Below are positions 1-64,000 of a DNA stretch of 64,000 nucleotides, one piece after another. Source of the DNA: Entoloma clypeatum (taxonomy: Eukaryota; Basidiomycota; Agaricomycetes; Agaricales; Entolomataceae); NCBI GenBank assembly GCA_963565915.1, contig OY751488.1, positions 2,418,001-2,482,000 of the forward strand. The letters are read 5' to 3'. A program made the position numbers and the translations under genes. The notes below the pieces were generated by a model. The model made no database searches. It had not been told where the DNA came from and was given only the letters and a program-made list of their open reading frames with translations. Position 1 is the stretch's first letter. Each line of letters begins with the position of its first letter.

Positions 1-1735
1 TTATAATGGCGGACAGGATGACCGCAACGTCTGAGCAGATTGTGAGATAGGGATGCGCCGCGATCAGGGATCTTCATACTGTTCACTGCATCGCCAAAGA
101 GGTGGATCAAGACGCCGAGGAGGTTCAAATTGTGTTGAGGGGCAGCAGCGGCTTGGTTGACTGTATGATGGTGGAGGGCGTGCTGACAATGACTATCAAG
201 TGTCGTCGGTTCTAGTTCGTATGATTATACTCACGACCCTATCCCGAAGCTCAGCTGTTTCGAGTTTTCCCTGGTGAATCAACTCCATCGTATCGGTGCT
301 ATGCCCATGCTCAACAGGTCCATGTTCTATGGGATGTGCAAATCGATTGCGTGCAATCAACAAAAAAACACTCACCGTGCTCCATCAAGTGGGTGCCATG
401 TCCATGTCCATGTTCACCATGTGAATGTCCACCATGTCTAGGCCCGCTGTGTTCTATAGGATGCGTAAATCGATTGCGTGCAATCAACAAAAAGAACACT
501 CACCGTGCTCCAACGCGTCGATGCCATGTTCATGTTCACCATGTTCACCATGTGAATGTCCACCGTGTTCTATAGGATGCGCGAATCAATCACATGCAAT
601 CAACAAAAAGTTCGAACACTCACCGTGCTCCAACGCGTTGGGGCCATGTCCATGTCCACCACGTTCTATAGGATGCCAAGTCGGTTGTGTGCAATCAACG
701 AAAAGAAGGACACTCACCACGCTCCATCGCGTCGGTGCCATGTCCATGTTCACCGTGCGAATGCCCACCAAGTTCTATAAGATGCCGAATCGATTGCGTG
801 CAACCAACGAAAGAAGAATACTCACCGTGCTCCATCGCGTCGGTGCCATATCCACGTTCGCCATGTTCACCATGCGAATGTCCACCGTGTTCTATAGCGT
901 GCGCGATTCGATTGCATGCAATCAACAAAAAGAAGAACACTCACCGTGGACGGCAAGGATACTTACGATATTGAGGCATAGGCCGATGCTGCCGATGATG
1001 AGCACCTGAATGGGAGCCTTTATCTCCTCGAGGTTGATAAATCTTTCGATGGATTGTAGGAAAATGGACAGCGCCAGTGCAAGCAAGAAAACACCATTGA
1101 AAAATGCACCTGGAGAAATCCAACCTGATGCAGATGCTTAATTAATGGATAAACGCACCAACAAATTCTGCTCGAAGGAAAGCGAATGTAAATTTGGCAT
1201 TCTAACCCCGACATTTTCGTCAACAGACTGTTTGTAGCGATGCATCGAATGTGCTCACAGGCTTCCCTTTCTCATGGAGCTAAGAGAACATTGTAAGTCC
1301 CGTTGCAAGACATCAGGCGATTAAGACTAAACACAAACATGGGCTGCCACGAAGGCTATTGCGCTGTTCAGACAAGAACTTAGACTTTGAGGAAAGCTTT
1401 ATGAACAGGGCTTGCTTACTACGCCACGATATCCTGAATGACGGATTGTGTTAAAACACGACCAATGACTCAAAATCCTAATCCCCGAGACTCACATTAA
1501 GGTAATGGAACTATGTGGCGCAAGGCTCAGTGGCGTAAGTGGAACGTCCATGGGAAGAGGACACAAACAGCATCTGCAATGAGGGCCAAACTCTTGGTCC
1601 GGAATCCAGCTGTAATGCACGAATTCGAGCTAACAATTGGGTCATAGGAAGGAGAGGAGACGCACTAGTGATTTCGGCAAGAAAGAACGCTAAGCTGATA
1701 CACAGGACAATCCCGATGCGAGTTGTATTCTTCAT
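1..1735 (-). CDS. ZRC1: CDF-family zinc/cadmium transporter, left duplicate (3' end cut by window edge)
   Basis: This is a cation diffusion facilitator of the fungal vacuolar Zrc1/Cot1 type, a Zn2+/H+ antiporter by family knowledge. The start ATG at 1,735 opens a first transmembrane helix (RIGIVLCISLAFFLAEI). Spliced translation then gives the TM2 metal motif HxxxD (FHYLND), the TM3-4 block (GAFFNGVFLLALALSIFLQS) and, after a long His-rich cytosolic loop, the TM5 motif HxxxD (HLFGD, about 100-150). All inferred splice sites keep GT/AG and phase, as in the right copy (5,469-7,299), so this copy looks functional as far as it is visible. Several exons are tiny (15, 11, 25 and 21 nt). The His-rich loop is greatly enlarged by the mini-exon array at 235-945. 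EMC5 lies directly upstream on the same strand. The C-terminus is outside the window, so intactness there is unknown. Confidence 0.88.
235..945 (-). repeat. tandem array of symmetric His-rich mini-exons with their introns
   Basis: Read on the minus strand, this stretch holds the end of the TM4 exon (to 945) followed by exons at 826-891 (66 nt), 718-774 (57), 624-665 (42), 504-569 (66), 376-453 (78) and 235-326. The first five are multiples of 3, and all join in phase 1. They are separated by near-repeated introns of 49-54 nt, each starting GTGAGT and mostly ending CTATAG or CCATAG. Each exon encodes a short unit rich in His, Gly and Glu (HGGHSHGEHGHG-like) ending EHG. The right-hand transporter copy has a single such exon in the same place. 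The repeat unit is therefore exon plus intron, about 95-125 bp, duplicated without breaking frame. Confidence 0.85.
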
Positions 1736-2062
1736 GACGGGAGTTCCTGCGGGTTATAGGTTTATGGCAGATACAGGACGACGATGGACTATATATACAT
1801 AAACACACAGCCGCATGTCACTTACTATCAGTAGAGTCTGCCAGGGGTCACACATTGCAAAGCTCAAGAGAGATGGAAATTATAAGATATAACTATTAGA
1901 TTGGGTTTGATCCACAGGGGACCTGGAACACGTACTGGTACGGTAATCTCGTAAAATTCCGTCCCAGAGTTATCCCCTCCATCCGGGGGTCGGGGGAAAG
2001 GTTGTAGTCACCCTAACGCATCCTCACGCGAGGCGATAACCGGGTTAACGAAGCATCGTTCT

Positions 2063-2577
2063 TTAGGGTCCGGAAAATATATTCCTTCCCCGGGTGAGGT
2101 AGTCTGCAAATCCCAACCTCGAATCCATCTCGTCGATTTTACTGCAAGGAACGTGAATAGACAGACTAACAAATGGACCTCACGTACCGTTTCCGCATCT
2201 CACTGGCCCAGGTTGTTTCCTTTAGCGGCGGGGCATTGAGAGATGCACCGAGGACGCCCAGAAGGAGCGCAGCAAGCGTTTCCAAGACAATCTAGAAGAT
2301 TGCTTGTTGGCCTTCTTTGAGGCGATCCACATGAGGGGGACTCACGATGGGTGGTAGAGGTTCTTCGGGTCGTCCAAGGGCTTTTAGGTGTGAGAAATCT
2401 GTAAGATAACAGGTTCGCGAGGTGGTCGTAGAGATACAAAAGAGAACAGACATTCGAATGTTGAGAATGCCGCTGTAATATGTACACATCGCACAGTTTC
2501 ACTCCACATTACAAGACAAAATACATACCATGGAAAACCGTTATCGTAGCCAGAACAAGGAGGAAGCAAGCAAACAT
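2063..2577 (-). CDS. EMC5: ER membrane protein complex subunit 5 (intact duplicate)
   Basis: This is an EMC5/Kre27 (MMgT family) homologue, a small two-helix subunit of the ER membrane protein insertase. Five exons of 49, 21, 53, 104 and 79 nt sum to 306 nt, giving 101 residues and an exact frame. The product has an N-terminal hydrophobic helix (FACFLLVLATITVF), the family block FSHLKALGRPEE, a second helix (LETLAALLLGVLGASL) and the signature NAPPLKETTWASEM followed by IDEMDSRLGFADY. The start ATG at 2,577 precedes the first helix directly. The gene lies between the zinc transporter (same strand, downstream) and the decayed ZW10 copy (divergent). The equivalent gene in the right duplicate is broken, so this is the only working copy in view. 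Confidence 0.85.
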
Positions 2578-3780
2578 GATGGTTGCAAGCTGGTTGGGGG
2601 CGTTTCGGAGATGCACGTGGTAGTTGGTACCAGTGAAGCTCGTGAAGGCCAGTGTCACTCATGCAGCTACGCCGAAAACTCTGAACTCTGCGCTGGCGAT
2701 TCAAATATTCATGCACATGACATGGCTCGTCGAACTCGACCAAAGTATTTCCATCTTACGATTTCCATATGTACAGTATAAGCATTTTTAGGAACGTATT
2801 CAACATCAGCGTGTCCAGCGCGATGTCACCACATATCAGAGCACCTACGTATCATTCGCCAAGTCAGTCCACTCATGACCCCAAGTTCTCAAGGACCCCG
2901 TCTCCAACCCAGACTTACACCCTGCGATTTGGTGTGTGTGTGAATAAAGGCTCATGATGCTTCCACGATCGTGATGAAACATGCCGAGTCGGAGTAAACC
3001 GATTCAAGAAGACAATCGCGTCCCTTGAATCCTTCATCGAGGGGAAGTCCCCGATACGACATTCATCAATACATGGAGCAAGTTCCGAGCAGCCCAATCC
3101 CGTAACGAAGAACAACTGAGGGACGCCTATTCAAGCGCTGTTGTAATTCACAGAACGAGTTCATTGTTTTCTCGGATACCCTGGGTCCTTGGTTTTTTGC
3201 TACCGGCTTGGAGGGCCTCTCCACCTTTTTTTCCTTCGTGGTCACTCTAGGGACGGTGCAGGAAGAACCCGCCGCCACAAGTCTTCTGAACGTTGTACTT
3301 GTCCCTCTCGTTTGCCAGACTGCCTAGACGATCCGACACATTTGTCATCAAAGCCGATACGAACCCCGGGATTGAATGGCACCCATGAAGGCGCAAACCT
3401 GTTCAAAGGTGATGTATGGGATTCAGATGACGACTCGAGCTCGGGAACCGCGGACGCGGACAGCTGGGGCTTCGACGACGACGCATTACTGAGCCCGAGT
3501 TTGAGCCTGAGACGGCACCCGAACCCACGGAAGCCACTTCTCATCCAAGTCCGGAAGAGCTGGCCTCTTCACCGGAATTGGTCAACGGTGAGGAGAAACC
3601 GGATCCCTCTGAAGCATGGGGCTGGAATGACGGGGACAGTGAGGAGCCGACGGAGGAGACCGCCTGGGATGACCCGTGGGCGGACGAGTCAACGAACATC
3701 GACTCTACGCCGGAGACAGAACCACGTCCTCCTCCGGCTCCCTCGTTACCCTCCGCTCCTGCGCCAAAGGCGACAACGCG

Positions 3781-4676
3781 ACTCGAGAAAGCTGCTAATA
3801 AAGGGATGAAACATATGAATGGGACCTCAATTGGGACCCCTTCTCCTCACCACCCCTTCCACCCGTCACCGCCTTGTTCGCCTGCGCCTGCACCTCTCCA
3901 CTCCGTGCCATCGGACCCAGAGCCGTCGCCGACAGTCGCGCGAACTATACCCAAGGAGTCATATGCCGTGTCTCTGCGTGCGAAGCAGATCATCTCTCTT
4001 GTTGAAGATGTCCTGAAGGAGGGAACAGAGTTTACACGGTCTCGACTATTTTCGCGCGGACCGTCTTCTTTGGCGTTACCGGGAACCACCATCCTATCAA
4101 CCGCTCCTTCAGTTCTTGACCTCCATCGGGCTTTGTACCCAATGAAGTTTGCCGAGAAGGTGCCCCGACCGAGCGGTGGCATGCGTCTTTCCAATGATTG
4201 CTTGTATTTGGGCGGACAAATTGAACAGATCAAGCAGGGCCTGTCCGGAGACGTCGGTGCGGTGGTGGAAGAGCGCCTCGAGGAGTGTGCGCATCGTTTC
4301 AAGGTGTTGAGCGAGAGTTGGTATCATAATGTTATTGTGAGTGAGAGTTGGTTTTTTTTCTTCTCCGGTGGAAAAATATTTGGTGGCTTATTTGACGTTT
4401 TCTCGTATATAATTTTCTAGCGTGACGAGCAAGAGGCTATAAACAGGATAATCTGCACAGGGGCTCAGGGACTTATGTACACGGGGGATCAGGACCGGTA
4501 TGACGAATGTGAGGCGGCCGTTATGCGAGCTCTTCAAGAGGTCAGAGGGTTTTCTCGTGATGTAAAAGTTCGTATCGCCCCCTGAATTACGAGAAAGAGC
4601 GTTTGTAACAAATTTTTCCTGATTACTACTAGGGTATTTTGACGAAGAGCAGGTACTACACAGCCATAGGCAAAGT
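3781..4676 (+). repeat. 896-bp tract apparently identical to 9,965-10,860
   Basis: Within otherwise diverged duplicates this block aligns at a constant offset of 6,184 bp, with no substitution that I could find by eye, across exon and two introns. The right boundary is sharp: after the shared AGGCAAAGT the two copies read differently. On the left, similarity declines more gradually (a few substitutions in 3,541-3,780). Confidence 0.8.
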
Positions 4677-4849
4677 CGTCATGGGGATTAGTGCATCAGT
4701 TGCCAGCCCTCAATTCGCACGGTGTATGTTTCTCTGTGGCTGAAACTGACGACATCGTCAATCAATACTTCACCTTCACACTGCTGAATATAAATTCGAC
4801 AAACTGGTATCCAGACATGACCATCATGATAATTTCGATATCCCTCCTG

Positions 4850-5110
4850 ACAGTGTGTCCCTAGGGCTCTCTCAAGCTCTGTCGATGGTCATGGCGACTC
4901 TGTGCTAGATTGAAAAATCACAGACAGAGGGCAAGCGCCGGGGTAACCTTCCTATGTTCGCCAAATCATCATCATCATACCTCGGCAGGATCCTCGCAGA
5001 ACAGCCCTCCACAATTGAAAGCTCGCTCAAGCGATGTGATTCCACTTCAGGGATATCAGGTAAGGCCAACACATCGAGCAACTCTCTGGCCAAAGCACCG
5101 TGAACTCGAT
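4850..5110 (-). repeat. inverted fragment of the RED 3' end and a ZW10 3' exon
   Basis: On the plus strand about 4,860-4,935 resembles the minus-strand 3' end of the RED gene (final intron and last exon, 11,441-11,530), including the junction TAGATTGAAAAAT. About 4,960-5,093 read on the minus strand encodes LLDVLALPDIPEVESHRLSE, which is ZW10 exon 7. Both therefore lie in reverse orientation relative to the right copy. The original duplicated unit thus reached at least into the 3' end of RED and was later inverted here. Confidence 0.7.
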
Positions 5111-5114
5111 GCTG

Positions 5115-5468
5115 CCTGATGACTTTACCGTACCATACCGGAGCACGATTACGTCGTATTTTCTGACATCTCCCTTTGAGCTGGACATGAATTAATATTT
5201 GGGTTGAAGACAGAGAGGTCTTGCTCTGCAGATTATTACATCAAGACGGTTGAGATGAAGTCGCCTCCTGGATTACATAGCCGCCACCACAGAGTACATT
5301 TGCTTCATGGCTGCCTCTCGTCAGGTACTGGAGATCACAGGTACCGGCCTTTGATTGGAGCAAATGAAAAGCTTCAGTTGACAGCTCTATTAGGTGCATT
5401 AGAAGTCGCTGCAAAGAATGCATGAATGTATCGTGTGTTTGTAGGAATTGAATGCATATGGCCGGCTC
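5115..5468. other. junction stretch between the duplicates, nothing recognised
   Basis: About 350 bp between the rearranged end of the ZW10 pseudogene and the stop codon of the right zinc transporter. It contains short open frames (for example 73 codons on plus) without recognisable motifs. I see no gene here. Confidence 0.5.
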
Positions 5469-7299
5469 CTAAACAGAAGCCCCATTCTTTCTTTTCGAAA
5501 TGCTAGTGACAGCACACCCGAAGTGATCCTGGGAGCCCGTACGGCCACAACCAGCAATGAGCTCCTCGGTGGAATGAGTATCATTCTGAGCATCTCTCTG
5601 AACTTCCGGCGAAATCGTCACATGGCCTATGCCATATGCCGCAAAGCAATGCTGCATATATTGTTCCGTCTTTTCCCATTCTTCCAGAGCCATGCCCTTT
5701 GGAACGCAGACATGGAGCGATGCCAAAATTATTCTGTTGGTGAAATATGGGTGGATTGTGCCAGAAAGCGCTCGAGGAAAACGCACGATTGGGAAAGATG
5801 CCACACATGCAGGTCATGCACCGAGAGGACGTTGGGAACCTATACTCGAGTCATTAACGCGGGATACTTCGAGGACGAGACAGATCCACTGACCGCCAGG
5901 AGGTCGTCTTTAATTTTTTCTAGGTCAAGGAATGAAGGGGTTGCTTCGAGAAGGATACGACCTGACTTCAAAGCTGTGGGGTGATCAATGATTAATGAAC
6001 GGCTATATGAGGAGAACTTACTCATTGGGACCGCACTCCCAAATATGATGAGACTGATAATAAGAGAAACGGCGGGGTCGGCATAAAACCTATGGGGTGA
6101 TTGCACCTTCCAAATTATAATGGCGGACAGGATGACCGCAACATCTGAGCAGATTGTGAGATAGGGATGCGCCGCGATCAGGGATCTTCATACTGTTCAC
6201 TGCATCGCCAAAGAGGTGGATCAAGACGCCGAGGAGGTTCAAATTGTGTTGAGGGGCAGCGGCAGGTGGATTGACTGTATGATGGTGGAGGGCGTGCTGA
6301 CGATGACTATCAAGTGTCGTCGGTTCTAGTTCGTATGATTATACTCACGACCCTATCCCGAAGCTGTTTTGTGTCAGGTTCTTCCTGAAGAACCAGTGCC
6401 ATAGTGTCACTGGCATGCCCATGTCCACCGTGTTCTGTAGAATGAGCGGATCAATTGCGTGCAATCAACAAACAAAAAAAAAACACCCACCGTGGACGAC
6501 GAGGGCGCTTACGATGTTGAGGCATAGGCCGATGCTGCCGATTATGAGCACTTGAATAGGAGACTTTATCTCCTCGAGGTTGATAAATCTTTCGATAGAT
6601 TGTAGGAAAATGGACAGCGCCAGTGCGAGCAGGAAAACACCATTGAAAAATGCGCCTGGAGAAATCCAACCTGATGCAGATGCTTGATTAATGGATAAAC
6701 GCACCAACAAGTTCTGCTCGAAGGAAAGCGAATGTGAATTTGACATTCTGACACCGACCTTTTCGTCAACAGACTATTCGTAGAGACACGCTGAACGTTC
6801 TTACATGCTTCCCTTTCTCGTGGAGCTAAGGTAACGCCGTACGGCCGTAAGTCCCGTTGCAAGCCATCAGGCGATTGAACCACAAACATGGGCTGCCACA
6901 AAGGCTATTGCGCTGTTCAGCCAAGAAGTTAGATTTTGTGGAAAGCTTCATCACGATGAACAGGGATTGCTCACTACGCCACGATATCCTGAATGACAGG
7001 TTGTGACACGTCGCAGTGCGCTCGATGATCGACGACTCAAAATTGAGACTCACATTAAGGTAATGGAACTATGTGGCGCAAGAGTCAGTGGCGCAAGTTG
7101 AACGTACATGAGAAGAGCGACACGAACGGCATCCGCGATGAGGGCCAAGCTCTTGGTCCGGAATCCAGCTGGAATGCATGAAATTCAATTGAGCTTAGAA
7201 TGGGGACATAGGAAGGAGAAGAGACGCACTGGTGATTTCAGCGAGAAAGAACGCTACGCTAATGCACAGGACAATCCCGATGCGAGTCGTGTTCTTCAT
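5469..7299 (-). CDS. ZRC1: CDF-family zinc/cadmium transporter, right duplicate
   Basis: This is the complete gene of the Zrc1/Cot1 type. The start ATG is at 7,299 and the stop at 5,469-5,471. In order the spliced product shows TM1, GFRTKSLALIADA, the TM2 zinc motif FHYLND, TM3-4, a short His-rich loop (one EHGGHGH exon, then HALHHH), the TM5 motif HLFGD, TM6 (FYADPAVSLIISLIIF), KSGRILLEATP, and the cytosolic ferredoxin-like domain (VHDLHVWHLSQ, SLHVCVPKGMALEEWEK, GIGHVTISPEV). The gene is cut by at least a dozen introns of about 50-70 nt. Exons 3-6 are only 15, 11, 25 and 21 nt, and the first two together spell FHYLN-DIVA. Expected role: sequestering cytosolic Zn into the vacuole. Compared with the left copy, the His loop is minimal. 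Confidence 0.9.
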
Positions 7300-7489
7300 G
7301 ACGGATCCTGTGGGTTACAGTATACTGGCGGGTACAGGTTGATATATGAATTGCAGAAAAACAAAACAAAAACATAACTTGGAATAGTAATACTATATTT
7401 GTCGATTATGTCATTACACTAACGCTCATCCTTATAACGAGATCAACGAGGCACTGTTCCCTGTCGTTCCTGAGGGTTTACTGGTATTC

Positions 7490-8030
7490 CTTCCCGGGTG
7501 AGGTAGTCTCAGGTAGTCTACGTTCGAATCCATCTCAGTAATTTTACTGTAAGAGACGAAACTAGCGAGATGGACCTCACGCACCGCTTTCGAATCTGTG
7601 GCACTAACCTATGCTGTGCGGCGTGTTAAGAGGATACCCATAATCAGTCCGACGAGCGTTGCATGTTGCCCTTAATGAGATGTCCTGTTGCATGGACTCA
7701 CGTTGGGTGATAGGGATCCCTGGGGTCGTCCAAAAGCCTTTAGAAATATGAGATATCTGTGACAGTGGTAGGGGTGGCGGGGTGGCGGGCAGTCGGAAAA
7801 ATAGGACATCTCGACCTCAAGAAGGCTGCAGTTATGCTGAATTTGAGATGTCCAAAGCCGTTTCAAAGCGTCCCGAAACAAGCGGATTGCATGGGGACAT
7901 ATGTCGTCTGTGAAGAGAGCAGCCGTTGCACACAAGATGCATCAATTCCACCCATGAATAACAGAGAGAACGAGGAGCATGAGGAGCATGATCACTTGGC
8001 AATTCCGGAGGTGCACGTGGCAGTGAAGGT
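7490..8030 (-). pseudogene. EMC5 pseudogene, right duplicate
   Basis: This is a remnant of the EMC5 gene whose intact duplicate is at 2,063-2,577. Fragments are recognisable: a start with a Leu-rich helix near 7,990-8,020, the piece KAFGRPQGSL near 7,730, and a degenerate last exon (EMDSN) near 7,540. The exon-1 donor is no longer GT, exon 3 carries a frame-breaking indel, exon 4 has lost the LKETTWASEM signature, and the last exon is frame-shifted. A stretch of about 150 bp (7,790-7,950) has no counterpart in the left copy. I judge it non-functional. Confidence 0.72.
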
Positions 8031-8054
8031 GACCATAATCCACCGTCACTGTCC

Positions 8055-11000
8055 ATGGCTTTTCCAATACCTTCCCATCTGCCGCGAAAGTCAGCCGTGC
8101 AGGATGTCTCTACCCAAATTCTCTCCAAAATCGATGCAGTTACGCCGAAAACAATGAACTCTGCTCTGGCGACGTCATGGCTCGTCGAACTCGACCACGC
8201 CATACAGGCGACCAAAGTATTTCCATCTTTCATGACTTTTAGAATGTACAACATGAGCATTTATAGGAACGTATTCACGAGCGTGTCCAGCGCGATCTCA
8301 CTACATTCGAGCGCCAGCTATCATCCGCCAAGTCGCTCCAGACACGTCTCGTTACACTCACGACTCAAGTCGAAGTCCTCAAGGACTCTGTCTCCAATCC
8401 AGATGTGAGAAACCGCACCTTGCGGGTGTGTCAATCCAGGCTCATAATGCTTCCAGACAGGGCTCATCCCGACGTTTGTAGAAAGTCTGACGAAACATGC
8501 CGAGTTGGAGCAAGAGGCTATGAATGCCAGTGTAGAATTGGACGCTCTATCTCGCTTGAACCGATTAAAGAAGACATTGGCGTCCCTTGAATCCTTCATC
8601 GAGGCAGGGAAACTCTCCGATGCAGTTGAGGTGTGTCGAGAATTGGATGGTCTACTCCAGGAAATGCCTGCCTATCTAAATGAGACCGACGTTGTCCGAG
8701 ACTTGAGGGTCAGTCTGGATACGTCAACATTATCACAGTCATGTTTACATGAAATTGCAGAGCAAGTTCCGAGCAGCCCAATCCCGTAACGAAGAACAAC
8801 TGAGCGACGCCTATTCAAGAGCTATTGTAATTGCACAAAACGAGTTCACTATCTTCCCATCGGTCCAAGGTATCGTGCAATGCGCTGCTGTGTCCGCCTT
8901 TTTAACGGGATGCCTCTAGTTCGACAGTCTGCAACAAACCTTGCTTTGCCATACATCCTATCATCACTTTCAGGAAACTTCTTGACAAATCATCTGACGA
9001 CTTTACGACGCGATCTCACAATTCACTTCATTGATCATCTTCTCAAACAGCCAAAATCTCTTTCAGTGTCCTCTACCGAGCACAAAATATCCCTATCTCC
9101 CGCCCTGCCCACTGACGAGGTTCTTGCTATCCGCTTAGAGAACCTCTCCGCTGTTTTCCACTTCATCTCCTCGCACTTCTTCCCCTCATTGCCACCCTCA
9201 GAGCGCAAAATCTTCCCTCTCTCGCTATGCAAGCCCACCACCACAAGCCTCCTGAACAATGTCCTCATCCCCTCTCTCCCGTCGTCGTTTGACAGACTGC
9301 CTGACTATTTGGAGCTGGCTCAGCAATGTGTCGCCTTTGAAGAGGAATACCTGGTTGGTATGTTCGGCAACGATCCAAACGACACACCTGTCAAAGCATG
9401 GGTCGAGGGGTTGAGCGGCCATTATGAGCGGCAGAGACGGCTCTTATTCCTTGAACATGCAAGAGACATCGTTGTCTCGCCAGACGGTCCCACCGACACA
9501 TTCTTCGTCGAAGTCGAGATCAACCTAGAAGTCGCATTGGTAGTTCCTGATGGCTTGAATGGTACGGGTGAAGACGCAAACTTGGTCAAAGATGATGTAT
9601 GGGATTTAGATGACGACCCGAGCTCGGAAACCGCGGACGCGGACAGCTGGGGCTTCGACGACGACGCAATACCTGAGCCCGAGTTTGAGCCTGAGACGGC
9701 ACCCGAACCCACGGAAGCCACTTCTCATCCAAGTCCGAAAGAGCTAGCCTCTTCACCGGAATTGGTCAACGGTGAGGAGGAACCGGATCCCTCCGAAGCA
9801 TGGGGCTGGAATGACGGGGACAGTGAGGAGCCGACGGAGGAGACCGCCTGGGATGACCCGTGGGCGGACGAGTCAACGAACATTGACTCTACGCCGGAGA
9901 CAGAACCGCGTCCTCCTCCGGCTGCCTCGTTACCCTCCGCTCCTGCGCCAAAGGCGGCAACCCGACTCGAGAAAGCTGCTAATAAAGGGATGAAACATAT
10001 GAATGGGACCTCAATTGGGACCCCTTCTCCTCACCACCCCTTCCACCCGTCACCGCCTTGTTCGCCTGCGCCTGCACCTCTCCACTCCGTGCCATCGGAC
10101 CCAGAGCCGTCGCCGACAGTCGCGCGAACTATACCCAAGGAGTCATATGCCGTGTCTCTGCGTGCGAAGCAGATCATCTCTCTTGTTGAAGATGTCCTGA
10201 AGGAGGGAACAGAGTTTACACGGTCTCGACTATTTTCGCGCGGACCGTCTTCTTTGGCGTTACCGGGAACCACCATCCTATCAACCGCTCCTTCAGTTCT
10301 TGACCTCCATCGGGCTTTGTACCCAATGAAGTTTGCCGAGAAGGTGCCCCGACCGAGCGGTGGCATGCGTCTTTCCAATGATTGCTTGTATTTGGGCGGA
10401 CAAATTGAACAGATCAAGCAGGGCCTGTCCGGAGACGTCGGTGCGGTGGTGGAAGAGCGCCTCGAGGAGTGTGCGCATCGTTTCAAGGTGTTGAGCGAGA
10501 GTTGGTATCATAATGTTATTGTGAGTGAGAGTTGGTTTTTTTTCTTCTCCGGTGGAAAAATATTTGGTGGCTTATTTGACGTTTTCTCGTATATAATTTT
10601 CTAGCGTGACGAGCAAGAGGCTATAAACAGGATAATCTGCACAGGGGCTCAGGGACTTATGTACACGGGGGATCAGGACCGGTATGACGAATGTGAGGCG
10701 GCCGTTATGCGAGCTCTTCAAGAGGTCAGAGGGTTTTCTCGTGATGTAAAAGTTCGTATCGCCCCCTGAATTACGAGAAAGAGCGTTTGTAACAAATTTT
10801 TCCTGATTACTACTAGGGTATTTTGACGAAGAGCAGGTACTACACAGCCATAGGCAAAGTGGCGAACGCTGCCTTAGCCAGAGTGTTGCTCGATGTATTG
10901 GCCTTACCTGATATCCCTGAAGTGGAATCACATCGCCTGAGCGAGCTTTGCCGCATTTTGCATGCTGTAGAGGGACTTTTCGTTGAGGATCCTGCCGAGG

Positions 11001-11336
11001 TATAAATGATTTCATCATGAAGTTTTTTTACGACTTAAACATTCGTTGTTAGCCTTCATTTGTCGTGGCGTATGTTCCTCTGTGGCTGAAATTTTCATAC
11101 CTATCTGAGCTTCTGGTAAATCAGTCGGTTTTCTTACGGTCCCGTGCCACAAGGTTGACTGTATTTCATTTTAGGAAGCGTCTATGGCCGACATTGCTTA
11201 TCTCTTTGAAGTGAGTGCACTGGTCGATTTCCAGATCGACGAGCTTGTACGATTGGTTCGGGCACTGTTTGCGGACACCCCGCTGCGGATGAATACAATC
11301 AACAAACTTCTTGGAGGACATCCGGAACCTTCATAG
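8055..11336 (+). CDS. ZW10: ZW10/Dsl1-type kinetochore and vesicle-tethering protein
   Basis: Nine exons (8055-8216, 8267-8404, 8457-8708, 8761-8869, 8920-10520, 10605-10751, 10817-10999, 11053-11115, 11175-11336) sum to 2,817 nt, giving 938 residues in exact frame. The N-terminus (MAFPIPSHLPR, LVELDHAIQATKERIHERV) is a coiled-coil as in ZW10 proteins. An acidic middle segment around residues 420-500 carries repeated Trp motifs (SWGFDDD, EAWGWNDGD, AWDDPWADE), then a Pro/Ser linker, then a helical C-terminal domain ending FEVSALVDFQIDELVRLVRALFADTP. By family knowledge ZW10 acts in the Dsl1/NRZ complex for Golgi-to-ER tethering and in the RZZ kinetochore complex. Acidic Trp motifs of this kind bind COPI in yeast Dsl1, so a COPI-binding lasso is inferred. 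The gene is convergent with RED. Confidence 0.88.
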
Positions 11337-11440
11337 GTTGGAGTAATTAGGCATTATACATCACCAATGTATGCCTCGCCGATTATAAATTTGCCAAACA
11401 GGTATGAAGACACGACGATAGCAAAAACGGTATGTCGTGT

Positions 11441-13001
11441 CTACCGCGCGGTGCCTGCCTTTTGTTCCGTGTAATTTTTCAATCTAAAGTAATGTCGCCA
11501 CTGTGAGCATCAAAGCTTGAGAGAGCGCCACGGAAACAAACCGTTTGTAATCTCTGTCGACCTTGGCTTCTGCATTCTTCTTGGATTCGTTCGCATCGGC
11601 TCCTTTCTTTTTACTCTTCTTGTTTTTCCACTTTCCAGAACCGTTTGCAGCATCTTCCATTGCCAAAAAGTCCTTGATTGACGGTAATGCCGAGCTTTCC
11701 AGAGGTTGCAATCGTAAGGGCTGCATGGATTCCCCCTCATCCTCGGGTAGATGTTGCTGTGCTGGAGGTGGTGACGCGGGTTTTAGGACCGAAGACAGAA
11801 GGTTGGGTTTGGGGTTCTCAGGAACAGGCTCTGGTTCGTCGTATTCTATCCATCGACGTGAGGCCAATGGTTCTTCCTCGATGATGACCCGTTTATCGGA
11901 TGGATGACTTGGTGTGTCGCCTTCATCGTCATCATCTCCGAGATCAACTCCTTCGTAATCACCTGCACCGACGAAGATGTCGAAATCGTCAGGAGGTGGT
12001 TCGTGTTCGGGCTCCGTAGAAATTGGGGCAGGTGCGTTGGGCGTCTGTGGCAGAAGAGGCGTAGGTGGGATGACATTGTCCGCTGTCTGCGCCTCTGCCA
12101 CGCTTTGTGGCTCAGAATTTTCCACTACCTTCCTTCGTTTCTTCTTCCTCTCACCTCCTTTGGGCTTCTTCTTTCCCGTATCTTCCGAAACGCTGATTGG
12201 CTTGAACCCAATAGGTTTGAACTTGCCGTTCTTCTTGGCCGCCTCCAACTCAGCAGGCTTTTGAGAAGGTTGTTTGGTGTCAGTGGGTGTTGATTCGTTG
12301 GAGAGCCTCTTCTCCTTGAGTTCGCGTATGAGATCCTCGCGTGTACGTTTCTTGGGGACGATGGAATGGGAGGACGAGACTTCTAGGAATGCTTGCTCAA
12401 GCGAGTCGTCATCGGCTGTGTTTAGCGCGGCTGCTCGGGCTTTGTTTTGCTCAAGGAGAGCGAGATCGAGGCCCTTGACGAGAATGGAGTGGTCGCCGTC
12501 GCCCCCGAGGTACCGACGTTGTGCTTCGACCTATTGAATGTTCATTCCAGGTACTTTCTGAGAGGTCAAGTGCATACCGCCGACTTGTCTTCATTGTTCG
12601 CGTTTCGTTTTTCAAAATCTTCAAGTACTGCTTCCACCTGTGTGAAGGATTGAATGGTATTTGGAGAAGATTTATTGGAATGATGATACCTGAGCATAGT
12701 CGCTGGCCTCGCCGCCGCGTCTTTCGGCAGCGCGGTCGCGGTATCTTGATTCTGTGGACTTGTTGACTTTACGGGGTTTGAAGGCGGGTTGTGAGGCGTC
12801 GACCTGTTTGCTGTGATCGAAAGCAGTGAACACTTGATTCAAGGTGGTGGATAGAATGGAGTGCACACTTTTTGGGTTTGGAGGCCCGAGAAGACGGGGT
12901 ATCTGCAAGACGTTGAGTTTGGAGAAGACGTCGGAAAGAGTCCTGTTGGAATTGTTATTTGAGGAAGTAGGGAGAGCGAGGGAGAGACTTGCCTGGTCCA
13001 T
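11441..13001 (-). CDS. IK: RED/IK spliceosome B-complex protein
   Basis: This is a homologue of human RED (IK), a nuclear spliceosomal B-complex factor that partners SMU1. The start ATG at 13,001 ([14 protein letters not shown]) is followed by the RED_N region: [21 protein letters not shown], then [30 protein letters not shown] and [16 protein letters not shown]. The C-terminal half is low-complexity, with Lys-rich patches ([15 protein letters not shown]), an acidic patch and [15 protein letters not shown]. The last exon, after a 60-nt intron, ends [14 protein letters not shown] with the stop at 11,441-11,443. At least three introns are visible. An upstream in-frame ATG at 13,043 exists but would overlap the divergent MET5 start. 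The gene shares a roughly 40-bp divergent promoter gap with MET5 and converges with ZW10. Confidence 0.85.
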
Positions 13002-13041
13002 GGTAAGAGCTGAGATTAGATTTGACTCATCTCTATCCACC
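13002..13041. promoter_or_regulatory. 40-bp divergent start-to-start interval, RED/MET5
   Basis: Only 40 bp separate the RED start codon (13,001, minus) and the MET5 start (13,042, plus; context CCACCATG). Transcription start sites must therefore lie within or beyond the opposite gene's leader or coding sequence, or the true RED start is internal. No TATA-like element is evident. Confidence 0.5.
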
Positions 13042-16000
13042 ATGTCCGCCCCCTCTGTGGTCGCTCGGATCGCATTTCTTGCCTCGGACGTGCTAGTCGA
13101 CTGTCAGCCTGCACTGCCAGAAACCTCTGCCTTTTCGCAGATCCATCATTCTCTTGCACGGTCTTCTCCGCATCGCCCGAAAGTTCTTCGTCTACCTTCT
13201 GGTGCTGACCCAGCAGACAGCATCCGCCGCAACGCCGCCGCCGGTCTCGTCTCTTTGACCACTGCCTCTCATACGCAGGTCCTTACAAGGCTGCTGCCGA
13301 GCCTCGCCGACATCGCCTCTCTACCCGTTGTACTCCATATCGCTATCCAAGACGACCTTTCCGATGCCTTGCTTCTCCGCTCCGTCGTTCCTTTCTTCCT
13401 AATTTCGACCACCTCCCAGCAAGCGCACGACAATGCCCTCCTCTCGTCCAGGTTGGCGCGTCTGGAGCGAAGAGCCGTCGTTCATGCATTCTACGCAAAC
13501 GATGTTGCGAATCCACCAGCTGCCGAAGTTCCAGAAGACGACGTTCTCCCGTTTCTGCTTCGTGAGCAGCGTCCACTCTCGCCTGGACAAGTTACTCCGT
13601 CTCCGGAAAGGCCCAACCAGAGCGGCACCGACAATTCCCTCTTGGACTTCTATCGATCATATCATTCCACGATGCTAGAAACGGTATCTTTGACAGACCG
13701 TGCCCTGCCCCCGCTAAAAATCGAGGGTTCATCCGAGCCCCACACCGTTATTCTCGTCATCGGAGAAGCAAACGTATTCCCTTCTGTCGAAGGGGTCTTG
13801 TTTGTTGGCTTTTCCCTACTCGCTCCTCTCCTTCCCTCACACCTTCTCACTACAATTCCGCAATCCGCAACTCGCGTCATCGTTCTAGAACACGCAAACA
13901 GATGGTCTGCAAAATGGCTTCCTCTTTACCTCGAGGTCGTCAGCGCGCTTCAGCAACGGGAAACCCGCCCCATTATGCAAAGCGGGGTACTCAATGATTT
14001 GGACAACATAACTCCTGCGGACATCTCTGACCTCCTCGAGCGCGCAGCTTCAACCACTTCCCCTGTCACTCGCCTCTCCCTTGGCACACTCCCTGCGTCA
14101 GAGCTACCACCATCTGAGGTTCCGCACATACCTAAACACGAGCTCGCTTACACAAAAATCCTTTCACATGTCTTCGAAGAACGTCTGGAGATATCCAATT
14201 CGCCTTCTCTCGTCTCATCCCAGGGAAAGATCGCAACCTCACCCGAGTATGCCCTTGGCCGGGTGCGCGGACAATTGGATTTGCGCGATGATCTCATCAA
14301 CGCCATTCATGAGCTTTTGCGCGAGGATATCGACAGTCAACTTCATTCTCTTCTTGGCAAGTGGATTCGTGTCAAGGACGACCGTGTCACGAGCAAGGAT
14401 CTCGGGAGCCAGATCATAGATATTCTTCAGTCTTCCAATATTTCTCGCCCTTCTGCAAGTCGTATATTATCCCTTCGCGATCACTTCCCCGCAGTCTCAA
14501 GGTGGATTATTGGTTCAGACGCCTGGTCATACGATCTTGGTGCATCAGGGCTGCATCATGCCATTGCTTCCGGTCTCAATATCAACATACTTATCCTCGA
14601 CACGCTCCCCTACTCATCCCGTAATTCTGTCGATCCTCACCGACGGAAACATGATGTGGGCTTGTATGCAATGAATCACGGAGACGTATTCGTCGCCAGC
14701 GTTGCCGTTTATTCCTCATACTCTCAAGTCCTTCAATCACTCATCGAGGCAGACCGCTTCAACGGGCCGAGCGTCATCCTAGCCTACCTGCCTTACCAGT
14801 CTGAAGACGATCCAGCCCTCGATATTCTCAAAGAGACAAAGCTCGCCGTTGATAGTGGCTATTGGCCGCTTTACAGATGGGACCCTAGCAAAGAATACGA
14901 GGGCAAGGAGCCCTTCGCTCTCGATTCCGATGTCGTCAAGAACGATCTCCGCCAGTTCCTCGACCGCCAAAATCATCTATCCCAGCTCACCCGGTCAAAG
15001 CCGCAAATAGCAACCGAACTCGTCAGCAGCCTAGGGGAGAGCGTCAAGGAGGCGAGGAGGGAGAAGGCAAAGCAAGTGTATAATGAACTTTTGTCATCCT
15101 TGGATGCTCCGCCTTTGCTTGTCTTGTATGCATCCGACGGAGGTGCCGCTGAGAAGGTCGCCAAGAGGCTGGCTAACCGCGGGAAGGCAAGAGGTCTGTC
15201 AACCACACTCGCCACTATCGATTCAATGGCGCTAGAGAATCTGGCGAAGGAGGAGCAGCATGTCGCTTTCGTCACTTCCACTGCAGGGCAAGGTGAGCCT
15301 CCTCAGAACGGACGCACGTTTTTCAAGGCACTCAACGCTGCGGTGGCAAATGGAAATAAACTCTTCACCACACTCCGCTATACTGTCTTTGCCATGGGCG
15401 ACAGTCACTACTGGCCGCGTCCAGAAGATGCACAGTATTACAATAAACCCGGGAAAGACCTCGATGCGCGGTTGGAAAATCTTGGAGGAGAACGCGTCGC
15501 TGCCCTGGGACTCGGGGACGACCAGGACGCAGATGGGCCGCAGACAGGGTACAAGATCTGGGAGCCGCTTCTGTGGAAAGCCCTCGGTGTCAACGCTATC
15601 GAGGTCACTGAGGCAGAGCCGGAGCCCATCACGAACGAGCACATCAAAGCTGCGTCTGGATACCTCCGTGGTACGATCGTGGAGGGTCTCGAAGATTCTA
15701 CCACGGGTGCGCTAGCACCCAGCGACACGCAGCTGACCAAGTTCCATGGAATATATCAGCAGGACGACCGTGATATCCGTGATGAGCGGCAGGCGCAGGG
15801 CGTTGAGCCCGCCTATAGTTTCATGATCCGCGTCAGGATGCCGGGCGGTGTGTGCAAGCCCAGCCAGTGGCTCCAGATGGATCAGATCGCGGACGAGCAC
15901 GGCTCTGGGACGTTCAAGATTACGACGCGGCAGACGTTCCAGTTCCATGGAGTTATCAAGAGGCATCTGAAGCCTGCTATTCAAGACATCAATCGGGTCT

Positions 16001-17786
16001 TGTTGGATACGTTGGCTGCTTGTGGAGATGTGAACAGGTATTCATCGCTTTTGGATAACATGCACTGTGGACTGTTTTGACGCTTTTCGTGAAAAGAAAC
16101 GTCGTGTGTTCGTCAATACCGACTTTGTCCAAGCTGCACAACGATGTCTACCAGTTTTCCAAAGACGTCAGCGAGCACCTCATCCCGCGGACCACTGCCT
16201 ATCACGAAATCTGGCTGGACAAGAAACTTGTTGCTGGGGATGCATTGAAGGATTTTGAACCTTTGTATGGAGAGTTTTATCTTCCTCGAAAGGTGTGGAC
16301 CTCGGCATCAAGCTTCCTCCTTCCCCTTCTCTGATCTATTGGCCAGTTCAAAATTGCTGTAGCCGTCCCGCCTACTAATGATGTTGACGTGTTCACAAAT
16401 GATGTTGGGTTCATCGCGATCGTCGAAAACGACGAATTGGCTGGTTTTAATGTCACCATCGGAGGGGGGATGGGGGTTACTCACGGGAACAAGAAGACGT
16501 ATCCCCGCACTGGAGATGTCATTGGGTTCTGTACCGTGGACCAAGGCAGATTCGTCGCCGAAAATATCATGTTGACACAGCGGGACAATGGTAATCGTGT
16601 CGAGTGAGTCACTATGCTTCTTTTGCGAAACTCGAGGCTCATTCGAATCTCTCAGCCGCAAGGTAATAGGATCATGTTCCAGATTGTGTGAAAATTTCTC
16701 AAAAGCTCTCTTGCCCAGAACGCAAGACTCAAGTATACCATCGACCGCATGGGACTCGAGGTCTTCAAGGCCGAAGTCGAGAAACGTCTCGGGTACAAAC
16801 TCGCACCAGCCCGACCCTTCTCCTTCGACAGGAATGTGGACGATTTCGGCTGGGCCACCGGAGAGGACGGCAAGCACCATTTCACGCTCTTCATTGAGAA
16901 CGGGCGTATTCAAGATGAGCCGGGCCGGGACTTCAAGACAGGCCTGCGAGAGATCGCCAAGTTCCACAAGGGCACGTTCCGACTGACGACGAACCAGCAT
17001 CTCTTGGTGTCAGAAGTTGCAGAGGAAGATCTTTCAGAGATCAAGCGCCTGCTGGCCAAGTATAAATTGGATACTTTGAGCCATAGCGCCCTGCGTTTAT
17101 CTTCGTCGGCATGTGTCGCGTTTCCGACGTGCGGTGAGTTGTTGTGCGGTGTCCCTTCTTCGACTCCGTCGCGCTCATTCGGCGTATTGTTGCTTAGGAT
17201 TGGCCATGGCTGAATCGGAGCGTGTTAGTACCCAGGACTTTTTTTTCTATGATAAGGCAGCTAACATATACACACGAATCCAGTACCTCCCTATTCTGAT
17301 CGATAAAGTCGAGAAAATTTGCGAGGAGAATGGCCTCCGAAACGATGCAATTGTCATGCGAATGACAGGTTGTCCCAATGGCTGTGCTCGACCATATGTC
17401 GCCGGTATGTTGATACAACGAAGTCGGGACGCCTGCACCCGGATTGACACTTTTCGTCCAGAAATTGCGTTTGTTGGCAAAGCCATTGGGACGTATTCTA
17501 TGCTGCTCGGTGGTGGATACTATGGTCAGAGACTCAACAAAATATACCGTGGTATCTACCTCCTTCCTTTGTATTCTCTATCCCTTCTGATTATTTTTGC
17601 TATATAGAAACTGTAACAGAGCCTGAAATTCTGGCAATTCTCAGGCCGATGATCAAAAGATACGCCCTAGAAAGATTGCCAGGCGAGCGCTTTGGAGATT
17701 TCACGATTAGAGCAGGATATATCTCCGCAACGACATGTGGTAAAGAGTGGTATGTTAACATGGGTGGCGAAGGCCAACGTGGTTGA
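13042..17786 (+). CDS. MET5: sulfite reductase (NADPH) hemoprotein beta subunit
   Basis: This enzyme reduces sulfite to sulfide in assimilatory sulfur metabolism, using siroheme and a [4Fe-4S] cluster. Nine exons sum to 4,287 nt, giving 1,428 residues in exact frame, close to yeast Met5 (about 1,440). The start is [12 protein letters not shown]; the open frame runs further upstream but only through RED. The N-terminal half is the pyruvate-oxidoreductase-like region ([25 protein letters not shown]), followed by a flavodoxin-like domain ([39 protein letters not shown]) near residues 690-850. The C-terminal hemoprotein domain follows. Cluster cysteines are visible as CVAFPTC (C-x5-C) and GCPNGC (C-x3-C). 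Exon 4 is only 7 nt (16,656-16,662). The next gene, HEM13, also concerns tetrapyrroles. Confidence 0.95.
16656..16662 (+). other. 7-nt micro-exon of MET5
   Basis: CCGCAAG is flanked by CTCAG before and GTAATAGG after. Including it joins [16 protein letters not shown] in frame, and the whole MET5 model then sums to a multiple of three. Skipping it shifts the frame within the hemoprotein domain. Confidence 0.85.
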
Positions 17787-18005
17787 GGGGGCAAAAGTCT
17801 AGGGATTTCGCTTTCAATCTCCTTTGATATAGAGGCATTTACTGTAAGCTAGTGCTTTTTCAATATCAGTTCATCACAACACTTCATGTAACAAGGAAAG
17901 AAGCCACATTTTCGTTGCCAAACGCGAGATAGATTTGCAGCATCTCCGAGATGAGCGGGTAATCGAGTAAACGTCGTGGCCCATCCTCTCCTCATAACCA
18001 CCACC

Positions 18006-19079
18006 ATGGATCCGGAACCGATGCGCAGGCGGGTCGAGGAATATATCGTTTCCCTCCAGGATAAGATCATAACAGCCTTTGAAACCCTCGACCCTTCAGC
18101 ACCACCATTCAAGCGGGATTCTTGGCTCCGCGCACAAGGCGGGAGGGGCCAATCATGCGTGTTTACCTGTCCACCAGCAGGCGAGAACTCAGTCGTTCCA
18201 GTGACTGTACTCGAAAAAGCTGGGGTGAACATCTCAATCGTGCATGGAACGCTGCCCCCAGCGGCGATCAAGCAGATGCGCGCAGATCACACGTCCATGC
18301 CACTTCCTGATCGTAAAGAGGGTCTTCCCTTCTTCGCTGCAGGTATCAGCCTCGTCATACACCCGCGCAACCCCAACGCACCCACCGTACACGCGAACTA
18401 TCGGTATTTCGAGATCACAGAACCCAAGACAGAGGCAGACGACTCGGGGGAGCCGAGGCTCTTGGCTTGGTGGTTCGGGGGAGGGTGTGATCTCACGCCG
18501 TCTTATCTGTTCGAAGAGGACGCGGTGCATTTCCATTCAACCCTCAAGACGGTGTGCGATGCGCACGGGCCGCAGATCTACCCTACTTTCAAGAAGTGGT
18601 GCGATGAGTACTTCCTTATCCCTCATCGGAACGAGACGCGCGGGATTGGCGGGCTCTTCTTTGACGATCTGAACGAAGGGCCGCACGCACGCCTGCCGTC
18701 CCCTGCCTCACAATCTCCCGATGACCCCGCTCGTCGGCCTTTCACGCCGGACGAGATCTTCGCCTTCGTTAGAGATCTAGGCGACGCCTTCATACCTTCA
18801 TACCTTCCCATCCTCACCTCGCGCCACCACCTCCCATATACCCCCCTCCAGCGACGCTGGCAACTGATCCGGAGAGGACGATACGTTGAGTTCAACCTTG
18901 TATACGACCGTGGGACGAAGTTTGGTCTCATGACACCTGGAGCACGAATCGAGAGTATCTTGATGAGCTTACCGGAGACCGCGAGGTGGGAGTATATGTG
19001 TGAACTCGGAGAGGAGGAAGGAACGGAGGAGGCGAAGCTGGTGGAAGTTCTGAAGAAACCTAGAGAGTGGACATCATGA
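18006..19079 (+). CDS. HEM13: coproporphyrinogen III oxidase (oxygen-dependent)
   Basis: This catalyses oxidative decarboxylation of coproporphyrinogen III to protoporphyrinogen IX in heme synthesis. It is a single exon of 357 residues starting at a strong context (CCACCATGG). Family signatures appear in order: WLRAQGGRGQSCVF, EKAGVNISIVHGTLP, AAGISLVIHPRNPNAPTVHANYRYFE, AWWFGGGCDLTPSYLFEEDA, HFHSTLK, YFLIPHRNETRGIGGLFFDDL, and near the C-terminus GRYVEFNLVYDRGTKFGL and ESILMSLPETARWEYM. No mitochondrial presequence is visible, as in the cytosolic yeast enzyme. It lies 219 bp downstream of MET5 on the same strand. The absence of introns contrasts with its neighbours. Confidence 0.95.
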   Translation: MDPEPMRRRVEEYIVSLQDKIITAFETLDPSAPPFKRDSWLRAQGGRGQSCVFTCPPAGENSVVPVTVLEKAGVNISIVHGTLPPAAIKQMRADHTSMPLPDRKEGLPFFAAGISLVIHPRNPNAPTVHANYRYFEITEPKTEADDSGEPRLLAWWFGGGCDLTPSYLFEEDAVHFHSTLKTVCDAHGPQIYPTFKKWCDEYFLIPHRNETRGIGGLFFDDLNEGPHARLPSPASQSPDDPARRPFTPDEIFAFVRDLGDAFIPSYLPILTSRHHLPYTPLQRRWQLIRRGRYVEFNLVYDRGTKFGLMTPGARIESILMSLPETARWEYMCELGEEEGTEEAKLVEVLKKPREWTS

Positions 19080-19399
19080 TCGAATTCTCTCGACTCAAAG
19101 ACTCTGGAAGTAGGGACCACCTAAAACCTGTATATCTAAATCTGCATGTGCTTTGCGTCGATATCAATATCGACGTCTCAATATCCTTCACGCGCAACCC
19201 GCTTCTTCTTCCGAAGAGGTGCCACTGAAGATTCGCGGTGTAGGACATCACCGCTTCCCAAGAAGGGGGCACTCAAGAAATCCCACAACTGTTACAGCCC
19301 CTGCGTATCTCGCATTTAGTACACACTATGTTTCCCAGAAACCTCCAACATTCAATCCCTCTTGTTAACAATCCAATGAAAGTGGTAGATGACGACATT
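19080..19399. other. intergenic, no gene seen
   Basis: About 320 bp between the convergent HEM13 and aminotransferase stops. It holds short open frames only; no recognisable element. Confidence 0.5.
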
Positions 19400-21419
19400 T
19401 CAAGCCTTCTGGGCTCTTGCTTCCGCGACAGATTCAACCAAAGCTTTGACAATTCTGTCAATATCCCCGCGACTGGGATCGGAAACGGTTACGCCCATAT
19501 GTCTGTCCAATTGAGAATTAGGGAAAAGATTGCGGACAGTCAAAAGAGGCGACGAACCCGATGCGGAAGTATTTGTCTGGAGGGCAACAAAGATCAGGGT
19601 CCATTAGCCCACAGCTGGAAAGAGTGACGAACCTTTGATACTTCCCAGCAACCCTCCAGCGACCACAAGCCCGCGTTGCGCAAAACGGGGTAGAATATCT
19701 GAAGGAGCAACTCCATCTGGATAGTATAACTAAAGGACAAGAATATCAGATTGGCGGCTTTATGAGCTGCCGAAGACGCACAGTGGTCATCCCATTCGCA
19801 GCGAAAGCCGGCTCGAGTGGAATCTGCTTCAACCCCAGCTCCGTCGCAGCAGCCTTCACGCGTCGGCTAGCTTCAAGATGGAGCTTGAAGCGGGTCTCCA
19901 GAGACGGAGATTCTTTCGTGAGCTGCAGGAGGGACGCATGATACGAGTTGAGAAGGTTGACGGGTGGCGTCGCGAAGTAGGCTGGGGAGCCGCTTTCGTA
20001 GGCCTTCATTATGGGAAGCCATCTGGGCAAGAACAAAGAGAGAGGGGTCAGTTGCTCAAGGCGCTATGGATATGGGATAGCTTATTACTTATGCCAACCC
20101 CCGTAGTAGGATCGTATTGGTGATGAGCGCGTTTCGTATACCTATTGGGGAGGTGTTGGGGAAGAGTACTTGAAGCTGCAAAAGCTGAGGTGTACCTTGA
20201 TAGCCCTTTGGCTGGCAACTACAATGCTCAACCCAGGCGGCGTCCCGAGACCTTTCTGGCTTGCCGTAAGGACGATGTCAAGCCCCCAATCATCAAAGCG
20301 AATCTCTTCGCTTCCGACTGAGCATACACCATCCACCACAACCTATGCATCATCAGATAAAGATTGAGAAAAATCAAGGAAATGCGGGAACTGACGAGTG
20401 TCTCTGGCGATACCCGTTTCGCAGTAGCTGCGACGGCTTTGATATCGGATAGGACACCTGAAACGATGAGTTCAAATGAGGAAGGACCATAGATGGAGAG
20501 GGAAGCGACCTGTTGATGTATCCACATGTGTCGCTGTGATGATTTTATACGTTTTCGACTTCAAGGCCTCTTCAATTTGGGCTTGACTGACGGCGGTACC
20601 AAGTTCAGCCTTTATCATATCGACTTTGGCCCCGTATGTTTGGAGACTACCCCAAGGGAATGAGGACATGACTTCAGCAAACGAGGAGATCACCACTTAC
20701 CAGTCTGTAAAGCTATCTCCGAAATACCCGCTGTTCAGGACAAGGGTGTTCTCTCCGGGTTCGACGAGGTTCGCCGCAACCTGTATTGCAAGTCAATGGC
20801 GGGGAAGAAAATTGGAGAAGGATGGTGAAACTTGCCTGATCCCATCCGAGCGTCCCGCTACCGCTTATAAGGAAAGGTTGCGCTTCTTTAGTGAAAAGAA
20901 CATCTCTGGTGGGTTCCAAGGTGAAGGGTTGAAACGGACAGAGGCGAACACGATCAACTCACCGTGTCATGCGGATGGCGTCGCCGAATACTCTGATAAA
21001 CTCTGGGGAGACATGCGAAACGGATGGGTGGGCATTGGCGAAGAGGACCTGTGGATGGGCAATTTTCGATATCGAGATACGGAGTATGTCGGGTGGGTTG
21101 CTTACCTCGTCGGTTACCTCGATCGGGCCAGGGATACTGTTAATGGGCCGTGAGATCGATAAGCGGTAAGGGAACGACGATGCAGCGCTCACACCAGAAG
21201 CCTAGGCAAGACCCAGTGTGAGTTGATATGGAGAACTTGGACGGAAGGCTCAACTTGTGAGGTAGCTGTGAAGAATGAGAAAGACTTGTATAATATTCGA
21301 TAATAGACGATTACCTGTTTGAATTCGTCAGAAGTGGTCATTGAAACGAGGCGTCTGGATGTCGATAGAGACCGGAAGGATGGAAGGATTGTCCGGAGAA
21401 CGGCTGAGGGTGGTGGCAT
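19400..21419 (-). CDS. AGX1: alanine-glyoxylate / serine-pyruvate aminotransferase
   Basis: This is a class V PLP-dependent aminotransferase converting glyoxylate plus alanine to glycine plus pyruvate. Exons on the minus strand encode PGPIEVTDEV, NAHPSVSHVSPEFIRVFGDA, FLISGSGTLGWDQ, NLVEPGENTLVLNSGYFGDS, THVDTSTG, VVDGVCSVGSEEIRFDDWGL, and the PLP-lysine motif TASQKGLGTPPGLS (about 20,230-20,300). The C-terminal part has GVAPSDILPRFAQRGLVVAGGL and HMGVTVSDPSRGDIDR, with the stop at 19,400. The first ATG (21,419) gives an Arg/Ser-rich leader (TILPSFRSLSTSRRL) that resembles a mitochondrial presequence. A second in-frame ATG at 21,341 would remove it. No C-terminal peroxisomal SKL is present. 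Introns are numerous and short. Confidence 0.9.
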
Positions 21420-21528
21420 CACACGTGAATGCCCTCTTGTCGTCTGTCATCGCAGTGTCGCTGAACATTCTGAAAGGTGACCTTGGCGATGGACCAAGTG
21501 ATGTGGAGAGGTGAATAATATTCAATGA

Positions 21529-24017
21529 TCATCGACCAGCCACTATCCTAGTAACATCATTTTCCGCTAAACCATTAGCTTGGCCTCCACCAACAATTCC
21601 CGAAACAGTCTTCTGCATGTCCGTCCACTCCGATTCCCTTGGAATGGCCATATCTCCAATGTCGTAGATATAAAGTCTTCCGTCGCTTCCACCCAAAGCA
21701 GCCCGTCGACCTTCTTTACGATCCCACTGGAGCTTATTTATTGCCCTTCCAGTACCCACCGTCGTGGATACCACAGACACCTGAAGCACAAAAGGGACAT
21801 ATGTCGGAAAAATCAAAACGCAGGTAGATGTAGCTCCATACCTCAGTGTCTGTATTCAGATTCCATAGGTCAAATTGACCTGACCCATCGACGGTACCAA
21901 ACACAGCTGGGTGTGCGGGGTGCCACTTCACATCATAGACATAGTCATCAGCCTCGTCAAAGGAATATATAGGAGCGATAGCATGCGGAGCCGTCGAGGG
22001 TTTCGCCAACGACTTGGCTCTCCATAATTTCACGGTCCAATCCACCGAGCTCGTCAAGAACAAATCAGAAAAGTCCACAGGACCGACGAGCGGGTGGAAA
22101 TGGAGGCCCATGACAGGACCAGAGTGTCCTTTATACACGTCATACTGGTTCAAGCCAGCTTTGGCACCAGCACGGTCATAGCGATTCGCCTGGTATACGT
22201 TTCCTTCCTCTGTTCCGACCCAGAATGTTGTCGTTTCATTGTCTGGAAAGTCTAATGTTGTGACAGCCACCTCTCCCGTCTTGTTGTGCCCTCCATGCAC
22301 TAATTCGAGAGTTTCCTACAGGAATCGTTAAACCAAGAGGTAGGATTGTTTTGAATATCTACCTGGGGCTGCGCAAGCATGTCGACCAACCAGCTGCACA
22401 CGGTGCCATCCGTACTGCTTGTAATCAAATTGTGGGCATTCTGAGTGCCTACCATTTGCATGGCATATACGGGGTGGGTATGGCCGGCCGCGGATAACGG
22501 TGTTTTCAACACCGGTAGATGCTTGGAACGGGTATCCCATAGCAGAATTTGTCCGGAATATGTGCCACCAAACACGAGATTCGAGTGAAACGGTGAAAAG
22601 GTCACTGACAGAACGTCAGACTATAGGAGGTCAGTCGGCTCACTGCTCTAACGAGGAAAATATGTATGTAGAAGGGCTTACGGACTTGAGAATGGAAGAC
22701 AAATTCGGGTCGTTCCAGGAGATGTAAATTCCACACAGCAACTATGCCATCGGGTTCATTCAGCGCTGCATGATTTTTGTTGTATGATGCGACACTCAAT
22801 TCGGGATACTGCGATGTCAATCAGAAGTGGTAACCCAGGACCAGCGATTCCTTACTTTGGGCGACCAGTCAACATCTGTTATGGAACGATTTTTCCCATA
22901 CCGATCGTCGTAAAATTCACAGACGCGTTTCACACGCCCTTCAGAGTCATCACTGACATTGACGATGAGTTAAATTCGTGCCAAACAACGCGTTGACGCA
23001 CCCGCCTGATTCTGCGCCTATTGTATAGTCACGGATATAATCATACCCGTCATTCAAGGCTCTCTGCACGATCTTCGATGATTGTTCCACAAATTCCATG
23101 AATTCTGGAGCAACAAAAATGCTCGCTCGTTCTTCCTCCGTCAACTCTGGATAAAAGACGAACTATCCAGAATGTCCATTGATCTGAAAAGAAAACATGT
23201 GGTTACCTCGAATCTCTTGCTCGATTTCCATGTCCAGCTTTACGCTTTCTTCCTCTAGCTCTCTATCACGAGCTGCCCGCTCCACCTCTACGTCCCGCTC
23301 TCTATTGATTCGTTGTCGCAAATCTTCTTCGTGTTCTCCAGGTGTATCTGTCTCCGTATCTGTCTCGATGGCAGTAGTTTGTACTTCCTTGTTGTAAATG
23401 ACACGCTCCTGTTGTAGGCTTTGTTCAGTGTAAACTTGGGAACCACTTGCTCCAAGGATTGACCTTCTGTGGCAACTCAAACAATTCCTGTTCCACATCA
23501 ATCAGGTCAATGCGCAACCGCGGAGTGATTGACCTGGGAAAATCTCAATCTATACTTGTTGCGTGTGGCATTGACGCAAAGCGCACCGCTCAATGACATG
23601 ATCTGTAGCAGAACTAGTCGAGTAACTGAGCGCGTTGCTGCCTGTACTGATGCGTTCCGAAGAGAAGTCACTCTGCCTGCTCACTCTCCCAGATCCTGAA
23701 GATTTTGGGCCTGGCAGCGGTGCCGGCGTCCCAGGTACGGATAAAGGCGTGAGGTCTCCACTGTCGTGACGTAAACCAGCACGGCTTGGGCTGCCCACCA
23801 AGGAATTCACGAGGTCATCGACGTCCCTGCGTTGTGGGGCGGGTCCTACAATCTAATTAATGGGGTTAGGTGTGTATAACGCGCGGAGGACGCGAGAGTT
23901 GCTTGCCTCTGTTGCTCGTCTTTCCGCGTCTGCCTTCTGCCTGTCAGTGCGAGCCTTTCTGAGCTCTGCTAATTTGGCCTTCTTTGCTTCAATCTCTGCG
24001 CGACGTTTATCGGACAT
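21529..24017 (-). CDS. cytoplasmic dynein intermediate chain (WD40)
   Basis: This is a subunit of cytoplasmic dynein that scaffolds light chains and binds dynactin. The start at 24,017 opens [23 protein letters not shown], the typical N-terminal coiled-coil, followed by a Ser/Pro linker. [12 protein letters not shown] is a candidate LC8/Tctex site, followed by a charged helix ([20 protein letters not shown]) and [21 protein letters not shown]40 repeats follow: [113 protein letters not shown], with the stop at 21,529. The first intron appears to be GC-AG (GAG|GCAAGC ... TTAG, about 23,852-23,906). The gene is divergent from SEN2 with 59 bp between start codons. Confidence 0.92.
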
Positions 24018-24076
24018 GGTTCAGAGGAGGAAGGGGAAGTTTATTTGGACTTGTTACGACCACCCTCTCGTACTCG
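24018..24076. promoter_or_regulatory. 59-bp divergent start-to-start interval, dynein IC/SEN2
   Basis: The start codons at 24,017 (minus) and 24,077 (plus) leave 59 bp for both 5' leaders and any core promoter. A CCACCCTCTCG-type pyrimidine-rich strip is present but no TATA box. Confidence 0.45.
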
Positions 24077-25500
24077 ATGTCGATGATCAATCCCTCCTCC
24101 CGTGGTTCACGGGGCGCGTTCAAAGGCGGAGCAAGACGCAACCAGAACAACAGGACATACGCAAACCCTTTGCCTCTCATATTCTCCAATTCACCACCCA
24201 GCCAATTTCGATCCATCCTTGGTCTTCTTGGTCTTTCTCTCACACAGGTCGTAAACCCTCATTGTGAAGGAATTTTCGATCCAACTACGCGATCCGTGTG
24301 GGTCTTCGATCCCAAACATTCAAAAATCCTCTGGCAAAGAGGCTTCTTTGGGAAAGGAAACCTATCTCGGAGCGAACCTAGTTGGCTTGCGAGGCAAGTG
24401 AACATCAGACGGTCTGCAGGGAAACGTTTGTCCATCTACCATTACATCTGTGCGTATAACCATAGTAAACATCTGGTTTATAGAATTGACGTCAGAAGAG
24501 GTGACTGCAAAACGGAGAACTGAGCGCAGGCAATTCAAGCTCGATCGTGCTGCTGCCATTGCTGCTGCTGCTGCCGAGGCCGAAGCCGTTTTTGCTACTG
24601 AAGGACGTGTCATTATTCCAGCGCTGTCTGGTCCATCCATTCCATCTGCCGCGACATGGCGTCCAGCACCTGCTGATGAATCTCCTCCCCCATTTGATGA
24701 CGACGACGATGGTGCGGAGCCTCTAGAATTAGAGCCTCTGGAGGATGTAGAGCACCTCCAGCTTACTTTTCCAGAAGCCTTTTTCCTCGTCTGGAACACA
24801 GATTGTCTGACAATTCACGATCCTCATACCGTACTGTCCTCACCCCTTCCAAATATTGACAGTTGGGATTGACTTTTTCCTTATATCAGGGTGATGCAAT
24901 GACTCTCAAACAGATATGGATGGCTTTCCAAGGGGCTGCAATTTCTTTAACCGCTGTCCCCAGCCAGCCGCTCCAATTTGACAACCCTTTTCTCATCAAT
25001 TACGTCGTTTGTCATCATTATCGCTCTCTCGGCTGGGTTGTCAAAGGCGGGATAAAATTTTGCGTCGACTATCTTCTTTATAAACGGGGGCCCGTCTTCA
25101 CTCATGCCGAGTACGTCCTGACTTTATGATTCCTCCTTGCCCTATAATCAACGACGACGATTGAACTAGATTCGCACTAGTTGTATGCCCAGTGTATGAA
25201 GACCCGGAAGACCAAAAAGCATCGTCTCTCGACCTGCAAAACTCATCTACATTTGCTTGGTCATGGCTCAGCACGATCAATCGAGTCAACTCTCAAGTTC
25301 AAAAGGTCTTCCCTCTCTTGCAGGGTATGACACATATGCTGACGGGAGTCTTTTTGTAGACTCTGGTTTTGATTTACGTTACAATCCCAGCACGCTCTCG
25401 CCTCCCTCTTGATATTCTTGACTCCCCAGCATGTTTGCAACATTTTTCCATCAGGGAAGTGACGTTGCGCAGATTTATTCCAGCACGCATGCGTGAATAA
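24077..25500 (+). CDS. SEN2: tRNA-splicing endonuclease catalytic subunit Sen2
   Basis: This subunit cuts the 5' splice site of intron-containing pre-tRNAs within the Sen2-Sen34-Sen15-Sen54 complex. Exons encode [18 protein letters not shown], then the N-terminal domain ([39 protein letters not shown]), an Ala/Glu-rich linker, and [20 protein letters not shown]. The nuclease core follows with [44 protein letters not shown], and after an intron a final segment starting [15 protein letters not shown]. The catalytic triad is visible as Tyr in CVDYLLY, His in FTHAEF and Lys in NSQVQK|T. At least four introns of about 50-65 nt occur; the splice joins checked keep frame. The stop TAA is at 25,498-25,500. 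Confidence 0.92.
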
Positions 25501-25847
25501 AAATTCCTCTGATACTCAAAAGGTTTGAAACTGTTGGGTATGTACAATCCAATTATTCAATTTTGCAGAAGGGATAGTTGTGTTCCATAATACAAAACTC
25601 GACATTTATACACGTTCAATTACCCCCGGCTCCGAGCTTCCACCATAACACAACCAAGGCCATGGTGGAGGAATTTGCATGATGTCAGAAAACAAGAGGC
25701 TGGAATAAAGATAATGATGCAGGCTACTTGCGACGAGATGAAACCGTGTCCATGTCAGGCCGGGTCTGTAATTTTGATTCGGGTAGAAGAGCAGAGGAAA
25801 CGGATGAAAAGGACGACGAAAAGGAGGAGGGAAGGGGGACGATGAGG
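25501..25847. other. intergenic, convergent SEN2/THP3 ends
   Basis: About 350 bp between two convergent stop codons. No gene or RNA structure recognised. Confidence 0.5.
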
Positions 25848-27679
25848 TTATATTGCACCTTTGATGAGGATTTTGCGATACTTCTCCTCGCATGATTGCG
25901 ATAACTGAGGGAATGCTGGCTTGCACTCGAGAATTTTTTTGCCATCAGGTTCGCGCGGGTTTGTGAAGAATGCCGCTGAATGTTCCACGAGAAAGACGCG
26001 AGCGGCGTTTAGGGAGTCAAACGCAAGAACATTATGGATGAATGACAAAGGGATCGTCTTGTACCTGAATGAACGTCACATCTGTTTTCGGGAGCCAAGT
26101 ATGAAGTGCTCACGCTTTTGTGATGACCATCAGCGCTTTGACTCGTTCGCGATCAATAAAATGATCCATTATGTATGCGCCCATATTAGGGGCCGACATA
26201 TATAATTCGAAAAGCGAGTGGTAGTTCCCCATAGCCAGTGCTCGTGACACTGAAAGAGCATGACCGACCGCTGGATCGGCTTTCTGTCTGGGGGTTAGCT
26301 GACCTACGTAGATATTCAATTCTGAAGTGCTGTCAGGGAAAAATGATGAATGAGGAGCCATCATAAAGCTTACCGCTGCGATTTCGGCCATGTAGAAGCA
26401 TCAGGATACGGTATGCAGTGAATTCCTCGACCTTCCCTGGAATACCTAGCTCATAAAGGGTTTTGAGCGTTGCCTGACATTGGTTGTATTCTACCATGTC
26501 GCTCTGACGTGATCCTTCTGTGAGTTTTCGCCTGGGATATGTTGGTTTCGACGTACGGTCTCTAGTGCCATACGAGCATGAATTTCATAGACCTGTACGG
26601 TGAATTCATTTTTGATCCGCTGGACCTGAAAACAAGAAGTGGAACAGAATGGACCAGATGACGGCTAGCAAGAGAAACATCACTGTAACGCACTGTGAGG
26701 TCTTGTCGTAGACTTTTGAATTGACTACATATCCAACTGTAACTGCATTTTTCCCGCCAACGGTTTTTCAGTTCCAAGAGAGTTCTTTGAAGGATGGGAT
26801 AGGGACGTATTTGTTCCGGTTTGGGTTCCTCAATTGCCAAATCAGCACACATGGTTTGCAAGGACAAGTGTCGCGCGTACTGTGGTCAAACGTAGGTAAT
26901 CCTTGAAAACATCTTGCGACGTTCCGACGATGGTATGACGGTCCCAATCAAGAACATTCTGCAAGAAATCATCTACATTAAAAAGAAGATACGACAATAG
27001 CAACATACTGGATCGGCCTCTGGGTCATCCAGACTACCAAAAGGCGATGCATCACGAGATAAGGACATCCCCTTGAAGAGATGCACTGTGTTCTGGTTAG
27101 CCTTGACGAAGTTCTGGGGTGTGCCATTTCGGATGTGTTTTGTTCTTTCTAGGTCATGTTCCCGCTGAAAGCGCTGCGCTCGTCTATGGAGTGCTGCTTG
27201 ATCATTAGGGTCTAGTGCCTGTTGGGGTTGAGCGTTCGTGACGGCTGCATGTTTTTGCGCATTCTTCTTAGCCTTTTTATTGGAGGCCTGGACCTCGTTA
27301 CTTGCAGTATCTCTAGTGACAAAATGCTAGAAAGTAGGGGGGCCGAGGACTTACGGTTTGCGTTTCAAGGCATTCGTGAAATTTGGCAACGGTTTTGGAA
27401 GAAGACTAGAACACGGCATAAGCAGGATAGTGTTGATTAAGAATATGCCGACAACCTTTGGAGTTGTATCCCTTCCCAATCGGTGGTCCATAGTGTATGA
27501 GCAGCAAACGCATCAGCAATTACCTGTCTTAGTTCAGCTTGGGCCTCCGTCCGGTTAGAGTCCGTCATTTGGCCTAAACACTTGGCAACCCATTCTCTGC
27601 AGCAGAACTGGAGATCGTTCCGGTAATCGTGATGGAAGCGCACGCACTTGAGCTTTGGAGGCCAAGATTCCGACGACAT
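25848..27679 (-). CDS. THP3: THP3/LENG8-like SAC3-GANP domain protein
   Basis: This is a SAC3/GANP/THP3 family protein; yeast Thp3 works with Csn12 in transcription elongation and mRNA maturation. The start at 27,679 (MSSESWPPKLK) is followed by EWVAKCLGQMTDSNRTEAQAELRQ, a Lys/Gln-rich linker, ERTKHIRNGTPQNFVKANQNTV, and the SAC3/GANP domain: DWDRHTIVGTSQDVFKDYLRL, RIKNEFTVQVYEIHARMALE, MVEYNQCQATLKTLYELG, FTAYRILMLLHGRN, SRALAMGNYHSLFELYMSAPN, YLKLPLSFIHNVLAFDS. The stop is at 25,848. Several short introns separate these blocks. The N-terminus is shorter than in many homologues, so an additional upstream exon cannot be excluded. Confidence 0.85.
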
Positions 27680-28038
27680 GTGTGAGATATTAGATGAGAA
27701 AAGTGAAGACCTGAAGTACAGTGAAGGCAAGGCGTGCACATCGTCAAGCAGGGCCAAACACTACACTCGTGCGCCACGGCAACAACTCAATATCTCATAG
27801 CACGCTGTACAATTCTATCTATGACAATGGACGCGTTGCTGGAATGTAGTACGAAAAGTGTGGGATCCCATCATTTTTGCATAGCTTGGGAGCAACAAAA
27901 GCGAGAGGTGTCTAATGTGGTGGGACCCGTTCTATTCATCACGGGCAGTACAGAAAGCCTACTTTTATTGAGTTTTGTCTACCGGAGGTTTGTAAACTAG
28001 AAAGTGCTGTCTCAGCAAGGTAAAGGAATATTTTGCAA

Positions 28039-29275
28039 CTACCCGAACTCACAGATCTTTCTGTTCTTGATGGCAGTCCACTTGAATCGTTTGACATAAA
28101 GACTGATTAAAGTGAGGGTGGAGAAGATAATGACGGCTTTGATTCCGTATTTCTTCCTTTCATCATGCTCTGGTTCTGCGGCCCAACTGAGGAACGTCAC
28201 TACGTCTTTCGCCATCTGCGATGTAGTTGCGGGGGTTCCTGCATTCCAAGGCGATCAACGGACAGTGCTCGTGTCGACGGCGTGCATACATACCGTCCTC
28301 GTACTCGACCAAGCCATCGAACAGCACACGTGCCATGGAAATTGCGCCTCCTGGGAAGAAGGGATTGTAATTCATGCCCTCACGGATCTCGACTCCAGCT
28401 GGAGGATCCATGTAGCCAGTGAGCAAAGCAAAAACGTAATCCTAGATGCACACCGTGTCAATACTCTGGGCGCGGGAGATGCGAGAAACTCACAGCACCA
28501 CCGTGACGAGCCTTGGTGATCAAGCTCAAGTCTGGAGGAAGAGCTCCGGCATTGCTGGCACGGGCAGCTTCAGGGTTCGGGTAAGGAGCGGGCATGTAAT
28601 CGGCCAGCTTCCCCGGACGCTGGAACATTTCCCCTTGATCATTGGGGCCATCCGTATACTCGACTTCCTCCGCCATGGTTCTTGCTTCGTCGGCTGTGTG
28701 GGATACACCGACAAGGTTACGCCAGGCAATACGATCCAAAGAATGGCAGGCTGCGCAGACTTCACGGTAAACTTGATAGCCTCGTCGGATGCTGTCTGAG
28801 CGTGAGCGTATGTCTTGAGCCTAAGGCGTATTTTGACCAACCTGGCATGATCGAAGGTATCAAAAGGTCCCTTGTGTGACCATGGATACGCAGGGGGATG
28901 GAGACCTTCGTCACTGAGATGGCCAGCATGGACTTCGCCTAGGAAGGGGAGGGTCCCGTATAGGTGGGTGTACCAAGCTATCGAGCCCGCAGTGAAAAGA
29001 GACATGGACGCAAGAGTCACACGAGAATTCAGAAGGGACTAGACGAGTGTTCAGGATACCTCAAAGAATCATTTGACTTTGCTCACCTCGAACCCGGCGG
29101 AAGATGTGGCATTAGACGAAGAAAACCGCACCTGTTGACACTTTGGCAACGGGGCTTGGACAAAAAGCAAAAGACTCACGCGAGCAGAACGCGCAACAGA
29201 CTGCAGAATAGAGGGGCGCGAAACCCCTGCATTGGCAACATTTTTCAAGGCTCCTGCGGACAGCCTCGAAAGCAT
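28039..29275 (-). CDS. CYT1: cytochrome c1 of respiratory complex III
   Basis: This is the heme-c subunit of the mitochondrial cytochrome bc1 complex. The start at 29,275 gives a basic presequence ([28 protein letters not shown]) followed by a hydrophobic sorting segment ([15 protein letters not shown]). The mature part has [42 protein letters not shown] with the heme motif [46 protein letters not shown], and [27 protein letters not shown]. The C-terminal anchor is [17 protein letters not shown], with the stop at 28,039-28,041. Introns of about 45-55 nt separate the presequence, sorting and heme regions. Confidence 0.95.
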
Positions 29276-29570
29276 TTTGCGTTGCAGGTTTTTCGGGAGG
29301 AAAGGTGATAGATATACTGGTCACCTGTCACGCGTGACGACTGGACGGAATAGACCGGAGTTGTGAGGTATCTTTTACTTTCAAGTACTCTCTGCACCCG
29401 TTTTCATGTCAAGGGTGCAATCGAATGATACGTTCATAATGTGATAGAGCCGGAATGAAAATGTACAGTCGTAAAATTAGTAGTAAGGTGTCGTTGATGG
29501 CCACAGAAAATGTCCCGAAGTACATGCAGCCCTTCCACTGCCACGCTGATAAAATCGCTGGGTTTCTCGC
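29276..29570. other. intergenic between CYT1 and the CYSTM gene
   Basis: Upstream region of CYT1 and 3' flank of the CYSTM gene. No additional gene seen. Confidence 0.5.
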
Positions 29571-30230
29571 TCAGAACAAGCAGTCGCAGATTTCTGAGGG
29601 AACATAGATATATCAACAGGAAGGAAGAGAACACTGAAAATGACAAACCTTCCGCGCAGCAGCAAAGGCAGATACCCGCTAAGCAAGCCATGCACCCAGA
29701 GTTTCCACTGGCTTTAGGTGGTGCCTGTTGGCTATTGCATACACGTAAGATAGGCAATTGGCAGATATAGCTCATAGCCGGACGTACACATAAACCGTCT
29801 GAGGTTGGGGTTGGGGTTGATATCCCTGCTGCGGATATCCTTGCGGTGGTCCTTGCTGATATCCTCCTTGTTGGTAGGCTTGTTGTGGTTGCTGAGATCC
29901 CGAAATATTATATCAGGGAGACCTTCATTGCGCTAGTGAGAGGGAGACATACTTGAGGATAATAACCACCCTGCTGTCCTTGTGGGGGTCCTGTGATCAG
30001 AGTTTATTAGTGGTGCGAGACAGCGCACTGAGTGAACGAGAGTGCAAGTTTCGGAGAATAGGCTAGCTACGGTAAGGTATCTGGCCAGCCGTCTGCCATT
30101 CCGATTGGACTAGAGGTTTCGGAGTGCGACAACACAACCGAACGCAAAAAAAGTGGGGCCACTCACCAGGAGGGGGATAATACTGGCCCTGTTGTGGTTT
30201 TCCTCCACTATAGAAGTCGTTGGCGCTCAT
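29571..30230 (-). CDS. CYSTM-domain cysteine-rich C-tail membrane protein
   Basis: This is a small protein of the CYSTM family, tail-anchored stress-associated proteins by family knowledge. Exons on the minus strand encode MSANDFYSGGKPQQGQYYPPPG, GPPQGQQGGYYPQ, a Gln/Tyr/Gly/Pro-rich segment of GYPQQGYQ type repeats, PQTVYAPPKASGNSGCMACLAG, then ICLCCCAEE and ICDCLF with the stop at 29,571. The Cys-rich hydrophobic tail is the CYSTM signature. Four introns are inferred; the last two joins are phase-consistent but were found by eye. The start ATG at 30,230 lies only about 150 bp from the LTR of element A, so its promoter has probably been changed by that insertion. Confidence 0.8.
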
Positions 30231-30383
30231 AATAGACGGATGGAAACGGGATGGAAGGGATGAAAAGGAAACGAAGATCGAATTTCAAGCGAAGATTTTT
30301 ATTTGCCTTTTGGGCCGGTTTGCGGGCACATGCCGCAGTATTAGGAGGTCAGGTCAGGAAAGGACATTTTCTCACACGGCCCC

Positions 30384-30671
30384 TGTTGAGGCGACGCTAA
30401 GTCAAACGACGTCGCGAGCCCAAACTTAAGAACGAAGTGGGAAATGTGAAGTGAACTGAATTGCCCAGAGACCCAGCGGGAATCTCAAGAGAACAAGCTA
30501 TCGAATACAAGTGAAAGTACTCTACTTATATATGTAAATTCCATGAGGCTGCATTGTGGCAGCGTCATGCTGCGTGATAATAATGAGATGTCCTCATGTG
30601 CGATATGATGTAGATAAGATAAGATCGAGATAAGATAAGATAAAGTGAAAAGTGAAAATACGATCATAACA
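30384..30671 (-). repeat. element A 3' LTR
   Basis: TG...CA-bounded copy, preceded on the minus strand by the polypurine tract and followed by target duplication GCCCC. It contains GATAAGATAA-type A/T-rich repeats near its 5' end. Confidence 0.93.
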
Positions 30672-30682
30672 TTACCCCCTTT

Positions 30683-33600
30683 CTAGATCTCGACTTCCAG
30701 GCGAGATATGATGTCGTCCGGGGTGTTCGTGAAATTTTCATATGGTTTAAATTCCAATCCTTCAAAGATGTTTGCGCGTAAGCGCCGAGGTGCATTCGGG
30801 TTTAATTTAAAGAAGTCCTCCACCGCTTCCTTGGCATGTTCTAGGTGATTCTCGGGTTCCCACGTGTTGTGGTCCTGAGTCAGACCCTCCCATTGTACTA
30901 AATATTCCAGCTTTCCTCTCTTCAACCTTGAGTCAATAACTTTTGCGACATCGTACTCCTCTTCGCCATTGATAACTATCGGGTTTGGTGCCTGCACCCT
31001 TTGTGACATAAATAGTGGTTCCTTAAATAATCGGACTCGTGATATATTGATGACCGGGTGGATTTTCCAGGTTTTCGGTAATTTAAGTTCTACGGCGTGT
31101 GACGAAATGATTTTGGTTATGGTATAGGGTCCAATCCATCGTTCGGCAAGTTTCTTTAAGGGTCGGTTCAACTTCAGGTCTTTAGTCGATAACCAAACTT
31201 TGTCGCCAACTTTGTAAACTGGTGCATCACCCCTTTTCAGGTTCGCATACCGTTCCATCTCTTCTCGTGCTTTTACTAGCGCCGCTTCCGCCTCCTCATG
31301 AATCTTCTTCATTCGCTCTGCGAATTCTTTTGCCGGTTCTGACTTTTCTGCCCTCCGAGGTTCTACGCCCATCCTAGGGTTAAACCCATAATTTACATAG
31401 AACGGCGAGAACTGAGTTGCCGTGTGAATTTTATTATTATAGGCGAATTCCGCGGTTGCCATCCATTCGGGCCAATCTGTTTGCCGATGGGAAATAAATG
31501 ATCTTAGATATTGTTCCAACTCCTGGTTGATGCGCTCCGTCTGTCCGTCTGTTTGCGGATGATACGCCGTTGATAATTTAGTTGTGATCCCCAATATTTT
31601 ATTTAGTTCCTTCATAAATATTGCCGCAAATTGTGGTCCTCGATCTGACGTTAACGATTCTGGCAGTCCATGAAGTTTCCAGACTTCATCCCGATATAGT
31701 TTAGCTAATCCTTCTGCTGAGACTTCATCGCGTGTTTTGATAAAGTGTGATTGCTTTGTTGATCTGCAAGCCACGACTAATACTGCGTTGTACCCCTGAG
31801 CTTCTGGGAGTCCTACAATAAAATCTGCTGTAACATGTTTCCATGGTCCTGCATGTTCCGTGTTTGCTTTTAATTTACCAGCTAGCGGTTGAGGCACGTT
31901 TTTTGATCGTTGACATCTGTCGCAGCCCTCGACGTATGCTTTGACCATGTTTGTAATACTAGGCCACCAATAATTACGTGTAACCAATTCCAGGGTCTTC
32001 CACTGCCCTGGGTGTCCTGCAACTGGGTTGTCGTGGTGTAATTTAATTATTTCCTCCCTGAGTTCCTGACTTTTCGGAACATAAACCTTTCCTCTATGTA
32101 ACCAGAGTCCCTGCTCTTCATGCCATTCGTCTGCGCGTAATGTTTTGGTATTTGTTTTCTTTAACTCTTCTACTGCTTTCAACACTTGTTCGTCAAATTC
32201 CTTGGCATCCCTGATGCGTTTTAATAGTTTACTTTCTTCTCCATCAATAAGTATGTGACCTCGATCCATTGCTCGCAAGTGGAAGTATTCCGGTTTTAAT
32301 AATGTTACGTCTTCGTTGTCATTTTCCACCCCCTTTCTATGATCGACCCTTCTCGAAAGAGCGTCCGCCTTTCCCATTGAGGTGCCAGCTTTGTGTATTA
32401 ATTTAAAGTTGAAGCGTGTTAGATACAACGCCCAGCGTGCTTGTCTGCGATTAAGCTTTCGTCCCTGCATGAAGTACTCGAGGTTTTTATGATCGGTCCA
32501 GATCTCGACCTCATGTTTGGCTCCTTCAAGGTGGTGTCTCCATGCTTCCAGCGCTCGAATTATGCCCAGCATTTCTTTATCGTGTACGTCGTAATTTCGT
32601 TCCACATCATTTAATCCTTTAGATAGAAAGGCACATGGCCTCCATTTCTCATCCTCGCATTCCATAGATAGAATTGCTCCTGTAGCAAAGTCCGATGCGT
32701 CTGATTCTACTCTCAACTTCCGATCCGGATCGGGAGATACTAATATAGGTGCTTCCGTAAATAATTTCTTTAGCATATCAAACGCTTCCTCCTGTTCCTC
32801 TTTCCAATTCCAGATTGTTTCTTTCCTTGTTAATTTATGTAAGGGCCCTGCCACTTTAGAGAAGTCTTTGACAAATCTTCGATAGAAATTGGCCAATCCT
32901 AGAAACGACTGAATTTCTTTGACTTTTGTTGGTTTCGGCCATTGTTTGATGGCGTCTACTTTTGAAGGATCCATTCGAATTCCGTCTTTCCCAATAATTA
33001 ACCCTAAGAACTCTATTTCGTCTCGGTCAAAGAAACATTTTCCTGGTTTTAGGAATAAGTCGTTTTCTCGTAATCTTTTTAGAATTTCCTCCACGATTTC
33101 ACTGTGTCCTTTTTCTCCTTCAGTTGCTACCAATATATCATCGATATAGATAACTACGTCTCCTTGATCAATCAAGTCTCTAAATATGTCGTTCATCATG
33201 GTTTGAAACGTGCTTGGGGAATTATTTAATCCGAAGAACATGACTGTTGGTTCGAAAGCTCCGTCTGGGGTTGTGAATGCCGCTTTCCACTCGTCTCCTT
33301 CTTTGATGCGTACATTGTTATACCCCCATCTGAGGTCCATTTTGGTAAACCTTTTCTTTCCCTTTAATTTATCGATCAATTCCGGAATTAACGGGAGTGG
33401 ATAATTATTGCGAACGGTCCAGCCGTTAATGTGTCGGTAATCCTGTACCATTCGTTTCTTTCCGTCTTTTTTGGGTATAAAGAATACTGGCGAGGTTTGT
33501 GGTGACTTGGTAGGTCGAATATATCCTTTGCGTAATTGATCGTTTACAAATTCGGATACTTCTCTCCTTTCATCTGGTGACAGGGGATAGACTTTGGCCT

Positions 33601-34630
33601 TCTTTGGTACGAAATCCGGTTTTAAGTCTATAGCGTGGTCCCATGGTTTCCTGATTGGTAATCTCTCCGATGCTTTCTTTTCAAAGACTGATAGATATTT
33701 GTGATATTTCCGGGGGACAACCTGTTCTGCCGGTACTTCATCTGAGGGTTCTCCTTTAGCTGCCCTGAGCGTGTGGATTACTTCCTCCTCCATTTCTTCC
33801 TCATTTCCTTCTACTACTTCTTCCATTCTTCCGCCCCATCTGGTTCTTGCAGTTTTATTTAAATAACGTGTTCGACGCATGCCACATTCTTCTGGACATC
33901 TTGATAGTTTAATTTCCGCCTTTTCCCAATCGATTTCTGGATTATGGCGTTTCAGCCAGGTATGTCCAACAATAATTTTAGCTTTCCCTAGGTTGCATGC
34001 CTCAAACACGGCTATCTCCACATGTCCTTTATACCGCATAGCCATGACTGCTTCATGCGTGATCGAACCTCCTTGGTTAAGCGTGCCATCAACGTTGTAG
34101 ACCCGAATGGGGAAAGGTAGTTCCCTTAATTTAATGTTGTTCCTTTTGGCGAAGTCCAGATCTATGAACATCCCTGTCGCCCCTGAGTCTAATAATGCTT
34201 CAACATCGAATGTGCGTTTGTCCTGCAACGTTTCCAGCGTGATTTTCATCATAAGCTCCTTTTCCAAAGAAGCGGATCGAATAAAAGATGGTTCCCCCAT
34301 AGAGTCCGTTTGCCTAGTTAAGTTATCTGATTCTTTGCAACAGGGAATTAAGCATTCATCCGTAGGGGACGAACCAAGCCTCGTTTCTGAGGGCTCCCCA
34401 ATGATATAGTTTACAAGTGTATCTAAGTCCGATTCATCTTTTTTTGGTTTTTCTTTCCTACTAGGTTTATCTAATAGTATTTTATTGTACGTAACTGCAG
34501 CATCCGTAAGTTTCTGAAACCAAGATTTTACAATGTCCTTATGTACGTAAGAGTCTATAGGCAAACATTCATATCGATTTGTCAGAGCCAGCGGGGGATT
34601 TACTGGTTGACGTTCACAAAACCCTGCTGC
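30683..34630 (-). CDS. element A Pol polyprotein (protease-RT-RNase H-integrase-chromodomain)
   Basis: About 1,300 residues, open throughout. The frame continues upstream of 34,564 into the end of gag without a stop and without an ATG, so it is probably made by frameshifting. In order: aspartic protease (LLDSGATGMFID), reverse transcriptase (FIPKKDGKKRMVQDYRHIN, FFGLNNSPSTFQTMMN, catalytic YIDDILV), RNase H (VESDASDFATGAILSM, YDVHDKEMLGIIRALEAWRH), the integrase zinc finger (HHDNPVAGHPGQW ... CDRCQ), the catalytic core (DFIVGLPEAQGY, SDRGPQFAA, the DDE glutamate in TDGQTERINQELEQ), a GPY/F module (RWIGPYTI), and a C-terminal chromodomain (YDVAKVIDSRLKRGKLEYLV, WEGLTQDHNTWEPENHL). The stop is at 30,683-30,685. 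The chromodomain places it in the chromoviruses, which target histone-marked chromatin. Confidence 0.95.
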   Translation of the reverse strand, partial: AAGFCERQPVNPPLALTNRYECLPIDSYVHKDIVKSWFQKLTDAAVTYNKILLDKPSRKEKPKKDESDLDTLVNYIIGEPSETRLGSSPTDECLIPCCKESDNLTRQTDSMGEPSFIRSASLEKELMMKITLETLQDKRTFDVEALLDSGATGMFIDLDFAKRNNIKLRELPFPIRVYNVDGTLNQGGSITHEAVMAMRYKGHVEIAVFEACNLGKAKIIVGHTWLKRHNPEIDWEKAEIKLSRCPEECGMRRTRYLNKTARTRWGGRMEEVVEGNEEEMEEEVIHTLRAAKGEPSDEVPAEQVVPRKYHKYLSVFEKKASERLPIRKPWDHAIDLKPDFVPKKAKVYPLSPDERREVSEFVNDQLRKGYIRPTKSPQTSPVFFIPKKDGKKRMVQDYRHINGWTVRNNYPLPLIPELIDKLKGKKRFTKMDLRWGYNNVRIKEGDEWKAAFTTPDGAFEPTVMFFGLNNSPSTFQTMMNDIFRDLIDQGDVVIYIDDILVATEGEKGHSEIVEEILKRLRENDLFLKPGKCFFDRDEIEFLGLIIGKDGIRMDPSKVDAIKQWPKPTKVKEIQSFLGLANFYRRFVKDFSKVAGPLHKLTRKETIWNWKEEQEEAFDMLKKLFTEAPILVSPDPDRKLRVESDASDFATGAILSMECEDEKWRPCAFLSKGLNDVERNYDVHDKEMLGIIRALEAWRHHLEGAKHEVEIWTDHKNLEYFMQGRKLNRRQARWALYLTRFNFKLIHKAGTSMGKADALSRRVDHRKGVENDNEDVTLLKPEYFHLRAMDRGHILIDGEESKLLKRIRDAKEFDEQVLKAVEELKKTNTKTLRADEWHEEQGLWLHRGKVYVPKSQELREEIIKLHHDNPVAGHPGQWKTLELVTRNYWWPSITNMVKAYVEGCDRCQRSKNVPQPLAGKLKANTEHAGPWKHVTADFIVGLPEAQGYNAVLVVACRSTKQSHFIKTRDEVSAEGLAKLYRDEVWKLHGLPESLTSDRGPQFAAIFMKELNKILGITTKLSTAYHPQTDGQTERINQELEQYLRSFISHRQTDWPEWMATAEFAYNNKIHTATQFSPFYVNYGFNPRMGVEPRRAEKSEPAKEFAERMKKIHEEAEAALVKAREEMERYANLKRGDAPVYKVGDKVWLSTKDLKLNRPLKKLAERWIGPYTITKIISSHAVELKLPKTWKIHPVINISRVRLFKEPLFMSQRVQAPNPIVINGEEEYDVAKVIDSRLKRGKLEYLVQWEGLTQDHNTWEPENHLEHAKEAVEDFFKLNPNAPRRLRANIFEGLEFKPYENFTNTPDDIISRLEVEI

Positions 34631-35688
34631 CCAGCAGCTTGTCCATTGTTCTGACCATTGGGATTCGGCGCAGGCGCGCCAATCACACCCCTTGGTCCGT
34701 TTGCGGCTTGTCGTGCTTGACGCCTTGCCGTGATTTGTCGTAAGATTTCTTCTTCCTCATGTTCGTCGATTTGTTCAATCACAGCCGCTCGCACCCTGCG
34801 TTGTGGCCGTCTGCATTCCCGGGCGAAATGCCCCTGTCCTCCGCAGTTGTAACAATTTCCAGGCGCTCGGCGCTGGTTTCTATCGACCTCCATAGCATTG
34901 GGATCTCGGCGTCCCTGACCTTGCTGTCCGTTTTGCTGCGGGGCTCGGTACCCCCCGTACTGTTGTTGTCCGAATGGTCGCTGCTGATTCTGCTGGTTTG
35001 CGGGCCGATTGCCCCAACCGGTTCTCTGCTGTCCAAAGTTGTTGCCGGTCCTCATGCCCGGTCTTGCCGCGTAAGTTTCCTCTGCTCTTCCGATTGCTAA
35101 AATTTCCTCACTCGTGTCTTGCACGGTGGTCTGTCGTCTTCCCTGCTGGAACATTTGTTGTATGATCGAATCCTTGGTGTTCCTTTCTAGCAGAGATATC
35201 CCATGCATTTCCTCAATTTGGCCTTTGATGACCAACGTTCCAAATTGTGTAATAAAATCGTCCACCCGCATGTTTCCTTGTTTAAAGGTTTCGATCTTGG
35301 CACGTGCCCATTCTATTTCTGTTGCTGATTGGAATCTTGATGTCACCTCTCTCATTAATTGCTGGAACGTGGGCCAATGTTCTGATTCCATGCACTGCCT
35401 CAAGCGTGTTTCCCCATAGGTGCCGGCGGTAGCGCCTTCCAGGCGAGACCATACTGCAATGCAAATTTCTTCCTGTCCCTGGAACAGGTCCCGGTTGACC
35501 CTGATCCATGCCAGCATCTTTGTCCACCATACTCCGAACGTTGCCTTGGCCCCATTGTACCTGCTGGGGTCTGCAGCGATTTCTAATCGTCTTCCATTGG
35601 GACGCGGGGCGGCGGGATTATGAGCGGGAGGAGGGAGAGGGGGATTGGGAAGGGGATTGTCGAACTCGTCGTCGTTGTTGTCGGCCAT
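34600..35688 (-). CDS. element A Gag
   Basis: A 362-residue capsid/nucleocapsid protein. It has an acidic Pro-rich N-terminus (MADNNDDEFDNPLPNPP), a retrotransposon gag capsid core (FGVWWTKMLAWIRVN, EHWPTFQQLMREVTSRFQ, WARAKIETFKQGNMRVDDFI), a Gln/Gly-rich region, and one CCHC knuckle (CYNCGGQGHFARECRRPQRR). The stop TAA is at 34,600-34,602. The last codons overlap the pol frame in -1, with a slippery heptamer at 34,618-34,624. Confidence 0.93.
   Translation of the reverse strand: MADNNDDEFDNPLPNPPLPPPAHNPAAPRPNGRRLEIAADPSRYNGAKATFGVWWTKMLAWIRVNRDLFQGQEEICIAVWSRLEGATAGTYGETRLRQCMESEHWPTFQQLMREVTSRFQSATEIEWARAKIETFKQGNMRVDDFITQFGTLVIKGQIEEMHGISLLERNTKDSIIQQMFQQGRRQTTVQDTSEEILAIGRAEETYAARPGMRTGNNFGQQRTGWGNRPANQQNQQRPFGQQQYGGYRAPQQNGQQGQGRRDPNAMEVDRNQRRAPGNCYNCGGQGHFARECRRPQRRVRAAVIEQIDEHEEEEILRQITARRQARQAANGPRGVIGAPAPNPNGQNNGQAAGQQGFVNVNQ
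34618..34624 (-). promoter_or_regulatory. -1 ribosomal frameshift slippery heptamer G GGT TTT (element A)
   Basis: On the minus strand the gag codons read CAG GGT TTT GTG. The heptamer GGGTTTT fits X_XXY_YYZ in the gag frame. A -1 slip gives GGG TTT TGT GAA CGT, which is exactly the open pol frame. It lies 15 nt before the gag stop. Confidence 0.75.
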
Positions 35689-36246
35689 GTTGTGTGAGCA
35701 ATAGTGCTTTGTAGCGGGCGCGCGACCCTGTTCTGCTACTTAAGCGAAAAAGAAAACCTAAAAAAAGAAAAACCCAAAGAACGATCTGTTTACCCAGGCA
35801 GCCGAAATGCCCGAATGAAGGAAGATCTGGGAAAAATGAAAACCACGCGGTCAACACCCCTACGCGCGCTGGTTCTGTTGAATCCGGGAAAAGATCGGGG
35901 GTTGGAACACCTTTTGAGAACTAAACGTGCGCGACCTTCTTTTCCAAGTCGCCACACGCGCCAGCAGCTTTCCCGAAGGTCAGTTGCGTCGGCCTTTGGT
36001 CACCTCGACACGGGACGGGCTCAACGTTTCCCTGTGTGTCTCGAACGGCAACGCTAGTTATAGTGGGTGCACCAAGCGTTTCTCTTCTTATCCCTGAAGT
36101 CCGGGAGGTCCCCCTTAACGCTAGGGTCCGCGTGTAGTGGCGAGGTGTGACTTTTAACGCAAAAGCACGAAACGGCGGGGATAGTGATGGTGATGTGGGA
36201 AGTGTGTGTGTTTGGGCGGGCGATGATGATAAGAGCTTGTTCTTCT
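35689..36246 (-). other. element A 5' untranslated leader
   Basis: About 560 bp between the 5' LTR and gag. It contains GT-rich and CATCA runs near the LTR and no coding potential. A primer-binding site was not recognised. Confidence 0.6.
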
Positions 36247-36533
36247 GTTGAGGCGACGCTAAGTCAAACGACGTCGCGAGCCCAAACTTAAGAACGAAGT
36301 GGGAAATGTGAAGTGAACTGAATTGCCCAGAGACCCAGCGGGAATCTCAAGAGAACAAGCTATCGAATACAAGTGAAAGTACTCTACTTATATATGTAAA
36401 TTCCATGAGGCTGCGTTGTGGCAGCGTCATGCTGCGTGATAATAATGAGATGTCCTCATGTGCGATATGATGTAGATAAGATAAGATCGAGATAAGATAA
36501 GATAAAGTGAAAAGTGAAAATACGATCATAACA
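36247..36533 (-). repeat. element A 5' LTR
   Basis: Matches 30,384-30,671 throughout with one visible substitution (GCTGCGTTG versus GCTGCATTG). Flanked by GCCCC. Confidence 0.93.
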
Positions 36534-36925
36534 GCCCCAAGAACGAATAAATTATGGTAACCGGTGACTGGTGATCAGGTGTTTGACAATTTTTTGTGAT
36601 TTTTTGCCGATTTTTCAGGGCTTTTGCAGGGCTGAGTTCCCTTGCTTGCAAGGGTGCATTGGGACCCCATAATTACAAATCTTTTTTCTCACACTCTCCC
36701 TGCTTGATCCGTGTATCTTGAGCGTTATTTCCCTGCAGGCGCTTTCCCAGGTGCGCTTTTTTGAAAGACCTCCCTCCCCCCCGCGGGCGCCCTCTGTTCG
36801 GAGTAACAGTATATGTTATTTGCTGTCTAAAAGTGTTGTAACTCTCTTTGTTTTCTTGGTCTAATTTTCGAAGCCTTTCGTCTTCTTTCAGTAAGTCATC
36901 AGCATTTGGGCACATTCTGCTTATA
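36534..36925. other. flank of element A with a short unassigned reading frame
   Basis: The first 120 bp continue the upstream region of the CYSTM gene after the GCCCC duplication. An 80-codon frame on minus (36,673-36,915) is rich in charged residues (ERLRKLDQENKESYNTFRQQ, GRPRGGGRSFKKAHLGKR). It has no recognised domain and may be a degraded transposon coding end. Confidence 0.3.
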
Positions 36926-37265
36926 CAGCTTATAGCAGCTTGTGCAAGCTGCTCAAGCTGGTAAGCATCTTAATGAGCATCTTAAATCAGCTTGTACAAG
37001 ATGCTTCGACCACTTATTTCTCATCTTGAGAATGCATCAGCAAACCCAGATGTTTGGCTGTAGCAAACTGTAGTAAATACTGTGATGCTGTAGTCACATG
37101 TAGTCACATGTAGCACTGTAGTGTCCCATAGTGCACCATAGTGCTGTACCATGGCAGTGCAGTAGCATTGTAGGAGCTATAGTACAATGTAGTGATGTAG
37201 TATGTGGTAGCACCATAAACGTGTACTGATGTAGTATGAGCCTTAGCGGTACAATATAGCCTTCT
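36915..37265 (+). repeat. left cluster of AGCTT/AGCATCTT and TAGTG short repeats
   Basis: About 36,915-37,020 is built from degenerate CAGCTTGTGCAAGCTGCT / AGCATCTTAA motifs. About 37,070-37,210 holds TGTAGTCACATGTAG / TAGTGCACCATAG motifs. Related motifs recur in opposite orientation at 41,030-41,210 (CACTAC) and 41,890-42,110 (AAGCTGTAAGATGC). Confidence 0.6.
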
Positions 37266-37719
37266 GTATCCTGGCTCTAGCCACAAGAATTGAATCATTT
37301 ATCCCCGACGCTAGCCACTGATGGCTAGAGCCACAACTCATATCACACAGGCAATAACCCTGCCTGTTGTTTTAGCCATATGTGTAATTGTGTTTATATG
37401 AACAAATAATGAAATAAAACATTATTAATTCAGTAACTACGAATAATACAGGTGCATCCCACTGTTACAGAGCGTCCCCCGTCATGCCAGTGCGCATCCC
37501 GCCTTTCCCGCATGGATCCATGTGCCCCTGCCCCTGCCGCTTGCTCGCGTGTCCCGCCGCTCTCGCGTGTCCTGCGCCGTTCATTGCGTGCCTCGCCGTT
37601 TCTCGCGCACCTCCCACCGTTGCCATGTGTCCTGTCCTGTTTCTAGCGTGTCCCGCGGTTCTGACGCGTCCACGCCGTTGCTCGCATGTGTCCTGTCCCA
37701 TTCGTCGTGTGTTGCACGC

Positions 37720-38090
37720 TGTTATGCTTAACAAACCGTTCCAAGGTTCGGGCAGAGTATACAGGAAAGTGGAAAGGCAAAGAGCAATGTGATTGCTAAA
37801 TCTAGGGAATCTACTACAGTACAAGAGGTTTATATAGGTACTGACTATAGGCGGTAGCGGATGAGTCAGTACTGCGGAAGGCAGTGCGCCTGAGTAAGGC
37901 GACTGCGGAAGGCTATGTACAATGAGTCATACATACTGCGGAGCTGAGTAAAGCTACTGCGGAATGAGTCAGAGCGGTAGCGAAGGGAATGGAAATAGAT
38001 GTTGCGACATAATGTATTCGTAAGAGGGCGCCGAGCCGGGCCGATAAGTAAGAATGATGACGTCGTCTGCATACTGTAGAGTCCGTAACA
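37720..38090 (-). repeat. solo LTR of family B inside the foldback element
   Basis: A 371-bp TGTTATGC...GTCCGTAACA sequence, reverse-oriented relative to the B1 LTRs and closest to the B1 3' LTR subtype. No gag or pol is adjacent. Flanks are CACGC before and CATGC after, a 5-bp target duplication with one C-to-T difference at a CpG. Confidence 0.85.
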
Positions 38091-38099
38091 CATGCATGC

Positions 38100-39370
38100 C
38101 CCGCCACCTCTGCGCTGTTTCTCGTGTCTCCTGCCATTCCTCCCGCGTCTCCCGCCTTGGCCGTGTTGTTTCTCGGGTTTCCTGCCATGCTCGCATGTTC
38201 TGCACGGTTTCTCGAGCGCCGCCCACCGTTCCCGTGTCGTTGCTGGGATGTCTCTCGCCGTTTTCGGCGCGTCAGTGGTCTGAGGTGACAGGAAAGGTGG
38301 GGTGCTTACCAATACGGGGCTCCGTGGACCTCATGTGAAGGGGGGGAGGAGGAGGGAGGGACGGAGCAGGAGGGAGTGGAAGAAGGTGATGTGGGGACAA
38401 GAACTTGACGTGGCAAGTTTAGGCTATTGATATATAGCTGGCATGTTCTGGGCCCAGGCACTCATGATGAAACATCGGAGCTTGCTGAACCCGGCAACGG
38501 CCGAAAGTTGAACAATAGTCACAAGTCCCGTCACATCTTCTTGTTTTCCCCCCATCACCTCATACTCCATCACCTCCCTCCTCCATCCCTCCCTCCTTCC
38601 TCCTCCGTCCACTGTGGGACATGGAGGCGCCATGTATGTAAGCACCCCACCTTTTACGTTACCCCAGACCTCTGATGAAACACGCGGAAAACAATGCGGG
38701 AAACAGCACAGGACATGCAGAAAGGCGAGAGACATGGGAGAAATGGTGGGAGATGCGGGAGGAATGGCGGGAGACCCGAGAAATGACATGGGAGACGCAG
38801 GAACAGCGGGACACATGATGAACGAGACAGGACACGCGCGACGAATGGCGGGACACACGGGAATGGTGGGAGGTGCGCGCCCGGCGGTACGGGACACGCG
38901 AGAAGCAGCACATGACACGCGGGAAAGGCAGGATGCACGCAAGAACGGCGGGATACACGCGAGATGGCAGGATGCACAGGAACAGCGGGACATGCAAGCA
39001 ACAGGCGACGAGTGGCGCGCAGGAAGCAAATCATGCGGGAACGGCGCCAGGCGCGCGAGAAGTCGCACAGGGCACGCAGGAAAGACCAGATACGCGGGAG
39101 GAATGGCTGGACATGCGAGAAACAGCACAGGAATGGCGGGGCACGCGAGCAACACACAACGAACGGCGCACAACACGTGAGAACGGCGGGGCGCGCGATC
39201 GGGGGCATGGGACACGTGGGGGAGGCGGGAGGCACGCGAGAAGCGGCACAGGACACGCAGGAAAGGCGGGATGCACCCAGGAACAACGGGATGCGCGCGG
39301 GAATGGCAGGGTGCGCGCAGGAACAGCGGGTTGCATGCTAGCAAGGTGGGGGATGTGCTGTAATGGCATG
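38100..39370. repeat. GC-rich degenerate minisatellite of the foldback right arm
   Basis: About 38,690-39,350 consists of degenerate units of roughly 20-25 bp of the type GGCGGGACACGCGAGAA / GGAACAGCGGGATGCACGC. About 38,100-38,260 and 37,490-37,700 carry the complementary orientation. Long open frames here (for example 306 codons on minus) are a by-product of stop-poor repeats. Confidence 0.75.
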
Positions 39371-39574
39371 GTGCACCTGTATTATTAGTAGTTACTGAAT
39401 TAATAATGATTTATTTCATTATTTGTTCACATAAACACAGTTACACCCATGGCTAGAGCCACAGGCAGGGTTACTGACTGTATGATACAAGTTGTGGCTC
39501 TAGCCACTGGTGGCTAGCATCGGGAATAAATGCTTCAATTCTTGTGGCTAGTACCAGACACTTAGGCTTTTGTA

Positions 39575-40700
39575 TGCACCTAAGGGTGCCCCAACGACCG
39601 CCCCTGTGCCCAACGACCACCCCTCACACCCAAGAGCTGCCCCTCCGTGCCCAATGGTCGTCCTGTGTGCCCAACGGCCCCCCCCGTGCCCAACGACTGT
39701 CCCTCGCACCCAAGAGCTCCTATCCGTCCCCAACGGCTGCCCCTGTCCCCAACAACCGCCCTGCATGCCCAACGACTGCCCCTCCGTGCCCAATGACTGC
39801 CTCTGTGCCCAACAACCACCCCTCACACCCAAGAGCCGCCCATCTGTGCCCAATGGCCATCCCGTGTGCCCAACGACTGCCTCCATGCCCAACAACACCC
39901 CTCACACCCAAGAGCTGCCCCTCCTTGTCCAACGGCCGTCCCGTGTGCCCAACAACCGCCTCCGTGCCCAATGACCACCCCTCGCACCCAAGAGCTGCCC
40001 CTCCGTGCCCAACGGCTGTCCTGTGTGCCCAACAACTGCCCCTCGCACCCAAGAGCTCCTTTCCATCCCCAATGGCTGCCCCTGTGCCCAACGACCACCC
40101 CTCGCACCCAAGAGCTGGCCCTCCTTGTCCAACAGCCATCCTGTGTGCCCAACGACCGCCTCCATGCCCGGTGACCACCCCTCACACCCAAGAGCTCCTC
40201 TCTGTGCCCAATGGCTGCCCCCGTGCCCAACGACTGCCCTCCATGCCCAATGACCACCCCCGTGTCTAACAACTGCCCCTCCATGCCCAACAGCTGCCCC
40301 CGTGCCCAACGACTATCCCTCTTACCCAAGAGCTGACCCTCCGTGCCCAAAGGCCATCCCGTGTGCCCAACAACTGCCCCCATGCCCAACGACCATCCCT
40401 CACACCCAAGAGCTCCTATCCATCCCCAACGGCTGCCCCCGTCCAGAATGACTGCCTGCATGCCTGACGACCGCCCCTCCGTGCCCAACGGCCGTCCCGT
40501 GTGCCCAACGACCGCCCCCGTGCCCCAACAACTGCCCCTTGCACCCAAGAGCTGCCCTCCATGCCCAACGGCCGTCCTGTGTGTCCAACGACTGCCCCCG
40601 TGCCCAACAACTGCCCCTTGCACCCGAGCATGCCCAGCCGCCGTCTCCTGCACCAACGGCCGTCTCGTGTGCCCAACGATGACACGAGAATGGTGGGAGG
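39575..40700. repeat. CCCAACGACCGCCCC minisatellite with higher-order period
   Basis: Tandem units of about 17-20 bp (GTGCCCAACGACCGCCCCTC variants) run for about 1.1 kb. A longer unit ending in CACACCCAAGAGCT recurs roughly every 60-130 bp. Open frames exist in several frames on both strands, with no protein-like composition. Fragments in opposite orientation (GTTGGGCATGAG) occur at 41,390-41,570. Confidence 0.85.
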
Positions 40701-40714
40701 TATGACATGAGATG

Positions 40715-42130
40715 AGAGGGACAATGCATGGGCACAGCCCTAGCACGACACGAGAATGGCGGGAGGGATCACATGAGGAATGACGCGCGAACGGCGACAA
40801 AGGAGCTGTGGGAGGTGCATGATGCCAGAATGGTGGAGGCACGAAGCGAGGGACTGCGAGGGACGATGCATGGCTGTAGCCTGAGCCCGACGCGAGAACT
40901 GCAGCAGTGGAAGGAGCTAGTAACTTTCCTCCAGTGCCCTTACATATGTGTCTTAGTATACATATTATGTGTCGAATTCAAATGATTTTTTGCTTCATAT
41001 GGTGTGATTGAGTTTTCAGCCTCTATCTACAACACTACACCTCACTAACATTGTCTACTATACTAGTACACTGTTACTCTATATTGCACTATACAATAGA
41101 CCCTGTCACTACAGAGCACTACACATTTAATATACCCTCACTACACCACTACGAGTCACTACAGCATTATGTAGCACTACATAGTGTTACATAGCAGGGT
41201 CGCACTTTGCTGATGTGACAGTTCAGTTCAGAAATCATTGTTCAAAAATGAAAATATCATATATTCGGGGTATCTGATACAATGATATACAAATGAACAC
41301 AACTACATTCCCTGCATGGGCTATAACCTACACTACCCTGGCCAGTTCCTAGAACACCAGCCCCTCGGTGAAACTACGTCGAGGCGGCCGCTGGGCGCGA
41401 GTGGAGGCTGTTGGGTTGGCGAAAGAGAACTGTTGGGTATGAGAGATGTGGCTTGGGCACGGCTTGGGCGCAGAGAGGCAGTTGTTGGGTGTGAGGGAAG
41501 GCCGCTGGGCATGAGTAGAGGGTGTTGGGCACAATCCATTGGGCATGAGAGAGATCCGTTGGGCATGTGCCATGAACCATGTACGCCCAGTTCCTGCGAC
41601 ACAACAATGCGAACAGACTCTTGAGGAGCACGGGGTACGGGGGTGCGAGGAAGGAGGTGTATGGCCAGATATGTGCGATGAGTGTCACAGTGCTGGAAGC
41701 GTGTATACGGGAAGCGAGGGATTGTGCTTCGCCTGTCTTTTGGATGAGGGCCCCTTTGTTTTTATATGAGTTACAATGTCCTTGTCGCAACACACTCCCT
41801 TTTTTTCCATTTGTGAGGATGTATTATATATAATACTAATGTTATCACAATGTTACAATTTTTCTACATAAAAATGTTTTTATTCCAGCTTGTGAACATT
41901 TTTGCTGAATAATTCAAAGATGTTGTCCCGAAGCTGCTCTGAGACAAAGCTGATTAAAGATGTTTTCTATAAGTTGAAGCTGTTAAAAGCTGCTTTTCAT
42001 AAGCTGTAAGATGCTTTTCATAAGCTGTAAGTTGCTTTCATAAGCTGTAAGATGCTATAAGCTGAAAGTGCTGAAATGCTGATGAATTCTGCATAACTGC
42101 TGTTCAAGATGTTGAAATGACATCCTAAGT
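40715..42130. repeat. right repeat cluster (CACTAC, TTGGGC and AGCTGTAAGATGC motifs)
   Basis: In order: degenerate GGCGGGA minisatellite remnants (to about 40,920), CACTACA motifs (41,030-41,210), inverted TTGGGC minisatellite fragments (41,390-41,570), and CATAAGCTGTAAGATGC repeats (41,950-42,070). These mirror the motif classes of 36,915-37,265. No gene is seen. Confidence 0.55.
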
Positions 42131-42540
42131 ACCTAAACAGAAGATAAGACAACACGAAAGGTGCCGTCCCCATTCAATCAAAGTAAGATACGTATCTTGG
42201 GGCATTACATGAATGCCCCTCCAGTGTCCGTACCCTACCAGTCACGCCTCTGCCTTCGATCCCCCTGCCAGTTGCACCCATAGTTGATGTTGATGCTGTT
42301 CTTGATAGCGCAGCTGGATGCCGCGCGCTTGTCGATTCAGGTTTAGCGAAAGCTTGAGGGGCGGGGCTTAGGCAGGCGTCATTAAAACAAGTTGTGATTT
42401 GACGTGAATGGTCACATGACCATGGTCCGTTGATCCAGACTCCAATTGTCTCGTTCGTCCACTGCATTGAAGGCAATAGCCCCGGCCCACTGGGGTTTCA
42501 ACATGTTAAAACTTAGGTATGTCCACCCCAATTCTATTAT
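42130..42540 (+). other. possible retroelement protease fragment
   Basis: A plus-strand frame around 42,265-42,350 reads PVAPIVDVDAVLDSAAGCRALVDSG, with a D-S-G resembling the active site of retroelement aspartic proteases. It soon runs into a stop. The rest of the stretch is unassigned. Confidence 0.3.
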
Positions 42541-42942
42541 TGTTACGGACTCTACGGTATGCGGACGACGTCATCACTTTTACTTATCGGCCCGGCTCGG
42601 CACCCTCTTACGAGCTTACTATGTCTAATGTCTACTTTCGTAACCTTTGATTCCCAGTCTGACTCACTACCTTTACTTCATCAGCCCCTTTAGTATACTT
42701 CGCTCCCACGCTGACTCGCTTTCCGCAGTCAGCTTACTCACTGTACAAGCCTTCCGCAGTCGCCTTACTCATGCGCACTGCCTTCCGCAGTACTGACTCA
42801 TCCGCTACCACCTATAGTCAGTACCTATATAAACCTCCTGTACTGTAGTAGATTCCTTAGATTTAGCAATCACATTGCTCTTCGCCTTTCCACTTTTCTG
42901 CATACTCTGCCCGAACCTTGGAACAGTTTGTTAAGCATAACA
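42541..42942 (+). repeat. element B1 5' LTR (B2-like subtype)
   Basis: TGTTACGG...AGCATAACA. The middle (CCCTTTAGTATACTTCGCTC) matches the LTR at 53,625-53,994, not the B1 3' LTR. A TATATAAA box and the CCTCCTGTACTGTAGTAG segment are shared by all family-B LTRs. Confidence 0.88.
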
Positions 42943-43015
42943 AGTTGCTAAATCTCGTTAGGTTCGCCCAGAGCGAAGAGGACAACTACCAGATGAGTCA
43001 AGACATCACGCTTCT

Positions 43016-43711
43016 TTGAAGACTTCACCAGAAGCCCGACAGGAGGAGCTAAGTCCTCGAGACAGTATCGATTTTACACTCATCCAGCAGTACATCGAAT
43101 CGGAGATCCGTCGCATCCTACAGCAGGTGCTTGACGAAGAACTAGACAACGACAAGCATCGCCCCCACAGCGAGATAGCAGAGAGCATCCATCTTGCTCG
43201 ACAACACCAGATCGCGCGTTACAATGCCCGACAGAACAAACTCGAAAGCTTTCGCGTTCAAGAAGGACCTCAGACAGGTCAGATCACAGAGATCAGAGAG
43301 TTTATCGGTGTCCAGACAACCGTTATCAGAAGATTGATTAGGACGCTCACATCGAGACGTCCCAGAGCCGCATCATCACGTCGTACTCGAAGCAACAGAT
43401 CTACGCCCACTTCACAACCACTTCACAACAGACCGAGTACGGTCATTGGGCACAAAACGAGAGACTTGACCCCTTCTCACAACCGACAGACGCGCAGGAA
43501 CAGAGATTCCTTAGAGATTTACAGAGGAAATACTCTGAACATTTTGCCACCGATTCCACCGACGAGTCCCCTGACGAATTTACTTTTGACTCCGCGCAGT
43601 CAGATATCGAACAGACGCCTAGAACAGGGACTCATTTTCAACCCTTACCTGTATCCCGAACCCCATCTTCATCCCAACAACCCGACCCCTCTCCTTCTCC
43701 GCAGACTCTAG
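43016..43711 (+). CDS. element B1 Gag N-terminal reading frame (frame 2)
   Basis: 231 codons starting MKTSPEARQEELSPRDSIDF. The first about 130 residues look like a helical, charged structural region (YIESEIRRILQQVLDEELDN, EIAESIHLARQHQIARYNAR). The last about 90 are low-complexity. From about 43,430 the frame of the downstream gag reads protein-like instead (QQTEYGHWAQNERLDPF). The same two-frame arrangement is present in B2 (52,856-53,440), so it predates both copies. Confidence 0.6.
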   Translation: MKTSPEARQEELSPRDSIDFTLIQQYIESEIRRILQQVLDEELDNDKHRPHSEIAESIHLARQHQIARYNARQNKLESFRVQEGPQTGQITEIREFIGVQTTVIRRLIRTLTSRRPRAASSRRTRSNRSTPTSQPLHNRPSTVIGHKTRDLTPSHNRQTRRNRDSLEIYRGNTLNILPPIPPTSPLTNLLLTPRSQISNRRLEQGLIFNPYLYPEPHLHPNNPTPLLLRRL

Positions 43712-43713
43712 GC

Positions 43714-44590
43714 ATGGCAGAAGCTCCGGCAGTACAAACGATGGATACATCCAAGATCATCAAGGATCCTGGGATGTTCAAGGACAGACACACCTTTGAC
43801 GAGTGGTGGAAAGCCACCAAACTATACATCAGGTTCCAAAAGAGCCTCACAGACGATCAGAAGATTCTTGCGGTGCTATCCCGCATGATGGAAGGGTCTG
43901 GCAAGCACTGGGCCAGTAACAAGTTAGATGCTCTTGCCATCGACAATGAGAACATCACCTGGCTAGGATTCTCAGAGGATATCGCAACACGATTTTCTGT
44001 CGCCAACAAGTCAGTCGCTGCCAAAGCAAGACTCGAAGTCCTGAGGCAGGAGAAACGCACCGTTGATGAATTCTTGGACGAATTCAAAGAGCTCTTGAAG
44101 CTGTCAAATCTTGGCGAAGAAACTGGGAAATACATCCTGGAAAAGAATGTTAACCGCAGAATCTCTGAACAAGTGGCAAGCGAGGATAAGATGTACTCCG
44201 AGTACGCAAAGGAGATCCGAAACAAGGGACGACAGATGGAGGGACATGCACTGGTCATCCGAGGTGGCGGCGACATGCGCACCGGATCAGGTACCACTTA
44301 TGGTGGTTAGGGCAAGGCCATGGAGATCGACAAAGCAGGGGTAGCCTGTTGCTACAACTGTCAACGCTTCGGTCACCTTGCTAAGGACTGCAGCGCTCCA
44401 AAGAAGAAAGATGGTCGCAAGTGTTTCAACTGCGACCAAGAAGGCCATACAGTATTGTGCACAACTGCCGCAAGCCGAAGAAGAACTCCGGAAGGGTTAG
44501 GAAGGTGTCTAAGGAAGATGCCGAGAATGATGAAACCACAATCTTAGAAGCCGATGAGAAGGATTTTCCTGAAGGGTCCGATTAAACGAC
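43714..44590 (+). pseudogene. element B1 gag core and nucleocapsid, broken
   Basis: The capsid domain runs from MAEAPAVQTMDTSKI through FDEWWKATKLYIRFQKSL and TVDEFLDEFKELLKLSN to 44,310, where a TAG interrupts the frame. The frame resumes with the CCHC knuckle CYNCQRFGHLAKDC. A second knuckle (CFNCDQEGH) is cut by a frameshift near 44,455. Confidence 0.8.
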
Positions 44591-44879
44591 GCTAAGTCGT
44601 GACCCTTATCTATTAAACGGACTTGCTTGCCTTGTATGACTGCAGACAATAGAACCTATGTCATCCCTGCCAAGCGAGCTGCTGCGTCGACTAAGATTGT
44701 GAAGGGAGACAAACCTCCGAAATGACAAGAGATCAGGCTGTTAGCTCAGCTCAAAACACGATGAGGACCAAAGGTCATTCGACCTGAGGTTGATAGCAGA
44801 TGTGAACGCACATGCATCCATCCCAGAATACATAGTACACGAACAGAACCTCCCCACGTGAGGAATACCGCCCATAGCA

Positions 44880-47800
44880 ATTCTAAATGCGGATGGATCA
44901 CCAAATCGACAACAAAAAGCGAACCAACTTGCCGAAGTTAAACTGGATTTGGGAACACATCAGGAAACCATGGAAGCGATGGTACTGGACATTGGGAGAA
45001 CCGACATGCTCTTGGGACATGACTGGTTGGTACACCACAACCCTACAATCAATTGGACAACCGGCGCCGTAATGTTCAACCGGTGCCCAACAACATGCCG
45101 AACCAAACATTCAGATTTCAGGGTTAACCTTGATGGTCGCAAACACTGGGTTCGCATGGTTGAGGTGTGCGACAAAGATGCACCCAAGAAGTCGGATCAG
45201 AAATGGAAGCCGGGAGACCCTATATTGGAAGCTGTCACTCCCACACCACCTCCCACAACCAAACGACCCTCATACATTGATTGTTTTACTCACCTCTTCA
45301 AGAAAGAGAACTTTGATAAGATCCCGAAGGAAAGGGAATGGGACCATGGTATTGAACTTACACCGGACGCACCAAAGGAACTAGGGGGAAATACATATCC
45401 CATGACACAAAAGGAACAAGAGGAATTGGACGCATTCATTGATGAAGGTCTAGCAACTGGAAAGATCCGCCCGTCCAAATCCCCTTATGCTTCCCCTTGC
45501 TTCTTCATCAATAAGAAGGATGGTTCCAAACGATTGGTACAAGATTACCGCATGGTCAACAAATTTACGGTCAAAGACAAGTTCCCACTCCCATGCATCT
45601 CCGATCTCTTGGACGTGCTGAAAGATGCAGTCTACTTCAATAAGATGGACATCATGTGGGGTTACAACAATGTCTGGATTAAGGAAGGCAATGAATGGAA
45701 GGCTGCCTTCCTCACCAGTCGAGGATTGTTTGAACCATTGATCATGTTTTTCGGCCTTTGCAACTCCCCCGGAACGTTCTCTCGGATGATGGCTAGTCTA
45801 TTCCGGGACCAGATCTGCCGACGCATCTGCGTGATCTACATGGATGACATTGTGGTTATTGGTAAAACCAAGGAAGAACTCGCGCGAAACACTGAAGAAA
45901 TTCTGCAGATCCTATCGGACAATGACTTGTTCCTGAAGGAGAAGAAGTGTTTCTGGGAAGTAACGAAATGCCCCATATTGGGATATGTCGTTGGTGAAGG
46001 ACGTGTCGAGATGGAAACCGAGAAGGTGGACACGATCCGAAACTGGCGAGCACCCACATCAAAAGTCCAGAAGTTCCTTGGGTTTGCTAACTTCTATCGG
46101 CACTTTACTCAAACATCGCGAAACCACTTACCGCGCTCACAGGCGGCACTGCGTTTACTTGGGGACCAACAGAACAAAAGGCATTTGAAGGTCTCATACA
46201 GGCGATCACATCGGCACCAGTCTTGGCATTACCAAAACCAGATGGACAGTTCAGGGTCAAAACCGATGCATCAGGCTATGCAATTGGGGCTGTACTCTCT
46301 CAAAAACAGGACGACAAATGGCATCCTATCGTGTTCTTGTCGCGGACCATGTCCGCGGCCGAACAAAATTACGAGATATACGACAAAGAGCTCTTGGCAG
46401 TCATGGAAGCACTGAAAGATTGGAGACACTATCTACTCGAAGCCAGGGAACACTTTGAGATCTTAACTGATCACAAGAACCTGGAGTATTTCCGCCATCC
46501 TCAGGACCTAAATCAACGACAAAGGTGCTGGAAGATGAAGTTACAAGACTATGACTTCGAATTACGGCATGTGCCTGGCAAGACAAATGCAAAAGCGGAC
46601 ATCCTGTCGCGCTTACCCTGGTATGAAACAGAACTAGAACCGCAAAACAGTGACCAAATGCTCAAGGAGGGACTATTCTTGAAACGATTGGAATCAGAAG
46701 ATGTGGTACAAATGGAGATGTTCACGGAGGAACAATTCTTTGAAGGGGGTGAGGCATCTGATTTCATCAAAATTGGAAACATCACAACCATCAAAAATCC
46801 GTGGATCGCATGCATCAAGGGTTCAAACCGCATGGAGACAGAAGTAGCCCAGGGTCTAAAGAAGAATCCTCATTGGTATCAACAGGAAAACGGCATCACA
46901 TATGCAGGCAAACGAGTCTATGTCCCACCGGACCCACAACTGCGTCAAGAACTAATGTTTGAGTCACACGATGCACCAGTAGCTGGACATCCAGGACAGT
47001 ATCGAACACACGAACTCCTCACTCGCACCTACTGGTGGCCTACCATCCTGCATGATGTGAAGAAGTATGTGAAGGGTTGCGACACCTGTCAGCGCAACAA
47101 GATCAACAGACAGAAATGACATGCTCCGCTACACCCCCATGCAACACCAAGTCATCCATGGGAAGACATAGGAATTGACATTGTGGGAACGATACCAGAA
47201 TCTGATGGAAAGAATGCGATTTTGGTCATCACGGATAGACATTCGAAGATGCTTCATCTCATTCCGACAACCGTGGAATTATCGGCTGAAGGATTAGCCA
47301 AGATCTATCGGGATCAGATATGGAAGCTTCACGGAATCCCCAAGAAAATCATCAGTGACAGGGGACCACAGTTCGCCGCTAAGTTCATGGAGATACTTTG
47401 CTGCATGTTGGGAATCAAAAGGAACCTGTCCACCGCATACCATCCTCAGACTGATGGACAGGCTGAACGATCGCATCAGGAGACAGAAGCGTTCTTACGA
47501 AACTTCGTCAACCATCTGCAAGATGATTGGGCTGAATGGATCGCAATCGCCGAATTCCAGTACAATGACAAAGAGCATCAGGCGACGAAGCACACACCAT
47601 TCTACCTCAACTATGGTTTACATCCTTGGAAGGGAGAACTTGTGTTGGAAGACACCAACCCGGCTGCCAACAGCTTCTTGGAAAGACTCAAACAAGCACG
47701 AGAAGAAGCCAATGCAGTGCTGAAACAGGCACAGGATCAGATGAAGAAGACAGTTGATACACGACGGAGTCCATCTCTGAACTACCGCATCGGAGACAAG

Positions 47801-48223
47801 GTGTGGCTGGAAGGGACTAACATCAGAACTAACCGTCCCTCAAAGAAACTTGACACACTCCGACACGGACCATTCAAGGTCCTAGAGAAGAAAGGGGCTA
47901 GCGCATACCTTCTTGATCTTCCGAAGACTTGGAAAATGATTCACCCTGTGTTTAACGAGACCCTGTTGTCACCTTACGAAACCCCGAAGTACGCCATCCA
48001 GAAGAAGAAACCAGCCCCTGATCCGATCATCGTCGAAGGACGAGAAGAGTACCATGTGTCCACAATTCTAGACTCTCGAAAGTTCCGTGGAAAGATCCAG
48101 TACCTCGTTCAGTGGGAAGGATATGACCCAGAAGAGAACACATGGGAACCTCGAGCTAATGTTCAGAACGCTCAAGACTTGATCCATGATTTCCATCGGC
48201 AGAACCCGTCTCGCCCACGATAA
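44880..48223 (+). pseudogene. element B1 pol, broken (RT-RNase H-integrase-chromodomain)
   Basis: The frame from 44,949 holds the end of the protease region (DIGRTDMLLGHDWLV), RT (FINKKDGSKRLVQDYRMVN, catalytic YMDDIVV) and loses frame near 46,105-46,220. The frame from 46,223 gives RNase H (VKTDASGYAIGAVLSQ) and the integrase zinc finger (HDAPVAGHPGQYR ... CDTCQRN), then a TGA at 47,117-47,119. The same frame continues from 47,183 with the integrase core (VITDRHSKMLHLIPT, SDRGPQFAA) and a chromodomain (YHVSTILDSRKFRGKIQYLV) to the stop at 48,223. The protease start is not recognisable. Confidence 0.85.
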
Positions 48224-48354
48224 AAGACAGTGTTCGAATCCATAACAGTATCGACCTCATCAGTCAACCACACACCGAGTTCCCCACTCTAGTCTTTTCC
48301 CTGCCCAATATAGCCTCCCCCTTCTTCTTCTATCTCTCAACCATCCTCACCGCC

Positions 48355-48726
48355 ATGTCCAACACCACCGTTACCTCCACCTCCACCACCGACATCAACC
48401 CCGCCATCGCCGCCCTCATGAACGAAGCACTCTCCATGAGAGACCAAATCCATGCCCTCAAAACTTCCCTTGCCGACCTCCTCCATCGCCAGATGCATAT
48501 CCGGCTTCACTCGCTGTCCAACCTCCCCATCGCCCCGAGTCCTGAGGAAAAACAAATTCTCAGAAATTACACCAGCACCCTCGTAATCGAAAATCAACGC
48601 ATTCGGCTGGCTATCAAAGGTCTCGAACTCGCCGTTGCCATCAACGAGGAGTTGATATATGATTGGAGCCTCAAGGAGAGTCCAAATTGGTCCGATCCCG
48701 GCAACAACGAGGGATGGGGACAATGA
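48355..48726 (+). CDS. element B1 extra ORF between pol and 3' LTR
   Basis: 123 codons from an ATG, open, placed where env or accessory genes sit in some elements. The product has a Thr/Ser-rich start (MSNTTVTSTSTTDINPAIAA), then amphipathic helices with regular hydrophobic spacing (MNEALSMRDQIHALKTSLAD, IENQRIRLAIKGLELAVAIN) suggestive of a coiled coil. It has no signal peptide or membrane helix, and I recognise no family. It stays open although gag and pol of the same element are broken. Confidence 0.55.
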   Translation: MSNTTVTSTSTTDINPAIAALMNEALSMRDQIHALKTSLADLLHRQMHIRLHSLSNLPIAPSPEEKQILRNYTSTLVIENQRIRLAIKGLELAVAINEELIYDWSLKESPNWSDPGNNEGWGQ

Positions 48727-48760
48727 CTCTGTGAGGACACAGAGCTTAAAGAGGTGAACA

Positions 48761-49131
48761 TGTTACGGACTCTATGGTATGCGGACGACATCATCATTCT
48801 TACTTATCGGCCCGGCTCAGCGCCCTCTTATGAATACATTATGTTGCAACATCTATTTCCATTCCCTTCGCTACCGCTCTGACTCATTCCGCAGTAGCTT
48901 TACTCAGCTCCGCAGTATGTATGACTCATTGTACATAGCCTTCCGCAGTCGCCTTACTCAGGCACACTGCCTTCCGCAGTACTGACTCATCCGCTACCGC
49001 CTATAGTCAGTACATATATAAACCTCTTGTACTGTAGTAGATTCCTTAGATTTAGCAATCACATTGCTCTTCGCCCTTCCACTTTCCTGCATACTCTGCC
49101 CGAACCTTGGAACGGTTTGTTAAGCATAACA
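48761..49131 (+). repeat. element B1 3' LTR (solo-LTR-like subtype)
   Basis: TGTTACGG...AGCATAACA. The middle (TATGTTGCAACATCTATTTCC) matches the solo LTR at 37,720-38,090. It abuts the RT gene of C1 at GAATG. Confidence 0.88.
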
Positions 49132-50715
49132 GAATGTGGATGGACTATTAGTTAGGCCGAAGAACATCACCAACAGTTCATAGAGTCCGTGATTGGTCTG
49201 AAAAGCGGCCTTCCACTCGTCTCCGGGTTTTATCTGCACATTGTTGTAGCCCCAGCGGATGTCGAGCTTGGTGAAGTATTGAGCGCATTGAAGTTTATTG
49301 ATCAGTTTGGATATGAGTGGAAGCGGATACTTGTTTTTGATAGTTTTGGAATTGAGTGACTGGTAGTCTTGTACAAGACGAAGCGAGCCATCCTTCTTCT
49401 TGATGTAGAATACCGGAGATGCCATCGGAGACTTGGAAGGGCGGATCTGACCAGTTGCAAGGTTTTCCTCCAAAAACACGTTGAGTTCCTTCTGTTCGTT
49501 CGGAGCAAGCGGATATACCTTACACCCCGCCGGAGAGGCGTCCGGAACAAGTTCAATGGCGTGGTCCCAAGTCCGCTCTTCCGGTAAGGTGTCGAAAGAG
49601 GTCTTTGAGAATATGTCTTCGAAGTCAAACAAGTGGTCTGGTACAGAGTCGTGGAAAGATTTAGGTTTTTGGTTACTGAGGAAGGCCTCCGATAGACGTT
49701 GCGAGATATTGGATGAAGCGCGGATGAACTCCGCCTCTGTGGGTACTGTTCCGACAAAAAGGTGGTCTCCCTCCTCAAACTCATCCTCTTCCTCATCGTC
49801 TTCCGCTAACTCCTCCGCTTCTTCTCCTTCTGTGACATCCTCCACCCATGGGCCACGTGGAGCCTCCTCCTCTAGACCGGACGTCGGAGTGGAACCCACC
49901 CAACAGGCTCGGATGTGGACTTGTTCAAACTTCCGCTCCTTCCGCTCTTGGGCTGCCTCTTGGTGGCATGTCCGGCATCGTGCAGGACACCGGCTCATCT
50001 TCACTTCCCCTGATGTCCAATCTACCTCGGGGTTGTGTTCTTTGAGCCAAGTGAAGCCTAGCACAATTTCTTGTTTTCCCAAACTTGTGACTGCAAGCTG
50101 GGTCCGTTCCGAGTGATCCCGATAGCGGAGCACTACATCCAACACCTCCGTTATTGCTCCGGCCTCGTTTGGAGTACCGTCGATGTTGTATACCGGAATT
50201 GCGCATTGTAGTTTTCGAGTAGAGAGTCGATGTTTCTCGACGAGAGTGCGTTCAATAAACGACCCTGTTGCCCCGCTGTCGAGTAAGGCCTTTTGTGATA
50301 GTGTGTCTTTGGTGTCGGTAGTTTCAAGAACTATGTCTAGTTCAATAGAATTGTCGGAGTGAGTGGAGGCGAGGACATATTGTTTTGGAAGCCGACGCTC
50401 CCATTTAGAGAGGCGAAGGCGGATGGGATTTGCGGAGTTGGGTGCGACTATGGGATCGTTTGCAGGCTTAGAGATGGAGGGTATAGGATCATATTGTTCC
50501 ATAAATAAGGCAGCATAACGATTTTTAGCAGACAACGAGGGCGCACTGTTCACTCGCTGTGGGGAGGAAAATCCTCCTGTCCTTCCTCCGACTCCGCAGA
50601 CTCCGTGGGCAGAACGGAGTTGCCTTCTGCTGCGTCCTTGACCATGAGTTGTTCCATAACAAACTCGTCCTGCTCCTCCGTTGTCATGAAGCGAACATCG
50701 AAGCGAAGGGGGCAT
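49132..50715 (-). pseudogene. element C1 pol, truncated in reverse transcriptase
   Basis: The protease motif (LLDSGATGSFIERTLVEKHR), an acidic linker, and RT up to FFGLTNSPSTF are open. It then passes into the B1 LTR, so the YxDD box, RNase H and integrase are missing. Confidence 0.85.
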
Positions 50716-51704
50716 TCACGACTAAAGTGACCCGTTTTGTTACATCTGAAGCATGCATTGGCATTCTTGCCTTTGACACGTGAAGTATCAATGTCCATTG
50801 CATTGGGGTCCCTTGTAAGCGGAGCGGATGCGGATGCGAGCGGAGCTGTACGCGGAGTGAATGGAATGTAGGGGCGAGGGAATACTGAGGTGCCAGGTAC
50901 TCTTGGTCCGACAACATTGCGGAAGGCGGAGGTGCGGGTCGGAGCAGTGGCTTTGAAGGCTTTGTTGGCAATCCTATTGTCGTCATTGACTCGTGCTGCA
51001 GAGTACCACTCATCGGGGTTGTCATCCGCAGGTCGTCCGTGGGTCAGGGTGGCAATCTCATTCTGAATGTCGGAACGGAGACCATGGTGGAATTTGAGTA
51101 TGATGTTGGTATCCTCCTGATAGCCCGCTTTGTCAATGTAGTCTTTGAACTTGTCAATATAGGTCTCGACATCCCGTTGACCTTGATAATAGGATTCTCC
51201 TTCGAGGATCAGTCTTGCGTCCTGTTCCTCATTCTTCGGAGTGAACTCCGCTGTAAAGACTGCACGGAAGTCCACCCAAGTCCAATAAGGCGGAGTACCG
51301 GTCCTCCGCTCCTGTCGGATAATGCGATCAGCAAAGCGTGCTGCATGTCCACTCTTCATGAAAGATAAAGCCCAATAAATTTTAGCGTGGTCATCAGCGA
51401 ACTGTTCCGGAGCCAGCCCCATAAACAATTCACAGGAGTTTAGAAAGGTCCAGCCATTTGCGCGTGATCCGTTGAAGTCCGACGGATTGGCGGGTTTTGC
51501 TCAATGCACGCCCGGAATGGCCGGAGCGAGCGGAGCGGGTATAATAGCGGGTGCGGGAGCAGGTGGGATAGGTGGCAGAGCTGGGGCAGGAATTGCGTTG
51601 AAGGCGAGGAGGAGTTGGTCAAGTTGAGTTGAGATATCAGCGAGAGTTTGACGTTGTTCCTGGAACTCGTGCTCAAGCTGTTCAAGGCAATTGGGGTCGT
51701 CCAT
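50550..51704 (-). pseudogene. element C1 gag with one nonsense codon
   Basis: Same protein as C2 Gag (MDDPN..LEQLEHEFQEQ start at 51,704, capsid core, knuckle CFRCNKTGHFSRECPLRFD). A TGA stands at 51,501-51,503 where C2 has CGA. Confidence 0.85.
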
Positions 51705-51865
51705 TACTATGCGTGGAGCAGAATCACCAGTTACGGAGAGGTAATTAGAGGAACTGGAAGGGGTGTGAGATGTATCGGAGTCGGACGTGGACGAAGCTGC
51801 TCCGAAGCGCGGAATCGTGACAACAATGCAATCGGACCCGGTCCAATTAGAAGAGAACTTTCTAC

Positions 51866-52298
51866 TGTAAGGGCGACCTTACGATCCAAGACTCAAACTC
51901 AGATACTTGCAAGGGAGATCCGAAGTTTAGATTGAGCAGTCTGATAAGTAATACAACACACACCTTGCAAGGGAGATCCAAAGAGAAAGTTCTAAGGATT
52001 CCCCTGCAAGCTAGCGAGATAAATAGTAAAATGAGATATGAAATAAGAGATAAAACGAGACGCATGAATGATGAGCAATGATTGGGAGTAGCGATGAAGG
52101 ATGAATGGAAACAAGATGAATGATAGTACCTGCGATCCGACGTGCGGAGTAGCGGATGGGGGCGGAGTCGTCAGATGCGGAGAGGCGGATAAGATGTCGG
52201 AGACAGCGGATACGATCGGAGGACGTCGGAGATGGTGGAATAGAAAGGAAAGGAAGAAAGGAAAGGAAAAGTAAAAAGTGAAAGTGGTTGCCCTTACA
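51866..52298 (-). repeat. element C1 5' LTR
   Basis: A 433-bp TGTAAGGG...CCCTTACA. It matches the two C2 LTRs with scattered substitutions. Its outer end joins the gag sequence of B2 at GCCACCTC, implying that C1 inserted into B2. Confidence 0.88.
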
Positions 52299-52304
52299 GC
52301 CACC

Positions 52305-52853
52305 TCAAATGACCAGTGCGTGTCCTTCCATCTGTCGTCCCTTGTTTCGGATCTCCTTTGCATAATTGGTGTACGTCTTGCCATCACTAGCCACTTGTTC
52401 AGAGATTCTGCGGTTGATGTTCTTCTCTAGGATGTATTTCCCAGTTTCTTCGCCAAGGTTTGACAGCTTCAAGAGCTCTTTGAATTCGTCCAAGAATTCA
52501 TCAACGGTGCGTTTCTCCTGCCTCAGGACTTCGAGTCTTGCTTTGGCAGCGACCGACTTGTTGGCGATGGAGAATTGTGTGGCGATATCATCGGAAAAAC
52601 CTAGCCAGGTGATGTTCTCGTTGTCAACAGCAAGAGCGACTAACTTGTTACTGGCCCAGTGTCTGCCGGACCCTTCCATCATGCGGGATAGTACTGCAAG
52701 AATCTTCTGATCGTCTGTGAGGCTCTTTTGGAACCTGATGTATAGTTTGGTGGCTTTCCACCACTCGTCAAAGGTGTGTCTGTCCTTGAACATCCCAGGA
52801 TCCTTGATGATCTTGGATGTATCCATCGTTTGTACTGCCGGAGCTTCTGCCAT
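52305..52853 (-). pseudogene. element B2 gag core, truncated
   Basis: Nearly identical to the B1 capsid (MAEAPAVQTMDTSKI start at 52,853), ending GHALVI then a stop where B1 continues to its knuckles. Confidence 0.82.
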
Positions 52854-52855
52854 GC

Positions 52856-53561
52856 CTAGAGTCTGCGGAGAAGGAGAGGGGTCGGGTTGTTGGGATGAAG
52901 ATGGGGTTCGGGATACAGGTAAGGGTTGAAAATGAGTCCCTGTTCTAGGCGTCTGTTCGATATCTGACTGCGCGGAGTCAAAAGTAAATTCGTCAGGGGA
53001 CTCGTCGGTGGAATCGGTGGCAAAATGTTCAGAGTATTTCCTCTGTAAATCTCTAAGGAATCTCTGTTCCTGCGCGTCTGTCGGTTGTGAGAAGGGGTCA
53101 AGTCTCTCATTTTGTGCCCAATGACCGTACTCGGTCTGTTGTGAAGTGGTTGTGAAGTGGGCGTAGATCTGTTGCTTCGAGTACGACGTGATGATGCGGC
53201 TCTGGGACGTCTCGATGTGAGCGTCCTAATCAATCTTCTGATAACGGTTGTCTGGACACCGATAAACTCTCTGATCTCTGTGATCCGACCTGTCTGAGGT
53301 CCTTCTTGAACGCGAAAGCTTTCGAGTTCGTTCTGTCGGGCGTTGTAACGCGCGATCTGGTGTTGTCGAGCAAGATGGATGCTTTCTGCTATCTCGCCGT
53401 GGGGGCGATGCTCATCGTTGTCTAGTTCTTCGTCAAGCACCTGCTGTAGGATGCGACGGATCTCCGATTCGATGTACTGCTGGATGAGTGTAAAATCGAT
53501 ACTGTCTCGAGGACTTAGCTCCTCCTGTCAGGCTTCTGGTGAAGTCTTCAAAGAAGCGTGA
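52856..53561 (-). CDS. element B2 Gag N-terminal reading frame
   Basis: Matches the B1 frame at 43,016-43,711, including the low-complexity tail ending LLLRRL immediately before the gag ATG. A break near 53,530 (CTGTCAGG in place of CTGTCGGG) puts a stop in the first codons relative to B1, so the open part starts later. Confidence 0.55.
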
Positions 53562-53624
53562 TGTCTTGACTCATCTGGTAGTTGTCCTCTTCGCTCTGGG
53601 CGAACCTAACGAGATTTAGCAACT

Positions 53625-53994
53625 TGTTATGCTTAACAAACCATTCCAAGGTTCGGGCAGAGTATGCAGAAAGTGGAAAGGCGAAGAGCAATGTGATTGC
53701 TAAATCTAAGGAATCTACTACAGTACAAGAGGTTTATATAGGTACTGACTATAGGCGGTAGCGGATGAGTCAGTACTGCGGAAGGCTATGTACAGTGAGT
53801 AAGCTGACTGCAGAAAGTGAGTCAGCGCAGGAGCGAAGTATACTAAAGGGGATGATGAAGTAATGTAATGAGTCAGACGGGGAATCGAAGGTTGCGAAAG
53901 TAGACATTAGATATAGTAAGTTCGTAAGAGGGGGCCGAGTCGGGCCAATAAGTAAAAGATATGACATGGTCCTCATACCGTAGAGTCCGTAACA
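53625..53994 (-). repeat. element B2 5' LTR
   Basis: A 370-bp TGTTAT...CGTAACA (plus-strand reading) of the same subtype as the B1 5' LTR. It interrupts the LTR of element D. Confidence 0.88.
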
Positions 53995-54598
53995 AAATGA
54001 GGACGATCCATGGTCCGCTGATGTAAACTACTGTTGTGGTACTCAACATGCGTCTTCCATGAGGTACTGCAGCTGCGTAAGTACTGTGCTTTACTGTGCA
54101 TCTACCATGCCGTGTCCATGTGTCTGGATAAGATGAGATTATCTACAATTAGATAAGATAAGATAAGAGAAAAGATGGAAAAGTGTTCGTAACATCACCC
54201 CCCCCCCCCTTAAGATTGTGCCCTCACAATCTCTTCAAGCTCTATCTCACACTCCTGTATTAGCCTTGCTTGATAGTTTTCTCGTATTTCTTTATATCTT
54301 GCCGCCATTACCCACATGGCTATCATGAGCCCCACCATTATTACATAGAAAACAATCATCACGATGAACTCTCGTTCCATCTTCCTTCTGTCCACTCGGT
54401 TGTTTGTTGCGTAGTGGTAAGGTTTTCGTATGGGATGAAGTTTAATCGGATGTTGATTGGTCTCGGTGCCGATGGATGGTTTGCGTGGAATTCTTCTACT
54501 GCGATTGGCGCGTCAATCTTGATGGTGGACGCCGGTTTCCATGAGCGTTCTTCAATAGGATATCCGCTCCACTTTACCAAATATTGTAATCCACGTCC
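53995..54598 (-). mobile_element. element D, 3' end: partial LTR, polypurine tract, end of pol
   Basis: 53,995-54,194 is the 5' portion of a D LTR (minus strand TGTTACGAACAC...), cut by B2. 54,195-54,211 is a purine tract (AAGGGGGGGGGGGGTGA on minus). About 54,359-54,598 encodes the last part of the D chromodomain (LQYLVKWSGYPIEERSWKPA). The remainder of D resumes at 60,697 beyond the inserted C2. Confidence 0.85.
54210..54380 (-). CDS. element D small membrane-protein ORF overlapping the end of pol
   Basis: 56 codons from an ATG, out of frame with and overlapping the last pol codons, ending just before the polypurine tract. It has one clear transmembrane helix (FIVMIVFYVIMVGLMIAMWV) followed by a charged tail (RYKEIRENYQARLIQECEIE). 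No family is recognised. It is positioned like an env-type accessory gene. Confidence 0.45.
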   Translation of the reverse strand: MEREFIVMIVFYVIMVGLMIAMWVMAARYKEIRENYQARLIQECEIELEEIVRAQS

Positions 54599-55031
54599 TG
54601 TAAGGGCGACCTTACGATCCAAGACTCAAACTCAGATACTTGCAAGGGAGATCCGAAGATTAGATTGAGCAGTCTGATAAGTAATACAACACACACCTTG
54701 CAAGGGAGATCCGAAGAGAAAGTTCTAAGGATTCCCCTGCAAGCTAGCGAGATAAATAGTAAAATGAGATATGAAATAAAAGATAAAACGAGACATAGGA
54801 ATGATGAGTAATGGTCGGGAGTAGGGATGGGGGATGAATGGAAACGAGATGAATGATAGTACCTGCGATCCGACGTGCGGAGTAGTGGATGGGGGCGGAG
54901 TCGTCGGATGCGGAGAGGCGGATAAGATGTCGGAGACAGCGGATACGATCGGAGGACGTCAGAGATGGTGGAATAGAAAGGAAAGGAAGAAAGGAAAGGA
55001 AAAGTGAAAAGTGAAAGTGGTTGCCCTTACA
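54599..55031 (-). repeat. element C2 3' LTR
   Basis: TGTAAGGG...CCCTTACA bounded; same length as the 5' LTR. It contains two copies of TTGCAAGGGAGATCCGAAGA about 65 bp apart. Confidence 0.93.
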
Positions 55032-55042
55032 TCACTCCCCCT

Positions 55043-58000
55043 TCAAGGCACGGCGTCTTGACGTGTCAGGCGAAACGAGTCGAATATCGCAGCGGAGATC
55101 CGACGCGGAGCTCCCGGATGATGTCGGTAGAAGTCGCGGACTAGGCGCGGAGCGTGGACATTGTCTTCTGCTTCCCAGGAATTCTCTTCGTAGCCATATC
55201 CCTTCCATTTGACCAAGAATTGAAGCTTGCCTCGATGCAGTCGGCTGTCCAAGAGGTTTTCAACATCATACTCCAATTCTTCTCTGACTACCGTCGGAGG
55301 CGGAGGAGAGCGGACTTGGCGTCGGAAAGGGTCGTCGGGAACTAGTGAAAGTTTGACGACGTGGAATACTGGGTGAATGCGGGACATGGAAGGGGGAAGG
55401 CGAAGTTCGTAGGCATGTGTTCCGACAGGTCGGACCACTGGGAAAGGGCCTACGTACCGATGTGCAAGTTTTTTTGTGGGTCGGGTGGTTTTGAGGTCCG
55501 ATGAGTCTAAAAAGACCTTGTCCCCCGGGCGGAATGTCGGAGTGGTGCTCCGATGCTGGTTGTAGTATCGCGCCATGTCGTCTTTTGCCTTTGTTAGTGC
55601 TGCGCGAGCCTCTTCCAGAGCGGACTTCATCCGCTCGCTGAAATCCGCTACCGCCTCTATTTCCGTCCGCTTCTCGCGAGGTTCGAATCCCATGCGTGGA
55701 TGGCGGCCGGTGTCAATGTAGAACGGAGTTTGACGTGTCGATGCGTGAACATGGTTGTTGTATGCAAATTCAGCCATCGGAAGCCATTCGTCCCAATCGT
55801 CTTGACGTTCATTGACGAATAGGCGAAGATATTGTTCCAATCCTTGATTGACCCGCTCTGTCTGTCCGTCCGACTGCGGATGGTAGGCTGTCGAGGCAGC
55901 AATCTTAATGCCAAGTAGCCTATATAGTTCGCACGTGAACTTGGCGACAAACTGTGGTCCGCGGTCGGAGACAATGGCCTCCGGTAGTCCGTGGAGTTTC
56001 CAGACGTTTTGAATATAGGAGCGTGCAGTCCCGAGTGCGGAGATGTCGGAGTGCGTCGGGATGAAGTGTCCCCGCTTCCCTACTGAGTCCACTACCACCA
56101 TGATAGCGTCGTAGCCGTGGGCTTCTGGTAGTTCAGTAATGAAGTCGACACTGGTTACTTGCCACCGCTCTGTGGGGACCGGTAGTGGATTGAGCTCTCC
56201 GGAGGGCGGAGTGCGTCGGACCTTGGTGCGGAGGCATGAGTCGCATGTCTTGCAATATTGACCTATTAAACGAGACATGTGTGGCCACCAGTAATTGCGC
56301 GACACCAGTTCCAAGGTTTTCCACCGTCCCGGATGTCCGGCCACCGGAGTGTCGTGGTGTTGTGTGAGGATCCGATGACGCAGTTGGGGATTATTAGGAA
56401 CATAGATACGATCCCTGAAGTAGAGCAAACCTTCCGCTTGCCTCCACTCCGCACTTCGGACGGACCCCGCTCCGACGGTCGGAAGGGATCTGACGACCTC
56501 CGCCACACTATCCTCCAGTAGCCCCTCTCGGATTCCCTGTCGGACCTGGCAGAGGACGTCGCGTTCTTCCCCTTGAACAGTTACCCCACGCATTGCTCGC
56601 ACTGCAAACAATTCTGGTCGAAGAAGGATGATGTTTTCGTTGTCCCGCGATCCGTCTCCGTGGTCCGCTCGTCGGGACAAAGCGTCGGACTTGTCCATTG
56701 ACTTGCCAGGTCAATGGTGCATTTTGAAATCGAAACGAGCGAGGTATAAGGACCATCTAGCTTCTCATCGATTTAGTTTTTGAGCTGTCATGAAATACTC
56801 AAGATTTTTGTGGTCCGTCCAAATCTCCACTGTCTTCTCCGCTCCTTCAAGGAAGTGCCTCCACTCCTCTAATGCGCGGACCACTGCCAACATCTCCTTG
56901 TCATAGATCTCGTAGTTGCGTTCCACCGGACTGAGGCTTTTGGAATAGAATGCGACAGGGTGCCACTTACCGTCCTCTGTTGGTTGGGACAGTACTGGTC
57001 TGGTTGCAAAGTCCGAGCTATCCGCTTCTACCCGCCACTCCTTTCGATGATCAGCTAAGACCAGGATCGGAGCGGATGTAATCCTCCGCTTCAACTCCGC
57101 AAATGCGGACACTTCTCCTTCCTTCCAAGACCAGAGGTGCCCCTTCTTCGTGAGCTCGAAAAGAGGGCGCGCGATGTCCGAAAACCCTTCAATAAAACGG
57201 CGATAGAAGTTAGTGAACCCCAGAAAGGACTGTACTTCTCGGACGTTTGTCGGAGCAGGCCACTCCGCGACCCCCGCTACTTTCACCGGATCCATCTCTA
57301 CGCGTCCTTGTTCAATAATAAGGCCTAAGTATTCAATGCGCGTTTGCTCAAACTCGCATTTCTCTGGTTTTAGATAGAGTTTGTGTTCGCGAAGTCGTTC
57401 CAGTACAATCCGTGTGACCCTCCGATGTTCCGCAAGGGTCTCCGTGAAGATGAGTATATCGTCAAGGTAAACACAAACTACACCTTCAGTGATAAGGTCC
57501 TGAAAGATCTCATTCATCATAGTCTGGAATGTGGATGGACTATTAGTGAGGCCGAAGAACATCACCAATGGTTCATAGAGTCCGCGATTGGTCCGAAAAG
57601 CGGCCTTCCACTCGTCTCCGGGCTTTATCCGTACATTGTTGTAACCCCAGCGGATGTCGAGTTTGGTGAAGTATTGAGCGCGTTGAAGTTTATTGATCAG
57701 TTCGGATATGAGCGGAAGCGGATACTTGTTTTTGATAGTTTTGGAATTGAGTGACCGGTAGTCTTGTACAAGACGAAGGGAGCCATCCTTTTTCTTGATA
57801 TAGAACACCGGAGATGCCATCGGAGACTTGGAAGGGCGGATCCGACCAGTTGCAAGGTTTTCCTCCAAAAACGCGTCGAGTTCTTTCTGTTCGTTCGGGG
57901 CGAGCGGATATACCTTACAACCCGCCGGAGAGGCGTCCGGAACAAGTTCGATGGCGTGGTCCCAAGTCCGCTCTTCCAGTAAGGTGTCGAAAGAGGTCTT

Positions 58001-59113
58001 TGAGAATATGTCTTCGAAATCAAACAAGTGGTCTGGTACGGAATCGCGGAAAGATTTGGGTTTCTGGTTACTGAGGAAGGCCTCCGATAGACGTTGCGAG
58101 ATATTGGATGAAGCGCGGATGAACTCCGCCTCCGCAGGTACTGTTCCGACAAAAAGGTGGTCTCCCTCCTCAAACTCATCCTCTTCCTCATCGTCTTCCG
58201 CTAACTCCTCTGTTTCTTCTCCTTCTGTGACATCCTCCACCCATGGGCCGCGTGGAGCCTCCTCCTCTAGACCGGACGTCGGAGTGGAACCCACCCAACA
58301 GGCTCGGATGTGGACTTGTTCAAACTTCCGCTCCTTCCGCTCTGGGGCTGCCTCTTGGTGGCATGTCCGGCATCGTGCAGGACACCGGCTCATCTTCACT
58401 TCCCCTGATGTCCAATCTACCTCGGGGTTGTGTTCTTTGAGCCAAGTGAAGCCTAACACGATTTCTTGTTTTCCCAAACTTGTGACTGCAAGCTGGGTCC
58501 GTTCCGAGTGATCCCGATAGCGGAGCACTACGTCCAACACCTCCGTTATTGCTCCGGCCTCATTCGGAGTTCCGTCGATGTTGTATACCGGAATTGCGCG
58601 TTGTAGTTTTCGAGTAGAGAGTCGGTGTTTCTCGACCAGAGTACGTTCAATAAACGATCCTGTTGCCCCACTGTCGAGTAAGGCCTTTTGTGATAGTATG
58701 TCTTTAGTGTCGGTAGTTTCGAGAACTATGTCTAGTTCGAGGGAATTGTCGGAGCGAGCGGCTGCGGCGAGAACATATTGTTTTGGAAGCCGCCGCTCCC
58801 ACTTAGAGAAGCGGATGCGGATAGGGTTTGCGGAGTTGGGTGCGACTATAGGATCGTTTGCAGGCTTAGAGACGGAGGGTATAGGATCATATTGTTCCAT
58901 AAATAAGGCAGCATAACGATTTTTAGCAGACAACGAGGGCGCACTGTTCACTCGCTGTGGGGAGGAAAATCCTCCTGTCCTTCCTCCGACTCCGCAGACT
59001 CCGTGGGCAGAACGGAGTTGCCTTCTGCTGCGTCCTTGACCATGAGTTGTTCCATAACAAACTCGTCCTGCTCCTCCGTTGTCATGAAGCGAACATCGAA
59101 GCGAAGGGGGCAT
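55043..59113 (-). pseudogene. element C2 pol with two in-frame TGA codons
   Basis: One reading frame apart from TGA at 56,765-56,767 and 56,711-56,713. Domains in order: protease (LLDSGATGSFIERTLVEKHR), acidic linker, RT (YIKKKDGSLRLVQDYRSLN, catalytic VYLDDILIF), RNase H (VEADSSDFATRPVLSQ; YEIYDKEMLAVVRALEEWRH), integrase (HHDTPVAGHPGRWK ... CDSCLR; SDRGPQFVAKF; TERVNQGLEQ), GPF module and chromodomain (YDVENLLDSRLHRGKLQFLV, NSWEAEDNV). Both stops fall between RNase H and the integrase. The pol frame overlaps gag by about 160 nt in -1. Confidence 0.92.
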
Positions 59114-60102
59114 TCACGACTAAAGTGACCCGTTTTGTTACATCTGAAGCATGCATTGGCATTCTTGCCTTTGACGCGTGAAGTATCAATGTCCATTGCA
59201 TTAGGGTCCCTTGTCGGCGGAGCAGTTGCGGATGCGAGCGGAGCTGGACGCGGAGTGAATGGAATGTAGGGGCGAGGGAATACTGAGGTGCCAGGTACTC
59301 TTGGTCCGACGACGTTGTGGAAGGCGGATGTGCGGGTCGGAGCAGTGGCTTTGAAGGCTTTGTTGGCAATTCTATTGTCGTCGTTGACTCGTGCTGCAGA
59401 GTACCACTCATCGGGGTTGTCGTCCGCAGGCCGTCCGTGGGTCAGGGTGGCGATCTCGTTCTGAATGTCGGAACGGAGACCATGGCGGAATTTGAGTACT
59501 ATATTGGTATCCTCCTGATAGCCTGCTTTGTCAATGTAGTCTTTGAACTCGTCAATATAGGTCTCGACATCCTGTTGACCTTGATAATAGGATTCTCCTT
59601 CGAGGATCAGTCTCGCATCCTGTTCCTCATTCTTCGGAGTGAACTCCGTTGTAAAGACGGCGCGGAAGTCCACCCAAGTCCGATAAGGCGGAGCACCGGT
59701 CCTCCGCTCTTGTCGGATAATGCGATCCGCAAAGCGTGCTGCGCGTCCACTCTTCATGAAAGATAAGGCCCAATAAATTTTAGCGTGGTCGTCTGCGAAC
59801 TGTTCCGGAGCCAGCCCCATAAACAATTCACAGGAGTTTAGAAAGGTCCAGCCATTTGCGCGCGATCCGTCGAAGTCTGACGGATTGGCGGGTTTTGCTC
59901 GACGCACGCCCGGATTGGCCGGAGCGAGCGGAGCAGGTGGAGGTGCGGGTGCGGGAGCAGGTGGGATAGGTGGCGGAGCTGGGGCAGGAATTGCGTTGAA
60001 GGCGAGGAGGAGTTGGTCAAGTTGAGTAGAGATATCAGCGAGAGTTTGACGTTGTTCCTGGAACTCGTGCTCGAGCTGTTCAAGGCGATTGGGGTCGTCC
60101 AT
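58948..60102 (-). CDS. element C2 Gag
   Basis: 384 residues: N-terminal coiled coil (LEQLEHEFQEQRQTLADIST), Pro/Ala linker, capsid core (WTFLNSCELFMGLAPEQFAD, FRAVFTTEFTPKNEEQDARL, GQQDVETYIDEFKDYIDKAG), knuckle CFRCNKTGHFSRECPLRFD, acidic tail. The stop is at 58,948. A -1 shift site candidate lies at 58,966-58,972. Confidence 0.92.
   Translation of the reverse strand: MDDPNRLEQLEHEFQEQRQTLADISTQLDQLLLAFNAIPAPAPPPIPPAPAPAPPPAPLAPANPGVRRAKPANPSDFDGSRANGWTFLNSCELFMGLAPEQFADDHAKIYWALSFMKSGRAARFADRIIRQERRTGAPPYRTWVDFRAVFTTEFTPKNEEQDARLILEGESYYQGQQDVETYIDEFKDYIDKAGYQEDTNIVLKFRHGLRSDIQNEIATLTHGRPADDNPDEWYSAARVNDDNRIANKAFKATAPTRTSAFHNVVGPRVPGTSVFPRPYIPFTPRPAPLASATAPPTRDPNAMDIDTSRVKGKNANACFRCNKTGHFSRECPLRFDVRFMTTEEQDEFVMEQLMVKDAAEGNSVLPTESAESEEGQEDFPPHSE
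58966..58972 (-). promoter_or_regulatory. candidate -1 frameshift site G GAT TTT (element C2)
   Basis: Gag reads GAG GAT TTT CCT. Shifting back one base at the T run gives GGA TTT TCC, which is the pol frame. The site lies 15 nt before the gag stop, the same spacing as in element A. The heptamer GGATTTT departs from the XXX rule at one base. Confidence 0.5.
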
Positions 60103-60263
60103 TACTATACGCGAAGCAGAATCACCGGTTACGGAGAGGTAATTAGAAGAACTGGAAGGGGTGTGAGATGTATCGGAGTCGGACGCGGACGAAGCTACTC
60201 CGAAGCGCGGAATCGTGACAACGATGCAATCGGACCCGGTCCAATTAGATGAGAGCTTTCTAC

Positions 60264-60696
60264 TGTAAGGGCGACCTTACGATCCAAGACTCAAACTCAG
60301 ATACTTGCAAGGGAGATCCGAAGATTAGATTGAGCAGTCTGATAAGTAATACAACACACACCTTGCAAGGGAGATCCGAAGAGAAAGTTCTAAGGATTCC
60401 CCTGCAAGCTAGCGAGATAAATAGTAAAATGAGATATGAAATAAAAGATAAAACGAGACATAGGAATGATGAGTAATGGTCGGGAGTAGGGATGGGGGAT
60501 GAATGGAAACGAGATGAATGATAGTACCTGCGATCCGACGTGCGGAGTAGTGGATGGGGGCGGAGTCGTCGGATGCGGAGAGGCGGATAAGATGTCGGAG
60601 ACAGCGGATACGATCGGAGGACGTCGGAGATGGTGGAATAGAAAGGAAAGGAAGAAAGGAAAGGAAAAGTGAAAAGTGAAAGTGGTTGCCCTTACA
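60264..60696 (-). repeat. element C2 5' LTR
   Basis: Matches 54,599-55,031 with one visible difference (GGACGTCGGAGA versus GGACGTCAGAGA). Flanked by CGTCC. Confidence 0.93.
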
Positions 60697-63600
60697 CGTC
60701 CCCTGACTCTTGAATCTAGTATTTTCTCAATTTCGTACTGAGTTTCTCCGTTGATTATTTCAGGTGGGGGTGGTGGTGGTTTTTGTTGTGAAGTGTATTG
60801 TGTGGGTGTGAAAGGAGTGAGGAGTGATTCGTGGAAAATGTCAAAGTGTTGCCACGCTTTTGGCAGTTCAACTTTATATGATGTGTTTCCGACTTTTCTC
60901 ACAATCGGAAAGGGGCCGAGATGTCGGTCATCCATTTCTTGGCAGGGCGTCCTGTTTTTATATGGCTTGCCTCAACATATATTAGGTCACCTTCTTTATA
61001 TGTGCGCACGGGTCCTTTATTTTTGTCAAAGGTCCGTTTCATAGCTTCAGCCGCTTGCTTTAGCACCACTTCTGCTTCTTCATGTGATTTGGCCATTTGT
61101 TTCACAAACTCCTCTGCTTCTGGTCGCTTTTCTGACCTATTCGGTTCCCACCCCATTCGTGGGTGTTGTCCTCGTTCTAAGAAGAATGGTGTGACTCCTG
61201 TGGCTGAACTTGTTTTATTGTTATAAGCGAATTCTGCCATGGCCAACCACTCAAACCAATCATCCTGTTTGTGGTTGATGAATATTCTTAGATATTGTTC
61301 GATTTCCTGATTGACCCTTTCAGTTTGTCCATCTGTCTGTGGATGATATGCCGTGGAAATGTTTTGTCTTATTCCAATAATGCGACATAGTTCTTTCATG
61401 AATTCTGCAGCAAACTGTGGTCCTCGATCACTGATTACTCCTTTGGGTATTCCATATTCTCGAAATCGCACCATTCTTTGGCGGTTCCGAGTGCTGAGAT
61501 ATCTGCATTGACTGGGATGAATTGTCCTTTCTTGTTAAAGCGATCCACTACTACCATAATCATGTCGTAGCCTCCTGATTCTGGTAGTGGTCCTAAGAAG
61601 TCTACTGAGAACATTTCTCCTGGTCTTTCAGGGATTTGGTTTGGATGTAATTCTGTGTTTGCCGGAGACCTCTTTACTTTGGTCCTTTGGCATGTCTCAC
61701 ATCCTTGAATGTATTTGGTAATGTTGGCCCATAATGTTGGCCACCAGTAATTCCTTGTGATGATTTCAAACATCTTCGCTTGTCCTGGATGTCCTGTTAA
61801 TGGAGAGTCATGTGCCAGTTTGAGGATTTGTTCACGTAATTTTGGAATTTTTGGAACGTAAACGTGATTTTCCCAATAAACAATCCCATCTACTTCTTCC
61901 CAGTTCTTGGACTTCAATGTCAAGTTTCGTTTGACTTGGTTTTCTCGTCCCTTGTCTGTTTTGATCTGACTTAAGATCTGCTGATCTAAACCCTGGATCT
62001 CGATTGATCGAAAATATTCCGCTTTTAGAAGGATGATGTCTTCATTGTCATTCACCCCCCTTTCATGTCCTGCTCGTCTCGAGAGGATATCCGCTTTAGT
62101 GTTCTGATTGCCAGGTCTATGTGTCAAGATAAAGTTATAATCTTGCATTTCCGTTACCCATCTGGCTTGTCTGCAGTTAAGTTTCTGTGGTTTCCGGAAA
62201 TATTTGAGATTCTTATGATCTGTCAAAATCTCTACTGGTTCCTTGGTCCCTAAGAGGTATTGACGCCATTCTTCCAATGCTATCATTACCGCTAAGAGTT
62301 CTTTATCGTAAATCTCATAGTTCCTTTCTGCACTATTGAGAGATTTTGATATGAATGCGACTGGTTGCCATTTGTTGTTCTCTTGTTGTTGCGATAAGAT
62401 CCCTCCGATTGCGAAGTCTGATGCATCAACTTCAACCCTAAATGCCTTGTTATTTCTTGGCATCGCTAAAATTGGTGTGGTTGACAGGCGTCTTTTTAAT
62501 TCATTAAAGGCATCCTTTTGTTCCTGTTTCCAACACCATTCCGTTTTTCCTGTTAACTCATTAAGAGGTTTCGCTACCTTGGAGTATCCCTCAATGAATC
62601 GGCAATAGAAATTACAAAATCCCAGGAATTGTTGTATTTCTCTTTTGACCGTTGGTACTGGCCAGTCTTTGATTGCTTCGATTTTCTTTGGATCTACTTT
62701 GACCGAGTTTTCTGATACTATTAGGCCTAGAAAGTCTACTTCTTGGGCGCTAAAAACGCATTTTTCTGGTTTCAAGAATAATTTGTTTTCTCATAACCTT
62801 TCCAATACTCTTTTGACATGAACCTTGTGTTCTGCTAGTGTTTTTGAAAATACTAGTATATCATCCATGTATATGATGACAAATCCTTCATCGATCATGT
62901 CTTTGAAAAGCGCGTTCATCATTGTTTGAAACGTGCTTGGCGAATTTGTCAATCCGAAGAACATTACTAAGGGTTCAAACAATCCTCGATTGGTTCGGAA
63001 TGCTGCTTTCCATTTGTCCCCTTCCTTGATTCTAACATTGTTATATCCCCAACGTACATCAAATTTGGAGAAATAACGAGCTCTGGATAACTTGTCTACT
63101 AGTTCCTGAATGAGCGGCAAAGGGTACCTGTTTTTCACCGTCATTTTGTTTAGTTTCCGATAATCTTGTACCGGTCTCAGGGTTCCATCTTTTTTCTTAA
63201 TAAAAAAGAATGGTGATGCCATCGGTGACTTTGATGGTCTTATCCTTCCAGTCGACAGATTTTCATCTAAGAATTCGTCGAGCTGTTTCTGTTCCGATTG
63301 ACTCAAGGGGTATATCTTGCAGTCTAATGGCTTTGCGTTGGGTATCAGCTCGATAGCATGATCCCATTCTCTTTCTGGAGGCATTTCGTCGAACGACTTC
63401 TTCTCGAAGACTTCTAGGAATTCCCAGTACTCTTGAGGAATCTTATCTTTAAGATCCCTTTCTTCAACAAACTCTTTAACCTGAGTCATCACGCGTATCA
63501 GCAGCTGAGCTTCCAAGTCAACTGCTATCAAATGTTCCTGGTCTTCCAAGAACAGAGTGGCATCTTCGTCTTCACATCCTTCTGGCAGTTCATCTGGTAG

Positions 63601-64000
63601 ACACTCCGCAGGACATCTCGTGAATCAGACAGATCCGGTTTTCCAGTCAATATCCGGGTTGTGGAACTTCAGCCACTCATGCCCGATAAAGACTTCTGTT
63701 TTCCCAAGAGATGATACCGCTAATTGTAATCTCTCTTGGTGATTTTTTACTTTAATCATCACATCAACGTACTCTTCTATCTGTCCCCCGGCATTCTCAG
63801 TGCCGTCCGCATTGTATACCATGAGCGGAATTGGATATTTCTTTGTAGATATGTGATTCTTATTCACAAACTCTCAATCAATACAGGATCCCGTGCACCC
63901 AGAATCTAGTAAAGCTCTCATTGTGAAAGATCTTTTGTTATTGAGCGTAAACATCGTTAAAGGAATATCTAACTGATTCCCCCTGTTTACTGATCGGATG
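60697..64000 (-). mobile_element. element D, main pol part (runs off the right edge)
   Basis: An older chromovirus on minus, broken by C2 within its chromodomain (TQYEIEKILDSRVRG | LQYLVKWSGY). Gag and the 5' LTR lie outside the window. Several stops and at least one frameshift are present. Confidence 0.88.
60702..63960 (-). pseudogene. element D pol, multiply broken
   Basis: From the right: protease (ALLDSGCTGSCID, then TGA at 63,874-63,876), the frame 63,625-63,867 ending in TGA, RT from 63,549 (FIKKKDGTLRPVQDYRKLN, catalytic YMDDILVF) to a TGA at 62,788-62,790, then RT thumb/RNase H (VEVDASDFAIGGILSQ) and integrase (HDSPLTGHPGQAK ... CETCQRT). A frameshift near 61,440-61,475 follows, then integrase core (SDRGPQFAAEF, TERVNQEIEQY), and after another frame change near 60,920 the chromodomain start. 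Three of the four regions of damage are TGA where CGA is expected. Confidence 0.88.

Follow-up and report, generated by a model that had tools for sequence, protein, structure and literature searches.

The window analysed here, a 64,000-nt stretch of Entoloma clypeatum contig OY751488.1 (2418001-2482000), carries near its left end two copies of a predicted CDF zinc-transporter gene on the minus strand. The left copy starts with an ATG at 1735 and occupies 1..1735 of the window; its exon 16 spans base 1 and exons 17-19 lie outside, the end of the gene falling about 630 bases left of base 1 when traced with adjoining contig sequence. Its model comprises 19 predicted exons, is open to the stop and encodes 467 aa. 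The right copy (5469..7299, ATG at 7299) is predicted to have 14 exons and 367 aa, with its last exon lengthened to the stop, where the stop-to-stop frame ends at 5469. Among the 11 CDF matches listed for the genome, gene models were built for this pair; local alignment of the right protein to other CDF-match loci gave weak matches at two places.

The spliced left protein contains both Zrc1-type domains, Cation_efflux (Pfam, E 2.3e-35) and ZT_dimer (E 2.7e-11). Both copies retain the HxxxD zinc site, as HYLND in TM2 and HLFGD in TM5, and at the corresponding H and D columns HD is present in 99 of 122 aligned rows for TM2 and 121 of 122 for TM5. The best named relatives among the matches listed are mushroom CDF transporters from Hypsizygus marmoreus, Collybia nuda and Lyophyllum shimeji. 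The left gene is thus predicted to encode a Zrc1-type zinc transporter, with vacuolar zinc transport as its presumed role. The two proteins share 92% identity outside the TM4-TM5 loop, and their dN/dS of 0.195 overall (0.088 for TM1-4) indicates that the CDF gene is under purifying selection. A pseudogene was rejected, given this ratio and the fact that both copies are open to the stop.

The duplication extends partly into a plus-strand neighbour, whose copies at 3369-4676 and 9552-10860 are 98% identical over 1309 bases, although the stop-to-stop frame measures 329 aa on the left versus 604 aa on the right; neither stretch has a Pfam match at E 0.001. Similarity between the CDF copies ends at 1777 and 7338, about 40 bases before their ATG codons, and the two promoters therefore likely differ; that of the left copy contains a TATATATAG stretch. 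Further into the window, 39589-40678 is a complex tandem array, 1.1 kb long, whose units resemble CCCAACGACTGCCCC and whose periods include 20, 40, 80 and 139, and one short tandem-repeat pair occurs three times (52173-52284, 54907-55001 and 60572-60666), which suggests three copies of a longer duplicated element.

The feature that sets the left copy apart is a row of small predicted exons in the region encoding the loop. Predicted exon 8 (945..1109, minus strand), which encodes TM4, has CACG as its last 4 nt directly before the first array intron. It is followed on the same strand by predicted mini-exons 9 (826..891, 66 nt, EHGGHSHGEHGERGYGTDAMEH), 10 (718..774, 57 nt, ELGGHSHGEHGHGTDAMER), 11 (624..665, 42 nt, ERGGHGHGPNALEH), 12 (504..569, 66 nt, EHGGHSHGEHGEHEHGIDALEH) and 13 (376..453, 78 nt, EHSGPRHGGHSHGEHGHGHGTHLMEH), and then by exon 14, a 92-nt terminal loop exon (235..326) whose start resembles a mini-exon. 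A first-pass annotation of this DNA, made from the sequence alone, had proposed five phase 1-1 mini-exons of these lengths, all multiples of three, plus a terminal exon, and the gene model reproduces that proposal to the base (phase 1-1 in 5/5). Its placement of the array in the His loop of a CDF zinc transporter is likewise borne out by the domains, the HxxxD sites and the position of the loop. The same annotation had credited the right copy with a single mini-exon; there, exon 8 leads through one intron to an 86-nt terminal loop exon (6349..6434, minus strand) with nothing between, and internal mini-exons are absent.

Array introns 8-13 measure 53, 51, 52, 54, 50 and 49 nt, and all six start with GTGAGT and end with ATAG. 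The first-pass length range of 49-54 nt holds for them, whereas its description of them as near-identical does not, since pairwise identity is 77-94% (94% for the closest two). In length they fall within the 48-65 nt of the other 25 introns of the gene pair. Intron 9 (775..825, minus strand, 51 nt) is the sole array intron of the six without a YTRAY motif, which is also absent from 7 of those 25 others. Modulo 3, the exon lengths are 0,0,0,0,0 and the array intron lengths 2,0,1,0,2,1. Between 235 and 1109, GTRAGT occurs at the six array donors and once within exon 8; this consensus donor (GTAAGT at 966, minus strand) lies 22 nt before the predicted donor and might serve as an alternative 5' splice site that shifts the frame. 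A 194-codon open frame also runs antisense through the array on the plus strand (425-1009), probably as a by-product of composition.

Taken as intron plus exon, the units of 94-128 nt are 81-89% identical, so that adjacent exons and introns are homologous, in line with the first-pass proposal that the amplified segment is intron and exon together. The boundaries of the units offer a view of how they may have arisen. The five mini-exons end in GGAGCACG or, in one case, GGAGCGTG, ahead of GTGAGT: their final CACG equals the end of exon 8 and is preceded by ATGGAG in exons 9, 10 and 13 and by TTGGAG in exons 11 and 12, and ATGGAG matches the inside of terminal exon 14. One unit would therefore span from the last bases of exon 8 (CACG) through the intron to the inside of the next exon (ATGGAG), and joining two such units would create GGAGCACG|GTGAGT and thereby a donor ready for use, with an acceptor already lying upstream of it. 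The boundaries themselves are seen in the sequence; a tandem duplication from the CACG of exon 8 to the ATGGAG of the terminal exon, repeated, is what would yield the array. Each unit would bring along a donor and an acceptor with the intron between them, plus the start of an exon. Every copy would therefore add a new phase 1-1 exon of a length divisible by three and lengthen the protein by 14-26 residues, 3-9 of them His, with no new splice site required.

As to when this growth took place, ATGGAG is common to the units and the terminal exon of the left copy, while the right copy reads ATGGCA at that place, consistent with an array that grew in the left copy once the gene had been duplicated. 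Between the copies, introns 1-6 and 8 differ by 12-25% and intron 7 by 2%; the unit introns have diverged by 6-23%, so that the growth would be about as old as the gene duplication or a little younger, but not recent. An active minisatellite with homogenised units was rejected on the same figures, its units being 81-89% identical and its closest introns 94%. The suggestion in the first-pass annotation of a length-variable locus analogous to minisatellites is correspondingly weakened, since the divergence of the units is close to that of introns 1-6 and 8 when the two copies are compared (75-88% identical). A dispersed repeat or introner-like element was also rejected: a search of the 60-Mb genome (20 contigs), in which match counts are lower bounds, returned 2 matches, one being the array itself and the other part of the right copy.

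A second process appears to have acted beside the array. From 251 to about -346 (negative positions lying left of the window), the left copy is near-identical to about 5768-6365 of the right copy, with runs of 63, 117, 155 and 212 identical bases. The dS between the copies is 0.047 for exons 15-18, compared with 0.31 for TM1-4 and 0.51 for the last exon; similarly, introns 14-18 are 96-100% identical and introns 1-6 75-88%. This segment is likely a gene conversion tract between the CDF copies. The upper limit of the tract falls within exon 14, adjoining the array, and the two versions of the terminal loop exon are 70% identical. Conversion would thus seem to have evened out the second half of the gene while neither copying the array across nor removing it.

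Several comparisons bear on whether the array is more than a fortuitous pattern. Between exon 8 and exon 14, up to 6 in-frame introns can be chained, while 1000 dinucleotide shuffles gave longest chains of 0 (796 shuffles), 1 (203) or 2 (1); such shuffles destroy the repeat and so overstate the case, showing no more than a clear departure of the unit from random sequence. In a tandem-repeat control covering 193,900 bases (the window, adjoining sequence and 12 further stretches of the same genome), 23 rows with periods of 60-250 were recorded, overlapping ones included, and in-frame chains of at least 2 occurred only in the 3 rows of the array. Across the six donor hexamers and six ATAG ends, 10 alignment columns are invariant and the other 42 columns hold 22 changes, corresponding to a hypergeometric P of 0.0028 when columns are taken as independent. 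For the GT/AG bases alone (24 sites), the chance of staying unchanged at the intron rate is P 0.11. Joined together, the mini-exons contain 0 stops in the true frame and 1 and 8 in the other two; 20 random substitutions leave no stop with a chance of 0.46 in simulation, so the open frame says little, and we dropped this argument.

These results can be set against the possibility that the units are a minisatellite within a single 618-nt intron, in which case exon 8 would be spliced directly to exon 14 and give a 364-aa protein with a loop of normal length. In its favour, that junction is in frame, and the units vary about equally at the three codon positions. However, an intron of this size would be nearly ten times as long as any other in the pair, GTGAGT and ATAG stand unaltered at all six introns, every mini-exon length is a multiple of three, and the units read as His blocks resembling the start of the loop in relatives. 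We regard the single-intron reading as highly improbable. The structural reading, with symmetric predicted mini-exons amplified in frame, is by comparison well supported but unproven.

How far the residues of the mini-exons are maintained is a separate matter. We looked for an excess of change at third codon positions within them and found it absent, the three positions showing 25, 26 and 24 pairwise differences; pN/pS within the mini-exons is 0.56, and exon identity in the array (81-89%) is no higher than intron identity (77-94%). Given codon positions that vary about equally and exons no better conserved than introns, selection on residues is weak at most. The array thus keeps its frame and splice motifs while its residues drift, and the exon lengths in multiples of three could stem from slippage in CAT-GGN repeats and not from selection. 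Such figures favour a neutral course, whereby the mini-exons are spliced in and the longer loop has no particular effect, being tolerated on account of a flexible loop and of units that preserve the frame; a ZNT2 protein with its loop His replaced is described as still giving some zinc resistance (PMC6147782), which points the same way. Nevertheless, the frame and the donor and ATAG motifs have been kept despite 11-19% divergence between units, several columns (G, H and E) show no variation when the mini-exons are aligned, and conversion of the loop His of ZnT7 to Ser is reported to abolish transport (PMC10932157). On balance, we consider purely neutral growth unlikely.

In our view, the probable explanation is that the tandem array consists of a duplicated intron-plus-mini-exon unit, predicted to be spliced constitutively and in full into a metal-binding His loop about three times longer. 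Intron-by-intron splicing of all units, with full inclusion in the mRNA, would be the likely default: one-by-one removal is expected because the array introns are similar in length to others of the gene and their donor hexamers are identical. Skipping a single mini-exon would require the removal of a 148-177 nt intron, and skipping all five one of 618 nt, compared with 48-65 nt for the other introns of the pair.

The first-pass annotation had suggested a splice-tunable metal rheostat, in which metal-dependent skipping gives isoforms with different numbers of His blocks. Its range of up to seven blocks must be reduced to a maximum of six (five plus the terminal exon). Its statement that any skipping is safe for the frame was confirmed, as the full reading frame is kept in 32/32 subsets of the five mini-exons; the six identical donor hexamers could in principle compete, and junction analysis in Schizophyllum commune is reported to have identified 1,527 exon-skipping events in coding regions (PMC5034255), so fungi can skip exons. 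Against a rheostat yielding one to six blocks stand the long introns it would need, the uniform inclusion that identical strong donors predict, and the share of skipping among coding-region events by transcript assembly in the same species, given as 1% versus 43-44% for intron retention (PMC5034255). We therefore judge it very unlikely. A broader form, a genetic dial for zinc buffering in which recombination makes loop length differ among strains and splicing makes it differ among isoforms (one to six His blocks), with the frame never at risk, strikes us as quite doubtful. If splicing does vary at this locus, intron retention is likelier than exon skipping. Retention of intron 9 would keep the whole frame and add 17 aa, and retention of any of the five other array introns would truncate the protein.

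Full inclusion would give the left copy a predicted TM4-TM5 loop of 155 aa with 38 His, flanked by hydropathy peaks at residues 112-130 and 286-304, compared with 50 aa and 9 His in the right copy. A whole-protein search scored 7996 candidates and found 1745 relatives, of which 120 were listed and all aligned for loop length. Their loops measure 29-78 aa with at most 19 His (medians 53 aa and 10.5 His), and none of these 120 exceeds 78 aa; the compared relatives are predicted proteins, and mini-exons may be missed in other annotations. With residues 131-260 alone as query, 0 of 7993 candidates scored reached an E-value of 0.001 or better, low-complexity sequence being one that scores poorly. 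Zrc1-like fungal Zn-CDF proteins, such as the zinc/cadmium resistance protein of Hypsizygus marmoreus, nonetheless share Cation_efflux, ZT_dimer and HxxxD with the left protein; their His-rich TM4-TM5 loop begins at the same place (VHDHGGH / VHEHGGH), with 77% identity outside the loop. It is in loop size, at most 78 aa and 19 His among the 120 listed, that they differ from it.

A review of such transporters names His loops as a zinc buffer, selectivity filter, sensor or capture loop and describes them as binding zinc and tuning transport in ZnT7 and AtMTP1 (PMC10932157). Deletion of the first half of the AtMTP1 loop is reported there to raise activity, and in ZNT2 the replacement of four loop His is described as moderately decreasing zinc resistance, while deletion of a loop segment abolished it (PMC6147782). 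By analogy, an enlarged cytosolic TM4-TM5 loop would bind more zinc and could either buffer it or feed the transport site; judging from the AtMTP1 account, the larger loop may cost rate or slow zinc release (PMC10932157). AtMTP1 and human ZnT7 are also close in architecture, with long cytosolic TM4-TM5 loops given as having 25 and 21 His and zinc Kd values of 25 and 12 uM (PMC10932157). Their loops are long and His-rich like that of the left copy, but here the loop is encoded by an array of intron-separated predicted mini-exons.

Splice forms that differ in the His-rich region of a CDF protein are known from TgMTP1 of Thlaspi goesingense, a plant gene in which a single segment varies and which is not known to carry an exon array. 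Micro-exons are about 36 nt or less, and those of schistosomes are in-frame and smaller than the array exons described here. A micro-exon gene was rejected on size, the array exons being 42-78 nt. Schistosome micro-exon genes comprise runs of tiny exons whose proteins are reported from secretions (PMC10399815), whereas the left copy is predicted to encode a membrane transporter and its small exons are copies of one another. Similarly, SP7-like effectors of arbuscular mycorrhizal fungi are described as being built of 6-11 imperfect repeat units, a number that differs from one paralogue to another (PMC11333574), but they are secreted proteins unrelated to the transporter. A parallel in gene structure is that of Dscam-type tandem exon duplication arrays, which likewise place exon copies next to each other in a row (PMC1397879, PMC6071210). 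Those are described as being spliced in a mutually exclusive manner, while the exons of the left copy, with lengths in multiples of three, can all be included and would encode a low-complexity loop; with every subset in frame, the reading frame imposes no choice of one exon. A search of one literature library, judged by title and the start of the abstract, gave no fungal or zinc-transporter tandem exon array among the matches listed. The array is predicted to be a tandem exon duplication, and its occurrence in a metal-binding loop is the new part.

The metal-binding loops of these transporters vary widely in length, and the route by which they grow is hard to reconstruct. In the left copy, the likely growth steps can be read from the sequence, with each copy of the unit bringing its own splice motifs and remaining in frame. 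The right copy, which has no array, provides a natural control within the same species for how loop length affects the handling of zinc.
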